Assembly (NCBI GenBank): GCA_913056125.1
Contig: CAJXNC010000006.1
Span: 1 to 64,000 of the forward strand
Direction: 5' to 3'
From: an uncultured Altererythrobacter sp.
GTDB taxonomy: Bacteria; Pseudomonadota; Alphaproteobacteria; Sphingomonadales; Sphingomonadaceae
DNA length: 64,000 bases
Of this stretch, positions 1-64,000 are shown one piece after another. A program made the translations under genes and the position numbers. The notes below the pieces were generated by a model. That model was not told where the DNA came from and searched no databases. It worked only from the letters and a program-made list of their open reading frames with translations. Position 1 is the stretch's first letter; each line of letters starts with the position of its first letter.

Positions 1-1716
1 ACTGCACACTCCCCTGCCGCGGATCCGGCTCTCCCGCACGACGATCAGGTGGCCAACCCGGCGGCCGATCTTGCGACCTCCGTCGATCTCGCTGACGGGC
101 AATCGTCGACCCCGAACGGAGACAGGCCAGCGAGCGATGATTCCGTTCGTCCCGTCTCGAACGAGGAGCCGGCGACGGAAGACGCGCCGCAGTCGAAAGA
201 CACTCCGGAGTCGACCGGTCCCGACAGTGTCGAAGAACCCGAACTGATCGTCCCGCATCCGTCCGACCTCTGGACGGGCCGCGGCCTGAACCTCGATGAG
301 GTGATCGGGTCGGTCTATCAGAGCTATCCGCTGCTGGAGGCGGCACTGCAGTCCCGCAATATTGCTCAGGGCGAGCAGATGGCCGCCACCGGCGCGTTCG
401 ACCTCAAGTTCAAGGCCGCCAGCGAAAACGGCCCCACCGGCTTCTACCAGACCTACCGGCAGAGTGTCGGACTGGTCCAGCCAACCTACAACGGCGGTGA
501 AGTGTTTGCCGGCTACCGCATTGGTCGCGGCGACTTTCAGCCGTGGTACAAGGAGCGGCAGACCAATGACGGGGGCGAGTTCAAAGCGGGGGTCGTGGTT
601 CCGCTCTCACGCAACCGGAACATCGACGACCGTCGGGCCGAGCTGTGGCGGACGACCTACGAACGCCAGCTCGTCGAACCCGACATCCAGGCTCAGCTGA
701 TCGGTTTCGTCCAGGAAGCCAGCTATGCCTACTGGGACTGGGTTGCGGCAGGCGAGAAGTACCGCATCGCCGAACGCATCCTCGCGCTGGCCGAAGACCG
801 CACCCAGCGCATCCGCCGACAGGTCGAAGAGGGCTTCCTCGATCCCCCGGAACTGACCGACAACCTCCGACTGGTTGCCGAACGCCGCGCGAAACGGGCC
901 GACGCCGCCCGCAAACTCCAGCAGACGGCGGTCAAGCTCTCCCTGTACCTGCGCGGCATGGACGGTCACCCGCGGATTGCTTCGCCGATCGATCTTCCCG
1001 GCTTTCCCAGACCCGAGCCGGTCGACGAGACCGACATGATGTTCGACTCGCAGCTTGCTCTGGAGCAGCGGCCCGAGATTGCCGTACTCAATTTCGTGCA
1101 GCGCCAGTTGGAAGTCGATTTTGCCGAAGCGCACAACCTGATGCGACCGTCCGTCGACGCGGTCGTTTCGGCTTCGCAGGATGTCGGCTATCCGACCAGC
1201 AAGAAGAACGACAAGGGCCAGTTCGAACTCGATGCGTCGATCTTTGTCGACGTGCCGATTCAGCGACGCAAGGCTCGCGGCAAGATGCAGGCCGTGCAGG
1301 CGAAGATCGCGCAGCTGAATGCGAAGCGACGTCTGACCGAAGACAAGGTGGTTGCCGATGTGCAGTCCGCGTACGCAGCACTCGTCTCGGCCTACGAACA
1401 GGTTCAGCAGGCGCAGCAGGCGGTCAAGCTGGCCGAGGACGTGATCGACTACACAGTCAACCTCGTGCGGGCGACGCGCGACAATGCCGAGATCGCCAGC
1501 GGCGCATCGCCTCGAGCAGCTGTGCTGCTGGCCAATTCTGCTCGGGCACGTGCCGCGCTGCATGGCCGCGATTATGTGATCCCCGACGATGTGAAGGCGC
1601 TGGCCACGGCGACGTTGAGGCATCGCATCCTGCTCTCCCCCGCGGCTGAGATCGAAGGCCGACAAATCGAGGACCTTGTTGCCGACCTGATCGAGCAGAC
1701 GGAGGCTCCGCGCTGA
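1..1716 (+). CDS. Chimeric reading frame: TolC-family outer-membrane protein (partial 5') joined to a MoxR ATPase C-terminus
   Basis: The frame is open from base 1 with no stop, so the true start and any signal peptide lie outside the window; a GTG at 49 is only the first internal start. An acidic, Ser/Pro/Glu-rich stretch leads into a TolC/OEP-type region with long amphipathic helices (to about base 1440; e.g. QASYAYWDW, KVVADVQSAYAALVSAYEQ). From about base 1441 the protein switches to the lid domain of MoxR AAA+ ATPases (DYTVNLVRATR, GASPRA, GRDYVIPDDVKALA). The MoxR Walker A and B core is absent. The MoxR tail fits the DUF58 gene that starts 10 bases later; the TolC part does not fit this operon and resembles planctomycete efflux proteins (impression only). 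Most likely an assembly or cloning chimera; a genuine rearrangement cannot be excluded. Confidence 0.8.
   Translation, partial: TAHSPAADPALPHDDQVANPAADLATSVDLADGQSSTPNGDRPASDDSVRPVSNEEPATEDAPQSKDTPESTGPDSVEEPELIVPHPSDLWTGRGLNLDEVIGSVYQSYPLLEAALQSRNIAQGEQMAATGAFDLKFKAASENGPTGFYQTYRQSVGLVQPTYNGGEVFAGYRIGRGDFQPWYKERQTNDGGEFKAGVVVPLSRNRNIDDRRAELWRTTYERQLVEPDIQAQLIGFVQEASYAYWDWVAAGEKYRIAERILALAEDRTQRIRRQVEEGFLDPPELTDNLRLVAERRAKRADAARKLQQTAVKLSLYLRGMDGHPRIASPIDLPGFPRPEPVDETDMMFDSQLALEQRPEIAVLNFVQRQLEVDFAEAHNLMRPSVDAVVSASQDVGYPTSKKNDKGQFELDASIFVDVPIQRRKARGKMQAVQAKIAQLNAKRRLTEDKVVADVQSAYAALVSAYEQVQQAQQAVKLAEDVIDYTVNLVRATRDNAEIASGASPRAAVLLANSARARAALHGRDYVIPDDVKALATATLRHRILLSPAAEIEGRQIEDLVADLIEQTEAPR
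1425..1455. other. Probable chimera junction between TolC-like and MoxR-like coding sequence
   Basis: Protein similarity changes family here: upstream residues (QQAQQAVKLAED) continue a TolC helix, and downstream residues (VIDYTVNLVRATR) match the start of the MoxR C-terminal lid. The frame is kept across the join, so no stop or frameshift marks it. Everything downstream is consistent with one alphaproteobacterial chromosome; everything upstream is foreign to that context. Confidence 0.6.
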
Positions 1717-1726
1717 GCATTTATCG

Positions 1727-3061
1727 GTGAAACGCGCTTTCCCCATCGTCCCCACGGCCAGGATGCTGGTCCTGCTGGTTCTGCTGACGCCGCTGGCGGT
1801 CGTCATCGCGGCCACAGCCCCGGGGGCATGGATCGTGGCCCCGGCTGCAGCCATCGTGCTGTTCCTGTTCATGCTGCTGGACGGATTGCTGGCAGGCAAG
1901 CTGCACGAACTGGAGCTTGGGGCACCCACGGATGGCGAGATCGGCCAGCCCGTGGACCTGAAGGTCGAAGCGCGAATTGCACGTATGCAGGGGCTGCGCG
2001 TGCCGCAGGTCGCCATCGGTTTCGATCCCCGCCTCGGCATTGAAGGCAAGGTGGAAGGGCAGCTCGGTCGCGGCAGGGAGGACGGAACCTTTGCCGGCAC
2101 ATTCCCGATCGTGCCCGTCCGGCGCGGAACCGGCTATCTGCACGATATGTGGATGCGCTGGTCGGGCCCGCTCGGCCTGGCGGTGCGACAGGTACAGCGC
2201 CCGCTCGATGTAGCTGTCCGCGTGTGGCCCGATCTCTCGCCCGTCCGCTCCCCGCAATTGCAGAGCTTCCTGCGCGATGCGCAGTTCGGCCTCATTGCCC
2301 GGCGCATTCGCGGCGAAGGTACGCAGTTCGAGGCGCTCTCGGAATACGAGGCGGGGATGGACCGCCGCCGCATCGACTGGAAGGCGAGCGCGCGCCACAC
2401 CGCGCTTTATGCCCGCGAAAATGAAAGCGAGCGCGACAACCAGATCGTCTTCGCATTCGATTGCGGCCAGTCCATGTGCGAGCCGGTCGACGGCCTTGCA
2501 CGCATCGACAGAGCGGTCTCTGCCGCGCTCACCGCCGCCTATGTCGCGCTCAAGGGTGGCGACAAGGTGGCCCTGTTCGGCTTTGCCCATGTGCCCGGAC
2601 TGATGACCCCGTTCGTCACCGACACGCGTGCCTTCCACCGCTTGCAGACGGCAGCCGCTGAGCTCGACTACATGCCGCGCGAACCCAATTTCACCCTTGC
2701 CCTCGCCACGCTGACAGCGCGCCTCCAACGTCGTTCGCTGATCGTGCTGTTTTCTGACTTCACCGATCCGACTTCTGCCGAGCTGATGGTCGAGAGCGTC
2801 GAGCGGCTGACGCGCCACCACCTGGTGATCTTCGTGACCTTCACCGACACCGAACTGGGGGGACTTGCAGCCGCCGAGCCGGAAACAATGAGCGATATCG
2901 CCACGGCGGTCGCCTCACAGTCGCTGGCGCACCAACGCGCCATCGTCTTGCAGCGCCTGCGGCAAATGGGCGTGGACGTGATCGAAGCCCCGCATGAGGC
3001 AATCGGCTACCGGTTGATTGACCGCTATCTCGAGACCAAGCGCAGCGAGGCGATCGGCTGA
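1727..3061 (+). CDS. DUF58 domain protein (vWA-like), MoxR partner
   Basis: 444 residues from a GTG start 10 bases after the MoxR tail. Two hydrophobic helices lie at about residues 10-53. The DUF58 signature is clear (EYEAGMDRRRIDWKASARH), followed by a von Willebrand A-like fold beginning IVFAFDCGQSM, whose D-x-G-x-S resembles a metal-site (MIDAS) motif. DUF58 proteins are encoded next to MoxR ATPases, which are thought to act as chaperones for vWA proteins and metal-dependent complexes in the envelope. The stop codon overlaps the next start by one base (TGATG), so translational coupling is likely. Exact substrate unknown. Confidence 0.88.
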   Translation: MKRAFPIVPTARMLVLLVLLTPLAVVIAATAPGAWIVAPAAAIVLFLFMLLDGLLAGKLHELELGAPTDGEIGQPVDLKVEARIARMQGLRVPQVAIGFDPRLGIEGKVEGQLGRGREDGTFAGTFPIVPVRRGTGYLHDMWMRWSGPLGLAVRQVQRPLDVAVRVWPDLSPVRSPQLQSFLRDAQFGLIARRIRGEGTQFEALSEYEAGMDRRRIDWKASARHTALYARENESERDNQIVFAFDCGQSMCEPVDGLARIDRAVSAALTAAYVALKGGDKVALFGFAHVPGLMTPFVTDTRAFHRLQTAAAELDYMPREPNFTLALATLTARLQRRSLIVLFSDFTDPTSAELMVESVERLTRHHLVIFVTFTDTELGGLAAAEPETMSDIATAVASQSLAHQRAIVLQRLRQMGVDVIEAPHEAIGYRLIDRYLETKRSEAIG

Positions 3062-4140
3062 TGGCCCTGCCAAGCATCTTCCGGAAGACCGAAATCGAGT
3101 CCCCCGCCGATATCGAGGCGGCAAGCCTGCGCTCGGACCGGTTCCGCCTCGAGCGCGAGGTCGACTGGCAGAGGCTCGAGCTTATCGTGCTGCAACTCGA
3201 AAAGGGCAGGCCCAGGCGCATTGCCGACGAGGATCTGCTCGAATTGCCGGTGCTCTATCGCAAGGCGGCATCGAGCCTTGCCGTTGCGCGAGAGACTTCG
3301 CTCGATGCGGCGACACTCGCCTATCTCGAATCGCTTGTGCGGAGGGCCTGGTTCCAGGTCTATGGGCCACGCTCGAGCCTGTTCGGATGGCTCCGCCGTT
3401 TCTTTGCCGGAGGCTGGAGCGCCTCCGTTCGCGATATCTGGCTGGATATCTGCATCGCGCTGGCAGTGATGGTTGCGGGCACTGTGGTCGGCTGGCTGCT
3501 CGTGGACCGGGATTCGGAATGGTTCTACGCCCTTGTGCCGAGCAATTTTGCCGATGCGCGCCGCCCCGGCGCCAGCCGCGAAGCCTTGCTCGAGACGTTG
3601 CAGCCGACCGAGAATGCGGACGGGCTAAGCTATTTTGCCGCCGCGCTGTTCTCCAACAATGCCGGCGTTTGTATCATGGCCTTCGCCCTGGGCTTCTGCT
3701 TCGGCATTCCGACTTTGCTGCTGCTGGTCCACAATCTGGCGCTGCTGGGTGCGATGCTCTGGGTCTTTTCCGGGCAGGACCTGACCTGGGAATTTGCCGC
3801 CTGGCTGAGCGTGCATGGCACGACCGAGCTCTTCGCCATCCTGCTGTCGGGCGCTGCGGGGCTGCATATCGGCCGCAGCATGGCCTTTCCCGGCGAACGC
3901 TCGATCTTGTCGGCCGCATCGGCCAGCGGCCGGCGTGCCGCACAGGTCATGGCAGGCTGTATCTTCATGCTGGTGATCGCCGGCCTGCTGGAAGGCTATG
4001 CAAGGCAATTGGTCGGCACCGCGTCGGCACGCGCGACCATTGGCGGGGTCATGCTCGCCTTCTGGCTGCTCTATTTCATCCTCGCCCCGCGTCCGCGCGA
4101 TCATGACGAGCCGGCTATCGGCAAGGGAGGCAAGCGATGA
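3061..4140 (+). CDS. SpoIIM-like (DUF95) integral membrane protein
   Basis: 359 residues. A charged N-terminal cytoplasmic region of about 120 residues precedes several membrane helices (around 135-155, 205-225, 235-250, 300-320, 330-345). The family hallmark is a His/Glu segment before a Gly/Ala-rich helix (HGTTELFAILLSGAAGLHIG). SpoIIM homologues occur widely outside spore formers in MoxR/DUF58/RDD operons, where their role is unclear. It overlaps DUF58 by 1 base and the RDD gene by 4 bases (ATGA), so all three are probably made together. Confidence 0.85.
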   Translation: MALPSIFRKTEIESPADIEAASLRSDRFRLEREVDWQRLELIVLQLEKGRPRRIADEDLLELPVLYRKAASSLAVARETSLDAATLAYLESLVRRAWFQVYGPRSSLFGWLRRFFAGGWSASVRDIWLDICIALAVMVAGTVVGWLLVDRDSEWFYALVPSNFADARRPGASREALLETLQPTENADGLSYFAAALFSNNAGVCIMAFALGFCFGIPTLLLLVHNLALLGAMLWVFSGQDLTWEFAAWLSVHGTTELFAILLSGAAGLHIGRSMAFPGERSILSAASASGRRAAQVMAGCIFMLVIAGLLEGYARQLVGTASARATIGGVMLAFWLLYFILAPRPRDHDEPAIGKGGKR

Positions 4141-5036
4141 GCGCCGCCACTGCCCGGCTCGAACGCGGCCGCCTGAAGCGACTGCGGGAACTGGTGACGC
4201 CGGAAGGGCTTTCCCTGCCGCTTTCCGTCGCCAGCAAGAGCGCAAGGGCAGGCGCGATAATCCTCGACCTGACCATCCTGTTTCTCGGCACGCTGATCTT
4301 CCTCTTCCTGTTTACCGCGCTGGGCTTCTCCATGTTCAACGTGACCAATATGGAGGAGGTTTCCCCGGCCCTCGAACTCGTGGCGATCATCATCACGCTG
4401 CTGCTGTTCCTGGCCCGCCATGGATATTTCCTGTGGTTCGAGCTGGGTCCGCGCGGTGCGACGCCGGGCAAGCGCATGCTCGGCCTGCGCGTGGCTGCAC
4501 GCGACGGCAAGCGCCTCACCACCGAAGCCGTGATCGCCCGCAATCTCCTGCGCGATGTGGAGGTGTTCCTGCCAACCTTCTTCCTGCTCGGTGGCGGGCA
4601 GGAAGCGGGAGTGGCGGGCATGGCCGCCTTTGTGTGGCTGATGATCTTCCTTCTCTTTCCCATGTTCAACAAGGACGGGCTTCGCGCAGGCGATCTGGTT
4701 GCCGGCACCTGGGTGGTGGAGGCACAGCGGGTCAAGCTGCCGGAGGCTATGTCACTCGCCCCGGATCGCAGCCGCGAATATCGCTTCGGCGACGCCGAAC
4801 TGGCCGTCTATGGCGAGCATGAATTGCAGGTTCTCGAACGCGTACTGCGACAGGATAATCCCGAAGCCATGCGCGAAGTGATGGAAACCATCTGCCGCAA
4901 GATCGGATGGGAGGCGGGTAGCGGCGACGAACGCGAATTCCTCGAGGCTTACTACGCCGCCCTGCGCGCCCATCTCGAACGAGGCATGCGCTTCGGCAAG
5001 CGCAAAGCCGACAAGTTCTCTGCCGACTCACCATGA
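4137..5036 (+). CDS. RDD family membrane protein
   Basis: 299 residues. Membrane helices at about 40-62, 78-95 and 150-182 surround the RDD-type core, with GATPGKRMLGLRV and DGKRLTTEAVIARNLLRD typical of this family. A soluble C-terminal tail of roughly 100 residues follows (from about residue 200), rich in charged residues; its function is not recognisable. RDD proteins have been linked to ion transport in some bacteria, but in MoxR/SpoIIM operons their role is undefined. ATGA overlaps at both ends tie it to SpoIIM upstream and the GNAT gene downstream. Confidence 0.85.
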   Translation: MSAATARLERGRLKRLRELVTPEGLSLPLSVASKSARAGAIILDLTILFLGTLIFLFLFTALGFSMFNVTNMEEVSPALELVAIIITLLLFLARHGYFLWFELGPRGATPGKRMLGLRVAARDGKRLTTEAVIARNLLRDVEVFLPTFFLLGGGQEAGVAGMAAFVWLMIFLLFPMFNKDGLRAGDLVAGTWVVEAQRVKLPEAMSLAPDRSREYRFGDAELAVYGEHELQVLERVLRQDNPEAMREVMETICRKIGWEAGSGDEREFLEAYYAALRAHLERGMRFGKRKADKFSADSP

Positions 5037-5545
5037 TCCTGCGCCGCGCCACGATCGAAGATGCCCCTGCCCTGGCCGAGCTTGGCCGCCGGTCCTTCTG
5101 CGTGGCTTTCGAACACCTTTATGAACCAGCCGACCTCGCTGCCTTCCTTGAGGCACACAAGACGACAGACGCCTATGCGGCAATCATCGGCGATCCGCGC
5201 CAGCTGGTCATGCTGGCCGAGCAAGAAGGTCGAACGATGGGTTATTGCACGCTCGGCCTCGACAGCGAATATGCCGTCCATTCCGATGCCGCAAAGCCTA
5301 TCGCGCTGGGCCAGCTCTACATCGATCCAGCCCTCACCGGGCAAGGTGTCGGCGCCAAGCTGATGGGCTGGGCCATGCAGGAGGCGCAGGATCGCGAATG
5401 CGATGCGATCCAGCTTTCGGTGTGGAGCGAGAATTTCGGCGCACAGCGTTTCTATACCCGTTACGGCTTTGCCAAAATCGCCGATATCGAGTTCTGGGTC
5501 GGTAAGCAGTGCGACCACGAATTTCTCTTTGAAGTCAGGCTTTAG
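5033..5545 (+). CDS. GNAT family N-acetyltransferase
   Basis: 170 residues. The acetyl-CoA binding motif A is visible (LYIDPALTGQGVGAKLM, with Q-G-x-G-A), preceded by the central strands (GYCTLGL) and followed by motif B (NFGAQRFYTRYGF). Substrate is not predictable from sequence. It starts inside the RDD stop codon (ATGA), making it the last gene of the MoxR/DUF58/SpoIIM/RDD run; the shared transcript may be incidental. Confidence 0.85.
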   Translation: MILRRATIEDAPALAELGRRSFCVAFEHLYEPADLAAFLEAHKTTDAYAAIIGDPRQLVMLAEQEGRTMGYCTLGLDSEYAVHSDAAKPIALGQLYIDPALTGQGVGAKLMGWAMQEAQDRECDAIQLSVWSENFGAQRFYTRYGFAKIADIEFWVGKQCDHEFLFEVRL

Positions 5546-5623
5546 AAGACCCCAAGCCGCCCGGTTAATGCCACTTTAGGGATTTTCGTGCACTTCACCT
5601 TCTCTACGAAGGGGATTTTCCGC

Positions 5624-6958
5624 ATGGCTGTTGCCGAGATCCAGTTACCAGCTCCTGGCGTGCCGACCGGCCCGCTGGCAGACGAATTGTTTCATGACGC
5701 GAGCATCGAGCGCGTACTCGCTGCCGTGCGTGGCCATCTGGGCCTCGAGATCGCCTTCGTCTCGCGCTATGTCGAGGACGGCCAGCGCGAGCTTACCCAT
5801 GTCCACACCGATCTCGACCTGCCGATGGGTCCCGGCTTCCGCGAGCCGAACGAGGACAGCTATTGCTGGCATATCCTCGAAGGCCGCCTGCCCGAATTGA
5901 TCCAGGATCCGGCGGACTATCCGCTGACCCGCACTCTTGCAATCACCGATTTCCTGCCCGTGGGCTGCCACCTCAACGTGCCGCTTCGCCTCTCGGACGG
6001 CAGCGTATGGGGCAGTTTCTGCGCGCTTGGACGCAAGCCCGACCGCAGCCTCTCCCAGCGCGATCTGGGCGTTTTGAAGGCCTTTGCCGGCCTTGCCGCT
6101 GAGCGGATCGAAAGCAGTCTCGAAGAGGACGTGGAACTGACCCGTGCGCGCAAACGCGTCGAGAGCGTTATCGATGGCCAAGCCATTACCATATTCCACC
6201 AGCCGATCCATTCGCTGCGAGACAATAGCGCCGTGGGTGTCGAGTGCCTGGCGCGTTTTCCCAATACCAAGCAACGCGGTCCCGATGCATGGTTCGAGGA
6301 TGCCGAAAAGGTAGGCCTTGGAATCGAGCTCGAAATGGCTGCCGTGCGCAACGCCATCGATACGCTGGGTCATGTGCCGATGGGCAAGTATGCCGCCGTG
6401 AACGTTTCGCCTGCCACGGTGATGTCGGGCGCCGTGGAACAAGCGCTGGAAGACATCGATACCACGCAATTGGTGATCGAGCTGACCGAGCATCAGAAGG
6501 TCGAAGATTTCTCAGAACTCGCGCGCATGTTGGGCCGTCTCAAGGACCACGTCCGCATCGCCATCGACGATGTCGGCACCGGCTATTCGGGCCTCAGGCA
6601 CATTGTCGATCTCAAGCCCGATATCCTCAAGATGGATATGGCACTCACCCGCGACATCCACCGCGATCCGGCTCGCCGCGCGCTGACCGGCGCGCTGGTC
6701 CAGCTGTCCCGCGATATCGGCTGCAAGCTGGTGGCCGAAGGGATCGAGACCATCGAAGAACGCGAAGCCATGGCCATGCTCGGCGTCGATTACGGCCAGG
6801 GCTACTATTTTGCCCGACCGCTGCCGGTGGTTGCCGCGCAGCAGCACCTGATGAACCCGTCGCACGAAGATCTGGGTGAGCCCGACCTCTCCGACGAGGA
6901 CACCCGCGGAACCCCGCGCGAGTGCGACCAGCCCAAGCTGAAGGCGGCGCAGGGCTAA
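5624..6958 (+). CDS. GAF-EAL cyclic-di-GMP phosphodiesterase
   Basis: 444 residues from ATG at 5624, chosen because an AAGGGG ribosome site lies about 10 bases upstream; a longer GTG start at 5588 is less likely. Residues about 20-170 form a GAF-type sensory domain. The EAL domain follows: ECLARF at the EAL position, VNVSP (metal Asn), ELTEH (Glu), IDDVGTGYSGL (double Asp), LKPDILKMD (Lys), VAEGIET (Glu) and GQGYYFARP (Gln). All catalytic positions appear kept, so an active c-di-GMP hydrolase is expected although EAL itself reads ECL. No GGDEF domain is present. It ends tail to tail with the antiporter gene, overlapping by 4 bases. Confidence 0.88.
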   Translation: MAVAEIQLPAPGVPTGPLADELFHDASIERVLAAVRGHLGLEIAFVSRYVEDGQRELTHVHTDLDLPMGPGFREPNEDSYCWHILEGRLPELIQDPADYPLTRTLAITDFLPVGCHLNVPLRLSDGSVWGSFCALGRKPDRSLSQRDLGVLKAFAGLAAERIESSLEEDVELTRARKRVESVIDGQAITIFHQPIHSLRDNSAVGVECLARFPNTKQRGPDAWFEDAEKVGLGIELEMAAVRNAIDTLGHVPMGKYAAVNVSPATVMSGAVEQALEDIDTTQLVIELTEHQKVEDFSELARMLGRLKDHVRIAIDDVGTGYSGLRHIVDLKPDILKMDMALTRDIHRDPARRALTGALVQLSRDIGCKLVAEGIETIEEREAMAMLGVDYGQGYYFARPLPVVAAQQHLMNPSHEDLGEPDLSDEDTRGTPRECDQPKLKAAQG

Positions 6959-8721
6959 TCGCTTCTCCGCATGGCGCGTTCCTGCTCGCGCGTCATTTCC
7001 TGTGCGGCAAAGATATCACCCGCTTCCATCTGGACGGCGAGCCGCTGGCGATCGTTCTCGCGATAGGTAGCCTCCGCCCGATCAATCGCTTCTGCGCTCA
7101 GGCCAACCTTCTCCAGCGCCATGATCGCCATGCGCAGGGCGGATTCGAACATCTCGCGCATGACGTAATCTGCCTTGCTGCCGGCCATGGCGATCACGCT
7201 GCGGCGATCATATCCGCGCACGAAGATCATCGCATCGGGGAACGCGTCCTTGACGGCCGCGACGAGTTCCTTGTCCACCTTGTCGTCACCGAGACAGAAC
7301 ATGATCAGTTGGGCATCGGCTGCTCCTGCCTGCCTCAGCATGTCGAGGCGCATGCCATCCCCGAAATAGACCTTGCGACCAAACTGCTCCGACATGTCGA
7401 TACGCTTCACATCGGTATCGATCACGGTCACCGCCAATCCGGCGCATTGCAGTGTCTGCGCCACCGTCTGGCCGAACCGGCCATAGCCGATGACCAGGGC
7501 GCTCGACCCCTCGGGCTGTGGCCCCTCGCGTTCCTCTCCGCTCTCGCTCTTCGGCTCCTTGCGGATACGGCTGGTCGCCATCATCAGGAACGGCGTTGCC
7601 GCCATGGAAAGCGTGACGATTGCCCCGAACACGCTGGCGGCACCATCGGTTATCAGCAGGGCGGATTGCGCTGTCGTGTAAAGCACGAAGGCGAACTCGC
7701 CGCCCTGGCTTAGCAGCAGGCCGAGAGCGAGCGCGCTGCGCCAGCGCATCTTCATCAGCAGGCCGAGCCCCATGATAATTCCCGTTTTCAGGGAAATGAG
7801 CAGCAAGGCGAAGCCGATGACGAAGAAAGGCCGGTCGGCGATCGCATGCAGGTCCAGCATCATGCCCACGGCGAGGAAGAACAGGCCCAGCAGGATTGAG
7901 CGGAAGGGCTCGATATCGGCTTCCAGCTCATGCCGATACGGCGTATCGGCCAGCATCACGCCGGCGATAAAGGCGCCAAGCGCCAGCGACAGGCCGAGCC
8001 ATTCCATCACCGCGGCACTGGCGACAACCGTGAACAGCGCCGCCACGATGAACATCTCGCGCTCGCCAAGTCCGCCGATCAGGCGGAACAGCGGACGGAT
8101 CAGGAAACGGCCCGCAGCGATCAACCCAGCTATCGCGGCGAGCGTGAGCAAGCCCAGCGTCCAACCGGCCGGTCCGGTCGCATCGGCGGGATTGCGGCTC
8201 ATCGCCTCGACGATGGTGATCAGCGGGATGATCGACAGATCCTGGAACAGCAAGATGGCGAAGGCGCGTTCCCCGAACGGCGTGCGCAAGCGACCAGCCG
8301 ATTGCAGCATGGGCAGAACCTGCGCGGTCGATGACAAGCCCAGCGGCAGGCCGATGGCCAGTGCAGCCTCGAAGGTGAAGCCGGTCAAAGCCAGGATGGT
8401 GGCAGCGACGATCAGGCCGCAGGCAGTGACCTGGGCAAGGCCGAGCCCGAATATCTCGTGCTTCATGCGCCACAACCGGGCGGGACTCAGTTCGAGACCG
8501 ACCACGAAGAGCAGCATGACAATGCCGAGCTCAGCGAACTCGACCATTGCCTCCGCACCGCCGACGAGACCGAGCACTTGCGGCCCGATCATCACACCGG
8601 CCACCAGATAGCCCAACGTGGCACCCAGCCCCATGCGGCGGAAAAGCAGCACGAATGCCAGGGCAAAGCCGAGCATCAGGAAGCCGTCTTTCAGCATCAG
8701 GCCTGCGCCATGTTCTTCCAT
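6955..8721 (-). CDS. CPA2 monovalent cation:proton antiporter (KefB/KefC type) with RCK domain
   Basis: 588 residues. About 12-13 membrane helices occupy residues 10-375 (e.g. [34 protein letters not shown]). A charged linker leads to a Rossmann-type TrkA-N/RCK domain ([36 protein letters not shown]) that would bind NAD(H) and gate the channel. This matches glutathione-gated K+ efflux systems (KefB/KefC) and related antiporters; no KefF/KefG ancillary gene is adjacent. It lies 22 bases downstream of the ZntB-like transporter, probably one minus-strand transcription unit. Confidence 0.88.
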
Positions 8722-8743
8722 GATCAGTTTCCGGACCTGCCGA

Positions 8744-9763
8744 TCACAGCCACTTCCACTTCCAGAACAGGATCAGCATGGCGACGAAAATGGAGCCGCA
8801 AAGCGCCACGACTTCCCAGAATGCCATCGGATCATCGACACCAGGCATGCCGCCGACATTGATGCCCAGCAGTCCGGTGAGAAAGCCGAGTGGGAGGAAG
8901 ATCGCGGCCACGATGGTCAGCAGGTAATTGGTCCGCTCATTGCGGGCGATCGAGCGGGCACGAATATCGTCCTGCAGCACGACAGCGCTTTCCTTGCTGA
9001 TATCGAGATCGTCGAGATAGCGCCGCAAACGATCGATACTCTCCCCGATCTCCCGTCGGTCATGCTCTTCGAACCATGGTGGTGCGGTTCGCGAAATGGA
9101 CTCCAGCGCCTCGTGCATGGGGCCCATGTGCCGCTTCAGTGCCAGACAGTTGCGGCGAATGGTGACGATCTTGTCGAGCATCTTCTCCGCATCGTCGCTG
9201 TCATGGTCGCTGTCCTCCAGCTCGTCGATATGCTCGTTCATGTCGATGATCGCGCTGGACATGCGGGTGATCATCGCCTCGGCCAGTTCGGTGATGAGCG
9301 CGCCGGCATCGGACGGTCCCACTTCTTCCCGATCGATCATCCTGAGAACATGCCGCGGGGTCTGGAGCGGGAAGCGACGCAAGGTGATGAGGCGCTTGCC
9401 ATCGCACCACATCTGCATCGAGATCATGTCCTCGGGCTCGGCGCCTGGATTGAAATTGATCCCGCGCATCGTCGCCACAAGCGTATCGCCATCCCGGAAG
9501 GCGCGCGGGCGCGTGGAGTCGCTGGTCAGCAATTCAACGGTCGGTTCCGGGATATCGAGCTGCTCGAGCCATTCGATCACGCCCGGCCGGTTGCGGCAGA
9601 GATGCACCCACATGATCTCGCCGGGTGTGGCAGGCTGCCAGACCTTGGCGTCTTCCCATTCGATCGGCCTGCCAGCCCCCTTGCCATCGAGCACGCGGCC
9701 GAACAGCAACGGATTGTCGTCATCGCAGGCGTCGGTCACCTCGGGCGGCAATTCTTCATCCAT
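8744..9763 (-). CDS. CorA/ZntB-type divalent cation transporter
   Basis: 339 residues from ATG at 9763; an in-frame TTG at 9781 would add six residues. The large N-terminal cytoplasmic region ends in a long helix, then two membrane helices near the C-terminus carry the pore signature. The usual CorA GMN reads GIN here ([15 protein letters not shown]), which is typical of the ZntB branch and of several CorA relatives, so zinc or another divalent ion is as likely as magnesium. Divergent from ispG, with about 70 bases between starts. Confidence 0.85.
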
Positions 9764-9832
9764 CCCGGCACCATGCCGCAAACAAATGTCGCTGTCATTG
9801 CCCCTTCACCTTGGGCAGCCTATATCTGCGCT

Positions 9833-10969
9833 ATGTCTTCCGTACGCCCTTGGCGCGATATCGAGCGCCGTCAGTCCCGCCAGATCATGGTCGGCAATGT
9901 GCCGGTCGGCGGCGATGCGCCGATCACCGTGCAAACCATGACCAATACGCCGACCGAAGATGTCGCCGCGACGATCGACCAGATCCGCCGTTGCGAGGAT
10001 GCCGGGGCGGACATCATCCGCGTCTCCTGTCCGACCGCGGAATCGACCGCGAATTTCGACCAGATCACGCGAGCGGCCAATATTCCGATCGTTGCCGACA
10101 TCCATTTCCACTACAAGCGTGCGCTCGAAGCGGCCGACAAGGGCGCTGCCTGCCTGCGCATCAATCCGGGAAATATCGGCAGTTCCGAACGCGTTGCGGA
10201 AGTAGTCCGAGCGGCCAAGGCCAATGGCTGCGCCATCCGTATCGGTGTAAATGCCGGCAGCCTCGAAAAAGACCTGCTGGAGAAATATGGCGAGCCCTGC
10301 CCCGAAGCGCTGGTGGAAAGCGCGCTCGACCACATCAAGCTGCTACAGGACCACGACTTCCACGAATTCAAGGTGGCGGTGAAGGCGAGCGATGTTTTTC
10401 TCGCCGTCGCGGCCTATCACGGCCTTGCGGAAGCGGTAGACTGTCCGCTGCACCTTGGCATTACCGAGGCCGGCGGCCTGATCGGCGGCACGGTCAAGAG
10501 CTCGATCGGGATCGGCAGCTTGTTGTGGTACGGCATTGGCGACACGATCCGCGTCAGCCTCTCCGCCGAACCCGAGCAGGAAGTGCGCGTCGGCTTCGAA
10601 ATCCTCAAGGCGCTCGGCCTCAGGACGCGCGGCGTGCGCGTGGTCTCTTGCCCAAGCTGTGCAAGGCAGGGCTTCGATGTCATCCGCACCGTGCAGGTGC
10701 TCGAGGACAGGCTGCAGCACATCAAGACGCCGCTTTCGCTGTCCGTGCTGGGCTGCGTGGTCAACGGACCCGGCGAAGCGCGCGAAACCGACATCGGCAT
10801 CACCGGTGGCGGCGCGGGCAAGCACATGGTCTATCTCTCGGGCGTGACCGATCACCATGTGCAGGACAATGACATGATCGATCACATCGTCAGCCTGGTC
10901 GAGAAGAAGGCCGCCGAGATCGAGGACAACATGATCGATGCAGGCAAAGCCACGGAGGCCGCGGAATAG
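9833..10969 (+). CDS. ispG: (E)-4-hydroxy-3-methylbut-2-enyl-diphosphate synthase
   Basis: 378 residues. IspG converts methylerythritol cyclodiphosphate to HMBPP, the penultimate step of the non-mevalonate isoprenoid pathway. The sequence starts with the TIM-barrel ([40 protein letters not shown]) and ends with the [4Fe-4S] domain carrying Cys273, Cys276 (SCPSC) and Cys308 ([10 protein letters not shown]). The frame is open far upstream, but the family start and length place the start at ATG 9833. A two-base gap separates its stop from the next ATG. Confidence 0.96.
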
Positions 10970-10970
10970 G

Positions 10971-11297
10971 ATGGCAGAAAAACCGGTTAAACTCGAAGGC
11001 GAGATACTTCCAGCAACCGGTGATGCCCCGCCTCCTTCGCCCAACAGTGCGGGCGCAGTCGCAGTCGGCGCATCGGCAACCGGAGTGTCCGCTACGGGCG
11101 CCGAAGCCACAGGTGCTTCCGCCACGGGGGCGAAGGCCATCGGCGCCATCGCTATCGGCTCCTTCGCGCTCGGCGCCATTGCCGTGGGCGCAGTGACTAT
11201 CGGCATCCTCACCATCGGCAGGCTGAAGATCGGCAAGCTTCACCTGCGTGAGGCCCGGATCGACAGACTGCGCGTCGGCAGCATCGACGTAGAGTAG
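10971..11297 (+). CDS. Small pentad-repeat protein (A-x-A-[TIV]-G repeats)
   Basis: 108 residues. After a Pro-rich N-terminus of about 28 residues, the rest (29-108) falls into 16 consecutive five-residue units. Twelve end in Gly (AVAVG, ASATG, AEATG, AKAIG, AIAIG, SFALG, AVTIG, RLKIG and others), then the pattern frays near the end (KLHLR, EARID, RLRVG, SIDVE). Five-residue periodicity with a small and a hydrophobic residue per unit suggests a pentapeptide-repeat-like quadrilateral beta-helix, though the motif differs from classic A(D/N)LXX. A GGAGG site overlaps the end of ispG, so translation is probably coupled. Function unknown. Confidence 0.75.
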   Translation: MAEKPVKLEGEILPATGDAPPPSPNSAGAVAVGASATGVSATGAEATGASATGAKAIGAIAIGSFALGAIAVGAVTIGILTIGRLKIGKLHLREARIDRLRVGSIDVE

Positions 11298-11340
11298 CTT
11301 TACCCCACAGTAACCTTGCGGTGCGAAAATTGCAGCCGCA

Positions 11341-11889
11341 ATGGACTTCAAGATTCCCCTAGCCTGCACACTGATCGTCGGCGGAGCGCTCGGCCTGTTC
11401 CTGCCGATCAGCAGCATGGATGATGCGTTCGACAGCTCACGCGGCAGCATGGAAGTCGGCTCGCTCGCACCAGGACAGGACTTGCCGCAGCTCCAGCAGG
11501 CCAGCGAAGGCTCAGGCTGGGCAGAAGATGTCGTCCTCCAGCGCCAAAGCGACGGGCATTTCTATGCCGATGTACGGATCGACGGGCGCTCCTACCACAT
11601 GCTGGTCGATACCGGTGCCAGCGTGGTCGCGCTCTCGGCCAACGACGCCGCTGCCATGGGCATACAGTGGTTCGAGGACGAGGTATCGCCCGTCGCGCAG
11701 GGTGCAGGCGGTCCCGTCAACGGGATCAGCACGACGATCGACCGCATGAGTCTTGGCGGTCACGAGGCTAACGGCGTGCGCGCCATCGTCATCACCGAAG
11801 GCTCAGGAATATCGCTGCTGGGCCAGAGTTTCCTCAGCACAATCGGCAGGGTCGAGATTTCGGGCGACCGCATGATCCTCGGCACCTGA
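11341..11889 (+). CDS. Retropepsin-like aspartic protease (TIGR02281-type)
   Basis: 182 residues. An N-terminal hydrophobic segment (residues 5-24) serves as a membrane anchor or uncleaved signal. The aspartyl protease core follows: strand HFYADVRIDGRSYHM, catalytic LVDTGAS with its Asp, and the second hydrophobic Gly motif ISLLGQSFL. Single-domain bacterial enzymes of this clan AA group act as dimers in the periplasm; substrates are mostly unknown. It stands alone after the pentad-repeat gene with about 40 bases between, and 15 bases before the next gene. Confidence 0.82.
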   Translation: MDFKIPLACTLIVGGALGLFLPISSMDDAFDSSRGSMEVGSLAPGQDLPQLQQASEGSGWAEDVVLQRQSDGHFYADVRIDGRSYHMLVDTGASVVALSANDAAAMGIQWFEDEVSPVAQGAGGPVNGISTTIDRMSLGGHEANGVRAIVITEGSGISLLGQSFLSTIGRVEISGDRMILGT

Positions 11890-11904
11890 TCGACGGGGGC
11901 AGCG

Positions 11905-12831
11905 ATGGACATGTCCAACCTCCTGCCGCAGCGTTGGCGCAGCAACGGTGCCGCCGGAGAGCACAACCGGGCCATTGCCGAAATCCTCAATTCGCCACCC
12001 GTCGCGCCGCAGCAGGACGGGTTGGTAATCTTTTCCGAACTCGGCACGATGCAGATGCTGCCTTACCTCGTCGCGCTGAAGAGCTTCTGGCGCCAGATGC
12101 GGCGCGGTCGTGTGGTCATACTCGATGACGGGACCCTTACCGCACAGGATCGCACGATCCTGGCCCAGCATTCTGGCGATCCGGAATTGTTGCGCGCAGG
12201 CGAAAAGAGGCGCCACCTGCCCCTCCCCGCGGGCGGCTGGGAAGGCTTGTTCACCATGCTCGAACGGCGAACCGGCGAATATTGGGTGAAGCTCGATCCG
12301 GACACGCTTACGCTCGGGCCGCTGCCCGAGATCGAGCGGGCGCTCGCCAGCAATCGCAGCTTCACGATGATGGCACGCGAGCAGTCTCCTCCGGAACCGA
12401 TGCGACTTCGGCAATTCGCCTCGGCATTCCATCCGAAGGGCCCGCAGGATGGAGACTTGCAGATGCGGATCGAAAGCCGCTTGGGCCAGCTGAGCGGATC
12501 GGACAGTTGGCGTTATCTCGAAGGATCAGGCGGCATTTGCGGATTCGCAGCATGCGGTGCTGGATCCGAACTCGCAGCAGCATTCCGGCACCAGCTGGCC
12601 GACATGCTTGGTGAGGAGCCAATCGGTCGCGAAGCGGCACAAGTAGCGTGCAATTTCGTCATCGCCAATGAGGGCGCGCCCGCCTGCCTACCTACCGAGC
12701 GATACGGACAATATCGGGGCAACCCGGCCGACGACGACCTCGCATTGCTGCACTTCAAGGGAGCAGAAAAGTACCTGAACGGGGCCTATAGCGAGCTGAG
12801 CCGCACCGTGATTGCGGCAATCTGCAGCTGA
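11905..12831 (+). CDS. Conserved hypothetical protein, possible glycosyltransferase fold
   Basis: 308 residues, no signal peptide or membrane helix. I do not recognise a named family with certainty. Features hinting at a GT-A nucleotide-sugar fold are FSELGTMQMLPYLVALKSF near the N-terminus, VVILDDGTL, and a WVKLDPDTL motif at about residues 126-134 that could be a DxD-type metal site, plus HFKGAEKYLNG near the C-terminus. It begins 15 bases after the protease stop; a second in-frame ATG lies two codons downstream. A polysaccharide or lipid glycosylation role is a guess. Confidence 0.6.
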   Translation: MDMSNLLPQRWRSNGAAGEHNRAIAEILNSPPVAPQQDGLVIFSELGTMQMLPYLVALKSFWRQMRRGRVVILDDGTLTAQDRTILAQHSGDPELLRAGEKRRHLPLPAGGWEGLFTMLERRTGEYWVKLDPDTLTLGPLPEIERALASNRSFTMMAREQSPPEPMRLRQFASAFHPKGPQDGDLQMRIESRLGQLSGSDSWRYLEGSGGICGFAACGAGSELAAAFRHQLADMLGEEPIGREAAQVACNFVIANEGAPACLPTERYGQYRGNPADDDLALLHFKGAEKYLNGAYSELSRTVIAAICS

Positions 12832-12877
12832 AGCTCGCTAGACAAACAACACCCGGCGGGAGCACAATGCCAAGGTC

Positions 12878-13597
12878 ATGGACCGCCGGAGCTTCCTTTC
12901 GCAATCCGCCCTTGGCGCAGCCGCGCTGGCCTTGCCGCTGCGCGCTCAGGCGCAGGCCGGCCCCGACGCGAGGACTCGTCGCATCCTCGAAGTGGCACGG
13001 CGCGAGGTCGAACGCGCGGGCGACGCATTGTGGCGGCGCGATATTGCCGCGATTGCCGATTTCGGTGTGCACTCGGCAACACCGCGATTCCACATCGCCA
13101 ATCTCGAGGCCGGGACGGTTTCAAGCTTGCTCGTCAGCCATGGCAGCGGCTCCGACCCGGAGCATGACGGCTGGCTCAACGATTTTTCCAACCTGCCCAA
13201 TACCGATGCAACCAGCCGCGGCGGCTATGTGACCTGGGAATGGTATGAAGGCCGCTACGGCACAAGCATGCGGCTAGGGGGCCTCGAGGACAGCAACTCC
13301 AACGCCTTCCCGCGCGCCATCGTGGTCCATTCCGCCGACTACGCCACGCCCGCCCATGTCGAGCGCTGGGGCAGGCTCGGCCGCTCCAACGGTTGCTTCG
13401 CCGTTGGGCCCGACCGGTTTCGCGAGGCGCTCTATTACCTCGCAGGCGGCCGGCTGCTCTTCGCCGACAGTCTCGGCATTGGCGAAGGAGGCGAGCGGGT
13501 GATCCCGCCCGAACAGCAGTCAGTCGATTTCGTCGATACCGGTCCGCCGGTTTTCGAGAAGAGCGAGCTGATCCCGACCCCTAACGACGTGGCCTAG
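12878..13597 (+). CDS. Murein L,D-transpeptidase catalytic-domain protein (YkuD_2 type), exported
   Basis: 239 residues. The N-terminus has a twin-arginine-like motif (RRSFL) followed by an Ala/Leu-rich segment and an AQA cleavage site, indicating export. The YkuD_2 (PF13645-type) pattern is clear: LLVSHGSGSDPEHDG, FSN, GGYVTWEWYEG, GLEDSNSNA, RAIVVHSADY (His151) and the catalytic GRSNGC (Cys173). Such enzymes are predicted to act on peptidoglycan cross-links or anchor proteins to the wall. Its stop overlaps by four bases the stop of an unrelated-subfamily L,D-transpeptidase on the other strand. Confidence 0.85.
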   Translation: MDRRSFLSQSALGAAALALPLRAQAQAGPDARTRRILEVARREVERAGDALWRRDIAAIADFGVHSATPRFHIANLEAGTVSSLLVSHGSGSDPEHDGWLNDFSNLPNTDATSRGGYVTWEWYEGRYGTSMRLGGLEDSNSNAFPRAIVVHSADYATPAHVERWGRLGRSNGCFAVGPDRFREALYYLAGGRLLFADSLGIGEGGERVIPPEQQSVDFVDTGPPVFEKSELIPTPNDVA

Positions 13598-14910
13598 GCC
13601 GGAAGCGTGCGCGTCCGCGGCGATGAGATGCTGGAGAGAACCGCAGCGTCGCGACCGTAGATGTCGTCGAAGGTTACCAAGTCGCCATTCACATCCACGC
13701 CCATGGTGAAGTAGGCGATATAGACGGGCACCTGCTGTTGCAGCGGCACGCGGGTATAGACCCCGCTTTCGGAAATGCGCATGGCTTCTTCGGAGGATGC
13801 GCCCTCGCCCAGCAATGACAGGGTAACCGCCAGCTCGAGGGCATCCTGCACCCGGATGCAGCCATGGCTGAGCGCGCGGTAATCCTGCTCGAAACGGTGC
13901 TTGCCCGGCGTATCGTGCAGGAAAATCGCGTGCGGGTTGGGCATGTCGAGCTTCATCTGGCCCAGCGCGTTGAGCGGGCCTGGCTGCTGTACCACGCTGA
14001 CATAGCCATTGGCGCCGCGCGTCGCGACATAACCCTGCGAACGCGCCCAGTTGGGATTGTTGAGCACGCGGCTGCCCAGACCCTCACCCACCACGATGCT
14101 CTGCGGCACGGTCCAGGTCGGGTTGAAAATCACGCCTTCGACGATTTCGGAAATTTGCGGAGTCGCAGTACGGCCTGGCCCGCCGACAATGACCTTGTAG
14201 CTGCGCACGACCTCGCCATTGACCATCATCCGCAAGCGATATTCGGGCGCATTGACGAGCAGGTATTGACCGCCGAGGTCGCGCGGCAGCCAGCGCCAGC
14301 GATCCATGTTCGCACGGATCATGCTGCGCCGCGCGGTTTCGGCCAGCGGCGTTGCGGCCAGTTCGGCCCGCAGTGCCGCATAGTCTGGATGTGCGGGGTT
14401 GAGAGATTCGAGCACGCCGCGCACATCGCCGCTCGCCAGCGCCCGGATCATGAGTTCGCCCGCCGGAAGGAGGGTCGAATCGGGATCTTCCATCAGGTAG
14501 GAGCGCCGCGCCGATAATGGCGTACGCCCGTCGCGCAAATCTTCCACCAGCCAAGTGAAGATCGCCCCGGCCACCCGGTCGAGCCTCTCGCCTTCGCCCG
14601 CCGCCATCGCCGCGCGCAGTTCGCTCGGCCGGTAATCCGCCGGGTCGAGGCCTTCCTCGCCGATCGTCTGCACCACTTCGAGCAGCGCCTGGGCGCGTTC
14701 GCGCGGCCATGAAAGGTCGGTCGGCGTACGCGCCGGGATGGTGCGTTGCGCAGTGCCGGTCGGCCACTGGCTGGACATGACCGTAACCGCGTCGCGCTCG
14801 AGCACGTTCGACCACATGATGGTCTGTGCGGATGCCGGATATGCCGCCAGCAACGCCGCGAACAGGGCGAGGCAAGGCAGAAGATTGCGCTGGCTGAGCC
14901 GCTTAACCAT
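13594..14910 (-). CDS. L,D-transpeptidase of the YcbB/LdtD family
   Basis: 438 residues starting MVKRLSQ; a signal peptide ends near ASA-Q at about residue 29. A scaffold region (about 60-240) precedes the YkuD catalytic domain with HDTPGKHRFEQ and the active-site SHGCIRV. The family forms 3-3 cross-links in peptidoglycan and attaches proteins to it. The frame is open upstream for 100 codons, but those residues are not protein-like and the signal peptide fixes the start here. Divergent from the EamA transporter. Confidence 0.87.
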   Translation of the reverse strand: MVKRLSQRNLLPCLALFAALLAAYPASAQTIMWSNVLERDAVTVMSSQWPTGTAQRTIPARTPTDLSWPRERAQALLEVVQTIGEEGLDPADYRPSELRAAMAAGEGERLDRVAGAIFTWLVEDLRDGRTPLSARRSYLMEDPDSTLLPAGELMIRALASGDVRGVLESLNPAHPDYAALRAELAATPLAETARRSMIRANMDRWRWLPRDLGGQYLLVNAPEYRLRMMVNGEVVRSYKVIVGGPGRTATPQISEIVEGVIFNPTWTVPQSIVVGEGLGSRVLNNPNWARSQGYVATRGANGYVSVVQQPGPLNALGQMKLDMPNPHAIFLHDTPGKHRFEQDYRALSHGCIRVQDALELAVTLSLLGEGASSEEAMRISESGVYTRVPLQQQVPVYIAYFTMGVDVNGDLVTFDDIYGRDAAVLSSISSPRTRTLPA

Positions 14911-15006
14911 GCACCGAATGTGGCCCCGCCTGTCGATTCGGGCAAGCAGGGTCGAATTGGTGGATGGTACGTGACCCATGGCGAGACGCCTCTTAAGGAA
15001 GGGAAG

Positions 15007-15906
15007 ATGAACAGGAGCCCAGCCTTCTACCCTTTCATGGTAACGCTGCTTGCAATTGCATTGCTGAGCCTGATGGACGCCTTCATGAAGAGCGCGGCGA
15101 TCGCCGTGGGGGCCTATAGCGCTCTGCTGGTGCGCAATCTCATGGCGGTCGCCATGGTCGGCCCGGCCTGGCTGTGGCAGGGCGGCAAATGGCCAAGCCG
15201 CCCGGCGCTGAAGATCCACCTCATCCGCAGCGCGGTGACGGCCCTTATGTCGCTGACTTTCTTTTCCGCCCTCGTCCTCCTGCCGATTGCCGAGGCCATT
15301 GCCATCAGCTTCATCAGCCCGCTGCTCGCGCTCGGCCTGGCGGCTCTGATCCTCAAGGAAGAAATCGGCAGCAAGGCGATCGTGGCCGCGATTCTCGGCT
15401 TTACCGGGGTTGCCGTCATCGTCGGCGGCAGAATCGGCGCCGAGAACATGACCGAAGATGCCGCCTTCGGCGTTGCCCTCGTCCTCGTTTCAGCCCTGCT
15501 CTACGCCTGGAACCTGGTCCTGCAGCGGCAACAGGCCCTGCTGGCCAAGCCGGTCGAGATCACCACCTTCCAGACCAGCATTGTCAGCCTGCTCCTGCTG
15601 CTGGCCGCGCCCTTCTTCTTCACCTTGCCGCAAGGCGCAGCATGGCTGGATATCTTCGGCGCATCGGTACTGGGCCTTGCCGGGGGTTTGATGCTCGCCT
15701 GGTCCTACAGGCGGGCCGAGGCCCAGGTACTGGTCCCGGTGGAATATACCGGCTTCCTGTGGGCGGCGCTGTTCGGCTGGCTGTTCTTTGCCGAAGCGCT
15801 GAACCTCGCGATCCTGACCGGCGCTGCCCTGATCATAATCGGCTGCTGGATCGCCGCGCCGCGTAAGCATACCGAGCAGGCGGCGACAGGTGCCGCAGCA
15901 ACCTAG
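15007..15906 (+). CDS. EamA/DMT-family transporter
   Basis: 299 residues with about ten membrane helices in two EamA halves (e.g. VLLPIAEAIAISFISPLLA, LVPVEYTGFLWAALFGWLFF). ATG 15007 has a strong purine-rich site (AAGGAAGGGAAG) directly upstream; the frame extends further 5' but without membrane character. Drug/metabolite exporters of this type move amino acids, nucleosides or other small molecules; substrate not predictable. It converges on the tiny membrane protein, stops overlapping by three bases. Confidence 0.85.
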   Translation: MNRSPAFYPFMVTLLAIALLSLMDAFMKSAAIAVGAYSALLVRNLMAVAMVGPAWLWQGGKWPSRPALKIHLIRSAVTALMSLTFFSALVLLPIAEAIAISFISPLLALGLAALILKEEIGSKAIVAAILGFTGVAVIVGGRIGAENMTEDAAFGVALVLVSALLYAWNLVLQRQQALLAKPVEITTFQTSIVSLLLLLAAPFFFTLPQGAAWLDIFGASVLGLAGGLMLAWSYRRAEAQVLVPVEYTGFLWAALFGWLFFAEALNLAILTGAALIIIGCWIAAPRKHTEQAATGAAAT

Positions 15907-16082
15907 CTGCTAGTTGGCACGGTTGGCGCTTCTGCCTCCGCCGCCTTGCCTTCACCGAACAGGTCCGAGCCCTGCCAGACAAGGCCAAGCGCAGCGCCGA
16001 GAAAGGCTGCGACCACCAGCGCCAGCGCCATCCACAGGACGCCCAGCCTGCCACCCGATTTTCCCGATGCGCTCAGCGGCAT
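15903..16082 (-). CDS. Small single-pass membrane protein, unknown
   Basis: 59 residues. A short charged N-terminus (MPLSASGKSGGR) is followed by one hydrophobic helix at about residues 13-36 and an acidic/Ala-rich tail. Support for it being real is a strong ribosome site on the minus strand (AAAGGAGGG, about 6 bases before the ATG), the clean membrane helix, and the close convergent fit with the transporter gene. No family recognised. Confidence 0.6.
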   Translation of the reverse strand: MPLSASGKSGGRLGVLWMALALVVAAFLGAALGLVWQGSDLFGEGKAAEAEAPTVPTSS

Positions 16083-16230
16083 GGAAGCCCTCCTTTGGCC
16101 TGCAAAACCTATGTGCCCTTGACCTATCCTTCGCAAACGCACAAATCGCGGCCAATCGGCCCTTTCCTTATCCAAGTGGCGGGCCGTTCGGCAACAGGCA
16201 CTCGCCTCCACTGGCAAAGGACAAGGCACA

Positions 16231-18903
<2,673 letters not shown>

Positions 18904-18914
18904 TCGGGAGAGAG

Positions 18915-19358
18915 ATGATGAATCGTCTGCTGTCAGCCGCAGCAATCGCCTGCTCGCTTTCGCTTTCCGCCTGCTCGGTAGAGGAAGGGGAACTGCTCGG
19001 CGAGGCGCAGGCAGCCACCGCGATAGCGGCAGTCGAAACGCTTGCCGCAGCCGATCTCGCCGCCAGGGTCGCAGCGGGCGAAGTGCTTCTGGTCGATGTA
19101 CGTACGCCGGCGGAATTCGCGGAGTCACGTATTCCCGGCGCGCTCAACGCTCCCTTGTCGACCTTCGATCCGGCCGCCATCCCGATGGAGGCAGGCCGCG
19201 AGACAATCCTCTATTGCCGTTCCTCGCATCGCTCGGGCCAGGCAGCTGAAATGCTCAGCGAATTCACGCAGGGCACGGTCCACCACCTCGAAGGCGGCAT
19301 CATGGCATGGGAGGAAGCCGGGCTCGAAACCGTGGCGGAGCCCGCACCCGCCACCTGA
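18915..19358 (+). CDS. Rhodanese-like domain lipoprotein
   Basis: 147 residues. The N-terminus is a lipoprotein signal with a likely lipobox (LSACS, Cys about 21). A single rhodanese domain covers roughly residues 40-138: VLLVDVRTPAEFAESRIPGA and the active-site loop YCRSSHRSGQ, whose Cys would carry a persulfide. The exported location suggests periplasmic sulfur transfer or redox sensing. Two ATGs (18915, 18918) are possible. The hydroxylase gene begins 4 bases after its stop. Confidence 0.83.
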   Translation: MMNRLLSAAAIACSLSLSACSVEEGELLGEAQAATAIAAVETLAAADLAARVAAGEVLLVDVRTPAEFAESRIPGALNAPLSTFDPAAIPMEAGRETILYCRSSHRSGQAAEMLSEFTQGTVHHLEGGIMAWEEAGLETVAEPAPAT

Positions 19359-19362
19359 GGAC

Positions 19363-20067
19363 ATGCCCCGCTTGCTCTTCACAAGGAATCCGCTGGAGGA
19401 CCCTGCAGCGAACCCGGCCAAGCTGGCCGCGACGGGTGAGGCGGTTCGCAAGCGGCTCAATGGCATGGCTGGCATCGTTTCGCTGGGCGGTGACAGGGTC
19501 GACCTCTTCACCATTCCAAGATTTCTCGATGGTGCGGAGTGCGCCCGCCTGATCGAGGTCATCGAAAGCAAGCTCCGCCCCTCGACCCTGTTCAAGGGAA
19601 CCGAAATCGACGGATTTCGCACCAGTTCGACGCATCACTTCGACCAGGACGATCCGGAGGTCGTCGCGCTCCAGCGCAAGATTTCAGACACGCTGGGCCT
19701 GGATTTTATCCATGCCGAAGTGATGCAAGGCCAGCGTTACCTGCCGGGGCAACAATACAAGCACCATTTCGACTATTTCCTGCCCAGACAAGAATACTGG
19801 AAGCGCGAGAGGCGTCGCGGGGGGCAGAGGACGTGGACGGCCATGCTGTGCCTCAACGAGCCCGAAGCCGGAGGCACTACGGACTTCGCCAAGCTGGGCG
19901 TTTCCATCGCACCAAAAACCGGAACACTCGTCGCCTGGAACAATATGGACAGGAGTGGCCGCCCCAATCCAATGACGCTCCATGCCGGCATGCCCGTGGA
20001 AGCGGGCAGCAAATATGTGATCACACAGTGGTTCCGCCAGGAGGAATGGTCGCTCCACCTGCGCTGA
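19363..20067 (+). CDS. 2OG-Fe(II) oxygenase, prolyl 4-hydroxylase-like
   Basis: 234 residues. Strands of the double-stranded beta helix carry the HxD metal pair in KHHFDYF and the distal His in TLHAGMPVEAGSKYVITQWFR, with the Lys that would bind 2-oxoglutarate. This is the P4Hc pattern, so proline hydroxylation is the best guess, target unknown. ATG 19363 was chosen because it follows the rhodanese stop with a GAGG site and gives the family N-terminus; the frame is open further upstream inside rhodanese. Probably in an acnA-rhodanese-hydroxylase unit. Confidence 0.85.
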   Translation: MPRLLFTRNPLEDPAANPAKLAATGEAVRKRLNGMAGIVSLGGDRVDLFTIPRFLDGAECARLIEVIESKLRPSTLFKGTEIDGFRTSSTHHFDQDDPEVVALQRKISDTLGLDFIHAEVMQGQRYLPGQQYKHHFDYFLPRQEYWKRERRRGGQRTWTAMLCLNEPEAGGTTDFAKLGVSIAPKTGTLVAWNNMDRSGRPNPMTLHAGMPVEAGSKYVITQWFRQEEWSLHLR

Positions 20068-20084
20068 CCGGCCGCTGAATCGAA

Positions 20085-20110
20085 AAGGGCGGCCCGATGA
20101 CCGCCCTTCC
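20085..20110 (-). terminator. Rho-independent terminator of the PEP-CTERM gene, possibly bidirectional
   Basis: Perfect 8-bp stem AAGGGCGG / CCGCCCTT (20085-20092 with 20101-20108) and an 8-base loop. Read on the minus strand the stem ends in CCCTTTT, so it suits the minus-strand gene ending at 20134; the plus-strand gene ends just before it. Confidence 0.7.
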
Positions 20111-20133
20111 CGCTTGGACTGAAAACTTTCGGA

Positions 20134-21153
20134 TCAGGCCGCTTCGGCCCGGCCCTCCCCGGCCTTCTTGCGACGGCGGCGCATGAACACCGCACCGGCA
20201 CCCGCGCCGAAGAGCAACAACATGCCAGGCTCGGGCACCTGCGTGCCGCTGCTCGTGCTGGTCGAGGAGCTCGACGAAGACGAACTGCTCGAGGAGGAGG
20301 AACTGGAAGAACTCGACGAAGACGAGGAGCTCGAAGAAGAGCTCGAAGACGAAGTCGAGGACCCGGTCGAGCTGGTCATGTTGCCCGAGCTGGACGAGGA
20401 ACTCGAGCTGCTGCTCGAAGACGAGCTGGAGCTGCTCGAACTGCTCGAAGTCGTGCTCGAGACATTACCCGAGGTTGTGGTGGTGCTCGAGACGTTGCCC
20501 GAGGTGGAAGTGGTGCTCGAGACATTGCCCGACGTGGTCGACGTGCTGGACACGTTCCCCGATGTGGAGGTCGTGCTCGAGACATTGCCTGAGGTTGTCG
20601 TCGTGGTCGTGGTAGTCGTGCTCGAAGGCGTACCGCTGGTTCCGCCCGAAGAAGACGAGGTCGACGTCGACGTCGAGCCGCCGGAAGTCGTGCTCGACTG
20701 GTCCTGGTTCTGGTCCTGATCCTGCTGCTGCGTCACGTTGACGGTAACATTGCCGCCACCACCACTGCCGCCGAAGAAGCCGCCGAAGAAACCACCGCCA
20801 AAGCCGCCGCCGAAACCGCCCGAGCCGCCGATGATTACCGGCGTACCACCGCCACCGCCGCAGCAGGATGCTGCTGCAGGTTGCGGCAGGGGGAGCGGCG
20901 GAAGCGCCATGGCGGGAGGCGGAGCCTCGACCTCCACCACGCGGCGGATACGGCGCGGCTCGCGCGGCGGAATTTCGCGCTGGGCCGGGCGATCCTTCAC
21001 ATAGGTGAGTTCGGGCGCCTCTTCGGAATCCTTGTCAGACTTGTACTGCGTCGTGGCTGCCTGGGGTTCGGCGACATGAGCCGCACCACCAACCACCAGC
21101 GCGGATCCCGCGACGGCGGTCGACAGTTTCGCAAGGGCCATACGTACCGACAT
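20134..21153 (-). CDS. Serine-rich PEP-CTERM sorting protein
   Basis: 339 residues. Signal peptide at 1-25 (AVAGSALVVGGAAHVA), then a Pro/Arg-rich stretch, a CCGGGGG segment, a Gly/Phe-rich region, five tandem T-S-G-N-V-S-S-T-type decapeptides, and two long serine runs totalling well over 70 residues. The C-terminus is a textbook PEP-CTERM anchor: VPEPG, a hydrophobic helix, and an RRRRKKA tail. Such proteins are cleaved by an exosortase (not in this window) and are often glycosylated and linked to exopolysaccharide. The low-complexity region probably varies in length between strains. Confidence 0.85.
   Translation of the reverse strand: MSVRMALAKLSTAVAGSALVVGGAAHVAEPQAATTQYKSDKDSEEAPELTYVKDRPAQREIPPREPRRIRRVVEVEAPPPAMALPPLPLPQPAAASCCGGGGGTPVIIGGSGGFGGGFGGGFFGGFFGGSGGGGNVTVNVTQQQDQDQNQDQSSTTSGGSTSTSTSSSSGGTSGTPSSTTTTTTTTTSGNVSSTTSTSGNVSSTSTTSGNVSSTTSTSGNVSSTTTTSGNVSSTTSSSSSSSSSSSSSSSSSSSSSGNMTSSTGSSTSSSSSSSSSSSSSSSSSSSSSSSSSSSSSSTSTSSGTQVPEPGMLLLFGAGAGAVFMRRRRKKAGEGRAEAA
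20453..20602. repeat. Five tandem 30-bp repeats inside the PEP-CTERM gene
   Basis: Units begin at 20453, 20483, 20513, 20543 and 20573, each opening GTGCT(C/G)GA on the plus strand. On the coding strand they specify decapeptides built on SGNVSST. Copies differ at third positions, so they are old enough to have drifted or are under protein-level selection. Flanked by serine-codon runs that are themselves repetitive. Confidence 0.85.
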
Positions 21154-21276
21154 GAACAGTCTCTCTTCGCATCATCGGATCGCCCCACGCCGGACCCGAA
21201 TGGCCCATGTGGTTCTTCCGTTGCTGTCAAAGAGACCCGCATTTCCTCTATCGGCAATCGCGTTAACCATGATTTC

Positions 21277-21299
21277 GGCCTCGCGAGGCCAGATTTTTT
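21277..21299 (+). terminator. Orphan hairpin with T-run, plus strand
   Basis: Self-complementary GGCCTCGCGAGGCC (21277-21290) followed by AGA and six T (21294-21299). On the plus strand this looks like an intrinsic terminator, yet both flanking genes are on the minus strand. It may end an unannotated short plus-strand RNA from the upstream region of the PEP-CTERM gene, or be fortuitous. Confidence 0.35.
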
Positions 21300-21384
21300 G
21301 GCTGATTCCCGCCGATTGTCCGGCTTTGTCCCGATATGGAACCGAAGCTACGGCAAGTGCGAACAGATCGTTAACGCAAACTGC

Positions 21385-22434
21385 TCACTTCGAAGGATCG
21401 AACAACCCGCCCTGGCCTGCTTGCGAATCACCTGCAGGCCCGCTGGGCGGATTGATCCCGAGATGCTGCCAGCCACCATCGTTGAGGCAGCGCCCGCGCG
21501 CGGTGCGGGCAATCAGGCCGAGCTGGATGAGGTAGGGCTCGATCACTTCCTCGACCGTGTCGCGCGGTTCGGAGAGACCTGCCGCCAGAGTCTCCACGCC
21601 GACCGGACCACCCTTGTAAGTCTCCGCGATCATGGTGAGGTAGCGCCGGTCCATCGCATCGAGGCCGAGGCTGTCGATCTCCAGCCGGGTCAGTGCCTTG
21701 TCGGCCAGATCGGCGCTGACCACGCCGTCGCCAGCAACATGCGCGAAGTCCCTCACCCGCCGCATCAGCCGCCCGGCGACACGCGGAGTCCCGCGCGAGC
21801 GACGCGCGATCTCGCGTGCGCCCGCGGAATCGATCTGCATGCCGAGCAGGCTCGCGCCGCGCGTCACGACCTTGAGCAATTCGTCCTCGGTATAGAAGTT
21901 CAGCCGCACCGGTATGCCGAAGCGATCGCGCAAGGGCGTGGTCAGCAGGCCCTGCCTTGTCGTCGCGCCGACCAAAGTAAAGGGCGGCAGGTCGATACGG
22001 ACAGAACGGGCGGAAGGCCCCTCGCCGATAATGATATCGAGCGCGCGGTCTTCCATCGCCGGGTAGAGCACTTCCTCGACCACCGGATTGAGGCGGTGGA
22101 TCTCGTCGATGAAGAGCACGTCATGCGGCTCGAGGTTTGTTAGCAGCGCGGCCAAGTCACCCGCTTTGGCAATCACCGGGCCGCTGGTAGCGCGAAAACC
22201 GACGCCCAGTTCCTTGGCCACGATCTGCGCCAGCGTCGTCTTGCCGAGACCCGGCGGGCCGAAGAACAGCACGTGGTCCATCGCCTCTGCGCGCAGCCGC
22301 GCCGCCTCGATAAAGACGTTGAGGTTCTCGCGCGCCATTTCCTGCCCGATGAACTCCTTGAGGCTCTTCGGGCGCAGAGCCGCATCCGGATCTTCCGGCT
22401 GGCGGTCAGGGTCAAGATCGGGGTTGGTGGTCAT
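21385..22434 (-). CDS. ruvB: Holliday junction branch migration helicase RuvB
   Basis: 349 residues. RuvB is the AAA+ motor that drives RuvA-bound Holliday junctions. Seen are the RuvB start ([12 protein letters not shown]), Walker [10 protein letters not shown], Walker [10 protein letters not shown], sensor [18 protein letters not shown], and the winged-helix C-terminus ([21 protein letters not shown]). Start ATG overlaps the stop of the interposed unknown gene by 4 bases, unlike the usual direct ruvA-ruvB arrangement. Confidence 0.97.
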
Positions 22435-23159
22435 GCGTTAGCTGTCCAAACAGAAGGGTGCATCTGCCTTCGAACCTCTAAGAGCTTAAAAAGCTCAGGG
22501 TAATCTTGAGGATATAATTGGAGCATGTCCAAGACAGACTCGACCTCATCCCACGATACAGAGATAGGCGCTGTCTCCGACCTCTGCCTTGCGTAAGAAA
22601 AGAGGCCATCTGACATTGCGTGCAGTGCCGCACACCGAATTATGCAAAAACAAAAATTACCAGAAATGCCAACCAGACCTCGCCTTGCTCGCCTAGTTCT
22701 AAGCGAGTTCATTCTGGCGAGGACTACCTGAATTTCATTCAGAATTGAGTCGACAAGTGAAATAACAGAAGGATCGTCAGAAGTTTCCAAAATTGCACTG
22801 AGCCGCTGCTGAGCCAACTCTGAAAGTTTGGGGATTTCGAAGTCGCAATCGGCTAGATCACTACCGGTAGCGACAAACGCATTGTATGCGGCTTCCAGAC
22901 TGTAAATTGAGGCCTGAGCAAATTCATCGACGTCGTGCAGCGCTAACCTTAAAGTCCTCCTGCTCGCGCGATATCGACGTGATACGCGCGCTCTTTCATG
23001 TCGTTCTGATTGAATAATTTGGCGGTTAAGGAACAACGCACCAATAAAAGCAGCGAGTAAAGCCAACATTGCGCTGACGAGTGTTTGCCACTCGAACCAA
23101 CACATACTTGGGTCCAGAAACCAATCTGTTGGAACGCGACAACTGAGTTGCCCAACCAT
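22431..23159 (-). CDS. Unknown membrane-anchored protein inserted between ruvA and ruvB
   Basis: 242 residues from ATG 23159 (a GTG one codon earlier is possible). One or two hydrophobic helices lie near the N-terminus (about 12-45: [23 protein letters not shown]), followed by a charged, largely helical cytoplasmic region. No family recognised. Base composition is strikingly AT-rich against its neighbours: the 60-base lines at 22621 and 22741 count 43% and 38% GC, versus 68% at 21661 in ruvB. Yet it fits exactly, with start overlapping the ruvA stop (TGATG) and stop overlapping the ruvB start. A horizontally gained gene, possibly a defence or regulatory cargo, is plausible. Confidence 0.7.
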
Positions 23160-23761
23160 CACCCCGCCGCCTTCTTCAGCGCCACGCGGATGAGATCGCT
23201 TTCGCCCGCATCCTCGCCCAGTTCGGCCTGTGCGGCAGCGACGGCCTGCGCGGCAATAGCGGGCTTGAAACCAAGGTTCTGCAGCGCAGAGAGGGCATCG
23301 GCACTGGCCCCGCCTCTTGGCGCAGCGGCGGCCACACCAGCCGCACCCCCACCCGGCAAGGCACCGGCCTTGTCCTTCAGCTCATTGACGATGCGCCCCG
23401 CCAGTTTCGGCCCCACGCCCTTGGCTCGGGCAATCGCGGCGGCATCGACGGACGCGCAGGCATCGCGCACTTCGCCGGTCGACAGGGCGGACAGGATCGC
23501 CAGCGCCACCTTTGAGCCGACCCCTTGCACCGAGTTGAGAAGCCGGAACCAGTCACGCTCCGCACTTTCGGCAAAACCGAGCAGGCGCATGTCGTTCTCG
23601 GACACCTGCAGATCGGTATAGACCGTGCACGCCTCACCCTGTTCGCCCAGCGCCGCCAAGGTCTTGCTCGAACAATGGACGAGATAGCCGACGCCCGAGA
23701 CGTCGATCACCGCCCAGTCCTCACCGGTCTCGTCAAGCAGGCCTTTCAGCTTCGCGATCAT
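23159..23761 (-). CDS. ruvA: Holliday junction DNA helicase subunit RuvA
   Basis: 200 residues. OB-fold domain I ([28 protein letters not shown]), two helix-hairpin-helix motifs ([28 protein letters not shown]) and C-terminal domain III that contacts RuvB ([16 protein letters not shown]), joined by an Ala/Gly linker. RuvA tetramers hold the Holliday junction for RuvB. No ruvC is present in the window. Confidence 0.96.
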
Positions 23762-23840
23762 GTTTTGTTCCTATCGCGGCATTAGGCGGCGGTCCAGCGA
23801 ATATGGACACTTGCCCACTCTTGCGCCAAACGCGCTTTCC

Positions 23841-24911
23841 ATGAGCGTGAACACATTCGGACGGGTTTTGAAGTTTACCACCTGGGGCGAGAGCCACGGG
23901 CCGGCCTTAGGCGTCGTGCTGGACGGCTGCCCGCCAGGCCTGAAGCTGGACGAGAACACAATCCAGCCCTTCCTCGATGCGCGCAAGCCGGGCACCAGCA
24001 TCTTCACCACCCAGCGCCGCGAGGCGGACGAGGTGAAGATCCTCTCTGGCACTTTCGAAGGCCAGACCACCGGCACGCCGATCAGCATGATGATCGAGAA
24101 TACCGACCAGCGGAGCAAGGATTATGGCGAGATCGCCAAGGCCTATCGCCCCGGTCATGCCGATTACGCCTATGACGCCAAATACGGCATTCGCGATTAT
24201 CGCGGCGGCGGCCGTTCTTCCGCGCGCGAGACGGCGGCCCGCGTGGCGGCAGGCGCGGTGGCGCGGCTTATCATCCCCGAAGTGACGATCCTTGCCTATG
24301 TCAGCGAGATCGGCGGCGATGCGGTGGACCCGGCCAATTTCGATGCCGGGCAGATTTCGCAGAACCCCTTCTGGTGCCCCGACCGGGCAGCGGCCAAGCG
24401 CTGGGAGAAACTGGTCGACGGTGCGCGCAAGGACGGCTCCTCATTGGGCGCGGTGGTGGAATGCGTCGCCACGGGAGTTCCCGCAGGCTGGGGCGCACCG
24501 ATCTACGGCAAGCTCGATGCAGACCTTGCCGCCGGCATGATGAGCATCAATGCGGTCAAGGGCGTCGAGATCGGCGAAGGCATGAATGCGGCCCGCTTGC
24601 GCGGTGAGGAGAACGCCGATGAGATGCGTCCGGGCGAAGAGGGCAATCCCGAATTCCTCGCCAATCATGCGGGCGGGATCGCCGGCGGTATCTCCACCGG
24701 CCAGCCGGTCGTATGCCGCGTGGCCTTCAAGCCGACCAGCTCGATCCTGATCAAGCGCCAGAGCATCAATTCGGACGGCGAAGCAGTCGATATCCAGACC
24801 AAGGGCCGCCACGATCCCTGCGTGGGCATTCGCGGCACGCCGGTGGTCGAGGCGATGATGGCGCTGGTGCTGGCGGACCACAAGATGCTCCACCGGGCGC
24901 AGGTGGGATAA
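23841..24911 (+). CDS. aroC: Chorismate synthase
   Basis: 356 residues. Converts EPSP to chorismate with reduced FMN, the last shikimate-pathway step. Family motifs are all present: [48 protein letters not shown], and the C-terminal [21 protein letters not shown] 23841 gives the family start [20 protein letters not shown]; the frame extends upstream into the region before ruvA but that part is not conserved. Divergent from ruvA by about 80 bases. Confidence 0.97.
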
Positions 24912-24920
24912 GCCTTCCTG

Positions 24921-25673
24921 CTAGCGGTATTGCACCACGCTCAGCAGCCAGCTGCCAAAATCCATGAACCAGGCAGAATTGTTGACCGGTTCGTGCAGCA
25001 CGCCCTGCAGCACGATCCATGCCGTACCGTAGATCAGATAACCATTGATCCGCCCGGTCTTGCGCCATTCGTGGATCAGGATCGCCGCGGCCATGGCCCA
25101 TAGCGTGGGATAGGTGAAATGCAGGGGCAGGAAATCGTCCAACCCCAGCCCGTGAAACCAGAAGCGGTTCAAGCCCGGCACGATGACCGGCAGCATGGCG
25201 AACAGCATCATCGGGCGATGGACCTCGGGGCGTTTGGTATTGCGGATGGCCAGCACGAACATGCTGCCGAAGCCGAGCACTGCCGCCCCGCCAAGATAGA
25301 CTCCCTCAAGCGCCAACAGGCTGCCATTATCCACCCCCGCCTTCGATCCGACCAGCTGGATCAGCGCACCGGTGAACATCAGCGCGGTCGCATGGGCGAT
25401 GGCATACATGCCGAGGCTGCGATGCAGCTTCAAATTGCCCGAACAAATGAGGCTGGTCTGGGCCAGCAGCAATACCATCCAGCTGCCCATTATCACCGCA
25501 TGAATATGCACGATCGGCGGCGCTGGCGGGAATTCCCCTCGCATGGCCGGGAAGAGCGAGTGCATCCCGAAACCGAGGAACACGAAGGCGAACATCACCA
25601 GGATCATCCAGAAGTAGAATGATGGCTGGAATTGGCGCGTGGCTCGCGCAGCCATTGTCGTATCCCCGCTCAC
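24921..25673 (-). CDS. Polytopic membrane protein, unknown
   Basis: 250 residues from GTG 25673, preferred because GGAGGGG sits 5 bases upstream; ATG 25655 is an alternative. About seven membrane helices. Conserved-looking His residues occur near the second helix (VHIHAVIMGSW) and in LKLHRSLG, reminiscent of DUF2306-like or haem/quinone-associated membrane proteins, but I cannot assign it. It converges on aroC, ending 9 bases beyond it, and diverges from ahpC across the dyad-rich region. Confidence 0.6.
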   Translation of the reverse strand: MSGDTTMAARATRQFQPSFYFWMILVMFAFVFLGFGMHSLFPAMRGEFPPAPPIVHIHAVIMGSWMVLLLAQTSLICSGNLKLHRSLGMYAIAHATALMFTGALIQLVGSKAGVDNGSLLALEGVYLGGAAVLGFGSMFVLAIRNTKRPEVHRPMMLFAMLPVIVPGLNRFWFHGLGLDDFLPLHFTYPTLWAMAAAILIHEWRKTGRINGYLIYGTAWIVLQGVLHEPVNNSAWFMDFGSWLLSVVQYR

Positions 25674-25791
25674 GAAAGCCCCTCCCAAAGCTTGCCGGCA
25701 TTGGCCGGTGTTGGCGCCAGACTAGGACGACTGCAGGAGAAGTCCATCCTGCCGATTCGGCGTGCTTTTCTTGTGCCGTTTACGCCTTGAA

Positions 25792-25827
25792 TTGCAAATA
25801 TCGCAACATGTGTTGAGATATTTGCAA
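25792..25827. promoter_or_regulatory. 36-bp near-perfect dyad between a membrane-protein gene and ahpC
   Basis: Left arm 25792-25808 (TTGCAAATATCGCAACA) and right arm 25811-25827 (TGTTGAGATATTTGCAA) pair at 16 of 17 positions around a 2-base centre. It is AT-rich in a GC-rich genome and lies about 120 bp from the GTG of the minus-strand gene and 137 bp from the ahpC ATG. Length and symmetry suit an operator for a dimeric or tetrameric regulator. A second motif cluster follows at 25842-25877 (ATCGA-N5-TCGAT and a repeated ATCAATCG), which could hold OxyR-type sites. Confidence 0.6.
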
Positions 25828-25963
25828 CCTTCACGGAGGTGATCGATAATTTCGATCTAATCAATCGCATCAATCGGCTGTCTTGCGGCAAATCAATGTC
25901 TATCTGCAGCTCCGGAATTTAACTCGCCCGAGACATTGGGCAGTAATTGGAGAACTGAAAACC

Positions 25964-26530
25964 ATGGGTATCATTGGCAGCACGATCAAGCCGTTCACCG
26001 CCACCGCTTTCCAGGCTGGCAAGGACTTCTTCGAAGTTTCCGAAAAGGACCTCGAAGGCAAGTGGTCGGTCTTCTTCTTCTATCCGGCGGACTTCACTTT
26101 CGTGTGCCCGACCGAACTCGAAGACATGGGTGAAAAATACGACATGCTGCAGAGCATGGGCGTCGAAGTCTATGCCGTCTCCACCGACACGCATTTCAGC
26201 CACAAGGCATGGCACGACACGTCCGACAAGATCGGCAAGCTGAAGTTCCCCTTCCTGGGTGACCAGCTGCACACGCTCTCGAAGAACTTCGACGTGCTGC
26301 GCGAGGAAATGGGCCTGGCCGACCGCGCGACCTTCGTGGTCGATCCGGACGGCGTGATCCAGATCATGGAGATCACCTGCGAAGGCGTTGGCCGCAATGC
26401 CAACGAGCTCACCCGCAAGATCAAGGCGGCCCAGTATGTCCGCGCCAATCCCGGCCAGGTCTGCCCGGCCGCATGGGAAGAAGGCGCCGATACGCTGGCT
26501 CCCTCGCTCGACCTCGTCGGCAAGATCTAA
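25964..26530 (+). CDS. ahpC: Alkyl hydroperoxide reductase subunit C (2-Cys peroxiredoxin)
   Basis: 188 residues. AhpC reduces H2O2 and organic peroxides and is recycled by AhpF. Peroxidatic Cys48 lies in [13 protein letters not shown] and resolving Cys167 in [10 protein letters not shown]; the GG(V)G-type and YF-type features of sensitive typical 2-Cys enzymes are only partly visible. ATG 25964 follows a GGAG site at 25949 and gives the family start; an upstream in-frame extension is not conserved. Probably peroxide-induced through the dyad-rich upstream region. Confidence 0.97.
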
Positions 26531-26585
26531 GGTCGCATAGACCAAAGCCACAACGAGTCCCGTCGCCCCCCGACGGGTCGCACGA

Positions 26586-26640
26586 ACGGTCCGGGGTCTT
26601 CCTCATCCCCCCTCCCCCCAAGGAAGCCCCGGGCCGTTTT
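26586..26640 (+). terminator. Intergenic terminator/attenuator between ahpC and ahpF
   Basis: A long imperfect stem pairs ACGGTCCGGGGTCTTCC (26586-26602) with GGAAGCCCCGGGCCGT (26622-26637), allowing G-U pairs and a bulge, across an 18-base C-rich loop, and ends in TTTT. This would make most transcripts stop after ahpC with some readthrough into ahpF, fitting the excess of AhpC over AhpF needed in cells. Confidence 0.75.
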
Positions 26641-26678
26641 CAATTTCAAGACGTCAACACCAGGACAGGAGAACCGCG

Positions 26679-28271
26679 ATGCTCGATGCAAACATGACCC
26701 AGCAGTTGAAGCAATATCTCGGCAATCTGCGCGAGCCGATCGAGCTCGTTGCCAGCCTGGACGATAGCGCCAAGTCTGCGCAGACGCGCGAACTGCTCGA
26801 AGAGATTGCCGCGCTGCATGACATGGTCAGCGCCAGCTTCGATGGCACGGATGCGCGCAAGCCCAGCTTCGTCATTCGCCGCGCTTCTGACGCGGAAAAG
26901 TGGGTCCGCTTTGCCGGCCTGCCCATGGGTCACGAATTCACTTCGCTCGTCCTCGCCCTGCTGTGGGCTGGCGGCCATCCGCCCAAGGTGGAGCAGGAGG
27001 TGCTCGACCAGATCGCCGCGCTCGAAGGCGACTACAATTTCGAGATGTATTTCTCGCTCAGCTGCCACAATTGCCCCGACGTGGTGCAGGCGCTGACGCT
27101 GATGGCGCTGTTCAACAGCCGCGTCACCGCGACGCTGATCGAAGGCGGCAGCTTCCAGGATGAGGTGGACAGCCGCAATGTGATGGCGGTGCCCGCGACC
27201 TTCCTCAATGGCGAGATGTTCGCCAGCGGCAAGATGGGCGTCGAGGAAATCCTGCAGAAGCTCGACGGCAATGCCAGCGCCCGCGCGGCAGCCAAGATCG
27301 CCGACAAGGAACCTTTCGAGGTGCTGGTGGTCGGTGGCGGTCCCGCCGGTGCGGCCGCGAGCGTTTATACCGCGCGCAAGGGCTTTGCGACCGGTATCGC
27401 TGCGGAACGTTTCGGCGGACAGGTGCTCGACACGATGGGCATCGAGAACTTCATTTCGGTCCCCTACACCGAAGGACCCAAGCTCGCCGCCCAGCTCGAA
27501 GCGCATGTCGGTGAATACGATATCGACGTCATGAACTTGCAGAAGGCCGAGAGACTGATCCCGGCCGAGCAGAAGGGCGGCTATCACGAAGTCGTGCTGG
27601 ATAACGGCGCTTCGCTGTTTGCCCGCGCCGTGGTCATTTCCACCGGTGCGCGCTGGCGCAATCTCGGCGTTCCGGGCGAGTTCGAATACCGCAATCGCGG
27701 TGTCGCCTATTGCCCGCATTGCGACGGCCCGCTGTTCAAGGGCAAGCGGGTGGCGGTGATCGGCGGCGGCAATAGCGGCGTAGAAGCGGCGATCGACCTT
27801 GCCGGCATCGTCGGCCATGTCACTCTGATCGAATTCGACAGCGCCCTGCGCGCCGACCAGGTGCTGCAGGACAAGCTTCGGTCCATGCCGAATGTCGACA
27901 TCCTCGTCTCTGCGCAGACGACCGAGATCCTCGGCGATGGCGAGCGCGTGTCGGGCCTGGTCTACAAGGACCGTTCGACAGGGATCGACAAGACAGTCGA
28001 GCTCGAAGGCGTGTTCGTGCAGATCGGCTTGGTGCCCAACACCGAATGGCTCAAGGATAGCGGCATCGAACTGAGCAAGTTCGGCGAAGTCGTGATCGAC
28101 GAAAAGGCCGCGACCAGTATCGACGGCGTATTCGCCGCGGGCGACTGCACCACCGTGCCCTACAAGCAGATCATCATCGCCATGGGCGAAGGCTCCAAAG
28201 CGGCGCTTTCGGCTTTCGATTATTTGATCCGCAACGCTGCCCCGCAGGAATTCGCCGAAGCCGCCGAATAG
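26679..28271 (+). CDS. ahpF: Alkyl hydroperoxide reductase subunit F
   Basis: 530 residues. The flavoprotein passes electrons from NADH to AhpC. An N-terminal tandem thioredoxin-fold domain holds Cys129-His-Asn-Cys132; the thioredoxin-reductase-like domain holds the FAD motif [12 protein letters not shown] (about 218), redox Cys345-Pro-His-Cys348, the NAD motif [12 protein letters not shown] and the terminal FAD motif GVFAAGDCT. Full family length. ATG follows an ACAGGAGAA site and is separated from ahpC by the terminator hairpin. Confidence 0.97.
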
Positions 28272-28314
28272 CCGCAGCTTGACCTCACTCCATGGCTTCA
28301 TCACTCTAGGCGCC

Positions 28315-28674
28315 ATGGAAGAGGATCACGGCCAAGGCCTGATTGTTGCTGCGGCGATCGGTATTGCGATCAGCATGGTCATCGCCGTGGATGGATTCCA
28401 TGCGCTGGGCGAACAAGCCTGCAGTATACCCGGAGCAGGGCCGAACTGCTACCCGTGGGGCGCGGAAGGACCTGTGGCGGGCAAGTGGTCTTATGAAAGC
28501 AAGACAAACTACCTGCTGACCGCGTTCAGTCCGAGCGCGGTTGCCTTCGTTGTGCTCGCCTGGGCTGTGTGGTCAAAACTCCAAAAACGGATTGTCGGCC
28601 AACGAGCATTTCTCCTTGGCGTTACAATCATGGTCCTCGCTTACCTCTGGCCGCTTGGTGCCATGGACGCTTGA
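28315..28674 (+). CDS. Small membrane protein, unknown, between ahpF and katG
   Basis: 119 residues from ATG 28315. Three hydrophobic helices (about 8-26, 70-88, 96-114) and two Cys residues in the loop after the first helix (ACSIPGAGPNCYPWG). It starts 43 bases after ahpF without an obvious terminator between, so it may ride the same transcript. No family recognised; the location suggests but does not prove a link to peroxide stress. Confidence 0.6.
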   Translation: MEEDHGQGLIVAAAIGIAISMVIAVDGFHALGEQACSIPGAGPNCYPWGAEGPVAGKWSYESKTNYLLTAFSPSAVAFVVLAWAVWSKLQKRIVGQRAFLLGVTIMVLAYLWPLGAMDA

Positions 28675-28724
28675 TTCCGCGCTTCGACGTGTACCCAGAA
28701 CGGCCCGCCCATTAAGCACCAAAA

Positions 28725-28750
28725 CCGATCAATATCTTCCAATTAATCGG
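28725..28750. promoter_or_regulatory. Dyad in the katG upstream region
   Basis: CCGATCAAT (28725-28733) and ATTAATCGG (28742-28750) are inverted repeats matching at 8 of 9 positions with an 8-base spacer, about 90 bp before katG. Similar half-sites (ATCAATCG) occur upstream of ahpC, so a shared peroxide regulator such as OxyR is possible. Confidence 0.45.
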
Positions 28751-28841
28751 TTAGACGAATTATCGTCACAGCGTCATTCTCTCATGCGAAGACGAATCGG
28801 GGGCGGGAGACCTTCGCGTTTTACGAGAGGAGACCAAGACA

Positions 28842-31058
28842 ATGGACGCAAAGACAGGTTCGATTTCGGGCGGTTGCCCGTTCCACGGTGACGACAGTGT
28901 TCGCTCGCTGCTCGGCCGCACCAACAAGGATTGGTGGCCCGATGCCCTGCAGCTGGAAATCCTCACACAAGGCGGCAAGATGGTCGACCCGATGGGCGAG
29001 GACTTCGACTATTGCGAAGCCTTCAACGCCATCGACTACAACGCGCTGAAGGATGACCTGACCGCGCTGATGACCGACAGCCAGGACTGGTGGCCTGCCG
29101 ATTACGGCCATTACGGCCCGTTCTTCATCCGTATGGCCTGGCATGCCGCCGGCACCTATCGCACAGGCGACGGCCGTGGCGGCGCGGGCAGCGGCCAGCA
29201 GCGCTTTGCTCCCCTCAATAGCTGGCCCGACAATGGCAATCTCGACAAGGCACGCCGCCTGCTGTGGCCGATCAAGAAGAAGTACGGCAAGCATATCAGC
29301 TGGGCAGACCTGTTCATCCTGACCGGCAATGTTGCCATCGAGAGCATGGGCGGCCCGACCTTCGGCTTTGGTGGCGGACGCAAGGACGTGTTCGAACCCG
29401 AAAATGTCTATTGGGGTACCGAAGAGCTTTGGGTCGACCAGGGTGCCGAAACGCGCATCATCCCTGATGAGGGCAAGGCGATGGACAACCCGCTTGCTGC
29501 AATCCAGATGGGCCTCATCTACGTCAATCCCGAAGGACCTGGCGGCAATCCGCACGATCCCGAAGGCATGGCCCGCGACATGCGCGAAACCTTCGCGCGC
29601 ATGGCCATGAATGACGAGGAAACCGTTGCCCTTACCGCCGGCGGACATGCCTTCGGCAAGGCGCACGGTATGATCGATCCCGAAACGCTCAGCCCGGCAC
29701 CTGAAGGCGGCGACATCACCGCACAGGGCTTCGGCTGGTCGATGAGCGAGGAAGATATCGCTGCAGGGCGCATCACCACCTCGGGCATCGAAGGCGCGTG
29801 GTCGAACAATCCCACTCAGTGGGGCGGCGACTATTTCCGCTTGCTGTTCAAGTATGAATACGAACTGGTGAAGAGCCCGGCGGGCGCTAACCAGTGGCAG
29901 CCGATCGGACAGTCCGAAGAGGATATGGCACCCGATGCGCGGGACCCGAACAAGAAGGTCCCAACCATGATGACCACGGCCGACATGGCGCTGAAGCGCG
30001 ACCCGGAATATCGCAAGATTTCCGAACGCTTCCTCAACGATCAAGCGGCTCTTGACGATGCCTTCGCCCGTGCATGGTACAAGCTCACCCATCGCGACAT
30101 GGGACCCAAGGCACGCTATCTCGGCCCGGAAGTCGCCGAAGAAGACCTGATCTGGCAGGATCCGGTTCCGGCGGGCACGGCTCCCAACGAAAAGGAAGTT
30201 GCGACCTTCAAGGCGGACGTTCTGGCCAGCGGCCTGACCGTCTCCGAACTGGTCAAGGCGGCCTGGGCTTCGGCCTCGACCTTCCGCAATTCGGACTATC
30301 GCGGCGGCGCCAATGGTGCGCGCGTGCGGCTTGCCCCGCAAAAGGACTGGGCGGCCAACGATCCGGACGAACTGGCCAAGGTCCTCGCCAAGCTGGACGA
30401 ACTTCGCGGCTCCATGTCGATGGCGGATGCAATCGTGCTGGCCGGTGCCGCGGCGATCGAGAAGGCAGCGCAGGATGGCGGCTTCGACGTCTCCGTCGAT
30501 GTCACCACTGGTCGCGGCGATGCCAGCGAAGAGCAGACCGATGCCGAAAGCTTCGAACCGCTTGAGCCCTTCGCCGACGGTTTCCGCAATTACCTGCGGA
30601 CCAAGGCCACGGTGAAGACCGAGGACATGCTGGTCGACAAGGCCAACCTGCTCGGCCTGTCGGTTCCTGAAATGACCGTTCTGCTCGGCGGCATGCGCGC
30701 GCTTGGCGCGGTGAGCAAGCATGCCAAGCACGGCAATTCCATCGGCGTGCTGACCGACCGTCCGGGCGTGCTGTCGAACGACTTCTTCGTCAACCTGCTC
30801 GACATGGGCACCAAGTGGTCGGTGGTCGATGACAGTGGCGACGAGGAATTCGTCGGCACGGACCGCGCAAGTGGGGCCGAGAAATGGCGTGCCACGCGCA
30901 CCGACCTCGTCTTCGGCTCCAACTCGCAGCTGCGCGCCGTGGCCGAAGTCTATGCCGAGGACTCCAGCAAGGAGAAGTTCGTGAAGGACTTCGTCGCCGC
31001 GTGGACCAAGGTCATGGATGCCGACCGCTTCGACCTGACCATGGCGAAATACCACTAG
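28842..31058 (+). CDS. katG: Catalase-peroxidase KatG
   Basis: 738 residues, usual for the fused two-domain enzyme. It degrades H2O2 by catalase and peroxidase activities. The distal haem pocket reads [11 protein letters not shown] (Arg97, Trp100, His101); the Trp partners in the family's Met-Tyr-Trp cross-link are visible as Tyr about 227 ([10 protein letters not shown]) and Met about 254 (FARMAM); the proximal His about 269 is in [18 protein letters not shown] site lies upstream. Together with ahpCF it forms a compact peroxide-defence block. Confidence 0.97.
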
Positions 31059-31084
31059 GCAAGGCGATAAGCCCTCGGGTTATA

Positions 31085-31116
31085 AAGGCCTCCGGCAGCA
31101 ATGTCGGGGGCCTTTT
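31085..31116 (+). terminator. katG terminator
   Basis: Stem AAGGCCTCCGGCA (31085-31097) with TGTCGGGGGCCTT (31102-31114) allowing G-U pairs, GCAA tetraloop, then TTTT. It lies 27 bases after the katG stop and just before the convergent azoreductase end. Confidence 0.85.
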
Positions 31117-31130
31117 CGTTTGGGCAGGCC

Positions 31131-31829
31131 CTAGCGGGCAGCATGAACAGTAGAGGATTGCTCCACGCCCGCCTTGCCGTCAGCCGCAAGCCGCCGCGCC
31201 AACTCTACCGTTCTCGTTCGTGCCGAATGCACCGACTGGCGGTGACGGTCGTCCTTGAATTCCTGATACTCGATAGCAATCGTTTCCACCGCATCCGGCG
31301 CAACGCCGAGGTAGTGGGCGCAGGCCGCAATTGCGGGGTCGAGCGCATTCCTGGCCGCGCGCAAGCCACCTGGCTCGAAACCGAATTCCCCGCGCGAGGA
31401 GAGCACTGCCAGCCTCTTGCCCGAAAGGATCGGTTCGATCGGGAAGTCCCCCCTTTCGAGATCGAATGAAAAGGTGCGCCCGATCCGCGCAACCTGGTCG
31501 AACCAGGCCTTCAGAGCTGCGGGCATGCCGTAATTGTACATTGGCACGCCCATCACGATGATGTCTGCTTTCTCCACCTCGTCGATCAGCGAGTCGGATT
31601 CCGCCAGCACCTCGGTCATCCACCGTTCTCTCTCCTCGATGCCCGTAAAGGCTGCATGGATAAAGCGACCGGACACGAACGGTGGCGGCATCTGCCCGAC
31701 ATCACGCGCAATAACCGTCGTGTCGGGCGATTCCTCCTGGAAGGTACGCTGGAAGAGGGACGTCAATTGCCGTGTTAGCGAACGGTCTTCCAACTGAGCG
31801 CTGGCATCGATTCTGAGAAGAACAGTCAT
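31131..31829 (-). CDS. azoR: FMN-dependent NADH-azoreductase / quinone reductase
   Basis: 232 residues. Flavodoxin-like fold with the FMN phosphate region near the N-terminus (LLRIDASAQLEDRSLTRQL) and the family motif VPMYNYGMPAALKAWFDQVARIGRTF. Enzymes of this group reduce quinones and azo compounds by two electrons. It is divergently transcribed from a LysR regulator, the arrangement in which the regulator usually controls the reductase. Length is a little above the roughly 200-residue norm because of a C-terminal tail. Confidence 0.87.
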   Translation of the reverse strand: MTVLLRIDASAQLEDRSLTRQLTSLFQRTFQEESPDTTVIARDVGQMPPPFVSGRFIHAAFTGIEERERWMTEVLAESDSLIDEVEKADIIVMGVPMYNYGMPAALKAWFDQVARIGRTFSFDLERGDFPIEPILSGKRLAVLSSRGEFGFEPGGLRAARNALDPAIAACAHYLGVAPDAVETIAIEYQEFKDDRHRQSVHSARTRTVELARRLAADGKAGVEQSSTVHAAR

Positions 31830-31915
31830 GAGGATCTTGCTCCGGACGAATGTGGTCGATGCCTGCTTTCTGGCGATCCAGACACTTCTTGGCGAAAGGC
31901 GATTCTTCAGCCATA

Positions 31916-31934
31916 AGATGAAGAAAATTCATCT
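31916..31934. promoter_or_regulatory. LysR-type operator (T-N11-A) between azoR and its regulator
   Basis: Perfect 7-bp inverted repeat AGATGAA / TTCATCT with a 5-base AT-rich spacer; it contains the T-N11-A core of LysR-family sites. Located 20 bases before the regulator start and about 87 bases before azoR, so one site could autoregulate the regulator and activate azoR. Confidence 0.65.
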
Positions 31935-31954
31935 ACCGAGTATGGATATTCCGA

Positions 31955-32845
31955 TTGCGCCGACTGTCTCATCTCCATGCCCTGCGCGTGTTCGAGGCTG
32001 CGGCGCGTCATCTGCACTTCGGGCGCGCAGCGGAAGAACTGTCTCTCGATCCTACCGCCGTCAGCCATCAGATTCGCAATCTCGAAGCGGTGTTGGGCGT
32101 TCGCCTTTTTATCAGGCGACCCCGTCCTCTACGCCTCACCGATGAGGGAAAATTGCTCTTTCCCGCGATCAGGGATTCACTCGAGCAGATGGAAAAGGCA
32201 GTCGCCGAGGTGCAACGCCGCGGTCAGAAGCCGCTCGTAATCTCCATGACGCTGGCCTTCGCTTCGGAATGGTTCATTCCGCGCCTTGCATCTATCAAGT
32301 CGAGCATCGGTTTCGAAATTTCGGTCCATGCCGACAACGCACCAGCCAATTTGTCGGCGGGCGAGATCGACCTTGCGCTCCGCTCACAAGAAGAGCCTGG
32401 GCAACAACACCAGTGGCGGCACCTGTTCGACGATCATTTCATTGCCGTTGCGGCGCCGCAATTGGTGGCCGGTGACGACAAGGGGCCAACCTCGGCGCAG
32501 CTGCCCTCATTACCGCTTATCGAATATCGCTGGAGCTCGCCGCAACGAAAGCCGCTCGAATGGCGCGACTGGTGCCAGAGCGCCGGCCTTTCATTCAACG
32601 AAACAGCCTCCGTCACCAATTTCACCGAGGAGAGCCATGCGATCGGTGCCGCAGTGGGTGGAGCAGGCATGGCGCTGATCTCGGAGCGCCTCGCAGACCG
32701 CCGCCTTCGCCAGGGCGAACTGGTAGAATTGTCCGAACATCGATTGCCTGCGCCTCCCTTCTGGGGCGTTTGGCGAGCCGATCATCCAAGGGCCGCAGAC
32801 ATTGACAGCCTCTTGCATGCGATAGCTGAAAAAGCGGCGAATTGA
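31955..32845 (+). CDS. LysR-family transcriptional regulator (GcvA-like)
   Basis: 296 residues. The N-terminal winged helix-turn-helix is classic (HALRVFEAAARHLHFGRAAEELSLDPTAVSHQIRNLEAVLG), closest in style to GcvA/AmpR regulators that begin M-R-R-L-x-x-L. That alignment supports the TTG start at 31955, since no ATG or GTG in frame lies nearby. The rest is a periplasmic-binding-like effector domain. Effector unknown; divergent azoR and the operator between suggest sensing of quinone or electrophile stress. Confidence 0.87.
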   Translation: MRRLSHLHALRVFEAAARHLHFGRAAEELSLDPTAVSHQIRNLEAVLGVRLFIRRPRPLRLTDEGKLLFPAIRDSLEQMEKAVAEVQRRGQKPLVISMTLAFASEWFIPRLASIKSSIGFEISVHADNAPANLSAGEIDLALRSQEEPGQQHQWRHLFDDHFIAVAAPQLVAGDDKGPTSAQLPSLPLIEYRWSSPQRKPLEWRDWCQSAGLSFNETASVTNFTEESHAIGAAVGGAGMALISERLADRRLRQGELVELSEHRLPAPPFWGVWRADHPRAADIDSLLHAIAEKAAN

Positions 32846-32903
32846 GAAGATAGCGACCGACGGCGCGGACTGCCCCGCCTCCGACATTGGCCCGAGGGCG
32901 ATC

Positions 32904-33476
32904 TTACCGCCGTCGCCTTAGCACCAGATAGAGCGCGCCCTCTCCGCCGTGGCGACGCTGGGCGGGCCGGATCGCGGCAATGTCCGTGGCGTGGGGTCCG
33001 GCGGCCAGCCAGTCGAGAATCTTGGCGCGGATAGCCCCGCGCTTCTCTCCGCGATCGGCGGCATCGACCGGGCGCGGCTTGCCGGTAATCAGCAGGACCA
33101 GCCGGGCGCCCATTGCCTTGGCCTGCGTGAGGCCCGTATCGAGGCGTCGATGCGCCTGCTCGAGATTGTGGCCATGCAGGTCGAGCGTGAATTCGGGCTC
33201 GGTGGAATTGCGCGCAAGGCGCCGATCCCAATGCGAATCCAGCCCATGGTCGTGGACCGGCGCGGGTGCAGGTTTGGGCGGGACCAGCGGCTCGGGCACG
33301 CGCCCTTTCACCTGCTTTGGCGGTGACGGTACGGGCGCTGGCGTCGTGCTGCCAACCAACGGCCTGGGAGCAGTCGCGCGCTTCGGCTCGAGCGGCGTCA
33401 CGCTCTGCGCGACCTTGGCCCACAGGGCGGCTTCCTCGGCGGTCAGGCCCCGCGGTGCCTTGCGCGGCGGCCTCAT
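32904..33476 (-). CDS. Smr (MutS2 C-terminal-like) domain protein
   Basis: 190 residues. A Pro-rich N-terminal half leads to an Smr domain with TLDLHGHNLEQAHRRL, VLLITGKP and the terminal HGGEGALYLVL. Smr domains are nucleases or nucleic-acid binders (DHGHN-type LDLHG motif seen). ATG 33476 overlaps the mltA stop (ATGA), a gene pair common in alphaproteobacteria. The frame remains open upstream inside mltA but there is no reason to start there. Confidence 0.87.
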   Translation of the reverse strand: MRPPRKAPRGLTAEEAALWAKVAQSVTPLEPKRATAPRPLVGSTTPAPVPSPPKQVKGRVPEPLVPPKPAPAPVHDHGLDSHWDRRLARNSTEPEFTLDLHGHNLEQAHRRLDTGLTQAKAMGARLVLLITGKPRPVDAADRGEKRGAIRAKILDWLAAGPHATDIAAIRPAQRRHGGEGALYLVLRRRR

Positions 33477-34669
33477 CGTACGCCCAGCCTGCGCAGGGTC
33501 CCGCGCGGTACGAAGATCACCGCCAGTCCGCGCGCGCTCATCCCTCCGGCTATCTCGCGCGCCCGCTCGCCCGCACCCCAGAAGGTATCGAAACGATTGG
33601 CCCCGCGAATGGCCCCGCCCGTATCTTGCGCGACCCACAGTCCGCGCGCCTCTGGCCTGTCGGTCGACAGAAACACAGGCGCCCCATAGGGCACGAAGGC
33701 GGGGTCTACCGCGACCGAACTTTCCCCGCGCACCGGCACGCCGAGCGAACCGAGCGGCCCGTCACCCTCCAGTTCCTGGAAGAAGACCCAGCTTTCGTTG
33801 AGCCGCATCAGGTCGCGCCCGTCCTCCGGGTTCTCGCGCAGATATTGCATGATGCCCTGCATCGATCCGGCATATTGGCCGGGACCATCGCCCAACAGGC
33901 CGCGCTCGCGCATGACGCCGCCAATACCCGTATAGCCCTGCCCGTTCTGGCTGGCATAGCCGATGCGGATCACCTCGCCTTCGGGCGAGATCAACCGGCC
34001 CGAGCCCTGGATCTGCAGGAAGAAGAACTCGATGGCATCTGCCGCCCAGGCTATTTCAAGCCCGCGCCCTTCCAGCGCGCCATCCTCGATTTCGGCGCGC
34101 GTATAATATTCGACACATTCACCCTCGGGCGTGCGGCGGCTGAGAGGCACACGCCCCTCGCGCTCGCTTTCGGGAATATCCTCGCGCCAGCAACGCTCGA
34201 GATCCTCGGGCACGCCATAGACCGGTACGTCGAAACCCGGACGGCGCGTGCGTACGCCGGCGATCTGCGGCTCGAAATAGCCGGTGGCAAATGCCGCGCC
34301 ATCGCCAACACGCACCGTCTCGAAATAGGTTTCGAAAAAGCGCGCTGCCTCCTCGCGCGGCCATGCAGGGGCACTGCGGCAGGCGGGCTGCCAATCGAAA
34401 GGCTGCGTCAGCCCCGATGCATCCTCACGCGTGGTGGCATAGGCACAGCTCGCCTCGAAGGCATCGAGCGCCGCCGCGCTGTCGCGAGGCATGAGGCCGA
34501 AGCTCGATATGGCGGGACCCGCAGAAACGCCCAGCGTAGCGGCATTGGCTCCCGTCGGCGGTGGAGTGCCCCTCCCTCCGGGCACCACGGTGGCGCAGGA
34601 GGCGAGCAGGCACATAGAGGCGAGGGCAGCGCCAAGCTTCGCAAATCTGGGAAGGCGCGTGTCAGCCAC
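33473..34669 (-). CDS. mltA: Membrane-bound lytic murein transglycosylase A
   Basis: 398 residues from GTG 34669, chosen for its AGGAGG site and because it gives a lipoprotein signal with lipobox LLASC. MltA cleaves glycan strands to 1,6-anhydro-muropeptides. Visible are MltA barrel motifs (FATGYFEPQIAGVRTR, YYTRAEIEDGAL, FFFLQIQGSGRL) and the 3D domain with its Asp residues (VAVDPAFVPYGAPVFL, WVAQDTGGAIRGANRFDTFWG). It lies 22 bases after tim44 and overlaps smr by 4 bases. Confidence 0.92.
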   Translation of the reverse strand: MADTRLPRFAKLGAALASMCLLASCATVVPGGRGTPPPTGANAATLGVSAGPAISSFGLMPRDSAAALDAFEASCAYATTREDASGLTQPFDWQPACRSAPAWPREEAARFFETYFETVRVGDGAAFATGYFEPQIAGVRTRRPGFDVPVYGVPEDLERCWREDIPESEREGRVPLSRRTPEGECVEYYTRAEIEDGALEGRGLEIAWAADAIEFFFLQIQGSGRLISPEGEVIRIGYASQNGQGYTGIGGVMRERGLLGDGPGQYAGSMQGIMQYLRENPEDGRDLMRLNESWVFFQELEGDGPLGSLGVPVRGESSVAVDPAFVPYGAPVFLSTDRPEARGLWVAQDTGGAIRGANRFDTFWGAGERAREIAGGMSARGLAVIFVPRGTLRRLGVR

Positions 34670-34691
34670 GGGCCGCGCCTCCTGACAAGAC

Positions 34692-35351
34692 TTAGCCGAG
34701 GTCGGTTTCGTCGAGCAGCCAGGCAGGATCGTTGCTGCGCACGTCGCGGCTGAAGGTCCAGATGTCCCGGCTCTCCACCGCATCGTCCAGCGAGCCGGCA
34801 ATCATGCGGCCATCCTTGTCGCGCGTGACGGCAGCGATGTCGGCCTGGAAGCGCACCGCGATGCGGGCGATATTGCCGTCGAGCATAGCGGAATGGACGG
34901 TGCTGTCCTCGATCCGTACGAGGCGGTTGTCGAGCGTTTCACCGGCCTTCTCGCGTTCGTCGATAGCGGCGACGAAGCTGTCATAGACGTCCTTGTCGCA
35001 CAGCTGCTGCAGCTCTTCCTTGTCACCGCGCCAGAAAGCCTCAAGCACGAGCTCATAGGCGCCCTTGGCCCCTTCGAGGAAGGTCAGCAGGTCGAAACGG
35101 CGATCGGCTGCCGAAATCTCCCGCAGGCCCTGCTCGATGGCCGGCGGGAAACCGGCGATATGGCGGTCATTGCGCGGCATTTCCTGCGCGGGAACGACGG
35201 GCGGAACAGGTGCGTTCTGCAGGTCGTCGCTGCGATCGAAGTGCTTCGGCACGATTTCTTCTTCATGCTCGGCGCGACGTCCAAGCACGGAATAGAGCCG
35301 CATGCCCAAAAAGGCAGCAATCATGGCGAGGATAACGATCTCAAAAATCAC
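34692..35351 (-). CDS. Tim44/TimA-domain membrane-anchored protein
   Basis: 219 residues. One N-terminal helix (IFEIVILAMIAAFLGMRLYSVLG), a linker, and a Tim44-like domain from about residue 75 (FLEGAKGAYELVLEAFWRGDKEEL ... VRFQADIAAVTRD). In alphaproteobacteria this gene neighbours mltA and secB on the opposite side, as here; it is thought to help insertion or assembly of membrane complexes. First gene of the tim44-mltA-smr unit. Confidence 0.88.
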   Translation of the reverse strand: MIFEIVILAMIAAFLGMRLYSVLGRRAEHEEEIVPKHFDRSDDLQNAPVPPVVPAQEMPRNDRHIAGFPPAIEQGLREISAADRRFDLLTFLEGAKGAYELVLEAFWRGDKEELQQLCDKDVYDSFVAAIDEREKAGETLDNRLVRIEDSTVHSAMLDGNIARIAVRFQADIAAVTRDKDGRMIAGSLDDAVESRDIWTFSRDVRSNDPAWLLDETDLG

Positions 35352-35644
35352 GTCTTTGTCCCGATTGTGTCGGTGGCGCGCATCAAACTGCGCGAACTCA
35401 TACTCAATTGTGGCCTAGATAGGTTCGAATTACAAATGGACAACGCAGTCAGGCCCAACATTTGCTCAAGGCGATGAATTGGTGCCACGCCCAGCCAGAA
35501 CCCTTGCTGAACGGCGCGACCAAAGGCAGGGCGAGCGCCAAGCGTTGCGGGCACGGCGCGCGGGTGCTAGGCGCGCCGCCATTCACATTACCAATCCATT
35601 CCACGCGCCACTGGCGCGGATGCAGAAAACGAAAGTCGAATATC
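35352..35644. promoter_or_regulatory. Divergent intergenic region, tim44 / secB
   Basis: About 290 bases separate the two divergent starts and should hold both promoters. The stretch near 35390-35450 is AT-richer than its surroundings (AATTGTGGCC..., GAATTACAAATGG), but I cannot assign -35/-10 boxes with confidence, and I see no hairpin with a U-run. Confidence 0.4.
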
Positions 35645-36196
35645 ATGGCCGAAGAAGGCGACGTCCTTACCAACCTCGACAATCTCCAGGGCGCGAATGG
35701 CGCGGACAACCGTCCGGTCGCTGGCGTCATTTCGCAATATGTGAAGGACCTTTCGGTCGAAAATCCCAAGGCCCCGGACAGCTTCCAGTGGCAGGGTCAG
35801 CCCGACATGGAAGTGCAGTTCAACATTGCCGCCAAGAAGATCAATGACGAGGTTTCGGAGGTCGAACTTAAGATCTCCGCCAAGGCCAAGGCGAATGAAG
35901 GTATTGCCTATATCGTTGAGCTGGCATTCTGCGGCTTGGTCGGCATGCGCAACATGCCCGAAGACCAGAAGCACGCCTTCACCTTCGCCGAAGCGCCGCG
36001 CATCCTCTTCCCCTTCGCCCGCCGCGTGATTGCCGACGCCGTGCGCGATGCCGGCTTCACCCCGCTGCTGCTCGATCCGATCGACTTCAACGGCCTCTAC
36101 GTCCAGCAGCTGCGCCAGAAGCAGGAAGCCGATGCCGCTGCAGCCGCTGCTGCGCCGCAGGGCGAAGCACCGGCAAGCCCCGGCGACGAGGGCTGA
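35645..36196 (+). CDS. secB: Protein-export chaperone SecB
   Basis: 183 residues. SecB keeps preproteins unfolded and hands them to SecA. Family features: PVAGVISQYVKDLSVENPKAP, DMEVQFNIAAKKI, VELAFCGLVGM and the C-terminal ILFPFARRVIADAVRDAGFTPLLLDPIDF. The ATG follows AAAGTCGAATATC, a weak ribosome site; earlier in-frame codons are not conserved. A disordered Ala-rich tail extends beyond the core. murJ begins about 40 bases downstream. Confidence 0.96.
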   Translation: MAEEGDVLTNLDNLQGANGADNRPVAGVISQYVKDLSVENPKAPDSFQWQGQPDMEVQFNIAAKKINDEVSEVELKISAKAKANEGIAYIVELAFCGLVGMRNMPEDQKHAFTFAEAPRILFPFARRVIADAVRDAGFTPLLLDPIDFNGLYVQQLRQKQEADAAAAAAAPQGEAPASPGDEG

Positions 36197-36237
36197 TGCA
36201 GCTCTCCGCTTCCGGCACGAACTGACAGGCCTGCTCG

Positions 36238-37824
36238 ATGGGCCTGTTGCGGCATGTCGGGACGATAAGCTCGCTGACCATGGTCAGCCGTATTGCCGGC
36301 CTGGCGCGGGAGATGATCTTTTCCCGCGTACTGGGCGCCAATGCGGCGACCGACGCCTTCCTGCAGGCCTTTATCCTGCCCAATGTCTTCCGCCGACTGT
36401 TTGCCGAAGGCGCATTCTCTGCCGCCTTCGTGCCGATGTTCTCGCGCAGGGTGAAACAGGGCGAGGATGACGGGGAGGACGGCCACCAGCTTGCCGCGCA
36501 ATTCTCCAATGACGTGCTCAGCGTCTTCCTGCCGGCGCTCATCATCCTGTGCGCGATTGCAGAGATCGCCATGTTCCCGATCATCTGGCTGTGGTCGCCC
36601 GAATGGCGCGGCGATGCAGACCAGCTTGCATTCGCGACCGACCTCGCCCGGATCACCTTCCCCTATATCGCGCTGGTCAGCCTGGTGACCCTGTTCACCG
36701 GCATGCTCAATTCGGTGAGCCGCTTTGCGCCTGGTGCCAGCTTCCCGATCATCCTCAACCTGGTGCTAATCGCGGCCCTGGGGCTCGGCCATTACTGGAT
36801 GGGACAGGGCGCGGAATTGCGCGATGCCGTCTACCTGCTTGCCGCAGCAGTGACTGCGGCGGGCGTATTGCAGCTCGCCTGGCTCTATTACTGGGTGCGC
36901 GTCGCCGGTTTCAAACCGAGCCTGCAAATTCCCAAGATCACACCCGAAGTGAAGCGGTTGAGCTGGATCGCCCTGCCCGCCGCATTTGGCGCGGGCGCCT
37001 ACCAGATCAACACGCTGGTGCAGGTCTACTTCCTCAATGCGCTGGAAGGCTCCAACGTCACCTATATGAATTATGCCGACAGGCTGAACCAGTTGCCGCT
37101 GGGGATCATCGGCATCGCGCTCGCCACCGCCATCCTGCCATCCCTGTCCAAGCATATTGCCGCCGACGAGAAAGAAGGTGCGAGCAAGGTGCAGAGCGAT
37201 GCCATCGAGCTGGCCATGCTGCTGACCCTGCCTGCTGCCGTTGCCATGGCAATTTGCGGCACCCCCTTCATTACCATCATCTTCGAGGGCGGGCGTTTCA
37301 CCGCCGATGATGCCGCCGTTTCCGGTTCGATCCTGACCGCGCTGGTCTTCGGCCTGCCCGCCTATGTGCTGGTCAAGGTGCTGGTCCCCGGATTCTACGC
37401 AAGGCAGGACACGCGCACGCCGGTCTATGCAGCCCTTCTGTCGCTGGCCGTCTTCATTGCTTTCAACCTTGCCTTTCTGGAGCGGTTCGGCGTGGTCGGC
37501 GTAGCGGCAGCAAGCGCGATCGGAGCATGGCTCAATGTCGTCATGCTCTACACCATCCTGTTCAATCGCGGGCACTACACCGCACCGCTGCGCCTGTTCG
37601 GCAGGATTGCGCGCCAGCTGGTCGCTGCTGCGATCATGGGCGGTGCGCTTTACTATTTGCAGGACCTGCTGACGGGCTTTTACGGTGCGGGTCTGGTCGA
37701 GCGGATTGCCGCACTGGCCGCTCTGTGCGGGGCGGGCGCGGGAATCTATTTCGCGGTCGCCTTCCTGGTCGGGGCGCTGGACAGGACGACCATCGCCAAG
37801 CTGGTGAAACGCAAATCCGCCTAG
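36238..37824 (+). CDS. murJ: Lipid II flippase MurJ
   Basis: 528 residues with about 14 membrane helices. Flips lipid-linked peptidoglycan precursor to the periplasm. The N-terminal signature SRIAGLAREMIFSRVLGA, then DAFLQAFILPNVFRRLFAEGAFSAAFVPMFS, and later VLVPGFYARQDTRTPVYAALLS are typical. Essential in most bacteria. The trpS leader region begins just after its stop. Confidence 0.96.
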   Translation: MGLLRHVGTISSLTMVSRIAGLAREMIFSRVLGANAATDAFLQAFILPNVFRRLFAEGAFSAAFVPMFSRRVKQGEDDGEDGHQLAAQFSNDVLSVFLPALIILCAIAEIAMFPIIWLWSPEWRGDADQLAFATDLARITFPYIALVSLVTLFTGMLNSVSRFAPGASFPIILNLVLIAALGLGHYWMGQGAELRDAVYLLAAAVTAAGVLQLAWLYYWVRVAGFKPSLQIPKITPEVKRLSWIALPAAFGAGAYQINTLVQVYFLNALEGSNVTYMNYADRLNQLPLGIIGIALATAILPSLSKHIAADEKEGASKVQSDAIELAMLLTLPAAVAMAICGTPFITIIFEGGRFTADDAAVSGSILTALVFGLPAYVLVKVLVPGFYARQDTRTPVYAALLSLAVFIAFNLAFLERFGVVGVAAASAIGAWLNVVMLYTILFNRGHYTAPLRLFGRIARQLVAAAIMGGALYYLQDLLTGFYGAGLVERIAALAALCGAGAGIYFAVAFLVGALDRTTIAKLVKRKSA

Positions 37825-37853
37825 TGGCCCGGCCCATGCTTCCGTGCTCCAGC

Positions 37854-37881
37854 TTGCAGAACGGCCCGCGTCTGTTAAGAC
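37854..37881 (+). promoter_or_regulatory. Candidate promoter for the trpS leader
   Basis: TTGCAG (37854-37859) and TAAGAC (37876-37881) are spaced by 16 bases. The predicted transcript start falls at or a few bases before the ATG at 37889, so the leader peptide message could be leaderless. Both boxes match sigma-70 consensus only loosely. Confidence 0.35.
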
Positions 37882-37888
37882 GTCCCGC

Positions 37889-37981
37889 ATGACCAAGGGT
37901 TTTCTCTTCTCTGGCGCTGGCCCCCTGCGTTTCGCGGTGCGTGGCCGGGCGGCCTGGTTCTGGTCGGGCTGCTCCAAGTAA
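37889..37981 (+). CDS. Candidate Trp-codon leader peptide upstream of trpS
   Basis: 30-residue frame ending Ala-Ala-Trp-Phe-Trp-Ser-Gly-Cys-Ser-Lys, with Trp codons at positions 23 and 25 (bases 37955-37957 and 37961-37963). It sits 65 bases before the gene for tryptophanyl-tRNA synthetase and is followed by hairpins, the layout of a ribosome-mediated attenuation leader. No ribosome site is evident, but a promoter placed to give a leaderless message is possible, as known for rhizobial trpL. Could be a chance frame; Trp pairs in a 30-codon frame before this specific gene argue otherwise. Confidence 0.5.
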   Translation: MTKGFLFSGAGPLRFAVRGRAAWFWSGCSK

Positions 37982-37990
37982 GAGCGCCTT

Positions 37991-38011
37991 TTGCCCGGGC
38001 CTGACGGGCAA
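37991..38011 (+). terminator. Hairpin in the trpS leader (possible attenuator)
   Basis: Perfect 7-bp stem TTGCCCG / CGGGCAA (37991-37997 with 38005-38011) and a 7-base loop, followed by a pyrimidine-rich but not U-only stretch. An alternative pairing of GTCGGGC (37963-37969, overlapping the second Trp codon) with GCCTGAC (37999-38005) would disrupt it; another small hairpin can form at 37967-37988. Regulation could act on transcription or on trpS translation. Confidence 0.4.
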
Positions 38012-38046
38012 CCCTCCCGTTTCCAGATTTCAGAAAGAGAATATTC

Positions 38047-39090
38047 ATGCGCGTTGTTTCCGGCATCCAGCCAACCGGCAAGCCCCATCTCGGCAACTAC
38101 CTTGGCGCCATCCGCAATTACGTGAAGCTGCAGGACGAGGCCGTGGCCGCAGGCGGCGAATGCCTGATCTTCCTGGCCGACCTCCACGCCATTTCCATGC
38201 CGCACGACCCGAAGGAACTGCATGCGAGCACGCTCGAGCTGGTCGCCACCTTGGTCGCCTGCGGCGTCGATCCGAACAAGGCGATCCTGTTCAACCAGGC
38301 GCAGGTTCCCGCCCATGCCGAGCTGCAATGGCTGCTCAACGGTACCGCGCGGATGGGCTGGCTCAACCGCATGACGCAGTTCAAGGACAAAAGCGGCAAG
38401 AACCGCGAAGGCGCCAGCGTCGCCCTGTTCACCTACCCTGTGCTGCAGGCAGCCGACGTTCTGCTCTACCAGGCCACGCATGTGCCGGTTGGCGAGGACC
38501 AGAAGCAGCATCTCGAGCTGGCACGCGACATCGCGCAGAAGTTCAACATGGATTTCGTGCCCGGCTATGGCGACGAGAAGGACCCGAAGCCCGGCGTCTT
38601 CACCCTGCCCGATCCGATCATCCCGCCTGAAGCGGCGCGCATCATGAGCCTTCGCGACGGATCGGCAAAGATGAGCAAGTCCGATCCGTCGGAGATGAGC
38701 CGCATCAACCTCTCGGACGAGGCGGACGAGATGGCCAAGAAGGTCAAGAAGGCCAGGACCGATCCCGAACCGCTGCCTTCCGAACTGGAAGGGCTGGAGG
38801 ACCGGCCCGAAGCGCTCAACCTCGTCACCATCTATGCTGCCTTGGCACAGACGACTCCCGACAAGGTACTGGGTGATTTTGGGGGGCAGGGTTTCGGCGT
38901 GTTCAAGCCCGCGCTGGCCGAACTGATGGTCGAGACGCTCGGCCCCATCCGCGATCGTTTCGTCGAGTTGAAGGCCGATCGCGAGGCCCTCGACGCGATC
39001 CTGGCGCGCGGCGCCTACCAGGCACGCGAAATCGGAATTCCCACGCTCGCCGCAGCCTACAAGGCGCTCGGACTGGTGCGTGGCCGCTAA
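38047..39090 (+). CDS. trpS: Tryptophanyl-tRNA synthetase
   Basis: 347 residues. Class I enzyme that charges tRNA-Trp. The N-terminal signature GIQPTGKPHLGNYLGAI holds the HIGH-type motif, GEDQKQHLELARDIA the dimer-interface helix, and KMSKS is at about residues 208-212. A GAAAGAGAA site precedes the start. Preceded by the candidate Trp leader; the stop lies about 160 bases before the next gene. Confidence 0.97.
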   Translation: MRVVSGIQPTGKPHLGNYLGAIRNYVKLQDEAVAAGGECLIFLADLHAISMPHDPKELHASTLELVATLVACGVDPNKAILFNQAQVPAHAELQWLLNGTARMGWLNRMTQFKDKSGKNREGASVALFTYPVLQAADVLLYQATHVPVGEDQKQHLELARDIAQKFNMDFVPGYGDEKDPKPGVFTLPDPIIPPEAARIMSLRDGSAKMSKSDPSEMSRINLSDEADEMAKKVKKARTDPEPLPSELEGLEDRPEALNLVTIYAALAQTTPDKVLGDFGGQGFGVFKPALAELMVETLGPIRDRFVELKADREALDAILARGAYQAREIGIPTLAAAYKALGLVRGR

Positions 39091-39247
39091 GGCATTGAGT
39101 CAACGCACTGTAACTACTGATTTATCCTGCGGAACCATTCAAGCTCGGTTCAGCCCGCCATTGCTATTGCACCGGCCATAGTGAAGACTTGTGCACCTCC
39201 AGCATGAGAGGCAGCGCGGGCGAAGCAAAGGTCGTGAAAGTATAGCC

Positions 39248-39967
39248 ATGAAGACATTGAGCCATTTGACGCGTGCGGCCAAGACCGCGCTGGCCGGAAT
39301 GCTGCTCGCGGGCCTTGCTGCCTGCGGCGCACCCAGTTTCCGCGCCGATGTGTCGCGTTTCCTCTCGCAGCTTCCCGCCCCGCAGGGCCAGAGCTTCGCC
39401 GTGGTCGCCGAAGACCCCTCGCTTGCCGGGGGCCTCGAATTCGCACTCTATGCCGATTACGTCGAACAGCACATGGCAGAGCTCGGCTACAGGCAGGCCG
39501 CCTCGCCCGAAGCAGCGACATTGCTGGTGCGCTTCGATTACGGCGTCGATACGGGTCGCGAGCGCGTCTACACCAGCAATTGGGGCTATCGCCGCGATCC
39601 CTTCTACCGCCCGTGGTATAGCTATACGCCCGTCGCCTATCGCGATGCCGACGGCAATCCGCGCGTCGCCTACGTCCCCACGCGGACGTGGAACTATTAC
39701 GACCCCTTCTACGACAGCTATTATGGTCGCGGCGTGGACAGCTACACTGTCTTCACCAGCGGGATCGACTTGAAGATCGACGATGCGGCGAGCGGTGAGC
39801 GCCTGTTCGAAGGTCGCGCCGAAGCACTCTCGACCACCAATCGCCTGCAATATCTGATCCCGAACCTGATCGAAGCCATGTTCACCGATTTCCCCGGCAA
39901 TTCGGGAGAGACGGTGCGCATTTCAATTGCCCCTGAAGACCAGCCGGTCCAGCGCAGCGAACGCTAG
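39248..39967 (+). CDS. DUF4136 domain lipoprotein
   Basis: 239 residues from ATG 39248. Lipoprotein signal with lipobox LAAC (Cys about 26). The body has the DUF4136 pattern: a strand-rich domain (SFAVVAEDP, EFALYADYVEQHMAELGY, ATLLVRFDYGVD) with an inserted Tyr/Trp-rich segment (residues about 115-170, many Y, W, P) and a C-terminal IDDAASGERLFEGRAEA. Exported, probably outer-membrane associated; function unknown. Followed by a strong hairpin. Confidence 0.75.
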   Translation: MKTLSHLTRAAKTALAGMLLAGLAACGAPSFRADVSRFLSQLPAPQGQSFAVVAEDPSLAGGLEFALYADYVEQHMAELGYRQAASPEAATLLVRFDYGVDTGRERVYTSNWGYRRDPFYRPWYSYTPVAYRDADGNPRVAYVPTRTWNYYDPFYDSYYGRGVDSYTVFTSGIDLKIDDAASGERLFEGRAEALSTTNRLQYLIPNLIEAMFTDFPGNSGETVRISIAPEDQPVQRSER

Positions 39968-39983
39968 AAACGTATAACGAGAT

Positions 39984-40024
39984 CGGGGCGGACTTCCCGT
40001 TGCGGGATGTCCGCCCCGCCCGTT
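39984..40024 (+). terminator. Hairpin after the DUF4136 gene
   Basis: Outer stem CGGGGCGGAC (39984-39993) with GTCCGCCCCG (40009-40018) is perfect over 10 bp, and the loop holds an inner 4-bp stem (CCCG / CGGG). The following bases are only weakly T-rich (CCCGTTTG). Lies between convergent genes and may serve both strands. Confidence 0.6.
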
Positions 40025-40029
40025 TGCGC

Positions 40030-40287
40030 CTAACGATTATCGAGCTGGCCGCGGACTGCCGCCAGCCCGTCGCGAGTAATGCGATAGGCACCCCCGCCCT
40101 TGCTGGCGATCAGCCGCCTTCGCCTCAGCCGCGCAAAGACAGGCAGGCTGCAATCGGCAAGGCGGAACCCTTCCCGGCTGAAGCAGTCGACCTCCACGAT
40201 CTTGCCGCGATCATCCTTGATATGCTGGATCCGCCCACCCTGGGCGAGCGCGTGCAGCACGCGCTGTTCGTATTTCGAAATGTTCAA
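40030..40287 (-). CDS. YjhX family (UPF0386) protein, putative toxin
   Basis: 85 residues, the family's usual length. It matches UPF0386/YjhX closely: [49 protein letters not shown] and the terminal QLDNR. The start must be TTG at 40287 to give the conserved MN(I/L)S N-terminus; no in-frame ATG or GTG fits. E. coli YjhX is described as a toxin paired with the acetyltransferase YjhQ, but no such partner is adjacent here, so a toxin role is uncertain. Confidence 0.82.
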
Positions 40288-40485
40288 TGGATTGTTCCAT
40301 GTGCTGGAATGCCGGCCATGCGCAGGGGCGTGCCGCTGCCAGCCAGGCAGCTGCCTTGCGCGCCTCAAGCCTGCCGCATGCCAGCGGCAGACTTCGTCAG
40401 CGGGAAACAATCTCGAACATAAAACCCTTCGGTCGGTTGATGGCCCGCCCTAGTCCGGCTCTGGCCCGAGGGTCAAGCCGCAGCC

Positions 40486-41475
40486 TTATTCTTCCGCGCG
40501 AACCGAGGTGCGGGCGAAATCGGTGGCGGCCCCGCTCGGTGCGCGGAAGCCGAGCGCCTCGATCTCGTGCACCATACCGTCTGCGCCTACCTTCCAGATA
40601 TGCGCCGCGACATTGTCCCACGGCTCATAACCCAGATCCTCGACCGAACGCATGGTCACCGTGCCATCCATGCTGGTAATAGGATAGGGTTCGAAATCCA
40701 TCGGGTGCTGGAGCGAGGAAAATCCCATGGCGAGGCCCGTCACCGGATCCGCCGCGAACACGAAGCGATCACCGATGGTAGTGATATAGGCCATCACTCC
40801 GGCCGAGAGCTGGCCGGCGCAATCGCTGGCGATGGGCGGGACATCGCTATTGGGGCCATTCCCTGCTTTGGGTCCGGAGGTAATGATGCCGTTCTCGTGC
40901 CGCTCGCAGTCCTCGGCAAAGGGCATGAGCGAGCCGTCATTGTCATCCACCGCGTCGTAATAGCTGGCCCCGATACGCACGAGTTCGTCATGCGGCAGGC
41001 GCGCCTCTTCGGGAACCTCGCTGACAAGACCAGCACGCGGGGCGGCGAGATTCTCCTCCATGCCTGCCGCAGGTGCCACCACGCGATGTTCGATCTCGGT
41101 GATCTGCCCATCCTCGAGCTTGAGGCGGACAGCAAGCATGGTCGGCTCGCCCGCATTGCCGATCATGCCGAACCAGCCAACGCTCTGCCATTCTTCGTCC
41201 GGCACGGTAATGGCGAAGTCGGTGGCGCCGGAGGTTGCGGTCTCCCACAGGCCCTCGCCCACATCCATCGCCTCGATATTCTCAACAAAGGCGACATTCT
41301 CGGCCAGCGGCAGGCCCGAGGGATCGTGCGTGGCGAGGGCCGCAACATAGTCTCCCGCGAGCTGGACCAGGCAGGAACGGTCGCACGTGGGCGCATCCGC
41401 CTCCACCGCGCTATCCGTGCAACCTGCCAGCGCGATTGCCGACATCGAAACCAGTGCTGGAACCCAACGCATCAT
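40486..41475 (-). CDS. Hypothetical lipoprotein with NTF2-like character
   Basis: 329 residues from ATG 41475 (a second ATG follows directly); GAAGGGGAG upstream supports the start. Lipoprotein signal with lipobox ALAGC. Two regions look like SnoaL/NTF2-type modules (YVAALATHDPSGLPLAENVAFVEN ... MLAVRLKLEDGQITEIEHRVV), which are common in exported hypothetical proteins. No enzyme motif recognised. It follows dut by about 50 bases on the same strand. Confidence 0.65.
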   Translation of the reverse strand: MMRWVPALVSMSAIALAGCTDSAVEADAPTCDRSCLVQLAGDYVAALATHDPSGLPLAENVAFVENIEAMDVGEGLWETATSGATDFAITVPDEEWQSVGWFGMIGNAGEPTMLAVRLKLEDGQITEIEHRVVAPAAGMEENLAAPRAGLVSEVPEEARLPHDELVRIGASYYDAVDDNDGSLMPFAEDCERHENGIITSGPKAGNGPNSDVPPIASDCAGQLSAGVMAYITTIGDRFVFAADPVTGLAMGFSSLQHPMDFEPYPITSMDGTVTMRSVEDLGYEPWDNVAAHIWKVGADGMVHEIEALGFRAPSGAATDFARTSVRAEE

Positions 41476-41526
41476 CCACTCCCCTTCATTCTCTGGAGAA
41501 TGGTTAGCATGCAAAGCAGTTTGCTC

Positions 41527-41985
41527 CTAGAGCTTCGCGTGTCCCCCGGTCGAGCCGAAGCCGCCCTCGCCGCGCTGCGTGGAATCGAGCTCTTCCACCT
41601 CGTGCCAGCGGGCGAGCGTCACCGGCGAGACCACCAGCTGGGCGATGCGGTCGCCGCGCTGGACTGCGAAATTGTCATCCGAATGGTTGATCAGGATGAC
41701 CTTCAGCTCGCCGCGATAGTCGGAGTCGATCGTGCCGGGCGTATTGGGCACGGAAATGCCGTGCTTGAGCGCGAGGCCCGAACGCGGGCGGACCTGGATC
41801 TCGTATCCGGGCGGGATCGCCACGGCGAGGCCGGTGCCTACGGCCTGCCGTGCCCCCGGGCGCAGGATAACGTTCTCGGCCGACAGCACATCCATGCCTG
41901 CCGCGCCCTGCGTGGCATAGCCGGGAAGGTCGAGACCGTGGCCATGTGGAAGCCGCTTGATGCGGACGGGGACGGATTCAGCCAT
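41527..41985 (-). CDS. dut: dUTP diphosphatase
   Basis: 152 residues. Hydrolyses dUTP to dUMP, keeping uracil out of DNA. All five trimeric dUTPase motifs are present: [33 protein letters not shown] and [10 protein letters not shown]. Start overlaps the end of coaBC by 8 bases, the usual coaBC-dut pairing. Confidence 0.97.
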
Positions 41986-43681
41986 CCACGGTCTCGAGCT
42001 GGTTGGCGATTGCCTCTACCAGTTTCCACGCCACATCCACCTTGCTCATAGGCTCCCAGTCCTCGACTTTTCTTTCGCGCACGATGTGCACGGTATTGTT
42101 GGTGCCGCCCATCACGTCGCCCGATACGTCATTGGCAACGATCCAGTCGACACCCTTGCTCTTGCGTTTCTTGCGCGCGTTCTCGATCACATTGTCGGTC
42201 TCTGCAGCAAAGCCGATCAGCAGGTCGGGCCGCTTGGAATGGGCGGCGACCATGGCGAGGATATCGGGATTCTCGGTCAGCAGCAGGGCCGGCGGGGCGG
42301 AACCGCGCTTCTTGATCTTATGGCCATGCACATCCTTGCTTCGCCAGTCGGCCACGGCAGCCACCATGACCGCACAATCGGCGGGCAGGGCCTCCTTCAC
42401 CACCTTCGCCATCTCCTCCGCGCTCTCTACATCGATACGATCGACGCCAAGCGGCGTTTCGATATGCACCGGTCCGGAAACCAGCGTCACCCGCGCGCCC
42501 GCGGCGGCGGCGGCGGCGGCAATCGCAAAGCCCTGGCGGCCGGATGAACGATTGGCGAGATAGCGCACCGGATCGATCGCCTCGTGCGTCGGCCCGGCGG
42601 TAACCAGCACGTGCTTGCCGTAAAGCGGTCGGTGCTTGGGATCGTCATCGAAGGCGGGCTGACCCTCGAGAATATCGACCCGCTCCTTTGCCACGCTCGT
42701 GACAAGCTTCTTTGGTCCCGAAGGGACTTGTTCCTCTTCCCCCGCAAGGCCGATGACAGGCGCGGCAGCTTCCTCTCCCTCGAAAGGCTGCGGTGCGCTC
42801 TGGCGGGCATTGACTTCGTGATTGATGGCTTCGCGATCGGTCGGCGGCGCGGCAGAGGCGCTGCCCTTCTTCGCCAGGATCGGTCCGGCGTCCGAGGTGT
42901 CGGGTTCGGGCAGTTCGGGGCCGATATATTCGCCATCGGGCAATTCGTCTTCGCCCAGATCAATATCGGCCTCGTCTTCGGATATCTTGCGCGGGGTCGA
43001 ACGCTGGATGAGCGAGCCAAGCATACCGGCAAGGCCGCCACCCTTGGACGGGGTTTCGCTCGCTTCGTCGGGCTCCTCGTCCTCGGGCTCCATCGCGCGG
43101 AGATATTCGTTGATCTGCAGGGCACCCGCTTCGCCCGGGTCGAGGCCGAGCATGTCGGCAATCTCGAGCCAGACCATTTCGGGTTCGGGCAGGCGGCCCG
43201 GGCCGAACTCGCCGCAGGCCATCGTGCCGACATCGGGCTGCATAACTGTCACCCCGGCTTCACGCAGCTGGGCGACGTTGCGCATGGTGGATTCGTGTTC
43301 CCACATGCGCACATTCATCGCCGGGACCGCCAGGACGGGTTTGTCCGTGGCAAGCAGCAGCGTGGTGCCGAGATCGTCTGCGATACCGGCATTCATCTTG
43401 GCCAGCAGGTCCGCCGTGGCGGGACAGACGACCACAAGATCGGCATCGCGCGAAAGCTGGATATGGCCGATTTCCGCCTCGTTCTTGAGGTCCCAGAGCG
43501 AGGTATGCACCTGGCTGCCCGAAAGCGCGGCGAGCGCCATGGGTGTGACGAATTGCGCCCCGCCCTGCGTCAGCACGCAGGTGACTTCGCCTCCGCCCTT
43601 CTTGATCAGGCGGACCAGTTCGCACGACTTGTAGGCGGCAATTCCGCCGCCAACGACAAGCAGGATGCGTGGGTTGGCCAT
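41978..43681 (-). CDS. coaBC: Bifunctional phosphopantothenoylcysteine synthetase/decarboxylase with long linker
   Basis: 567 residues from MANPRILL, against about 400 in most bacteria. CoaC (1-185) shows the flavin fold GGGIAAYKS, His73 in [13 protein letters not shown] (Asn123) and catalytic Cys156 in [12 protein letters not shown]. CoaB (from about 354) shows [25 protein letters not shown], the dimer Lys-Lys-Arg region and TNNTVHIV. Between them lies an acidic, Pro/Glu/Asp-rich linker of about 165 residues. The two steps form 4'-phosphopantetheine for coenzyme A. An upstream in-frame start (43723) is less likely. Confidence 0.93.
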
Positions 43682-43768
43682 GTTTTCGTCCCGGTCCTTT
43701 ACGAGGATCTGTTCTTGCAGCAAGCCTGGCTCCGCGGATTACGAAGCACTCGCCTTGCCCCAATATGG

Positions 43769-44875
43769 TTAAGATTGGCTTGTTTTCGTCCCTTTGGCAA
43801 TTTGCAGCAAGTCGAGCAGCGCGCGCGGCACAAGCGCCAGTCCTGCAGCATAGGCCGGCAGCAGCAGCATGACCCAATAGAAGTTATTGGTCCGCGCGAA
43901 GATCGAGACGGCGAGACAAAAACCGATGAACCAGAGGCTGGCGAACAGGCCGAGCCTGCCGCCCAGCCCGATCCAACCCAGCAAGGCGATCAAGGCTATC
44001 GGCGCGGCGATGCCAACGGGAAGGAACAGCAGCGGCGTGAGCTTCGCCAGGGCAAGGATCGCCAGTTGCGGACCGCTGAATGCATCCCAGCCTGGAGAAA
44101 CGAGGTCATCTGGCAGGCGATGCGCGGCAACGCCCTGGGCGTGAAGCCACATGCCAACGGCGAACACCAAGAGGAGCGCCGCGATCGCTGCCGCTTCCTT
44201 CCAGCTTCTTCGAGAAAGCGCGAAGGCTCCCCAAAGCAGGATGAAGGGCAGGGCAAGTTCGCGGACCGCCAGCGCCGCCGCTGCAAGGAGCAGGCTCGGC
44301 CACCAGCGATTCTCCCGATAGACACCCATGGCGACGGTCAGCAGCGCGCCCGCGACAAGCTCGTGCCACAGCAAGGCGCGCGGATCGAACAGGCCTGCAG
44401 TACTGACGAAGAGGATGACCGCTGCCGCGAAGTTCTCCGCCCTGGTCGCCAGAGGTGCCAGCGCGCCGATCCAGCCGAGGATCATGGCAATCAGCAGCAA
44501 TAGCGCGATCGGAGTCCAAGCGGTGTCGCTCACCATGCTGTCAAGCACTGCGAGCGTCGGCAGGCGCACGGTGACAAAGGGGATGGTAGGATAGTTGTTT
44601 TGACGCTGCTCGGACATGGCGGCCTGGTAGTAGTTCTCGCCTTCCTGGTAGCGCTCATGCACACGCAAATAGAGCTCGATATCGCCGATCTGGTCGCCCG
44701 ACATGCTCGCCACCCGCTCGGCATCTGTGGCGGCAAGGCTCGTTGCTGCATAGCTCGCCCAGCCAAGCGCGAGCACGAGGGCCAGCAGCAAGCCGATCGC
44801 CTGCCCGCGCGACAGCCGGCGCAGTGGTCGCCCGAGCGAACACCACCAGCCAACAGGATCGCGCACCATGCTCAT
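43769..44875 (-). CDS. Multi-pass membrane protein, paralogue of the next gene upstream
   Basis: 368 residues from ATG 44875 (44869 also possible). About nine membrane helices. After the first helix comes an extracytoplasmic stretch with ERYQEGENYYQAAMSEQRQ and VRLPTL, then helices and a C-terminal NNFYWVMLLLPAYAAGLALVPRAL. These segments recur in the neighbouring gene, so the two are tandem paralogues. The layout resembles GT-C or DUF2029-type integral glycosyltransferases, but I see no certain catalytic motif. Confidence 0.72.
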   Translation of the reverse strand: MSMVRDPVGWWCSLGRPLRRLSRGQAIGLLLALVLALGWASYAATSLAATDAERVASMSGDQIGDIELYLRVHERYQEGENYYQAAMSEQRQNNYPTIPFVTVRLPTLAVLDSMVSDTAWTPIALLLLIAMILGWIGALAPLATRAENFAAAVILFVSTAGLFDPRALLWHELVAGALLTVAMGVYRENRWWPSLLLAAAALAVRELALPFILLWGAFALSRRSWKEAAAIAALLLVFAVGMWLHAQGVAAHRLPDDLVSPGWDAFSGPQLAILALAKLTPLLFLPVGIAAPIALIALLGWIGLGGRLGLFASLWFIGFCLAVSIFARTNNFYWVMLLLPAYAAGLALVPRALLDLLQIAKGTKTSQS

Positions 44876-44906
44876 ACCGGCAGTGTGGCTCGGCACTTGC
44901 ACACCC

Positions 44907-46043
44907 TCAATGGCCGCGTGCGGAATTCCACAGCGATCTGAGCGCGCGCGGGAGGAATGCGAGGCCGACGAACCAGGCCGGCGCGACCACCAGCCCCCAG
45001 TAGAAATTGTTGTCGCGTCCGGCGAACATGAAGAAGACGCCATAGCCGACGAAGAGCAGCAGGGCGAACAGGCCCATATCGCTCTTCCATCCGGCCCAGC
45101 CGAGCAGCGGCAGCAACACGATGGGAGCTGCCAGCCATCCGGGTAACAGGTGCAGGACGGAGGAATTGACCATGTTCGCAGTCCAGCCGCCCAGTCCGCG
45201 AAAGACGAGCCAGGAGGGTGAGGTCGGGTCGCTGTCGGAAACGTAGTCGCTCACATTGGAGAGGTGCAGCGCCAAAGCGAGGATGAAGAGCAGCACCAGC
45301 GCCGCCCATGCGGCAAGTTCGCGCCAGTCGCGGCGGAATGCAGCCAGCGCGCCCATCAGCAAAACGAAGGGCAGCGCATGTTCGCGGATCGCCAGCGCGG
45401 CAGCAGCGGCCAGCCAGGAGAGCGCCCATTTGTCGCGCCGGTGCAGGCCGAAGGATAACGCCAGCAAAACGCCGGCCCAGACCTCGTGCAAGGCCAGATA
45501 TTGCGGCTTCAACCCGATCATCGTGCCGACCACCAACAACAGCAGGGCGATGGGTCGGTTTTCCTCGCCGCCCGGCTCGTCGTCCAGTCGCCGCCACCAG
45601 GCCAGCAGCGTCGCCAATCCGAGCAAGGCAGCAAGCGCGATCAGACCGCCCTGCCCCAGCCAAGCGGTGAGAAAGGCCAGCGTCGGCAGGCGGACGGCAA
45701 GACCGGGACGGACAGGAAAGTCGCGCGCACGCTGTTCTTCCACGGCGACGGCATAGTAGTTCTCGCCATCGGCGACGCGCTCGGCAATGCGGTCATAGAG
45801 CTGCAGGTCGGTATCGCGCTCGTCTTCCCCATCGGCGAATTCGGTGTTCACCACCTCTTCGACCAGTTCCTCGACAAGCTCTCCCTCGGGCGGCGTAACA
45901 CGCTCGGGATCGATATCGGACCGGTCGGTCAGGACGGCAAGCACCAGCAGCAGGGCAAAGCCTGCCAGGACCAGTATCGCCGCTCCAGGTGCCCAATGGG
46001 CGAAGCGGTCCCACTTAGGAGCGCGCCCCCTTAACCCAACCAT
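44907..46043 (-). CDS. Multi-pass membrane protein, tandem paralogue, GT-C-like layout
   Basis: 378 residues with about nine helices. The first helix is followed by an acidic segment (ELVEELVEEVVNTEFADGEDE) and the shared motif ERVADGENYYAVAVEEQRARDFP ... AVRLPTL; the C-terminus repeats NNFYWGLVVAPAWFVGLAFLPRAL. His and Glu residues near helix starts (ALHEVWAGV, AIREHALPF) are conserved between the copies and could be functional. Its start overlaps the ubiB stop by 13 bases. Possibly acts on lipid-linked sugars; unproven. Confidence 0.72.
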   Translation of the reverse strand: MVGLRGRAPKWDRFAHWAPGAAILVLAGFALLLVLAVLTDRSDIDPERVTPPEGELVEELVEEVVNTEFADGEDERDTDLQLYDRIAERVADGENYYAVAVEEQRARDFPVRPGLAVRLPTLAFLTAWLGQGGLIALAALLGLATLLAWWRRLDDEPGGEENRPIALLLLVVGTMIGLKPQYLALHEVWAGVLLALSFGLHRRDKWALSWLAAAAALAIREHALPFVLLMGALAAFRRDWRELAAWAALVLLFILALALHLSNVSDYVSDSDPTSPSWLVFRGLGGWTANMVNSSVLHLLPGWLAAPIVLLPLLGWAGWKSDMGLFALLLFVGYGVFFMFAGRDNNFYWGLVVAPAWFVGLAFLPRALRSLWNSARGH

Positions 46044-47587
46044 CCGAGTGCCACGCCTCCCCAGATCGCTGCGCCACCGAGCACGGCTGCCACTATATAG
46101 CCGAGCCAGCCACGGCCCTCACGCCGGCGCCGCTCCCAGACCAGTTCGATATCAGGCAAAGGCGGCGGCTCGGGCGCGCCGCCCTTGGGCGGAAATTGCT
46201 CTTCCAGTCGGCGGACCAGCGCCGGGATCCTGAGCAAGGTGTCCGTGTCTTCGCGAATCCTGTCCGCCAGTGCGCTTTCCGGGCCCAGTTCGTCGCGGAT
46301 CCAGCTCTTCACATAGGGCGCGGAAACGTCCCACATGTTGATTTCCGGATGCAGCTGGGTGGCGATCCCCTCGACCATGACCATGGTCTTTTGCAGTAGC
46401 AGCAGATGCGGCTGCGTCTGCATGTCGAAATCGCGGGTAATGGCAAACAGCCCGTCGAGCATCTGCCCGACCGAAAGTTCGCTCACCGGCTTGCCGCGCA
46501 TCGGCTCGCCTACCGCACGCAAAGCGGTCGCGAACTCGTCCACCGAATGGTAGCTCGGCACGTATTGCGCCTCGAAATGGATCTCGGCCACGCGTTTGTA
46601 ATTGCCCGTGGTGAGGCCGTAGAGGATTTCCCCCAGCCATTGCCGGGCACGCCGGTCGATCCGGCCCATGATCCCGAAATCGATGGCCACGATCGTGCCA
46701 TCGCCTTTCACGAACAGATTGCCCTGGTGCATGTCGGCATGAAAATAGCCGCCGCTGATCGCCTGCGTCAGGAAAGCGAGAACGAGCCGCCGCGCAAGAT
46801 CGGGCAAGTCGTGTCCGACTGCTTGCAGCTCTTCTACTTTGCTGATCTTGATCCCGTCTATCCACTCGATCGTCAGCACCCGGCCATTGGTGCGGTCCCA
46901 ATCGATGGCCGGAACCTCGTAGTCGTGGATGCCGCGCATCGATTCCGCCAGTTCGGATGCGGAAGCTGCCTCGCGCCTCAAGTCCAGCTCGCGATTGGTC
47001 CAGCGCTTGAAATTGGCAATAGTCAGCGCAGGTCGCAGCCGCGACGCTTCACCGCCCAGAGCCTCGAGATGCGCCGCCGCCCATTCATAGGTGGCAATAT
47101 CCTTGGCAAAGCGCTCGCGAATGCCCGGGCGCAGGACCTTGATCGCCACCGTGCGGCCATCGGTCGTAACGCCCTTGTGGACCTGCGCGATACTGGCCGC
47201 GCCAACCGGCTCGGGATCGATTTCGGCAAATAGATCGGAAACCGGGCGCTCGAAACTCGCAGCAATCTGCGCCTCGATCTTCTCGAAAGGAACGGGTGGC
47301 AAAGCGTCCTGCAAGCTTAGCAGGTTGCGTGCAGCCTCTTCGCCGACAAGATCGGGCCTCGTCGCCAGCGTCTGTCCCAACTTGATCGCCGCGGGGCCGA
47401 TCTCCTGAAAGGCGCTGGCATAATCCGGCGTCTTCGGCTGCATTGTGCCGAAGCGGGCGATCCTGACCAGCCGGCGGACTTGCGGAGGCGTATTGGGATC
47501 GGCCTCGATCCCGCGCAGCGCACCGTGACGCGCCAGCGTGCGGCCCCATTTGAGCAGCCGGAAGATATGCGTTGCAGGACGGGTCAA
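46031..47587 (-). CDS. ubiB: UbiB-family atypical kinase, ubiquinone biosynthesis
   Basis: 518 residues from TTG 47587, chosen because GGAAGG precedes it and the family start TRPATHIFRLLKWGRTL follows; the frame's earlier codons overlap ubiE. Hallmarks: the KxGQ motif (IKLGQTLATRPDL), the Ala-rich loop VGAASIAQVHKG replacing the usual P-loop, catalytic-type AIKVLRPG, HADMHQGNLF and IDFGIMG. Two C-terminal helices anchor it in the membrane. ADCK/UbiB proteins are ATPases needed for coenzyme Q synthesis. One base separates it from ubiE. Confidence 0.95.
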   Translation of the reverse strand: MTRPATHIFRLLKWGRTLARHGALRGIEADPNTPPQVRRLVRIARFGTMQPKTPDYASAFQEIGPAAIKLGQTLATRPDLVGEEAARNLLSLQDALPPVPFEKIEAQIAASFERPVSDLFAEIDPEPVGAASIAQVHKGVTTDGRTVAIKVLRPGIRERFAKDIATYEWAAAHLEALGGEASRLRPALTIANFKRWTNRELDLRREAASASELAESMRGIHDYEVPAIDWDRTNGRVLTIEWIDGIKISKVEELQAVGHDLPDLARRLVLAFLTQAISGGYFHADMHQGNLFVKGDGTIVAIDFGIMGRIDRRARQWLGEILYGLTTGNYKRVAEIHFEAQYVPSYHSVDEFATALRAVGEPMRGKPVSELSVGQMLDGLFAITRDFDMQTQPHLLLLQKTMVMVEGIATQLHPEINMWDVSAPYVKSWIRDELGPESALADRIREDTDTLLRIPALVRRLEEQFPPKGGAPEPPPLPDIELVWERRRREGRGWLGYIVAAVLGGAAIWGGVALGWLG

Positions 47588-47588
47588 A

Positions 47589-48320
47589 CTATACCTTCCA
47601 CCCCGAGTGGATGGCGACGAGCCCGCCCATGATCGGCTCCACCTTCGTGCGCACAAATCCGGCATCGCGGATCATCTGCTCGAATTCCGGCATGCTCGGG
47701 AAGCGGCGAATGCTCTCGATCAGGTAGCGATAGCTGTCCTCGTCATTGGCAATCGCCTTGCCAATCTGCGGGACAAGCTTGTGCGAGTAGAAGTCATAGG
47801 CCTCTTTCATGCCCGGCCAGGTCATGGTCGAGAATTCGAGGCAGAAGAAACGCCCGCCATATTTGAGCACCCGGTGCGCTTCCTTCAGCGCCCTGTCGAT
47901 ATGGGTGACGTTCCGGATCCCGAAAGCGATCGTGTAGGCATCGAACTGCTTGTCGAGATAATCGAGTTGTTCGGCATTCTGGCACGACCATACCAGGCCA
48001 TCGATCCCGCGCTCCATGGCGCGCTCGACACCGACATCGAGCATGTCCTGGTTGATATCGGCAACCACCACTTCGGCGCCGGCTTCGGCCATGCGGAAGG
48101 CGATGTCGCCCGTGCCGCCCGCCATGTCGAGGATAGCCTCGCCCGGCTGCGGCTTCACGCGCTTGACGAAGCGGTCCTTCCACAGTCGGTGCATACCACC
48201 CGACATGGCATCGTTCATGATGTCGTATTTTGCCGCGACATTGGAAAAGACCGCGCCGACGCGCTTGGTCTTCTCGACCGGATCGACATTCTCGTAGCCG
48301 AAGGAGACTTCTTCACTCAT
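47589..48320 (-). CDS. ubiE: Ubiquinone/menaquinone biosynthesis C-methyltransferase
   Basis: 243 residues. SAM-dependent methylation of the quinone ring. Rossmann motif I LDMAGGTGDIAFRMAEAGAEV (variant of LDLAGGTGD), then VVADINQDML, the UbiE signature YDIMNDAMSGGMHRLWKDRFV and NVTHIDRALKEAHRVLKYGGRFFCLEFS. Begins 3 bases after the EamA stop; first of the ubiE-ubiB pair. Confidence 0.96.
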   Translation of the reverse strand: MSEEVSFGYENVDPVEKTKRVGAVFSNVAAKYDIMNDAMSGGMHRLWKDRFVKRVKPQPGEAILDMAGGTGDIAFRMAEAGAEVVVADINQDMLDVGVERAMERGIDGLVWSCQNAEQLDYLDKQFDAYTIAFGIRNVTHIDRALKEAHRVLKYGGRFFCLEFSTMTWPGMKEAYDFYSHKLVPQIGKAIANDEDSYRYLIESIRRFPSMPEFEQMIRDAGFVRTKVEPIMGGLVAIHSGWKV

Positions 48321-48323
48321 GGA

Positions 48324-49274
48324 TCAACCCTCTAGCGAGCGCACTTGCCGTGCGCCACCCGAACCTTTGCCTGCATTCCTGCCGCGCAAAGCCAATGCGC
48401 CCAGCACGATGCCGGCTACAATCAGGCCGATACCCAGAACGTGGTATGGATGCAGCGCTTCTCCGAGCAGGATCACCGAAATGAAGGCTCCGAAGACGGG
48501 CATCAGCGTAATCGCCTGTCCGGCGCGGACAGGCCCGACCACTTCGGCTGCATGGTTGTAGATGAAATAGCTCACCAGCGAAGGCAGCAGTGAAACGTAG
48601 AGCAGCGCCCCTGCAACGCCCCAGCCCCAGATGATGCGCAGGTCGTTCGACCATTCCCAGGCTGCAAAGGGGGCCATGGAGGCAACGCCGATAGCAAAGG
48701 TCGCTGCGATGAAGCTGGTCCCAGACATCGCGGGGCGCAGTCGGAGCAGCACGGTATAGAGCGACCACACCACCACGGCTGCCAGCAGATAGAGGTCCCC
48801 CGTTCCGAGATGCAGGCGCATCGCCGCTGCCGGATCGCCTTCGAACACGATCACCAGCACGCCGATGATCGATGCCAGCGTGCCGACAGCCTGCAACCCG
48901 CCGCTTCGTGCGCCGAAGAACATGCGGTCAAAGATGACCACCGTCGCCGGAATGGCCGCCTGGATCAGCAGCGCATTGGTGGCAGTGGAATATTGCAGCC
49001 CGCTATAGAGAAGCGCGTTGAAGGCTCCCACGCCGAGCAGGCCGAGCAGCAGCACTTCCTTCCAGCCTGCTACCAGCGCCGCGCGGTCCCGCCTGAGCGG
49101 CGCCAAGGCAAAGGGAGCGACAAATGCAAACGCGCCGGTCCAGCGGATAAAGGCCAGCGTGAAGGGCGGGACCTGTTCGTGCACGGCACGCGCGACAATC
49201 GCATTGCCGGCCCAGAACAGCATGACGAGGCCAAGCAGGGCGAATGCGCGAAACTGTCTGCCTTCGAGTGCCAT
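48324..49274 (-). CDS. EamA/DMT-family transporter
   Basis: 316 residues, about ten membrane helices in two EamA repeats (FWAGNAIVARAVHEQVPPFTLAFIRW in the first; SLLPSLVSYFIYNHAAEVVGPVRAGQAITLMPVFGAF in the second). Substrate unknown. It is divergent from mutM and sits between the typical mutM-ubiE neighbours, so it is probably an inserted extra gene in that common order. Its stop lies 3 bases before the ubiE start. Confidence 0.85.
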   Translation of the reverse strand: MALEGRQFRAFALLGLVMLFWAGNAIVARAVHEQVPPFTLAFIRWTGAFAFVAPFALAPLRRDRAALVAGWKEVLLLGLLGVGAFNALLYSGLQYSTATNALLIQAAIPATVVIFDRMFFGARSGGLQAVGTLASIIGVLVIVFEGDPAAAMRLHLGTGDLYLLAAVVVWSLYTVLLRLRPAMSGTSFIAATFAIGVASMAPFAAWEWSNDLRIIWGWGVAGALLYVSLLPSLVSYFIYNHAAEVVGPVRAGQAITLMPVFGAFISVILLGEALHPYHVLGIGLIVAGIVLGALALRGRNAGKGSGGARQVRSLEG

Positions 49275-49348
49275 GGCGGCGCATTAGGCAATCGATCACA
49301 GCTTGGCGATGACAGATTGCAGACGAGCGGCTAGGCGAGCTTTCGATT

Positions 49349-50164
49349 ATGCCTGAGCTTCCCGAAGTCGAGACTACCGTTCGCGGCCTGGCGCGCTTCC
49401 TCGACGGGGAGCGGATTACCCGCGTGCAGCAGAACCGGCCCGACATGCGCTTTCCCTTTCCGCAAGGCCTGGTGCAGGCACTGACCGGGGCGAAGGTTTC
49501 ATCGCTTGGCCGCCGCGCCAAATACGGCCTCATCCATACCGACCGCGACACCAGCTTGATCTTCCACCTCGGCATGAGCGGACGCTGGCGGATCGATCCG
49601 GTTTCTGCCGACAGGCACGACCACCTGGTGATCGAGACAGCGGATCACCGCTTCGCCCTGTGCGATCCGCGTCGCTTCGGATTCGTCGACCTGGTCGATA
49701 CGGCGCGTCTGGAGGAGTGGCCCGCCTTTGCCGCCATGGGTCCGGAACCCCTCGGGCCGGACCTGACCGTCGAGCACCTGCGCGCCGCTTTGAAAGGCCG
49801 CAAGCAGGCGATCAAGCTGCTGCTGCTCGACCAGCGCGTGGTGGCAGGGCTCGGCAATATCTATGTTTGCGAGGCCCTGTTCCGTGCCGGGATAAGCCCG
49901 CGCAAGGCCGGAGGCCGAATCTTCCGTCCGGCGCTGGAGAGGCTCGTCCCTGCCATCCGCGAGGTCCTGCTGCAGTCGATCGAGGATGGCGGCTCAAGCT
50001 TGCGAGACTACGCCAGGCCAGATGGCGAGCTCGGTTATTTCGCCACGCGCTTCGATGTCTATGGGCGCGAAGGCGAAAGTTGCCATCGCTGCGAAGACGG
50101 CGTGATCCGGCGGATCGTCCAGGGCGGCAGGAGCAGCTGGTATTGCCCCAAATGCCAAACGTAA
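49349..50164 (+). CDS. mutM: Formamidopyrimidine-DNA glycosylase (MutM/Fpg)
   Basis: 271 residues. Removes 8-oxoguanine and other oxidised bases. N-terminal Pro nucleophile in MPELPEVETTVRGL, the conserved Lys region near residue 58 (GRRAKYGLI), the helix-two-turn-helix (GLGNIYVCEALFRAGI) and the C-terminal zinc finger CHRCEDGVI ... CPKC. Divergent from the EamA gene with 74 bases between starts; upstream of rpsT. Confidence 0.96.
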   Translation: MPELPEVETTVRGLARFLDGERITRVQQNRPDMRFPFPQGLVQALTGAKVSSLGRRAKYGLIHTDRDTSLIFHLGMSGRWRIDPVSADRHDHLVIETADHRFALCDPRRFGFVDLVDTARLEEWPAFAAMGPEPLGPDLTVEHLRAALKGRKQAIKLLLLDQRVVAGLGNIYVCEALFRAGISPRKAGGRIFRPALERLVPAIREVLLQSIEDGGSSLRDYARPDGELGYFATRFDVYGREGESCHRCEDGVIRRIVQGGRSSWYCPKCQT

Positions 50165-50192
50165 GAGTCTGGCCAGCGATGAGGTGTTTGGC

Positions 50193-50221
50193 TTGACGAT
50201 TCGGCACCTCCCGCCTATGTG
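50193..50221 (+). promoter_or_regulatory. Promoter candidate for rpsT
   Basis: TTGACG (50193-50198) and TATGTG (50216-50221) separated by exactly 17 bases, a near-consensus sigma-70 promoter. It would start transcription near 50227, leaving an 80-base leader before the S20 gene. Confidence 0.65.
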
Positions 50222-50232
50222 GCGCGCTTTCC

Positions 50233-50252
50233 GGCGCACATGCGCCGTTTTT
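50233..50252 (+). terminator. Hairpin plus U-run in the rpsT leader
   Basis: Stem GGCGCA / TGCGCC (50233-50246, effectively GGCGC with an ACAT loop) followed by GTTTTTC and then another T-run. It lies downstream of the candidate promoter and upstream of rpsT, so it may attenuate S20 synthesis, or simply terminate mutM readthrough. Confidence 0.5.
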
Positions 50253-50310
50253 CGCATTTTTAGACAGGACGAACCGGCCGGCTTCCAGACGGCCTGAGAC
50301 AGGAACGAAC

Positions 50311-50571
50311 ATGGCCAATACGCCGCAAGCCCGCAAGCGCATCCGTCGCAACAACAAGCGCGCCGAGATCAACGGTGCCCGCATGAGCCGCATCCGCACG
50401 CAGGTGAAGAAGGTCGAGCAGGCCTGCACCGAAGGTGACAAGGCCGCTGCCGAAGCAGCCCTCAAGGTTGCCCAGCCGGAGCTGGCCAAGGGCGTCGCCA
50501 AGGGCGTGCTCCACAAGAACACTGCTTCGCGCAAGCTCAGCCGACTCACCAAGCGAGTCGCCGCTCTCTGA
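50311..50571 (+). CDS. rpsT: 30S ribosomal protein S20
   Basis: 86 residues, helical and lysine/arginine-rich, the family norm. Starts [33 protein letters not shown] and ends [13 protein letters not shown] as expected. S20 binds 16S rRNA near the body and is needed for subunit assembly. ACAGGAACGAAC precedes the start. Confidence 0.97.
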
Positions 50572-50614
50572 TTCGGTCCCCATCGGGGCTTTCACCGAGA
50601 ACGAAAATGGAACG

Positions 50615-50643
50615 AGGCCGGTGGGTTTTCCACTGGCCTTTTT
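50615..50643 (+). terminator. rpsT terminator
   Basis: Stem AGGCCGGTGG / CCACTGGCCT (50615-50624 with 50630-50639, one G-U pair), GTTTT loop and TTTTT. Starts 43 bases after the rpsT stop. Confidence 0.9.
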
Positions 50644-51067
50644 CGCATGTGCAGTATCGGACCGCATTGCGTTTGCACAAATGCAGGAATTCCAACGATT
50701 CGCGAGACTGTAACAAATGAATCGTTGGAAAACATATACTTGAACGGCAGTCTGCGGCATTGCGGGCTGTCAACAGTATAAATTACAGTTTTTTTTCAAG
50801 CCGCCTCTTGCCCCTCTCTGCGCAAGGTTCATAACAGCAAGACGGCCGGGGCTGACGCGCCTTGGCCACCAACAGACGAGCCACTGATGGGGGGACCCGG
50901 ATTTCGCGAAATGCGATTTGCCGGAGGGGGAAGTTTTGTCTCCGATCAGGGCTTGAAGGAGCGATGCTGGGCAGGCCATTTCGATACGGGGAAGCTTTGG
51001 GATGATTCGAGTAGGACCGCATGCCGGAAGGACGAGCCCGGCAAAAGGTGATCAAGTCGGGGAAAGC
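50644..51067. promoter_or_regulatory. dnaA upstream region
   Basis: About 420 bases without a supported gene. AT-rich patches at 50700-50800 include a T8 run near 50788 and GTATAAATTACAG. The frame of dnaA is open from 51002, but the protein-like start is 51068. Promoter and possible DnaA autoregulation sites should lie here; I could not place boxes with confidence, and no clear TTATCCACA 9-mer is seen. Confidence 0.4.
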
Positions 51068-52471
51068 ATGGAAGAGCAAGAAGCGTTGGATCTCGCGGCT
51101 GATTGGTCCGATATCAGCCAGGGTCTGCGAAAGGATTTGGGGCACCAACTCTTCACGCAGTGGATCAAGCCGATCCAGCTGGGCACCTTCAAGAAGGATA
51201 GCGGTACGCTGGAACTGTTCCTGCCGACCGAATTCTCCGCGAACTGGGTGAACGACCGCTTCCACGACCGACTTTCGCTGGCTTGGAAGATCGCCCGCAG
51301 CGAGGTCCGCCACGTCTCCATCAAGGTTCATCCCGGCCGCCGCAAGCTGGCCGATCTCGACCTGCGCGGCGATGACGGCTTCGGCCACCGCGCGGCAAAC
51401 GATGCCACGCTGGCGATGGAGTCGATCGGCGACGATGGCTTCACTTCTTCGGTCGGCCTCGATCCCTCGCTGACCTTTGCCGCCTTCGTCACCGGTTCGA
51501 CCAATGTGCTCGCCAAGAATGCGGCGGAGCGCATGGCCAAGGCCGAGAAGCCGCAGTTCAGCCCGCTCTACCTCAAGGCCGCGACCGGCCAGGGCAAGAC
51601 GCATTTGCTGCACGCCATCGGCCACGAATATCTCCAGGCCCATCCGCGTGCGCGCATCTTCTACTGCAGCGCCGAGCGTTTCATGGTCGAGTTCGTCCAG
51701 GCTTTGAAGCAGAACGAGATGATCGAGTTCAAGGCGCGCCTGCGCGGCTTCGACCTGCTGCTGGTGGACGATATCCAGTTCATCATCGGCAAGGCATCGG
51801 CACAGGAAGAACTGCTCTACACGATCGATGCGCTGCTGGCCGAAGGCAAGAGGCTGGTCTTTGCCGCCGACCGCGCCCCGCAAGCGCTGGACGGTGTCGA
51901 ACCGCGCCTCCTCTCGCGCCTCTCTATGGGCCTCGTCGCGGATATCCAAGCGGCCGATATCGAGCTGCGCCGCCTGATCCTCGAATCGAAGCTGACCAAG
52001 TTCGCCCCGCTCGACGTGCCGGACGACGTGATCGATTTCCTCGCCCGCACCATCAATCGCAATGTGCGCGAGCTGGTCGGCGGCCTCAACAAGCTGGTCG
52101 CCTATGCCCAGCTGACCGGCCAGGAAGTTTCGCTCAACCTCGCCGAAGAACAGCTGACCGATATCCTCTCGGCCAATCGCCGGCGGATCACGATCGACGA
52201 GATCCAGCGCACCGTCTGCCAGTTCTATCGCATCGACCGCAGTGAGATGTCCTCCAAGCGCCGCGCGCGCGCCGTGGTCCGTCCGCGGCAGGTGGCGATG
52301 TATCTTGCCAAGGTGCTGACCCCGCGCAGCTACCCCGAAATCGGGCGCAAGTTCGGCGGCCGCGATCACTCCACCGTGATCCATGCCGTGCGCCTGATCG
52401 AGGATTTGCGCCAGCGCGATGCCGATATGGACGGCGATGTCCGCAGCCTGTTGAGGCAATTGGAGAGCTGA
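51068..52471 (+). CDS. dnaA: Chromosomal replication initiator DnaA
   Basis: 467 residues from ATG 51068 with GGGGAAAG just upstream; ATG 51002 is in frame but adds a non-conserved tail. Domain I at 10-90, short linker, AAA+ domain from about 130 with P-loop ATGQGKTH (168-178), Walker B LLLVDDIQFI, sensor FAADRAP and PRLLSRL arginine finger box, and domain IV ending YPEIGRKFGGRDHSTVIHAV. The P-loop's first glycine is replaced by Ala171 (A-x4-GKT). It unwinds oriC in ATP form. Confidence 0.95.
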   Translation: MEEQEALDLAADWSDISQGLRKDLGHQLFTQWIKPIQLGTFKKDSGTLELFLPTEFSANWVNDRFHDRLSLAWKIARSEVRHVSIKVHPGRRKLADLDLRGDDGFGHRAANDATLAMESIGDDGFTSSVGLDPSLTFAAFVTGSTNVLAKNAAERMAKAEKPQFSPLYLKAATGQGKTHLLHAIGHEYLQAHPRARIFYCSAERFMVEFVQALKQNEMIEFKARLRGFDLLLVDDIQFIIGKASAQEELLYTIDALLAEGKRLVFAADRAPQALDGVEPRLLSRLSMGLVADIQAADIELRRLILESKLTKFAPLDVPDDVIDFLARTINRNVRELVGGLNKLVAYAQLTGQEVSLNLAEEQLTDILSANRRRITIDEIQRTVCQFYRIDRSEMSSKRRARAVVRPRQVAMYLAKVLTPRSYPEIGRKFGGRDHSTVIHAVRLIEDLRQRDADMDGDVRSLLRQLES

Positions 52472-52476
52472 TTCTC

Positions 52477-52496
52477 CCCGGCTCCTGCCGGGCTTT
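52477..52496 (+). terminator. dnaA terminator (weak)
   Basis: CCCGGC (52477-52482) with GCCGGG (52487-52492), TCCT loop, followed by CTTTCC. A second GC hairpin, CCGGC-TTTT-GCCGG, lies at 52525-52538. Neither has a long U-run. Confidence 0.55.
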
Positions 52497-52559
52497 CCGA
52501 CAGTTTCGTACCCGTGTGACTGCTCCGGCTTTTGCCGGCGCGGTTCACAGCCTTGTCCG

Positions 52560-52740
52560 CAGGCTCTCCACAGAGCTGCGCACAGGCCGATTGCGCCTCG
52601 AATCCGTCTAACCCCTCACACATGACACACTGTCCTGGCGGAGAAAAACCTCCGGGCTCGACGCTGCAGAAAACGGCGGAATTGCGCGGGTTTCCACAGG
52701 GGAGCGAGCCATTTCCGGCCTCTCGCATGCTCCACAGCCT
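52560..52740. other. TCCACA cluster downstream of dnaA
   Basis: Three TCCACA cores on the plus strand at 52567, 52693 and 52731, within GTTTCCACA (8 of 9 to the TTWTNCACA box) and weaker contexts, plus a TTCACA at about 52543. The rest of the dnaA-moeB gap (52472-52794) holds no gene I can support. Could be weak DnaA sites; GC content makes chance occurrence plausible. Confidence 0.35.
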
Positions 52741-52794
52741 GTAGGAAAGTGCTCCACCGCTTGTGTGACAGGCGATTGCGGCTAGGGATGCAGC

Positions 52795-53583
52795 ATGGAT
52801 CAACAGCCTTCTCCCCTGTCGGAAGAACGCCTCACCCGCTTCGCGCGCCATATCGTGCTGCCCGAAATCGGCGGCGCGGGACAAGCCGCTCTTGCGCGAA
52901 GCCATGTGCTGCTGGTCGGGCTTGGCGGGATCGGCGCACCTGCGCTGCAATATCTCGCCGCAGCGGGAATTGGCAGGCTGACCCTGGTCGATGACGACGT
53001 GGTCGATGCCAGCAATCTCCAGCGCCAGACCATCTATACCGAGCGCGACATTGGCCATGGCAAGGCCGTGGCTGCACGCCGCTGGGTGAGCAATTTCGAT
53101 CATTCTCTCAACGTCACCATTTCGGACACGCGCATCACGCCGGAAACTGCCCCCGGCATGCTCGAGGGCATGGACCTTGTGCTCGACGGGACGGACAATT
53201 TCGCCACCCGCCTCGCCGTTTCCGACGCCTGTGTGGTCGAACGCGTGCCTCTGCTATCCGCCGCCGTGGGCCGCTTCCAGGGGCAGGTCGGAGCCTTTGC
53301 CGGGCACCTTGTTTCCAGCGCCTGCTATCGCTGCTTTGTCGGCGATGCCTTTGATACGGACGATTGCGACACCTGCGCCGAAGACGGCATGCTCGGCGCC
53401 ATGGCGGGCTGGACCGCCAGCCTTGCCGCAATGCAGGCCATCCGAATCCTCGTCGCTCCCTCTGGGGGGATGGGCGATGCGCAATGGGGCAAGCTGCATT
53501 TGCTCGACGGATTGAAGCCCGGGATGCGCACGCTCAACATCTCCAAGGACCCGGCCTGCAAGGCCTGCGGGAACCTGGGATAA
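52795..53583 (+). CDS. HesA/MoeB/ThiF family E1-like adenylyltransferase
   Basis: 262 residues. ATP-binding Rossmann LLVGLGGIGAPALQYLAAAGIG, Asp/Arg pair region VDDDVVDASNLQRQTIYTERDIG, and a zinc site formed by CYRC and CKAC. Family members adenylate the C-terminal Gly of MoaD or ThiS in molybdopterin or thiamine synthesis; which one cannot be decided because no moaD/moaE or thiS is adjacent. Length fits MoeB without the rhodanese extension. Confidence 0.88.
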   Translation: MDQQPSPLSEERLTRFARHIVLPEIGGAGQAALARSHVLLVGLGGIGAPALQYLAAAGIGRLTLVDDDVVDASNLQRQTIYTERDIGHGKAVAARRWVSNFDHSLNVTISDTRITPETAPGMLEGMDLVLDGTDNFATRLAVSDACVVERVPLLSAAVGRFQGQVGAFAGHLVSSACYRCFVGDAFDTDDCDTCAEDGMLGAMAGWTASLAAMQAIRILVAPSGGMGDAQWGKLHLLDGLKPGMRTLNISKDPACKACGNLG

Positions 53584-53715
53584 GCCAGCCAGTCTGTGGA
53601 ATTTGCCGCGCGGGTTCTCGCCTTGTTGACAGGCGTCGCGCATAAGGGTGGCACGGACGGCCCCATGGGTGGCACCAGAAACCGCCCGTACCATGGGAAA
53701 TCCTAGCTTGTAGTG

Positions 53716-53739
53716 GTTAACGGACCATCAACCGTTAAC
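53716..53739. promoter_or_regulatory. Dyad 1 upstream of the aspartyl-hydroxylase gene
   Basis: GTTAACGG (53716-53723) and CCGTTAAC (53732-53739), perfect 8-bp arms with an 8-base spacer, about 210 bases before the hydroxylase start. The two TTAA halves recall CtrA sites, but the spacing (14 between TTAA cores) does not match TTAA-N7-TTAA. Confidence 0.5.
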
Positions 53740-53746
53740 ACTCTGA

Positions 53747-53768
53747 AATCGCTTGTTCCAAAGCGATT
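53747..53768. promoter_or_regulatory. Dyad 2 upstream of the aspartyl-hydroxylase gene
   Basis: AATCGCTT (53747-53754) and AAGCGATT (53761-53768), perfect 8-bp arms with a 6-base spacer, 7 bases after dyad 1. The remaining gap from 53584 to 53947 holds no gene I trust; a small GTG frame at 53713-53970 looks random. Confidence 0.5.
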
Positions 53769-53947
53769 GGCAGCGGATTCGCAAGCAACCCGTCAACGCA
53801 TTGGCGGCCAATTATGCCTTTTCACCAGCAGGTCAGCGATTTGGCACCTGCAAGAGTATGAATTGGTTCCAATAGTCTTCCAGCCGACCGGTTCTTGGTC
53901 TAGCTACGCACGCTATCTACAGCAGAACCGATCGACGGAGCCCTATT

Positions 53948-54718
53948 TTGAACTGGCAAGCGACCCTTAATGCACGCGGCCGCAAATTGCCCTTTATCGG
54001 CAAGTCCTGGTTCCAGATCGGCAAGGAACTCCGTCCCAAGATCGACCGCATCATCCTGGAAGATTCCAAGATCCCCGATGCCGCCGTGCAGGACAAGGCC
54101 GCCTTTCCATGGATCGAGAAGCTGGAAGCACGTTGGCAGGACATTCGCGACGAAGCTGTGCGAATACGCGCCGAGGACATCCCCTCACTGGGCGATATCT
54201 CCTTCGATCATGGCCGCATTGCCGCCGACCGTCGCTGGCGGGCCTTCTTCCTCAAGGGCTATGGCTACCGGATGGAGGCCAATGCGAAGCGCGCGCCGAT
54301 CACCGCAGCGTTGCTCGAAAAGGTACCCGGCCTCGTAACGGCGAACTTTTCCGTGCTCGAAGCGGGCGGACATATTCCGCGCCACTGGGGCATGACCAAG
54401 GGAATGCTCACCTATCATTTGGCGCTGAAAGCCCCGTCCGACAGGGAAAAGTGCAGGATGCATCTCGAAGAAGGTGAGACCACCCATGTCCTGCATTGGG
54501 ATGAGGGACAATCCTTCCTGTTCGACGACATGTTCAACCACGAAGTCTGGAACGAAACCGATGAGGATCGTTACATCCTGCTGATCCAGGTCAAGCGCCC
54601 GTGCCGCTGGCGTGGCAATGCGATCCAGAACCTGTTCCTAAAGGGTGTGCGCCATTCGCGTTTCGTGCAGGATATCCGCAAGGCGATCGATGACTCGGCC
54701 AGCAAGGTCGCAGCCTGA
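53948..54718 (+). CDS. Aspartyl/asparaginyl beta-hydroxylase family protein (LpxO-like)
   Basis: 256 residues from TTG 53948; no in-frame ATG gives a better start. The Asp_Arg_Hydrox fold is seen: NFSVLEAGGHIPRHWGMTKGMLTYHLAL (first Fe His) and HWDEGQSFLFDDMFNHEVWNET (second His), with RYILLIQVKRPCRW. Relatives include LpxO (2-hydroxylation of lipid A acyl chains) and enzymes that hydroxylate Asp/Asn residues. Substrate cannot be told from sequence. Two perfect dyads upstream suggest regulation. Confidence 0.82.
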   Translation: MNWQATLNARGRKLPFIGKSWFQIGKELRPKIDRIILEDSKIPDAAVQDKAAFPWIEKLEARWQDIRDEAVRIRAEDIPSLGDISFDHGRIAADRRWRAFFLKGYGYRMEANAKRAPITAALLEKVPGLVTANFSVLEAGGHIPRHWGMTKGMLTYHLALKAPSDREKCRMHLEEGETTHVLHWDEGQSFLFDDMFNHEVWNETDEDRYILLIQVKRPCRWRGNAIQNLFLKGVRHSRFVQDIRKAIDDSASKVAA

Positions 54719-54735
54719 GACGGGGCAACAGGCCG

Positions 54736-55209
54736 CTACACTTCCTTGCTACAGGTCACGCGCAGTGGCGAATAGCCGAGCGCCTCGTAGAATTTCTCTG
54801 CCTGCGTATTAACGGCAAGGTGATCGAGCACCAGCCGCTGCGCCCCGCATGCGCGCGCATGCTCTTGTGCCCAATTCATCAGCGCGCTGGCGACACCCTT
54901 GCGCCGCGCGGTCTCGATAACGACCAGATGATGAACCAACAGGCGGCAATTGCCGAAGGTAAAAGGCGATTCCGGCTTTTCGGCCCGCTCGACCAGCACA
55001 TAGCCGACAGCCTGGCCATCCAGCTCCGCGATCGCGGCCAGCTGGGCCTCATCCGCCAGCGCTTCGCGGAAGAAACCTGTTACCGCAACCTCATCCAGCT
55101 CTGCCTTGAAAAACTCAGGCGCCATGGCGGCATGCGGCGCATGGATCGCGCGGTTAAGCACGGTCAACAGTTCAGCATCGTCCGCGGACGCAATGCGGAT
55201 TTCTGTCAT
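54736..55209 (-). CDS. GNAT N-acetyltransferase coupled to the sirtuin gene
   Basis: 157 residues. GNAT motifs: VGYVLVERAE (strand), LLVHHLVVIETARRKGVASALMNWA (acetyl-CoA loop R/x-x-G-x-A) and KFYEALGY. ATG 55209 overlaps the stop of the sirtuin gene (ATGA), so the acylating and deacylating enzymes are translated together. A protein-lysine acetylation role is possible but small-molecule substrates are equally likely. Ends near the convergent hydroxylase gene. Confidence 0.85.
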   Translation of the reverse strand: MTEIRIASADDAELLTVLNRAIHAPHAAMAPEFFKAELDEVAVTGFFREALADEAQLAAIAELDGQAVGYVLVERAEKPESPFTFGNCRLLVHHLVVIETARRKGVASALMNWAQEHARACGAQRLVLDHLAVNTQAEKFYEALGYSPLRVTCSKEV

Positions 55210-55904
55210 CCCAGCACCTCGTCCACCCACAGCGGCACCAGTTCGCTCGCCCTGCCCAGCCGCGTTTCGTCGAACAGCCTGCTGCCGAGGCTGGTCTCGA
55301 GATTCAGCTCGAGCGTACGCACACCGCTTTCGCGCGCATGCTGGACAAAGCCTGCCGCGGGATAGACCGCGCCGCTCGTGCCGATGGACAGGAACAGGTC
55401 CGCGCCAGACAGGGCATGGAAAATCCGGTCCATCTGATAGGGCATTTCCCCGAACCAGACGATGTCGGGCCGCATTGCCACCTGCCCGCAAGAGGGACAG
55501 GGCGGGCCGTCGCGCAATGTCCCGGTCCAGCGATGGCGGGCATCGCAGGCAGTGCACCACACGCTCAGCGCTTCGCCATGCATATGCAACACGCGGTCTG
55601 CTCCGCCGCGTTCGTGGAGGTCGTCGATATTCTGCGTGACGATCAGCAGCTCGCCTTCCCAGCTTGCATCCAGCCGCCCCAAGGCCTCATGCGCGGCGTT
55701 GGGACGTGCTGCCAGGATCCCGGCCCTCCGCTCGTCATAGAAGCGCTGCACAAGGTCGGGATCGCGGGCAAAACCCTCGGGAGTGGCCACCTCTTCCACC
55801 GGGTGGTCCTCCCACAGGCCATCCTCTGCGCGGAAGGTCCTCAGGCCCGACTCCGCGCTTATCCCCGCGCCGGTGAGAATGACGATGTTGCGGATATCCC
55901 TCAT
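55206..55904 (-). CDS. cobB: NAD-dependent protein deacylase (Sir2, class III)
   Basis: 232 residues from ATG 55904 (55913 also possible). NAD motif TGAGISAESGLRTFR, catalytic region TQNIDDLHERGG with His109 in HMHGE, and a zinc ribbon (Cys116, Cys119, Cys135, Cys138). Tyr56 and Arg59 in FYDERR form the Y-x-x-R signature of desuccinylases such as SIRT5 and CobB. Likely removes acetyl or succinyl groups from lysines. First gene of a two-gene unit with GNAT. Confidence 0.92.
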   Translation of the reverse strand: MRDIRNIVILTGAGISAESGLRTFRAEDGLWEDHPVEEVATPEGFARDPDLVQRFYDERRAGILAARPNAAHEALGRLDASWEGELLIVTQNIDDLHERGGADRVLHMHGEALSVWCTACDARHRWTGTLRDGPPCPSCGQVAMRPDIVWFGEMPYQMDRIFHALSGADLFLSIGTSGAVYPAAGFVQHARESGVRTLELNLETSLGSRLFDETRLGRASELVPLWVDEVLG

Positions 55905-55938
55905 GTGTCCCATGAAGCATTGGATAGCGGGGGAAGCA

Positions 55939-56667
55939 ATGGCACGTATCGGCATCATCGGCAGGGAAGGACGCATGGGCAATGCGCTGGTGCAGGCGAT
56001 TACCGCTGCCGGGCACACCTGTTCGGGCGGGGTAGACAAGGGGGACGATGTCTCGCGCCTCGCCGATGCCAGCCAAGCGCTGGTCGATTTTTCCGCGCCG
56101 GCCGCGCTCAAGTCCAATTTGCATGCAGCGATCGGTGCGGGCATCCCCATCCTGATCGGCACGACCGGGCTGACAGACGAGCATCACCTCGCCATCGACC
56201 ATGCTGCGCAGGCCATTCCCGTATTGCAGACCGGCAATACCTCGCTCGGTGTGACACTGCTGTCCTACCTCGTGGGAGAAGCCGCCAAGCGGCTCGGTCC
56301 CGAATGGGATATCGAGGTGCTCGAAATGCATCACCGCATGAAGGTCGATGCGCCTTCGGGAACGGCGATCCTGCTGGGCGAGGCCGCTGCGGCGGCGCGC
56401 GGCGTGCATCTGGGCGAGAACAGCGAAAGCGGTCGCCACGGCCAGACCGGCGCACGCGCCGAAGGAGCGATCGGCTTTGCCGCCTTGCGCGGTGGCACGG
56501 TGGCAGGCGAACACTCGGTCATCTTCGCGGGCGACCAGGAGCGGCTCGTGCTGTCGCACTCGGCGGAAAACCGGGCGATCTTCGCCAATGGCGCGGTACG
56601 CGGCGCGGCCTGGCTGATCGGCAAGGCGCCCGGCCGATACACCATGCAGGACGTGCTGGAACTGTAG
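55939..56667 (+). CDS. dapB: 4-hydroxy-tetrahydrodipicolinate reductase
   Basis: 242 residues from ATG 55939 (GCGGGGGAAGC upstream), slightly shorter than the usual 260-270. DapB makes tetrahydrodipicolinate for lysine and diaminopimelate. NAD(P) motif GIIGREGRMGNALV, VDFSAP, GTTGL, catalytic EMHHRMKVDAPSGTAILLG and late FAALRGG. Only 34 bases separate its start from the divergent sirtuin start, so its promoter probably lies inside cobB. Confidence 0.95.
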   Translation: MARIGIIGREGRMGNALVQAITAAGHTCSGGVDKGDDVSRLADASQALVDFSAPAALKSNLHAAIGAGIPILIGTTGLTDEHHLAIDHAAQAIPVLQTGNTSLGVTLLSYLVGEAAKRLGPEWDIEVLEMHHRMKVDAPSGTAILLGEAAAAARGVHLGENSESGRHGQTGARAEGAIGFAALRGGTVAGEHSVIFAGDQERLVLSHSAENRAIFANGAVRGAAWLIGKAPGRYTMQDVLEL

Positions 56668-56690
56668 GAGCAAGGGGAGCGATACTGCCG

Positions 56691-57551
56691 ATGGCCAGTC
56701 TCAGGTCCTATCTGCACAGGCAATTGTTCGTCGGCACCGAGCCCGATGGCAGCCTGACCCTGCTCAACAAGCTGCTTATCGTTACCATCATCCTCGCCGT
56801 CGCCTCGGGCGCCATGTCGACCGAGGCCAGCCTGCCGCCAATGTGGCATAACGGCCTTCTCGTTGGCGAGCTGGTGTTCGGAGGGATCTTCCTGCTCGAA
56901 TATATCGCGCGCATCTATGCCGCCGCGGAAGAGCCGGGCGAAGGCAGCGTTTGGCACAAGCGCTGGCGCTTCATCCGCTCGCCGCTCGGCCTGATCGACC
57001 TGCTTGTCGTCGTTTCGACCCTCCTGCCGCTGATCACTGCCGATGCCGCCATGCTTCGCACGGTGCGCCTGTTCCGTGTCATAGCGGTGATGAAGTTCGG
57101 GCGTTTCTCGCGCGCGATCACCGAAGTGTGGAACGCCATTAGCGAGCGTTCGGACGACCTTATCGTGACCGGTGCGCTGGCCTTCATCTTCGCCCTGTTC
57201 GGCGCCACCGCGCTTTACATAATCGAGGGAGATATCCAGCCGGAAGCCTTCGGCTCGATCCCTCGCGCCCTGTGGTGGTCGATCATCACCATGACCGCCG
57301 TCGGCTATGGCGACGTCTACCCGGTCACGGGGCTGGGGCGAATCTTCGCCAGTATCGTGGCCTTGTCAGGCGTCGCCTTCATTGCCATGCCCACCGGGAT
57401 CATCGCCGCCGCCTTCTCCAATGCCATGCAGCGCCGCCGCGACCAGCGGATCGAGGAGATGCGCGACCACCTCAAGAAGATCGACCGCGAGGACGACAGG
57501 ATTCGCTCGAAACTCAAGTCGCTCGAACGGGCACGCAAGAACGAGCAATGA
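56691..57551 (+). CDS. Voltage-gated-type potassium channel
   Basis: 286 residues, six predicted helices. An S4-like helix with Arg repeats (LRTVRLFRVIAVMKFGRFS) and a pore with the selectivity filter TMTAVGYGDVYP mark a Kv-family K+ channel; the C-terminus is a charged coiled-coil-like tail (RRRDQRIEEMRDHLKKIDRE). Follows dapB by 23 bases and is 8 bases before nth, so the three may be co-transcribed although their functions do not obviously connect. Confidence 0.88.
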   Translation: MASLRSYLHRQLFVGTEPDGSLTLLNKLLIVTIILAVASGAMSTEASLPPMWHNGLLVGELVFGGIFLLEYIARIYAAAEEPGEGSVWHKRWRFIRSPLGLIDLLVVVSTLLPLITADAAMLRTVRLFRVIAVMKFGRFSRAITEVWNAISERSDDLIVTGALAFIFALFGATALYIIEGDIQPEAFGSIPRALWWSIITMTAVGYGDVYPVTGLGRIFASIVALSGVAFIAMPTGIIAAAFSNAMQRRRDQRIEEMRDHLKKIDREDDRIRSKLKSLERARKNEQ

Positions 57552-57559
57552 GCGCATAA

Positions 57560-58207
57560 GTGACCAAGGACCAGATCTTCGAATTCTTTCGCCGGCTGGC
57601 GGAGGACAATCCCTCGCCCGAGACCGAGCTCGAATATGGCAATGCCTACCAGCTGGTCGTGGCCGTGGCCCTGTCCGCGCAGGCCACCGATGTCGGCGTC
57701 AACAAGGCCACGCGTTCGCTCTTCGCCAGGGTGAAAACGCCGCAGCAAATGCTCGAACTGGGCGAGGAGGGGCTAAAGGCACACATCAAGACGATCGGCC
57801 TGTTCAACTCCAAGGCCAAGAACGTCATCGCGCTCTCTCAATTGCTGGTCGACGAATATGGTGGTGAGGTTCCCGCCACGCGCGAGGACCTCGTGCGCCT
57901 GCCCGGCGTCGGCCGCAAGACCGCCAATGTCGTCCTCAATTGCTGGTTCGGGCAGGAAACCTTCGCGGTCGACACACATATCTTCCGCGTCGGCAATAGG
58001 ACCGGCCTGGCCAAGGGCAAGACGCCCGAACAGGTCGAGGCCAAGCTGGAAAAGCGCGTGCCGCAGCCCTTCCGCCTCGGCGCACATCACTGGCTGATCC
58101 TGCACGGCCGCTATACCTGCAAGGCGCGCACGCCCGAATGCTGGCGCTGCAAGGTGGTTGACCTGTGCAGCTTTCGGAAGAAGGTAATGCAGAAGCCGGG
58201 TCGCTAG
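57560..58207 (+). CDS. nth: Endonuclease III (DNA glycosylase/AP lyase)
   Basis: 215 residues from GTG 57560. Removes oxidised pyrimidines and nicks AP sites. HhH motif LPGVGRKTANVVLN with the catalytic Lys, catalytic Asp in VDTHIFRVGNRTGL, and a C-terminal [4Fe-4S] loop (CKARTPECWRCKVVDLC, spacing C-6-C-2-C-5-C). ATAAG precedes the start only weakly. The next gene begins 30 bases later. Confidence 0.95.
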   Translation: MTKDQIFEFFRRLAEDNPSPETELEYGNAYQLVVAVALSAQATDVGVNKATRSLFARVKTPQQMLELGEEGLKAHIKTIGLFNSKAKNVIALSQLLVDEYGGEVPATREDLVRLPGVGRKTANVVLNCWFGQETFAVDTHIFRVGNRTGLAKGKTPEQVEAKLEKRVPQPFRLGAHHWLILHGRYTCKARTPECWRCKVVDLCSFRKKVMQKPGR

Positions 58208-58237
58208 GCTGGAGACACTGTCGGGGGACTGGCGATC

Positions 58238-59719
58238 ATGAGCAATTCACCGGGCAGCGAGCCCGCGGTCGAGACGAAGAATGGCCGCAGCTTGTCCGTC
58301 GCAATGCCGGATACCTTCATCATCATGATCGTGCTGGCGTTCCTCGCATGGGCAGCCACCTTCCTTTTCGTACCGGGACATTTCGAGGTGGCTGGAGATC
58401 CCGCGCGGATCGTGCCGGGCAGTTTCAATGCTGCGCCCGATGCCTCTCCTGCGCCGATAATGGGTGACGAGACACGGACCGGCATACTCGATTTCCTGTT
58501 CGCGGGGCTCATTTCGGGCGATCGCTATTCTCCGGCGATCGGGCTGATAGCCCTGCTGCTGGTCATTGGCGGGACCTTCGGCATCGTCATGCGAACTCGT
58601 GCCGTCGACAATGCAATGCTTGCCGCACTGCCGGGCGGCAAGGCGGAGAACGAATGGCTGCTCATCGGTATCTTCGTCGCGTCATCGATCGGCGGCGCCA
58701 CGATAGGCATGAGCGAGGAAGCCATCGCCCTGACACTGGTGCTGGCACCCGCCCTGTCCCGCGCAGGATATGACGGGGTTACAGCGGTGTTGGCCTGCTT
58801 CATGGGCACGCAAGTCGGCTTCGGTACAAGCTGGATGAACCCCTTCAGCGTCATCATCGCGCAGAGTATCTCCGATCTTGCACCGATGTCCGGCATGGCC
58901 CTGCGCATTCCGATGTGGGCCGGCTTCACGGCCCTGGGTGCAATCTTCCTGTGGCACTATGCGCGGTCCGTAAGGCTGGGAAAGCGCGCCCCCATCGGAC
59001 CTGCCTGCATCGCGGATACTGCCAGTGAGGCGGATACAGCCAAGTTCGGCGTAGCCCACAAGCTCGTATTGCTGATTTTCCTGGCCACGGTCTGCTGGGT
59101 CGGTTGGGGAGTGGCATCAAGGGGCTATTACCTGGCCGAAATCACCGCCCAGTTCTTCGCCATGGGCATCGCGGTTTCGCTGGTCGCGCGCTTTGGCGGA
59201 ATTGCCAACTGCAGCTTCAACGAATTGATGGACGCCTTTCGCCACGGCGCCGCTCAGCTCCTGCCCGCTGCGCTGATCGTCGGCGCCGCCAAGGGCATCT
59301 TACTGCTGCTGGGCGGCGACGATCCACAATCGACATCGCTTCTCAACACGCTGCTCGATGCACTGTCATCGCTAACGAGCAGTGCGCCCGAATGGCTTAC
59401 CGCATGGATCATGTTCCTGTCGCAGAGCGTCTTCAATTTCTTCGTGGCATCCGGCTCCAGCCAGGCCAGCATAACCATGCCGATCATGGCGCCGCTCGCC
59501 GACCTGTCGGGGGTCACCCGGCAAACTGCCGTACTGGCATTTCAGCTTGGGGACGGTCTAACCAACCTGGTCATTCCGACCTCTGCTCCCCTGATCGGCG
59601 TGCTGGCCGCGGCTGGCGTGCGATACAGTGAATGGCTGGTCTTCGCCTGGAAACCGATGCTGGCACTGATGGCCATCGCTTCAGCGGTCGTGCTGGGAGC
59701 GCATGCTGCGGGCTTCTGA
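58238..59719 (+). CDS. YfcC-family (AbgT/DcuC-superfamily) membrane carrier
   Basis: 493 residues, about 12 helices. Family-type segments: MPDTFIIMIVLAFLAWAATF, FLFAGLISGDR, SIGGATIGMSEEAIALTLVLAPALSRAGYD, and GSSQASITMPIMAPLADLSGVTRQTAVLAFQLGDGLTNLVIPTSAPLIGVLAAA. YfcC members carry di- or tripeptide-like or amino-acid substrates (arginine/ornithine in some); substrate not predictable here. ATG has GGGGACTGGCG upstream. Confidence 0.83.
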   Translation: MSNSPGSEPAVETKNGRSLSVAMPDTFIIMIVLAFLAWAATFLFVPGHFEVAGDPARIVPGSFNAAPDASPAPIMGDETRTGILDFLFAGLISGDRYSPAIGLIALLLVIGGTFGIVMRTRAVDNAMLAALPGGKAENEWLLIGIFVASSIGGATIGMSEEAIALTLVLAPALSRAGYDGVTAVLACFMGTQVGFGTSWMNPFSVIIAQSISDLAPMSGMALRIPMWAGFTALGAIFLWHYARSVRLGKRAPIGPACIADTASEADTAKFGVAHKLVLLIFLATVCWVGWGVASRGYYLAEITAQFFAMGIAVSLVARFGGIANCSFNELMDAFRHGAAQLLPAALIVGAAKGILLLLGGDDPQSTSLLNTLLDALSSLTSSAPEWLTAWIMFLSQSVFNFFVASGSSQASITMPIMAPLADLSGVTRQTAVLAFQLGDGLTNLVIPTSAPLIGVLAAAGVRYSEWLVFAWKPMLALMAIASAVVLGAHAAGF

Positions 59720-59858
59720 CAGCCTGAACTCTTTCGCTGTCATCCCGGACCTCCCAGATACAGGAGACACGAGCCATCCGTCGGCAAAGGCAAACGGGAT
59801 TCGACTCCGTCAGCTTAATGACAGTATTGTCGGTTATATCCGCTGCCGGAGGTTTGTT

Positions 59859-60254
59859 ATGAAGAAAGCACTGCCAATTTGCACCGCCGCCGTCGCGGCC
59901 TGCCTTCCGCTGATGGCCTGCACTGCCGAGATGGACGATGAACGCGAGATCCTCGCCCCCGCCGCCAATGTGGTCGGCGAAGCGGAGACCTGCGTACGCA
60001 CCAACCAGATCGACGATACGACCGTGCATGACGACTACACGATCGATTTCGAGATGAATAACGGTACGCTCTACCGCAATACGCTACAGCAGCGCTGCTA
60101 CTCGCTCGGTTTCGACAAGCGCTTCACCTACGAAGTGCGCGCGGGCACGCTTTGCTCGGGCGAGACGATCACCGTCATGAATGCCGACGGACGTCCCGGA
60201 GCGTCCTGTGCGCTGGGACCATTCGTGCCGATCGAACTGGTTGAAACCGAATAG
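59859..60254 (+). CDS. Small lipoprotein, unknown
   Basis: 131 residues from ATG 59859 with a GGAGG site. Lipoprotein signal with lipobox LMACT (Cys about 21). The mature part has four Cys (CVRT, CYSLGF, LCSG, SCALG) that could form two disulfides, and a strand-like pattern (TIDFEMNNGTLYRNTL). No family recognised. Followed by a perfect 7-bp GC hairpin. Confidence 0.65.
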   Translation: MKKALPICTAAVAACLPLMACTAEMDDEREILAPAANVVGEAETCVRTNQIDDTTVHDDYTIDFEMNNGTLYRNTLQQRCYSLGFDKRFTYEVRAGTLCSGETITVMNADGRPGASCALGPFVPIELVETE

Positions 60255-60268
60255 GCCGCGCTGCGTGG

Positions 60269-60286
60269 CGGCCCGATTTCGGGCCG
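60269..60286 (+). terminator. GC hairpin after the small lipoprotein gene
   Basis: CGGCCCG / CGGGCCG perfect 7-bp stem with ATTT loop (60269-60286), 15 bases after the stop. No U-run, so a Rho-independent role is uncertain. Confidence 0.45.
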
Positions 60287-60405
60287 GATAATGCTCCTGT
60301 CGGCAAGAACAAGTCCCTTGGCCCATGTCGGCAGCAGCTAACGCGCTCACCACTTTACCTCGCGGCCCGCGATAGTTACCCCTTGCTTCCAGTGGGGGGA
60401 TAGAC

Positions 60406-63400
60406 ATGCGCATTGGTTCTACATTGCTGGCCACTGCTTCGCTTGCAGCACTGGCCGCGCCGGCCTTGGCCAATGACGAAATCCAGTTCGGGCCGCCCGC
60501 CGAATGGATCTCGGATGTCGATGTCCCGACCGATACGGCCGAAGGCGCGGAGGAGGAACTGGCAGGCCTCCCGGTCAGGGTGCTGCTCACCAACCACCAG
60601 CTCCGGCTCGAGCCGGGACGCAACCACACCTATGTGAACTTCGTCATCGGCATCCAGAACCCGCAGGGCCTGTCCGTCGGCAATCTCTCGATCCCCTGGC
60701 GCCCCGAATTCGACGAGCTCACCTTTCACGAAGTCCTGATCCACCGTGGGGACGAGGTGATCGACGTGCTCGGCGAAGGGCAGACCTTCACCGTCCTCCG
60801 CCGCGAGGAAAGCCTCGAACAGGCGACGCTCGACGGCGTGCTGACCGCGAACATGTTCCCGGCCGGACTGCAGGTGGGCGACCAGCTGGAAGTCGCCTAT
60901 TCGCTAGTGTCCGAGCACCCGGTATTTGCCGGCAATGCGGAATCGGCCATCGGGCCCTACAACCTGCCTTACCAGAACGCCTTCGCGCGGATCACCTGGC
61001 CGCAGGATTTCGACCTTCACCTGGCCGGTAGCAGGGGCCTGCCCGAACCGGAACGCAGCAGCAGTGACGGATATGAAGAGGCGCAGATCTCCCTGCTCGT
61101 GACCGAACCGATCACGCCGCCGGAATCGGCCCCGCCGCGCTTCAGCCTGTTCGGAGTAATGGAGGCTTCCTCCTTCGGCAGCTGGCAGGATGTCGCCAGC
61201 ATCTTTGTTCCGCTTTACGACGAAGCATCGCGAGTCCCGGTAGCCGGGCCACTGCGTGACAGGGTCGAGGAAATCCGCGCCGCCAGTACGGACCCGCTCG
61301 TTCGGGCGGAGCTCGCGCTCGACCTGGTGCAGGACGATGTCCGCTATGTGGCACTGGCCATGGGCTCGGGCGGACTCGTTCCCGCCGACACGCAGACCAC
61401 CTGGCAACGCCGCTATGGCGATTGCAAGGCCAAGACCGCGCTGCTGCTGGGCGTGCTCCGCGAACTCGGGATCGAGGCCAACCCGATCGCGGTGAACTCC
61501 TATATCGGCGATTCCCTGCCCGGGCGCCTACCGATGATCTCCGCATTCGATCACATCCTCGTGCAGACGGTGATCGACGGCAAAACCTATTTCCTCGACG
61601 GGACGCGCACGGGCGACACCACGCTTGCCAGCCTTTCAACGCCCAATTTCATCTGGGGCCTGCCGATCGTGGCCGATGGAGCGGAGCTGGTTCCCATGGT
61701 GCCCGCTGCGCTGGCCGAGCCGACCGAGGAAATGGCCATCCACATGGATGCGAGCGCCGGGCTATTCGCCCCGGTACCGACCGAGATCGAACTGGTTCTG
61801 CGCGGCGATACCGCCATCGCAACCAATGCCTATTGGGCACAGATCGTCGGCGCCAATCGCGAGCAGGCGACCGAATCCTTCTGGCGCGAGCAGTTCGATT
61901 TCGTCACGCCGGACGAAGTGGATGCGCGCTTCGATCCCGAAACCGGGACCATGACCTTCACCCTCTCCGGCATGGCGCGGATGGACTGGGGTGACAATTT
62001 CTACGAGACGGACGACATGCGGGTGGGCTGGAACGCCGATTTCACCCGCACCGAAGGGCCGGATAGCGATGCGCCCTTCTCGCTTCCCCACCCCTTTTTC
62101 GAACGCACCACGCAGACCATCATCCTGCCCGAAGGTTTCACCGCCGAACTGATCGATGGCGAGGAATTCGACGAGGTGGTGGCCAATATCGAATATCGCC
62201 GCACGGCCAGCGTCGAGGGCAATGTCTTCACCTCCATGCGCAGCGCACGCAGCATCGCCAATGAGTTCGCGGCGGCGGATGCGCCTGCCTTCGAACAGCG
62301 GCTGGGCGAGTTGTGGGCCGAGCACCTGCACCTGAAGCTGCCCGACAATTACCGCATGTCCGAAGCCGATGTGGAGTTTGCCAGTTCCGACGATGGCAAT
62401 GGCGAGGACGCCGATTTCTTCAACGATCGCGCCCATGTGGCGATGAACAACCAGCGATACGAAACCGCGATTGCCGATTTCGACCGCGCCATCGCGCTGG
62501 AGGACGACAATGTCTGGTATCATGCCAATCGCGGCATGTCGCTGGCCCAGCTCAACCGCTTCGACGAGGCAATCGAAGCATTCGACCGGGCAGATGCCAT
62601 TTCCGCCGACAATTACGTTGCGCTGCGCGGACGCGGACTTGTCTTTCTCCGGCAGGGGCAGCCCTACGAAGCACTCGACCTGTTCAACCAGTCCCTGGAG
62701 AAGGACCCGGAAAACTCCTGGGCCTTGTTCCACCGTGCAACGGCGAAATTCGGCACGACCGACCTTGAGGGTGCGCTGGAGGATGCCGACGCGGCGATCG
62801 CGCTGTTCGAGAATTACTACGACGCCTACAATCTGCGCGTGGCGGCGCTGATGGCTCTCGAACGCAGGGAGGAGGCGCTCGCCTCAGCCGAGGAAATGGC
62901 CGAACGCTTCTCCGACAATCCCGTGGCGGTCACGCGCGCGAGCGAATACCTGCTAATGCTGAACGAGGAGGAACGTTCCGCCGAATTGCTCGACCAGTCG
63001 CGCGAATTGGGGAACACGCCGATGGCACTGTATTCCTCGGCCGCGCGCCGGGGCATCGAAGAAACCGAGCTCAAGCTGGCCGAGCTCGACGAGGCGCTGG
63101 AACTCTTTGCCGATTATCTCCCCGCATTGCAGCTGCGCGGCGAAACGCTGTTTATGGAATACCGGCTGGACGAGGCGATGGCCGATGCCGAACGCCTCAT
63201 CGAACTCGCCCCGACCCAGCCGCAGGGCTACGACCTCAAGGCCAAGATCCTCGCCGATGACGATGACGAGGAAGGCGCCGCGCAGGTTGCGGAAGACTTG
63301 CTGGCAGCCATGCCCGACCGGCCCGACGCCTATTTCTACGCCAGCAATATCTATCGCCGGATCGGCAATGAAGAGCGCGCCTCCGAACTGCTCGACCGGC

Positions 63401-64000
63401 AGTTGGAACTGGCGCCGGGCAACCGCGCCAATATCGCCTCGCTGATGGCCCGCGCCCAGCAACGCCCCCTGTCCGACATGGAAGGCCGCGAGGAAGATCT
63501 GGAGGCGGCGCTGGAAATCGATCCCGACAATATCAATGCCCTGACCGCTATGGCCGAGCTGCAAATGGGCTTCGGCAATTTCGGCAGCGCGCTGCGGATC
63601 TACAATCGCCTGATCGAGCTGGGCCGGGACCAGGATTTCATGGTCCACAATATGCGGGGGATCGCGCTTGAACGCGCAGGCCGCAGGGCGGATGCTGCGT
63701 CCGCTTTTGATCGTGCGCGCGAACTGGCCACTGACGCCCCGCGGCTCAACAATCTGTGCTGGACCAAGACCCTGCAGAATACCGCGCTCGAGCGTGCGCT
63801 CGAGGAGTGCAATGCTTCACTGGACTTGCAGCATATGAGCGGCACGCTGGACAGCAGGGCGATGACCTATCTGCGCATGGGCGAGCTGGAACTGGCCAAT
63901 GCCGATTTCGACGCAGTGCTTGCGGAATCCGCCTCGGCCCCGACATCGCTCTATGGCCGCGCGATCGTCCGTGCGAAGCTCGGCAATGTCGCGGGGGCGC
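60406..64000 (+). CDS. Large DUF3857/transglutaminase/TPR protein (3' end outside window)
   Basis: Open from ATG 60406 to the end of the window (1198 codons, no stop). Signal peptide at 1-23 (ATASLAALAAPALA). A DUF3857-type beta-rich domain covers about 50-230, then a transglutaminase-like core with Cys340 (RRYGDCKAKTALLLGVLRELG), His383 (AFDHILV) and Asp398 (FLDGTRT), a complete triad. From about residue 670, at least a dozen TPR-like helical repeats follow (e.g. YETAIADFDRAIALE, FDEAIEAFDRADAI). Periplasmic; transglutaminases of this group cross-link or hydrolyse amides. Function unknown. Confidence 0.85.
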   Translation, partial: MRIGSTLLATASLAALAAPALANDEIQFGPPAEWISDVDVPTDTAEGAEEELAGLPVRVLLTNHQLRLEPGRNHTYVNFVIGIQNPQGLSVGNLSIPWRPEFDELTFHEVLIHRGDEVIDVLGEGQTFTVLRREESLEQATLDGVLTANMFPAGLQVGDQLEVAYSLVSEHPVFAGNAESAIGPYNLPYQNAFARITWPQDFDLHLAGSRGLPEPERSSSDGYEEAQISLLVTEPITPPESAPPRFSLFGVMEASSFGSWQDVASIFVPLYDEASRVPVAGPLRDRVEEIRAASTDPLVRAELALDLVQDDVRYVALAMGSGGLVPADTQTTWQRRYGDCKAKTALLLGVLRELGIEANPIAVNSYIGDSLPGRLPMISAFDHILVQTVIDGKTYFLDGTRTGDTTLASLSTPNFIWGLPIVADGAELVPMVPAALAEPTEEMAIHMDASAGLFAPVPTEIELVLRGDTAIATNAYWAQIVGANREQATESFWREQFDFVTPDEVDARFDPETGTMTFTLSGMARMDWGDNFYETDDMRVGWNADFTRTEGPDSDAPFSLPHPFFERTTQTIILPEGFTAELIDGEEFDEVVANIEYRRTASVEGNVFTSMRSARSIANEFAAADAPAFEQRLGELWAEHLHLKLPDNYRMSEADVEFASSDDGNGEDADFFNDRAHVAMNNQRYETAIADFDRAIALEDDNVWYHANRGMSLAQLNRFDEAIEAFDRADAISADNYVALRGRGLVFLRQGQPYEALDLFNQSLEKDPENSWALFHRATAKFGTTDLEGALEDADAAIALFENYYDAYNLRVAALMALERREEALASAEEMAERFSDNPVAVTRASEYLLMLNEEERSAELLDQSRELGNTPMALYSSAARRGIEETELKLAELDEALELFADYLPALQLRGETLFMEYRLDEAMADAERLIELAPTQPQGYDLKAKILADDDDEEGAAQVAEDLLAAMPDRPDAYFYASNIYRRIGNEERASELLDRQLELAPGNRANIASLMARAQQRPLSDMEGREEDLEAALEIDPDNINALTAMAELQMGFGNFGSALRIYNRLIELGRDQDFMVHNMRGIALERAGRRADAASAFDRARELATDAPRLNNLCWTKTLQNTALERALEECNASLDLQHMSGTLDSRAMTYLRMGELELANADFDAVLAESASAPTSLYGRAIVRAKLGNVAGA

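Follow-up and report, generated by a model that had tools for sequence, protein, structure and literature searches.

A conserved Trp-codon leader upstream of trpS in sphingomonads, a probable cis-acting ribosomal sensor of tryptophan

The leader of the E. coli trp operon is led by an SD motif and carries Trp codons a few codons before its stop, with alternative hairpins and a U-tract terminator beyond. For a tryptophanyl-tRNA synthetase gene, the auxiliary trpS of Streptomyces, ribosome-mediated transcriptional attenuation was reportedly described by Vecchione and Sello in 2010. A candidate attenuator has also been predicted upstream of trpS2 of S. avermitilis (PMC1262725), and that paper describes the Streptomyces leaders as classical attenuators, those of the trp operon having GC-rich terminators with poly-U. 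In Caulobacter crescentus, ribosome profiling revealed a small CDS on the trpS mRNA, which is regarded there as a putative leader peptide (PMC4117421). In Sinorhizobium meliloti, trpL is described as having a transcript that starts at the ATG of an ORF with Trp codons and has functions in trans (PMC7298713); this leader has 14 codons, precedes trpE(G) and is followed by a terminator.

The sphingomonad leader described here resembles these ribosome-sensing leaders and differs from a classical attenuator in the U-tract terminator. Like the E. coli leader it has its Trp codons shortly ahead of the stop codon and a hairpin farther on, whereas an SD lead, a U-tract terminator and alternative hairpins were not recognised as conserved. 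The likeness to Streptomyces is, on the account of the authors, leader attenuation of a gene for tryptophanyl-tRNA synthetase; in contrast to Streptomyces, neither a U-tract nor a conserved antiterminator was found, trpS is normally a single-copy gene (one match in nearly all genomes of the family), and the transcript looks leaderless. Caulobacter offers a small translated CDS on an alphaproteobacterial trpS mRNA, a likeness by description rather than by sequence. With rhizobial trpL the leader has in common the start at the ATG, which is suggested here by promoter geometry alone, but the target is trpS, the ORF has 26-38 codons and a terminator is not recognisable. An earlier note on this DNA had held that attenuation of trpS through a Trp-codon leader is poorly described in this group. 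Leaders of trpS do have precedents, predicted or reported in Streptomyces and seen by ribosome profiling in Caulobacter; for sphingomonads no such trpS leader was found in the open-access literature.

The window, that is, the whole 64-kb stretch of DNA that was analysed, contains the genes secB, murJ and trpS and a gene for a DUF4136 protein around the leader. The 222 nt between murJ (stop codon 37822-37824) and trpS (ATG 38047) hold a candidate promoter, the leader ORF and then a hairpin at 37991-38011. The trpS product is a true tryptophan--tRNA ligase (TIGR00233, 301.8 bits at a cut-off of 176.75). The leader ORF begins with the ATG at 37889, reads MTKGFLFSGAGPLRFAVRGRAAWFWSGCSK and ends with the stop codon at 37979-37981, and the trpS start codon lies 65 nt beyond this stop. 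The 30-codon frame with Trp codons at positions 23 and 25 upstream of trpS, as the earlier note had it, is correct in coordinates, frame and identity of the downstream gene. No Rfam family, T-box included, matched at its gathering score anywhere in the window. The features are:

37854..37859, plus strand, candidate -35 element TTGCAG, a consensus match only; TTGC(A/C)-like in close relatives at the equivalent position
37873..37881, plus strand, candidate extended -10 element, TG-T-TAAGAC; TG.TA bases invariant in 23 loci
37889..37981, plus strand, leader ORF of 30 codons, with a probably leaderless transcript as its template for translation; the homologous frame is present in 41 distinct leaders
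37946..37964, plus strand, nucleotide-conserved core over both Trp codons, CGGGCGGCCTGGCGATGGC in relatives; exact 19-mer in 14 of 27 representatives
37950..37966, plus strand, weak stem CGGCC / GGTCG formed locally around the Trp codons; of 26 representatives, 25 have 3-6 bp and one has 2 bp, counted without a null model
37955..37957, plus strand, Trp codon 23, the first of the pair, absent from some variants
37961..37963, plus strand, Trp codon 25, the invariant one according to the alignment of relatives
37982..38046, plus strand, stretch from the leader stop to the trpS start, C-rich and G-poor in relatives
37991..38011, plus strand, post-stop hairpin TTGCCCG-loop-CGGGCAA, not followed by a U-tract; relatives retain it as a structure
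38047..39090, plus strand, trpS, tryptophan--tRNA ligase; TIGR00233 above cut-off, PF00579

Relatives of the leader were sought upstream of trpS, which had a match in 192 of 199 genomes of the family; upstream regions were analysed for 30 and then another 80 of these 192 genomes, and 80 trpS loci were also taken from genome contigs. Frames with the pattern W.{0,2}W revealed, amid unrelated frames, 17 leaders with a stop 62-82 nt before trpS, most of which share RGRAAWRW or RGRAAWFW. One short-pattern search for the leader was uninformative, and further pattern and profile searches found additional variants. Together, 41 distinct leaders have the frame from the ATG through the conserved Trp codon, all of them before trpS. 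Statistics were based on 27 representatives with less than 80% leader identity; L199 was left out because its sequence does not differ from that of L058 once the leader begins, and the stem count in 26 representatives omits L114, which has no GGCC.

The Trp-codon leader upstream of trpS is real and more than a product of chance, as judged from the comparison of these sequences. The ATG, the TG.TA bases and the last Trp codon (TGG) are invariant columns in an alignment of 23 leader loci, while the early leader codons vary freely (41 leaders, 27 representatives), and the ORF length ranges from 26 to 38 codons. This is the conservation of Trp codons amid drifting codons that the earlier note had asked for. 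The conserved pattern, CGGGCGGCC-TGG-CGA-TGG-C, is kept at the nucleotide level, the rare CGA included: GGCGATGGC occurs in 23 of the 27 representatives, and the codons of the core are CGG (23/27), GCG (23/27), GCC (23/27), TGG (24/25), CGA (24/27) and TGG (26/26). Trp occupies the last-Trp column in 26 of 26 representatives; 25 have Arg at the preceding codon and 24 of these use CGA, whereas 12 trpS genes use it for only 5 of their 218 Arg codons. In 25 of 27 representatives a C follows the last TGG, even though the amino acid encoded there differs (R 11, L 10, P 3, and S, H and W one each). The retention of this C despite the varying residue, together with the codon invariance, points to a constraint at the nucleotide level that goes beyond the Trp codon.

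The core is not uniform. The clade of the window has TTC in place of CGA and a T instead of the C after the last TGG, and five of the 41 leaders (L007, L022, L162, L226, L229) have a single Trp codon. Several relatives have an insertion within the core; in L034, L124, L162 and L226 it lies between RGRAA and the last Trp. In L124, L162 and L226 the insertion contains a second GGGCGATGG block that is read in a different frame from the first GGGCGG block, perhaps the trace of an ancient partial duplication. L225 and L228 end with RAAWRWFW, with three Trp codons among the last five residues.

The leader is tied to trpS. A model called R1, based on sequence only and built from 23 aligned leader regions without trpS coding sequence, produced 38 matches with E <1e-10 in 397 genomes of the family, and 38 of 38 lie directly upstream of trpS; 19 of these are training rows, another matches a training row exactly once the leader begins, and 18 are new. 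The next two matches (27 and 25 bits) are located away from trpS. In 359 of the 397 genomes no strong match was found, which indicates that trpS does not need the leader. In 296 genomes of the order (E up to 1e-5) R1 had 11 matches, and in 289 genomes of the class (E up to 1e-4) two, all of them within the family of the window; outside this family neither sample contained a match, at E limits that were stricter there and with an order sample of unstated make-up. The restriction of the class-sample matches to the family may set the leader apart from the Caulobacter case. In other alphaproteobacteria, Trp-rich ORFs were found upstream of trpS at 9 of 68 loci, compared with 2.35 in mononucleotide shuffles, but no common motif was apparent in them, overlap with an upstream CDS could raise the count, and we base no claim on this excess. 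In the genome of the window, trpE was not among the R1 matches listed, and the 600 nt before the trpE match contain nothing that resembles the trpS leader. At this locus (L266, own genome C2:369644), a single frame containing WW begins 222 nt upstream of the trpE match, and trpE closely follows a coding frame that reads like the end of a peptidyl-prolyl isomerase.

The presence of the leader coincides with the placement of trpS behind murJ. Where murJ was detected, all 21 loci with the leader have 179-264 nt between murJ and trpS and all 123 loci without it have 0-143 nt, and no gap falls between 143 and 179 nt. The survey detected murJ in 144 of 153 upstream regions (L001-L073 and L111-L190, including some duplicates and more distant genera), a gap of 0 also denotes the lack of a stop before trpS, and the leader loci L022 and L142 are among the nine regions without murJ detection. 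As far as these regions tell, trpS is found either with its own putative promoter and the leader or close behind murJ without a leader. On a tree of 80 TrpS sequences, 24 of them with leader, leader presence needs at least 14 changes (mean of shuffled assignments 21.0, 0 of 500 as low), and the starred branches force six changes between presence and absence. Leader presence is thus patchy on this TrpS tree, on which losses are indistinguishable from transfers. L031, the tree neighbour of the TrpS of the window (88% identity), has no leader and a murJ-trpS gap of 19 nt.

A leaderless transcript is suggested by the spacing between the putative -10 element and the ATG. In the window, TTGCAG is followed by a spacer of 16 nt, the candidate -10 element TG-T-TAAGAC (hexamer 37876-37881), 7 nt and the ATG of the leader. 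A generic sigma-70 consensus scan listed no promoter between murJ and trpS, and the candidate promoter therefore rests on its conservation in relatives: a match to TG.T(A/T) or TG.CTA begins 15-18 nt upstream of the ATG in 37 of 41 leaders and is absent in four, the ATG at promoter distance having been chosen in leaders with several in-frame ATGs. This spacing agrees with the proposal of the earlier note that the promoter is placed for a transcript start at the ATG. The ORF 5' of the core is less structured than shuffled versions of it (mean z +0.89; significantly more folded in 0 of 41), as is expected for leaderless initiation. Against it stand SD-like 4-mers, which precede the ATG in 11 of 41 leaders.

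The second conserved element is the hairpin between the leader stop and trpS. The best uninterrupted stem in this region exceeds dinucleotide shuffles (mean z 1.76, Fisher p 2e-10, 12 of 27 at p<=0.05), while two control stretches gave mean z values of 0.39 and -0.31, and an energy-based hairpin test over 41 leaders with 12 shuffles each gave a mean z of -1.78. There are weak cases: in the energy test L233 and L226 have weaker hairpins than their shuffle means and L040 equals its own, and L114 and L139 are below the shuffle means in the test of uninterrupted stems. By plain folding energy the post-stop region lies slightly below shuffles (4 of 41 at p<=0.05; mean z -0.47), and a clear signal is confined to the two local hairpin tests. 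In 38 of 41 leaders, 23-49 nt separate the end of the hairpin from trpS. Its sequence differs between lineages, which indicates that the structure and not the sequence is kept.

Taken together, the conserved frame, the promoter geometry, the Trp codon, the core, the hairpin, the link to trpS and the pattern of presence and absence are established by sequence comparison. The occurrence of the Trp-codon frame only upstream of trpS, where it is kept together with a promoter, argues for a sensor of charged tRNA-Trp that acts through the ribosome, and we consider it probable that the leader is a cis-acting, ribosome-sensing Trp leader of trpS, a judgement that covers cis sensing of Trp by the ribosome and thus also applies to classical and translational attenuation. 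Transcription would start from a promoter between murJ and trpS at or beside the ATG of an ORF of 26-38 codons, which ribosomes would translate from a leaderless mRNA. Under a shortage of charged tRNA-Trp, the ribosome would slow down or stall at the conserved TGG, usually within TGG-CGA-TGG, near the end of the ORF. The stall would alter what becomes of the nascent RNA over the 60-100 nt ahead of trpS, where the conserved hairpin and its C-rich flanks lie, and as a result more trpS would be made.

The output is the least certain part of this scheme. Classical transcription attenuation, in which the hairpin is an intrinsic terminator and a stall at the Trp codons permits formation of a disrupting antiterminator, has in its favor Trp codons near the stop, a conserved post-stop hairpin and trpS as the target. 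It would predict a U-tract, but at least five T in the 8 nt 3' of the hairpin are found in only two of 41 leaders, with fewer in the other 39, although one of the former, L002 from the genus of the window, has five T of eight. This is weaker evidence than it would be in E. coli: in the window, strong stems with a U-run are no commoner than controls (three and one on the terminator side, two and two in control arrangements), so that the missing U-tract alone does not exclude termination, and U-tract terminators may be uncommon in this genome. A consensus terminator scan listed a single terminator-like site, inside murJ; the stem at 50232-50247, followed by TTTTT, is one good exception with a U-tract. 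The antiterminator is a further difficulty. A G-U-rich stem over the Trp codons (37947-37974) is present in the window, and only its weak inner part recurs in relatives; the window also allows GGCCGGGC (37944-37951) to be paired, as an alternative, with the 5' arm of the post-stop hairpin. Pairing was assessed for 14 combinations of the core, the 5' part of the leader, the region from the Trp codons to the hairpin, the hairpin arms, the trpS start and the whole downstream region. The region from the last Trp codon to the hairpin pairs with the 5' arm no better than shuffles do (mean z -0.15; 3 of 41 at p<=0.05), and the core slightly better (mean z -0.44; 0 of 41). The strongest shifts were those of the core and of the 5' part of the leader with the downstream region (-0.72 with 5 of 41 at p<=0.05, and -0.54 with 6 of 41), and such pairing was rejected as a switch, the shifts being too weak and unspecific. 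The folding energy from the last Trp codon past the stop has a mean z of -0.55 (4 of 41 at p<=0.05), and the fold of the whole leader of the window is no better than its shuffles (z -0.56). Simulated stalling raised the probability of the hairpin by more than 0.3 in 10 of 41 leaders and lowered it in one (four and one of the 27 representatives), which is the wrong direction, and the effect of the upstream RNA on the hairpin is not significant in comparison with shuffled upstream RNA (z +0.27, p 0.14). The folding tests with 41 leaders and 27 representatives thus revealed no conserved ribosome-controlled switch, and lineage-specific antiterminators may still exist. The expected U-tract is missing and the antiterminator test was negative, though not conclusive, and for these reasons the leader is not classed as a classical attenuator, a reading that we regard as unlikely. 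Of the two alternative hairpins proposed by the earlier note, both can be found in the window and the post-stop one is kept as a structure, but the pair is not supported as a conserved switch, and the doubt expressed there about the classical logic was apt.

Translational attenuation, with leader RNA that pairs with the trpS start region and is displaced by a stalled ribosome, appears quite improbable. The minimum-energy fold of the window does pair UUCUCUU of the leader with AAGAGAA before trpS, and upon removal of the upstream RNA the trpS start opens more than 1 kcal/mol easier in 18 of 41 leaders and harder in four. However, this easing is what the loss of any partner would give: in comparison with shuffled upstream RNA the release of the trpS start on stalling is gone (mean z 0.00, 27 representatives). 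Moreover, pairing with the start region has a mean z of +0.32 for the 5' part of the leader and -0.39 for the core (4 of 41 at p<=0.05), and of about +0.6 for the hairpin arms. A product that acts in trans, either an attenuated small RNA with the core as seed or a regulatory peptide, would have a precedent in rnTrpL and peTrpL of rhizobia, where rnTrpL has its 5' end at the ATG of trpL and functions in trans (PMC7298713), and it would fit a core that is kept beyond codon needs. We nevertheless give it little credence, as complements of the core of the window with at most three mismatches occur, besides the leader itself, at four sites of the genome on either strand (one for the reversed control), and the 38 of 38 strong matches before trpS favor a role in cis. 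Least probable of all is an arrest peptide of the TnaC kind, in which nascent RGRAAW rather than the charging of tRNA-Trp would stall the ribosome. RGRAA and the upstream residues RF do recur in many leaders with some synonymous drift (TTC nine and TTT five for F in the 27 representatives), but the insertions in L034, L124, L162 and L226 would shift RGRAA within the exit tunnel, contrary to a fixed distance, and the invariance of third positions points to a constraint on RNA or codons.

For the cis-acting sensor, Rho-dependent or another non-canonical termination perhaps fits better than a classical terminator and antiterminator, a preference that is based on the missing U-tract and the C-rich RNA; taken alone, a non-canonical output has, in our estimate, somewhat less than an even chance. 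The C/G ratio is 1.59 from the stop to trpS overall and 2.36 between the stop and the hairpin (27 representatives), and this composition, the one argument for an involvement of Rho, is compatible with it. It should be noted that the ratio is also 1.61 in the first 60 nt of trpS, and C-richness is therefore a lead rather than evidence. In addition, it is not evident how a ribosome that has stalled at the Trp codons could shield the C-rich stretch, which speaks against Rho. A more far-reaching proposal would be a new attenuator design for an aminoacyl-tRNA synthetase, with a leaderless ORF, the CGGGCGGCC-TGG-CGA-TGG-C core, the rare CGA beside the invariant Trp codon tuning the stall, and the decision on trpS taken without an intrinsic terminator, through Rho or through coupling of ribosome and polymerase near a hairpin that is conserved as structure only; as a whole, this is speculative and rather doubtful.

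If the probable sensor works as proposed, it would be a compact case of the control of a synthetase by codon-specific stalling, in a group for which the open-access literature yielded no such leader. It bears on attenuation without U-tract terminators and on leader ORFs that are themselves leaderless, and the 41 distinct leaders constitute a set for use by others. It also bears on the all-or-none presence of control in this family, where the same gene would be equipped with a leader or left without it depending on the placement of trpS behind murJ.
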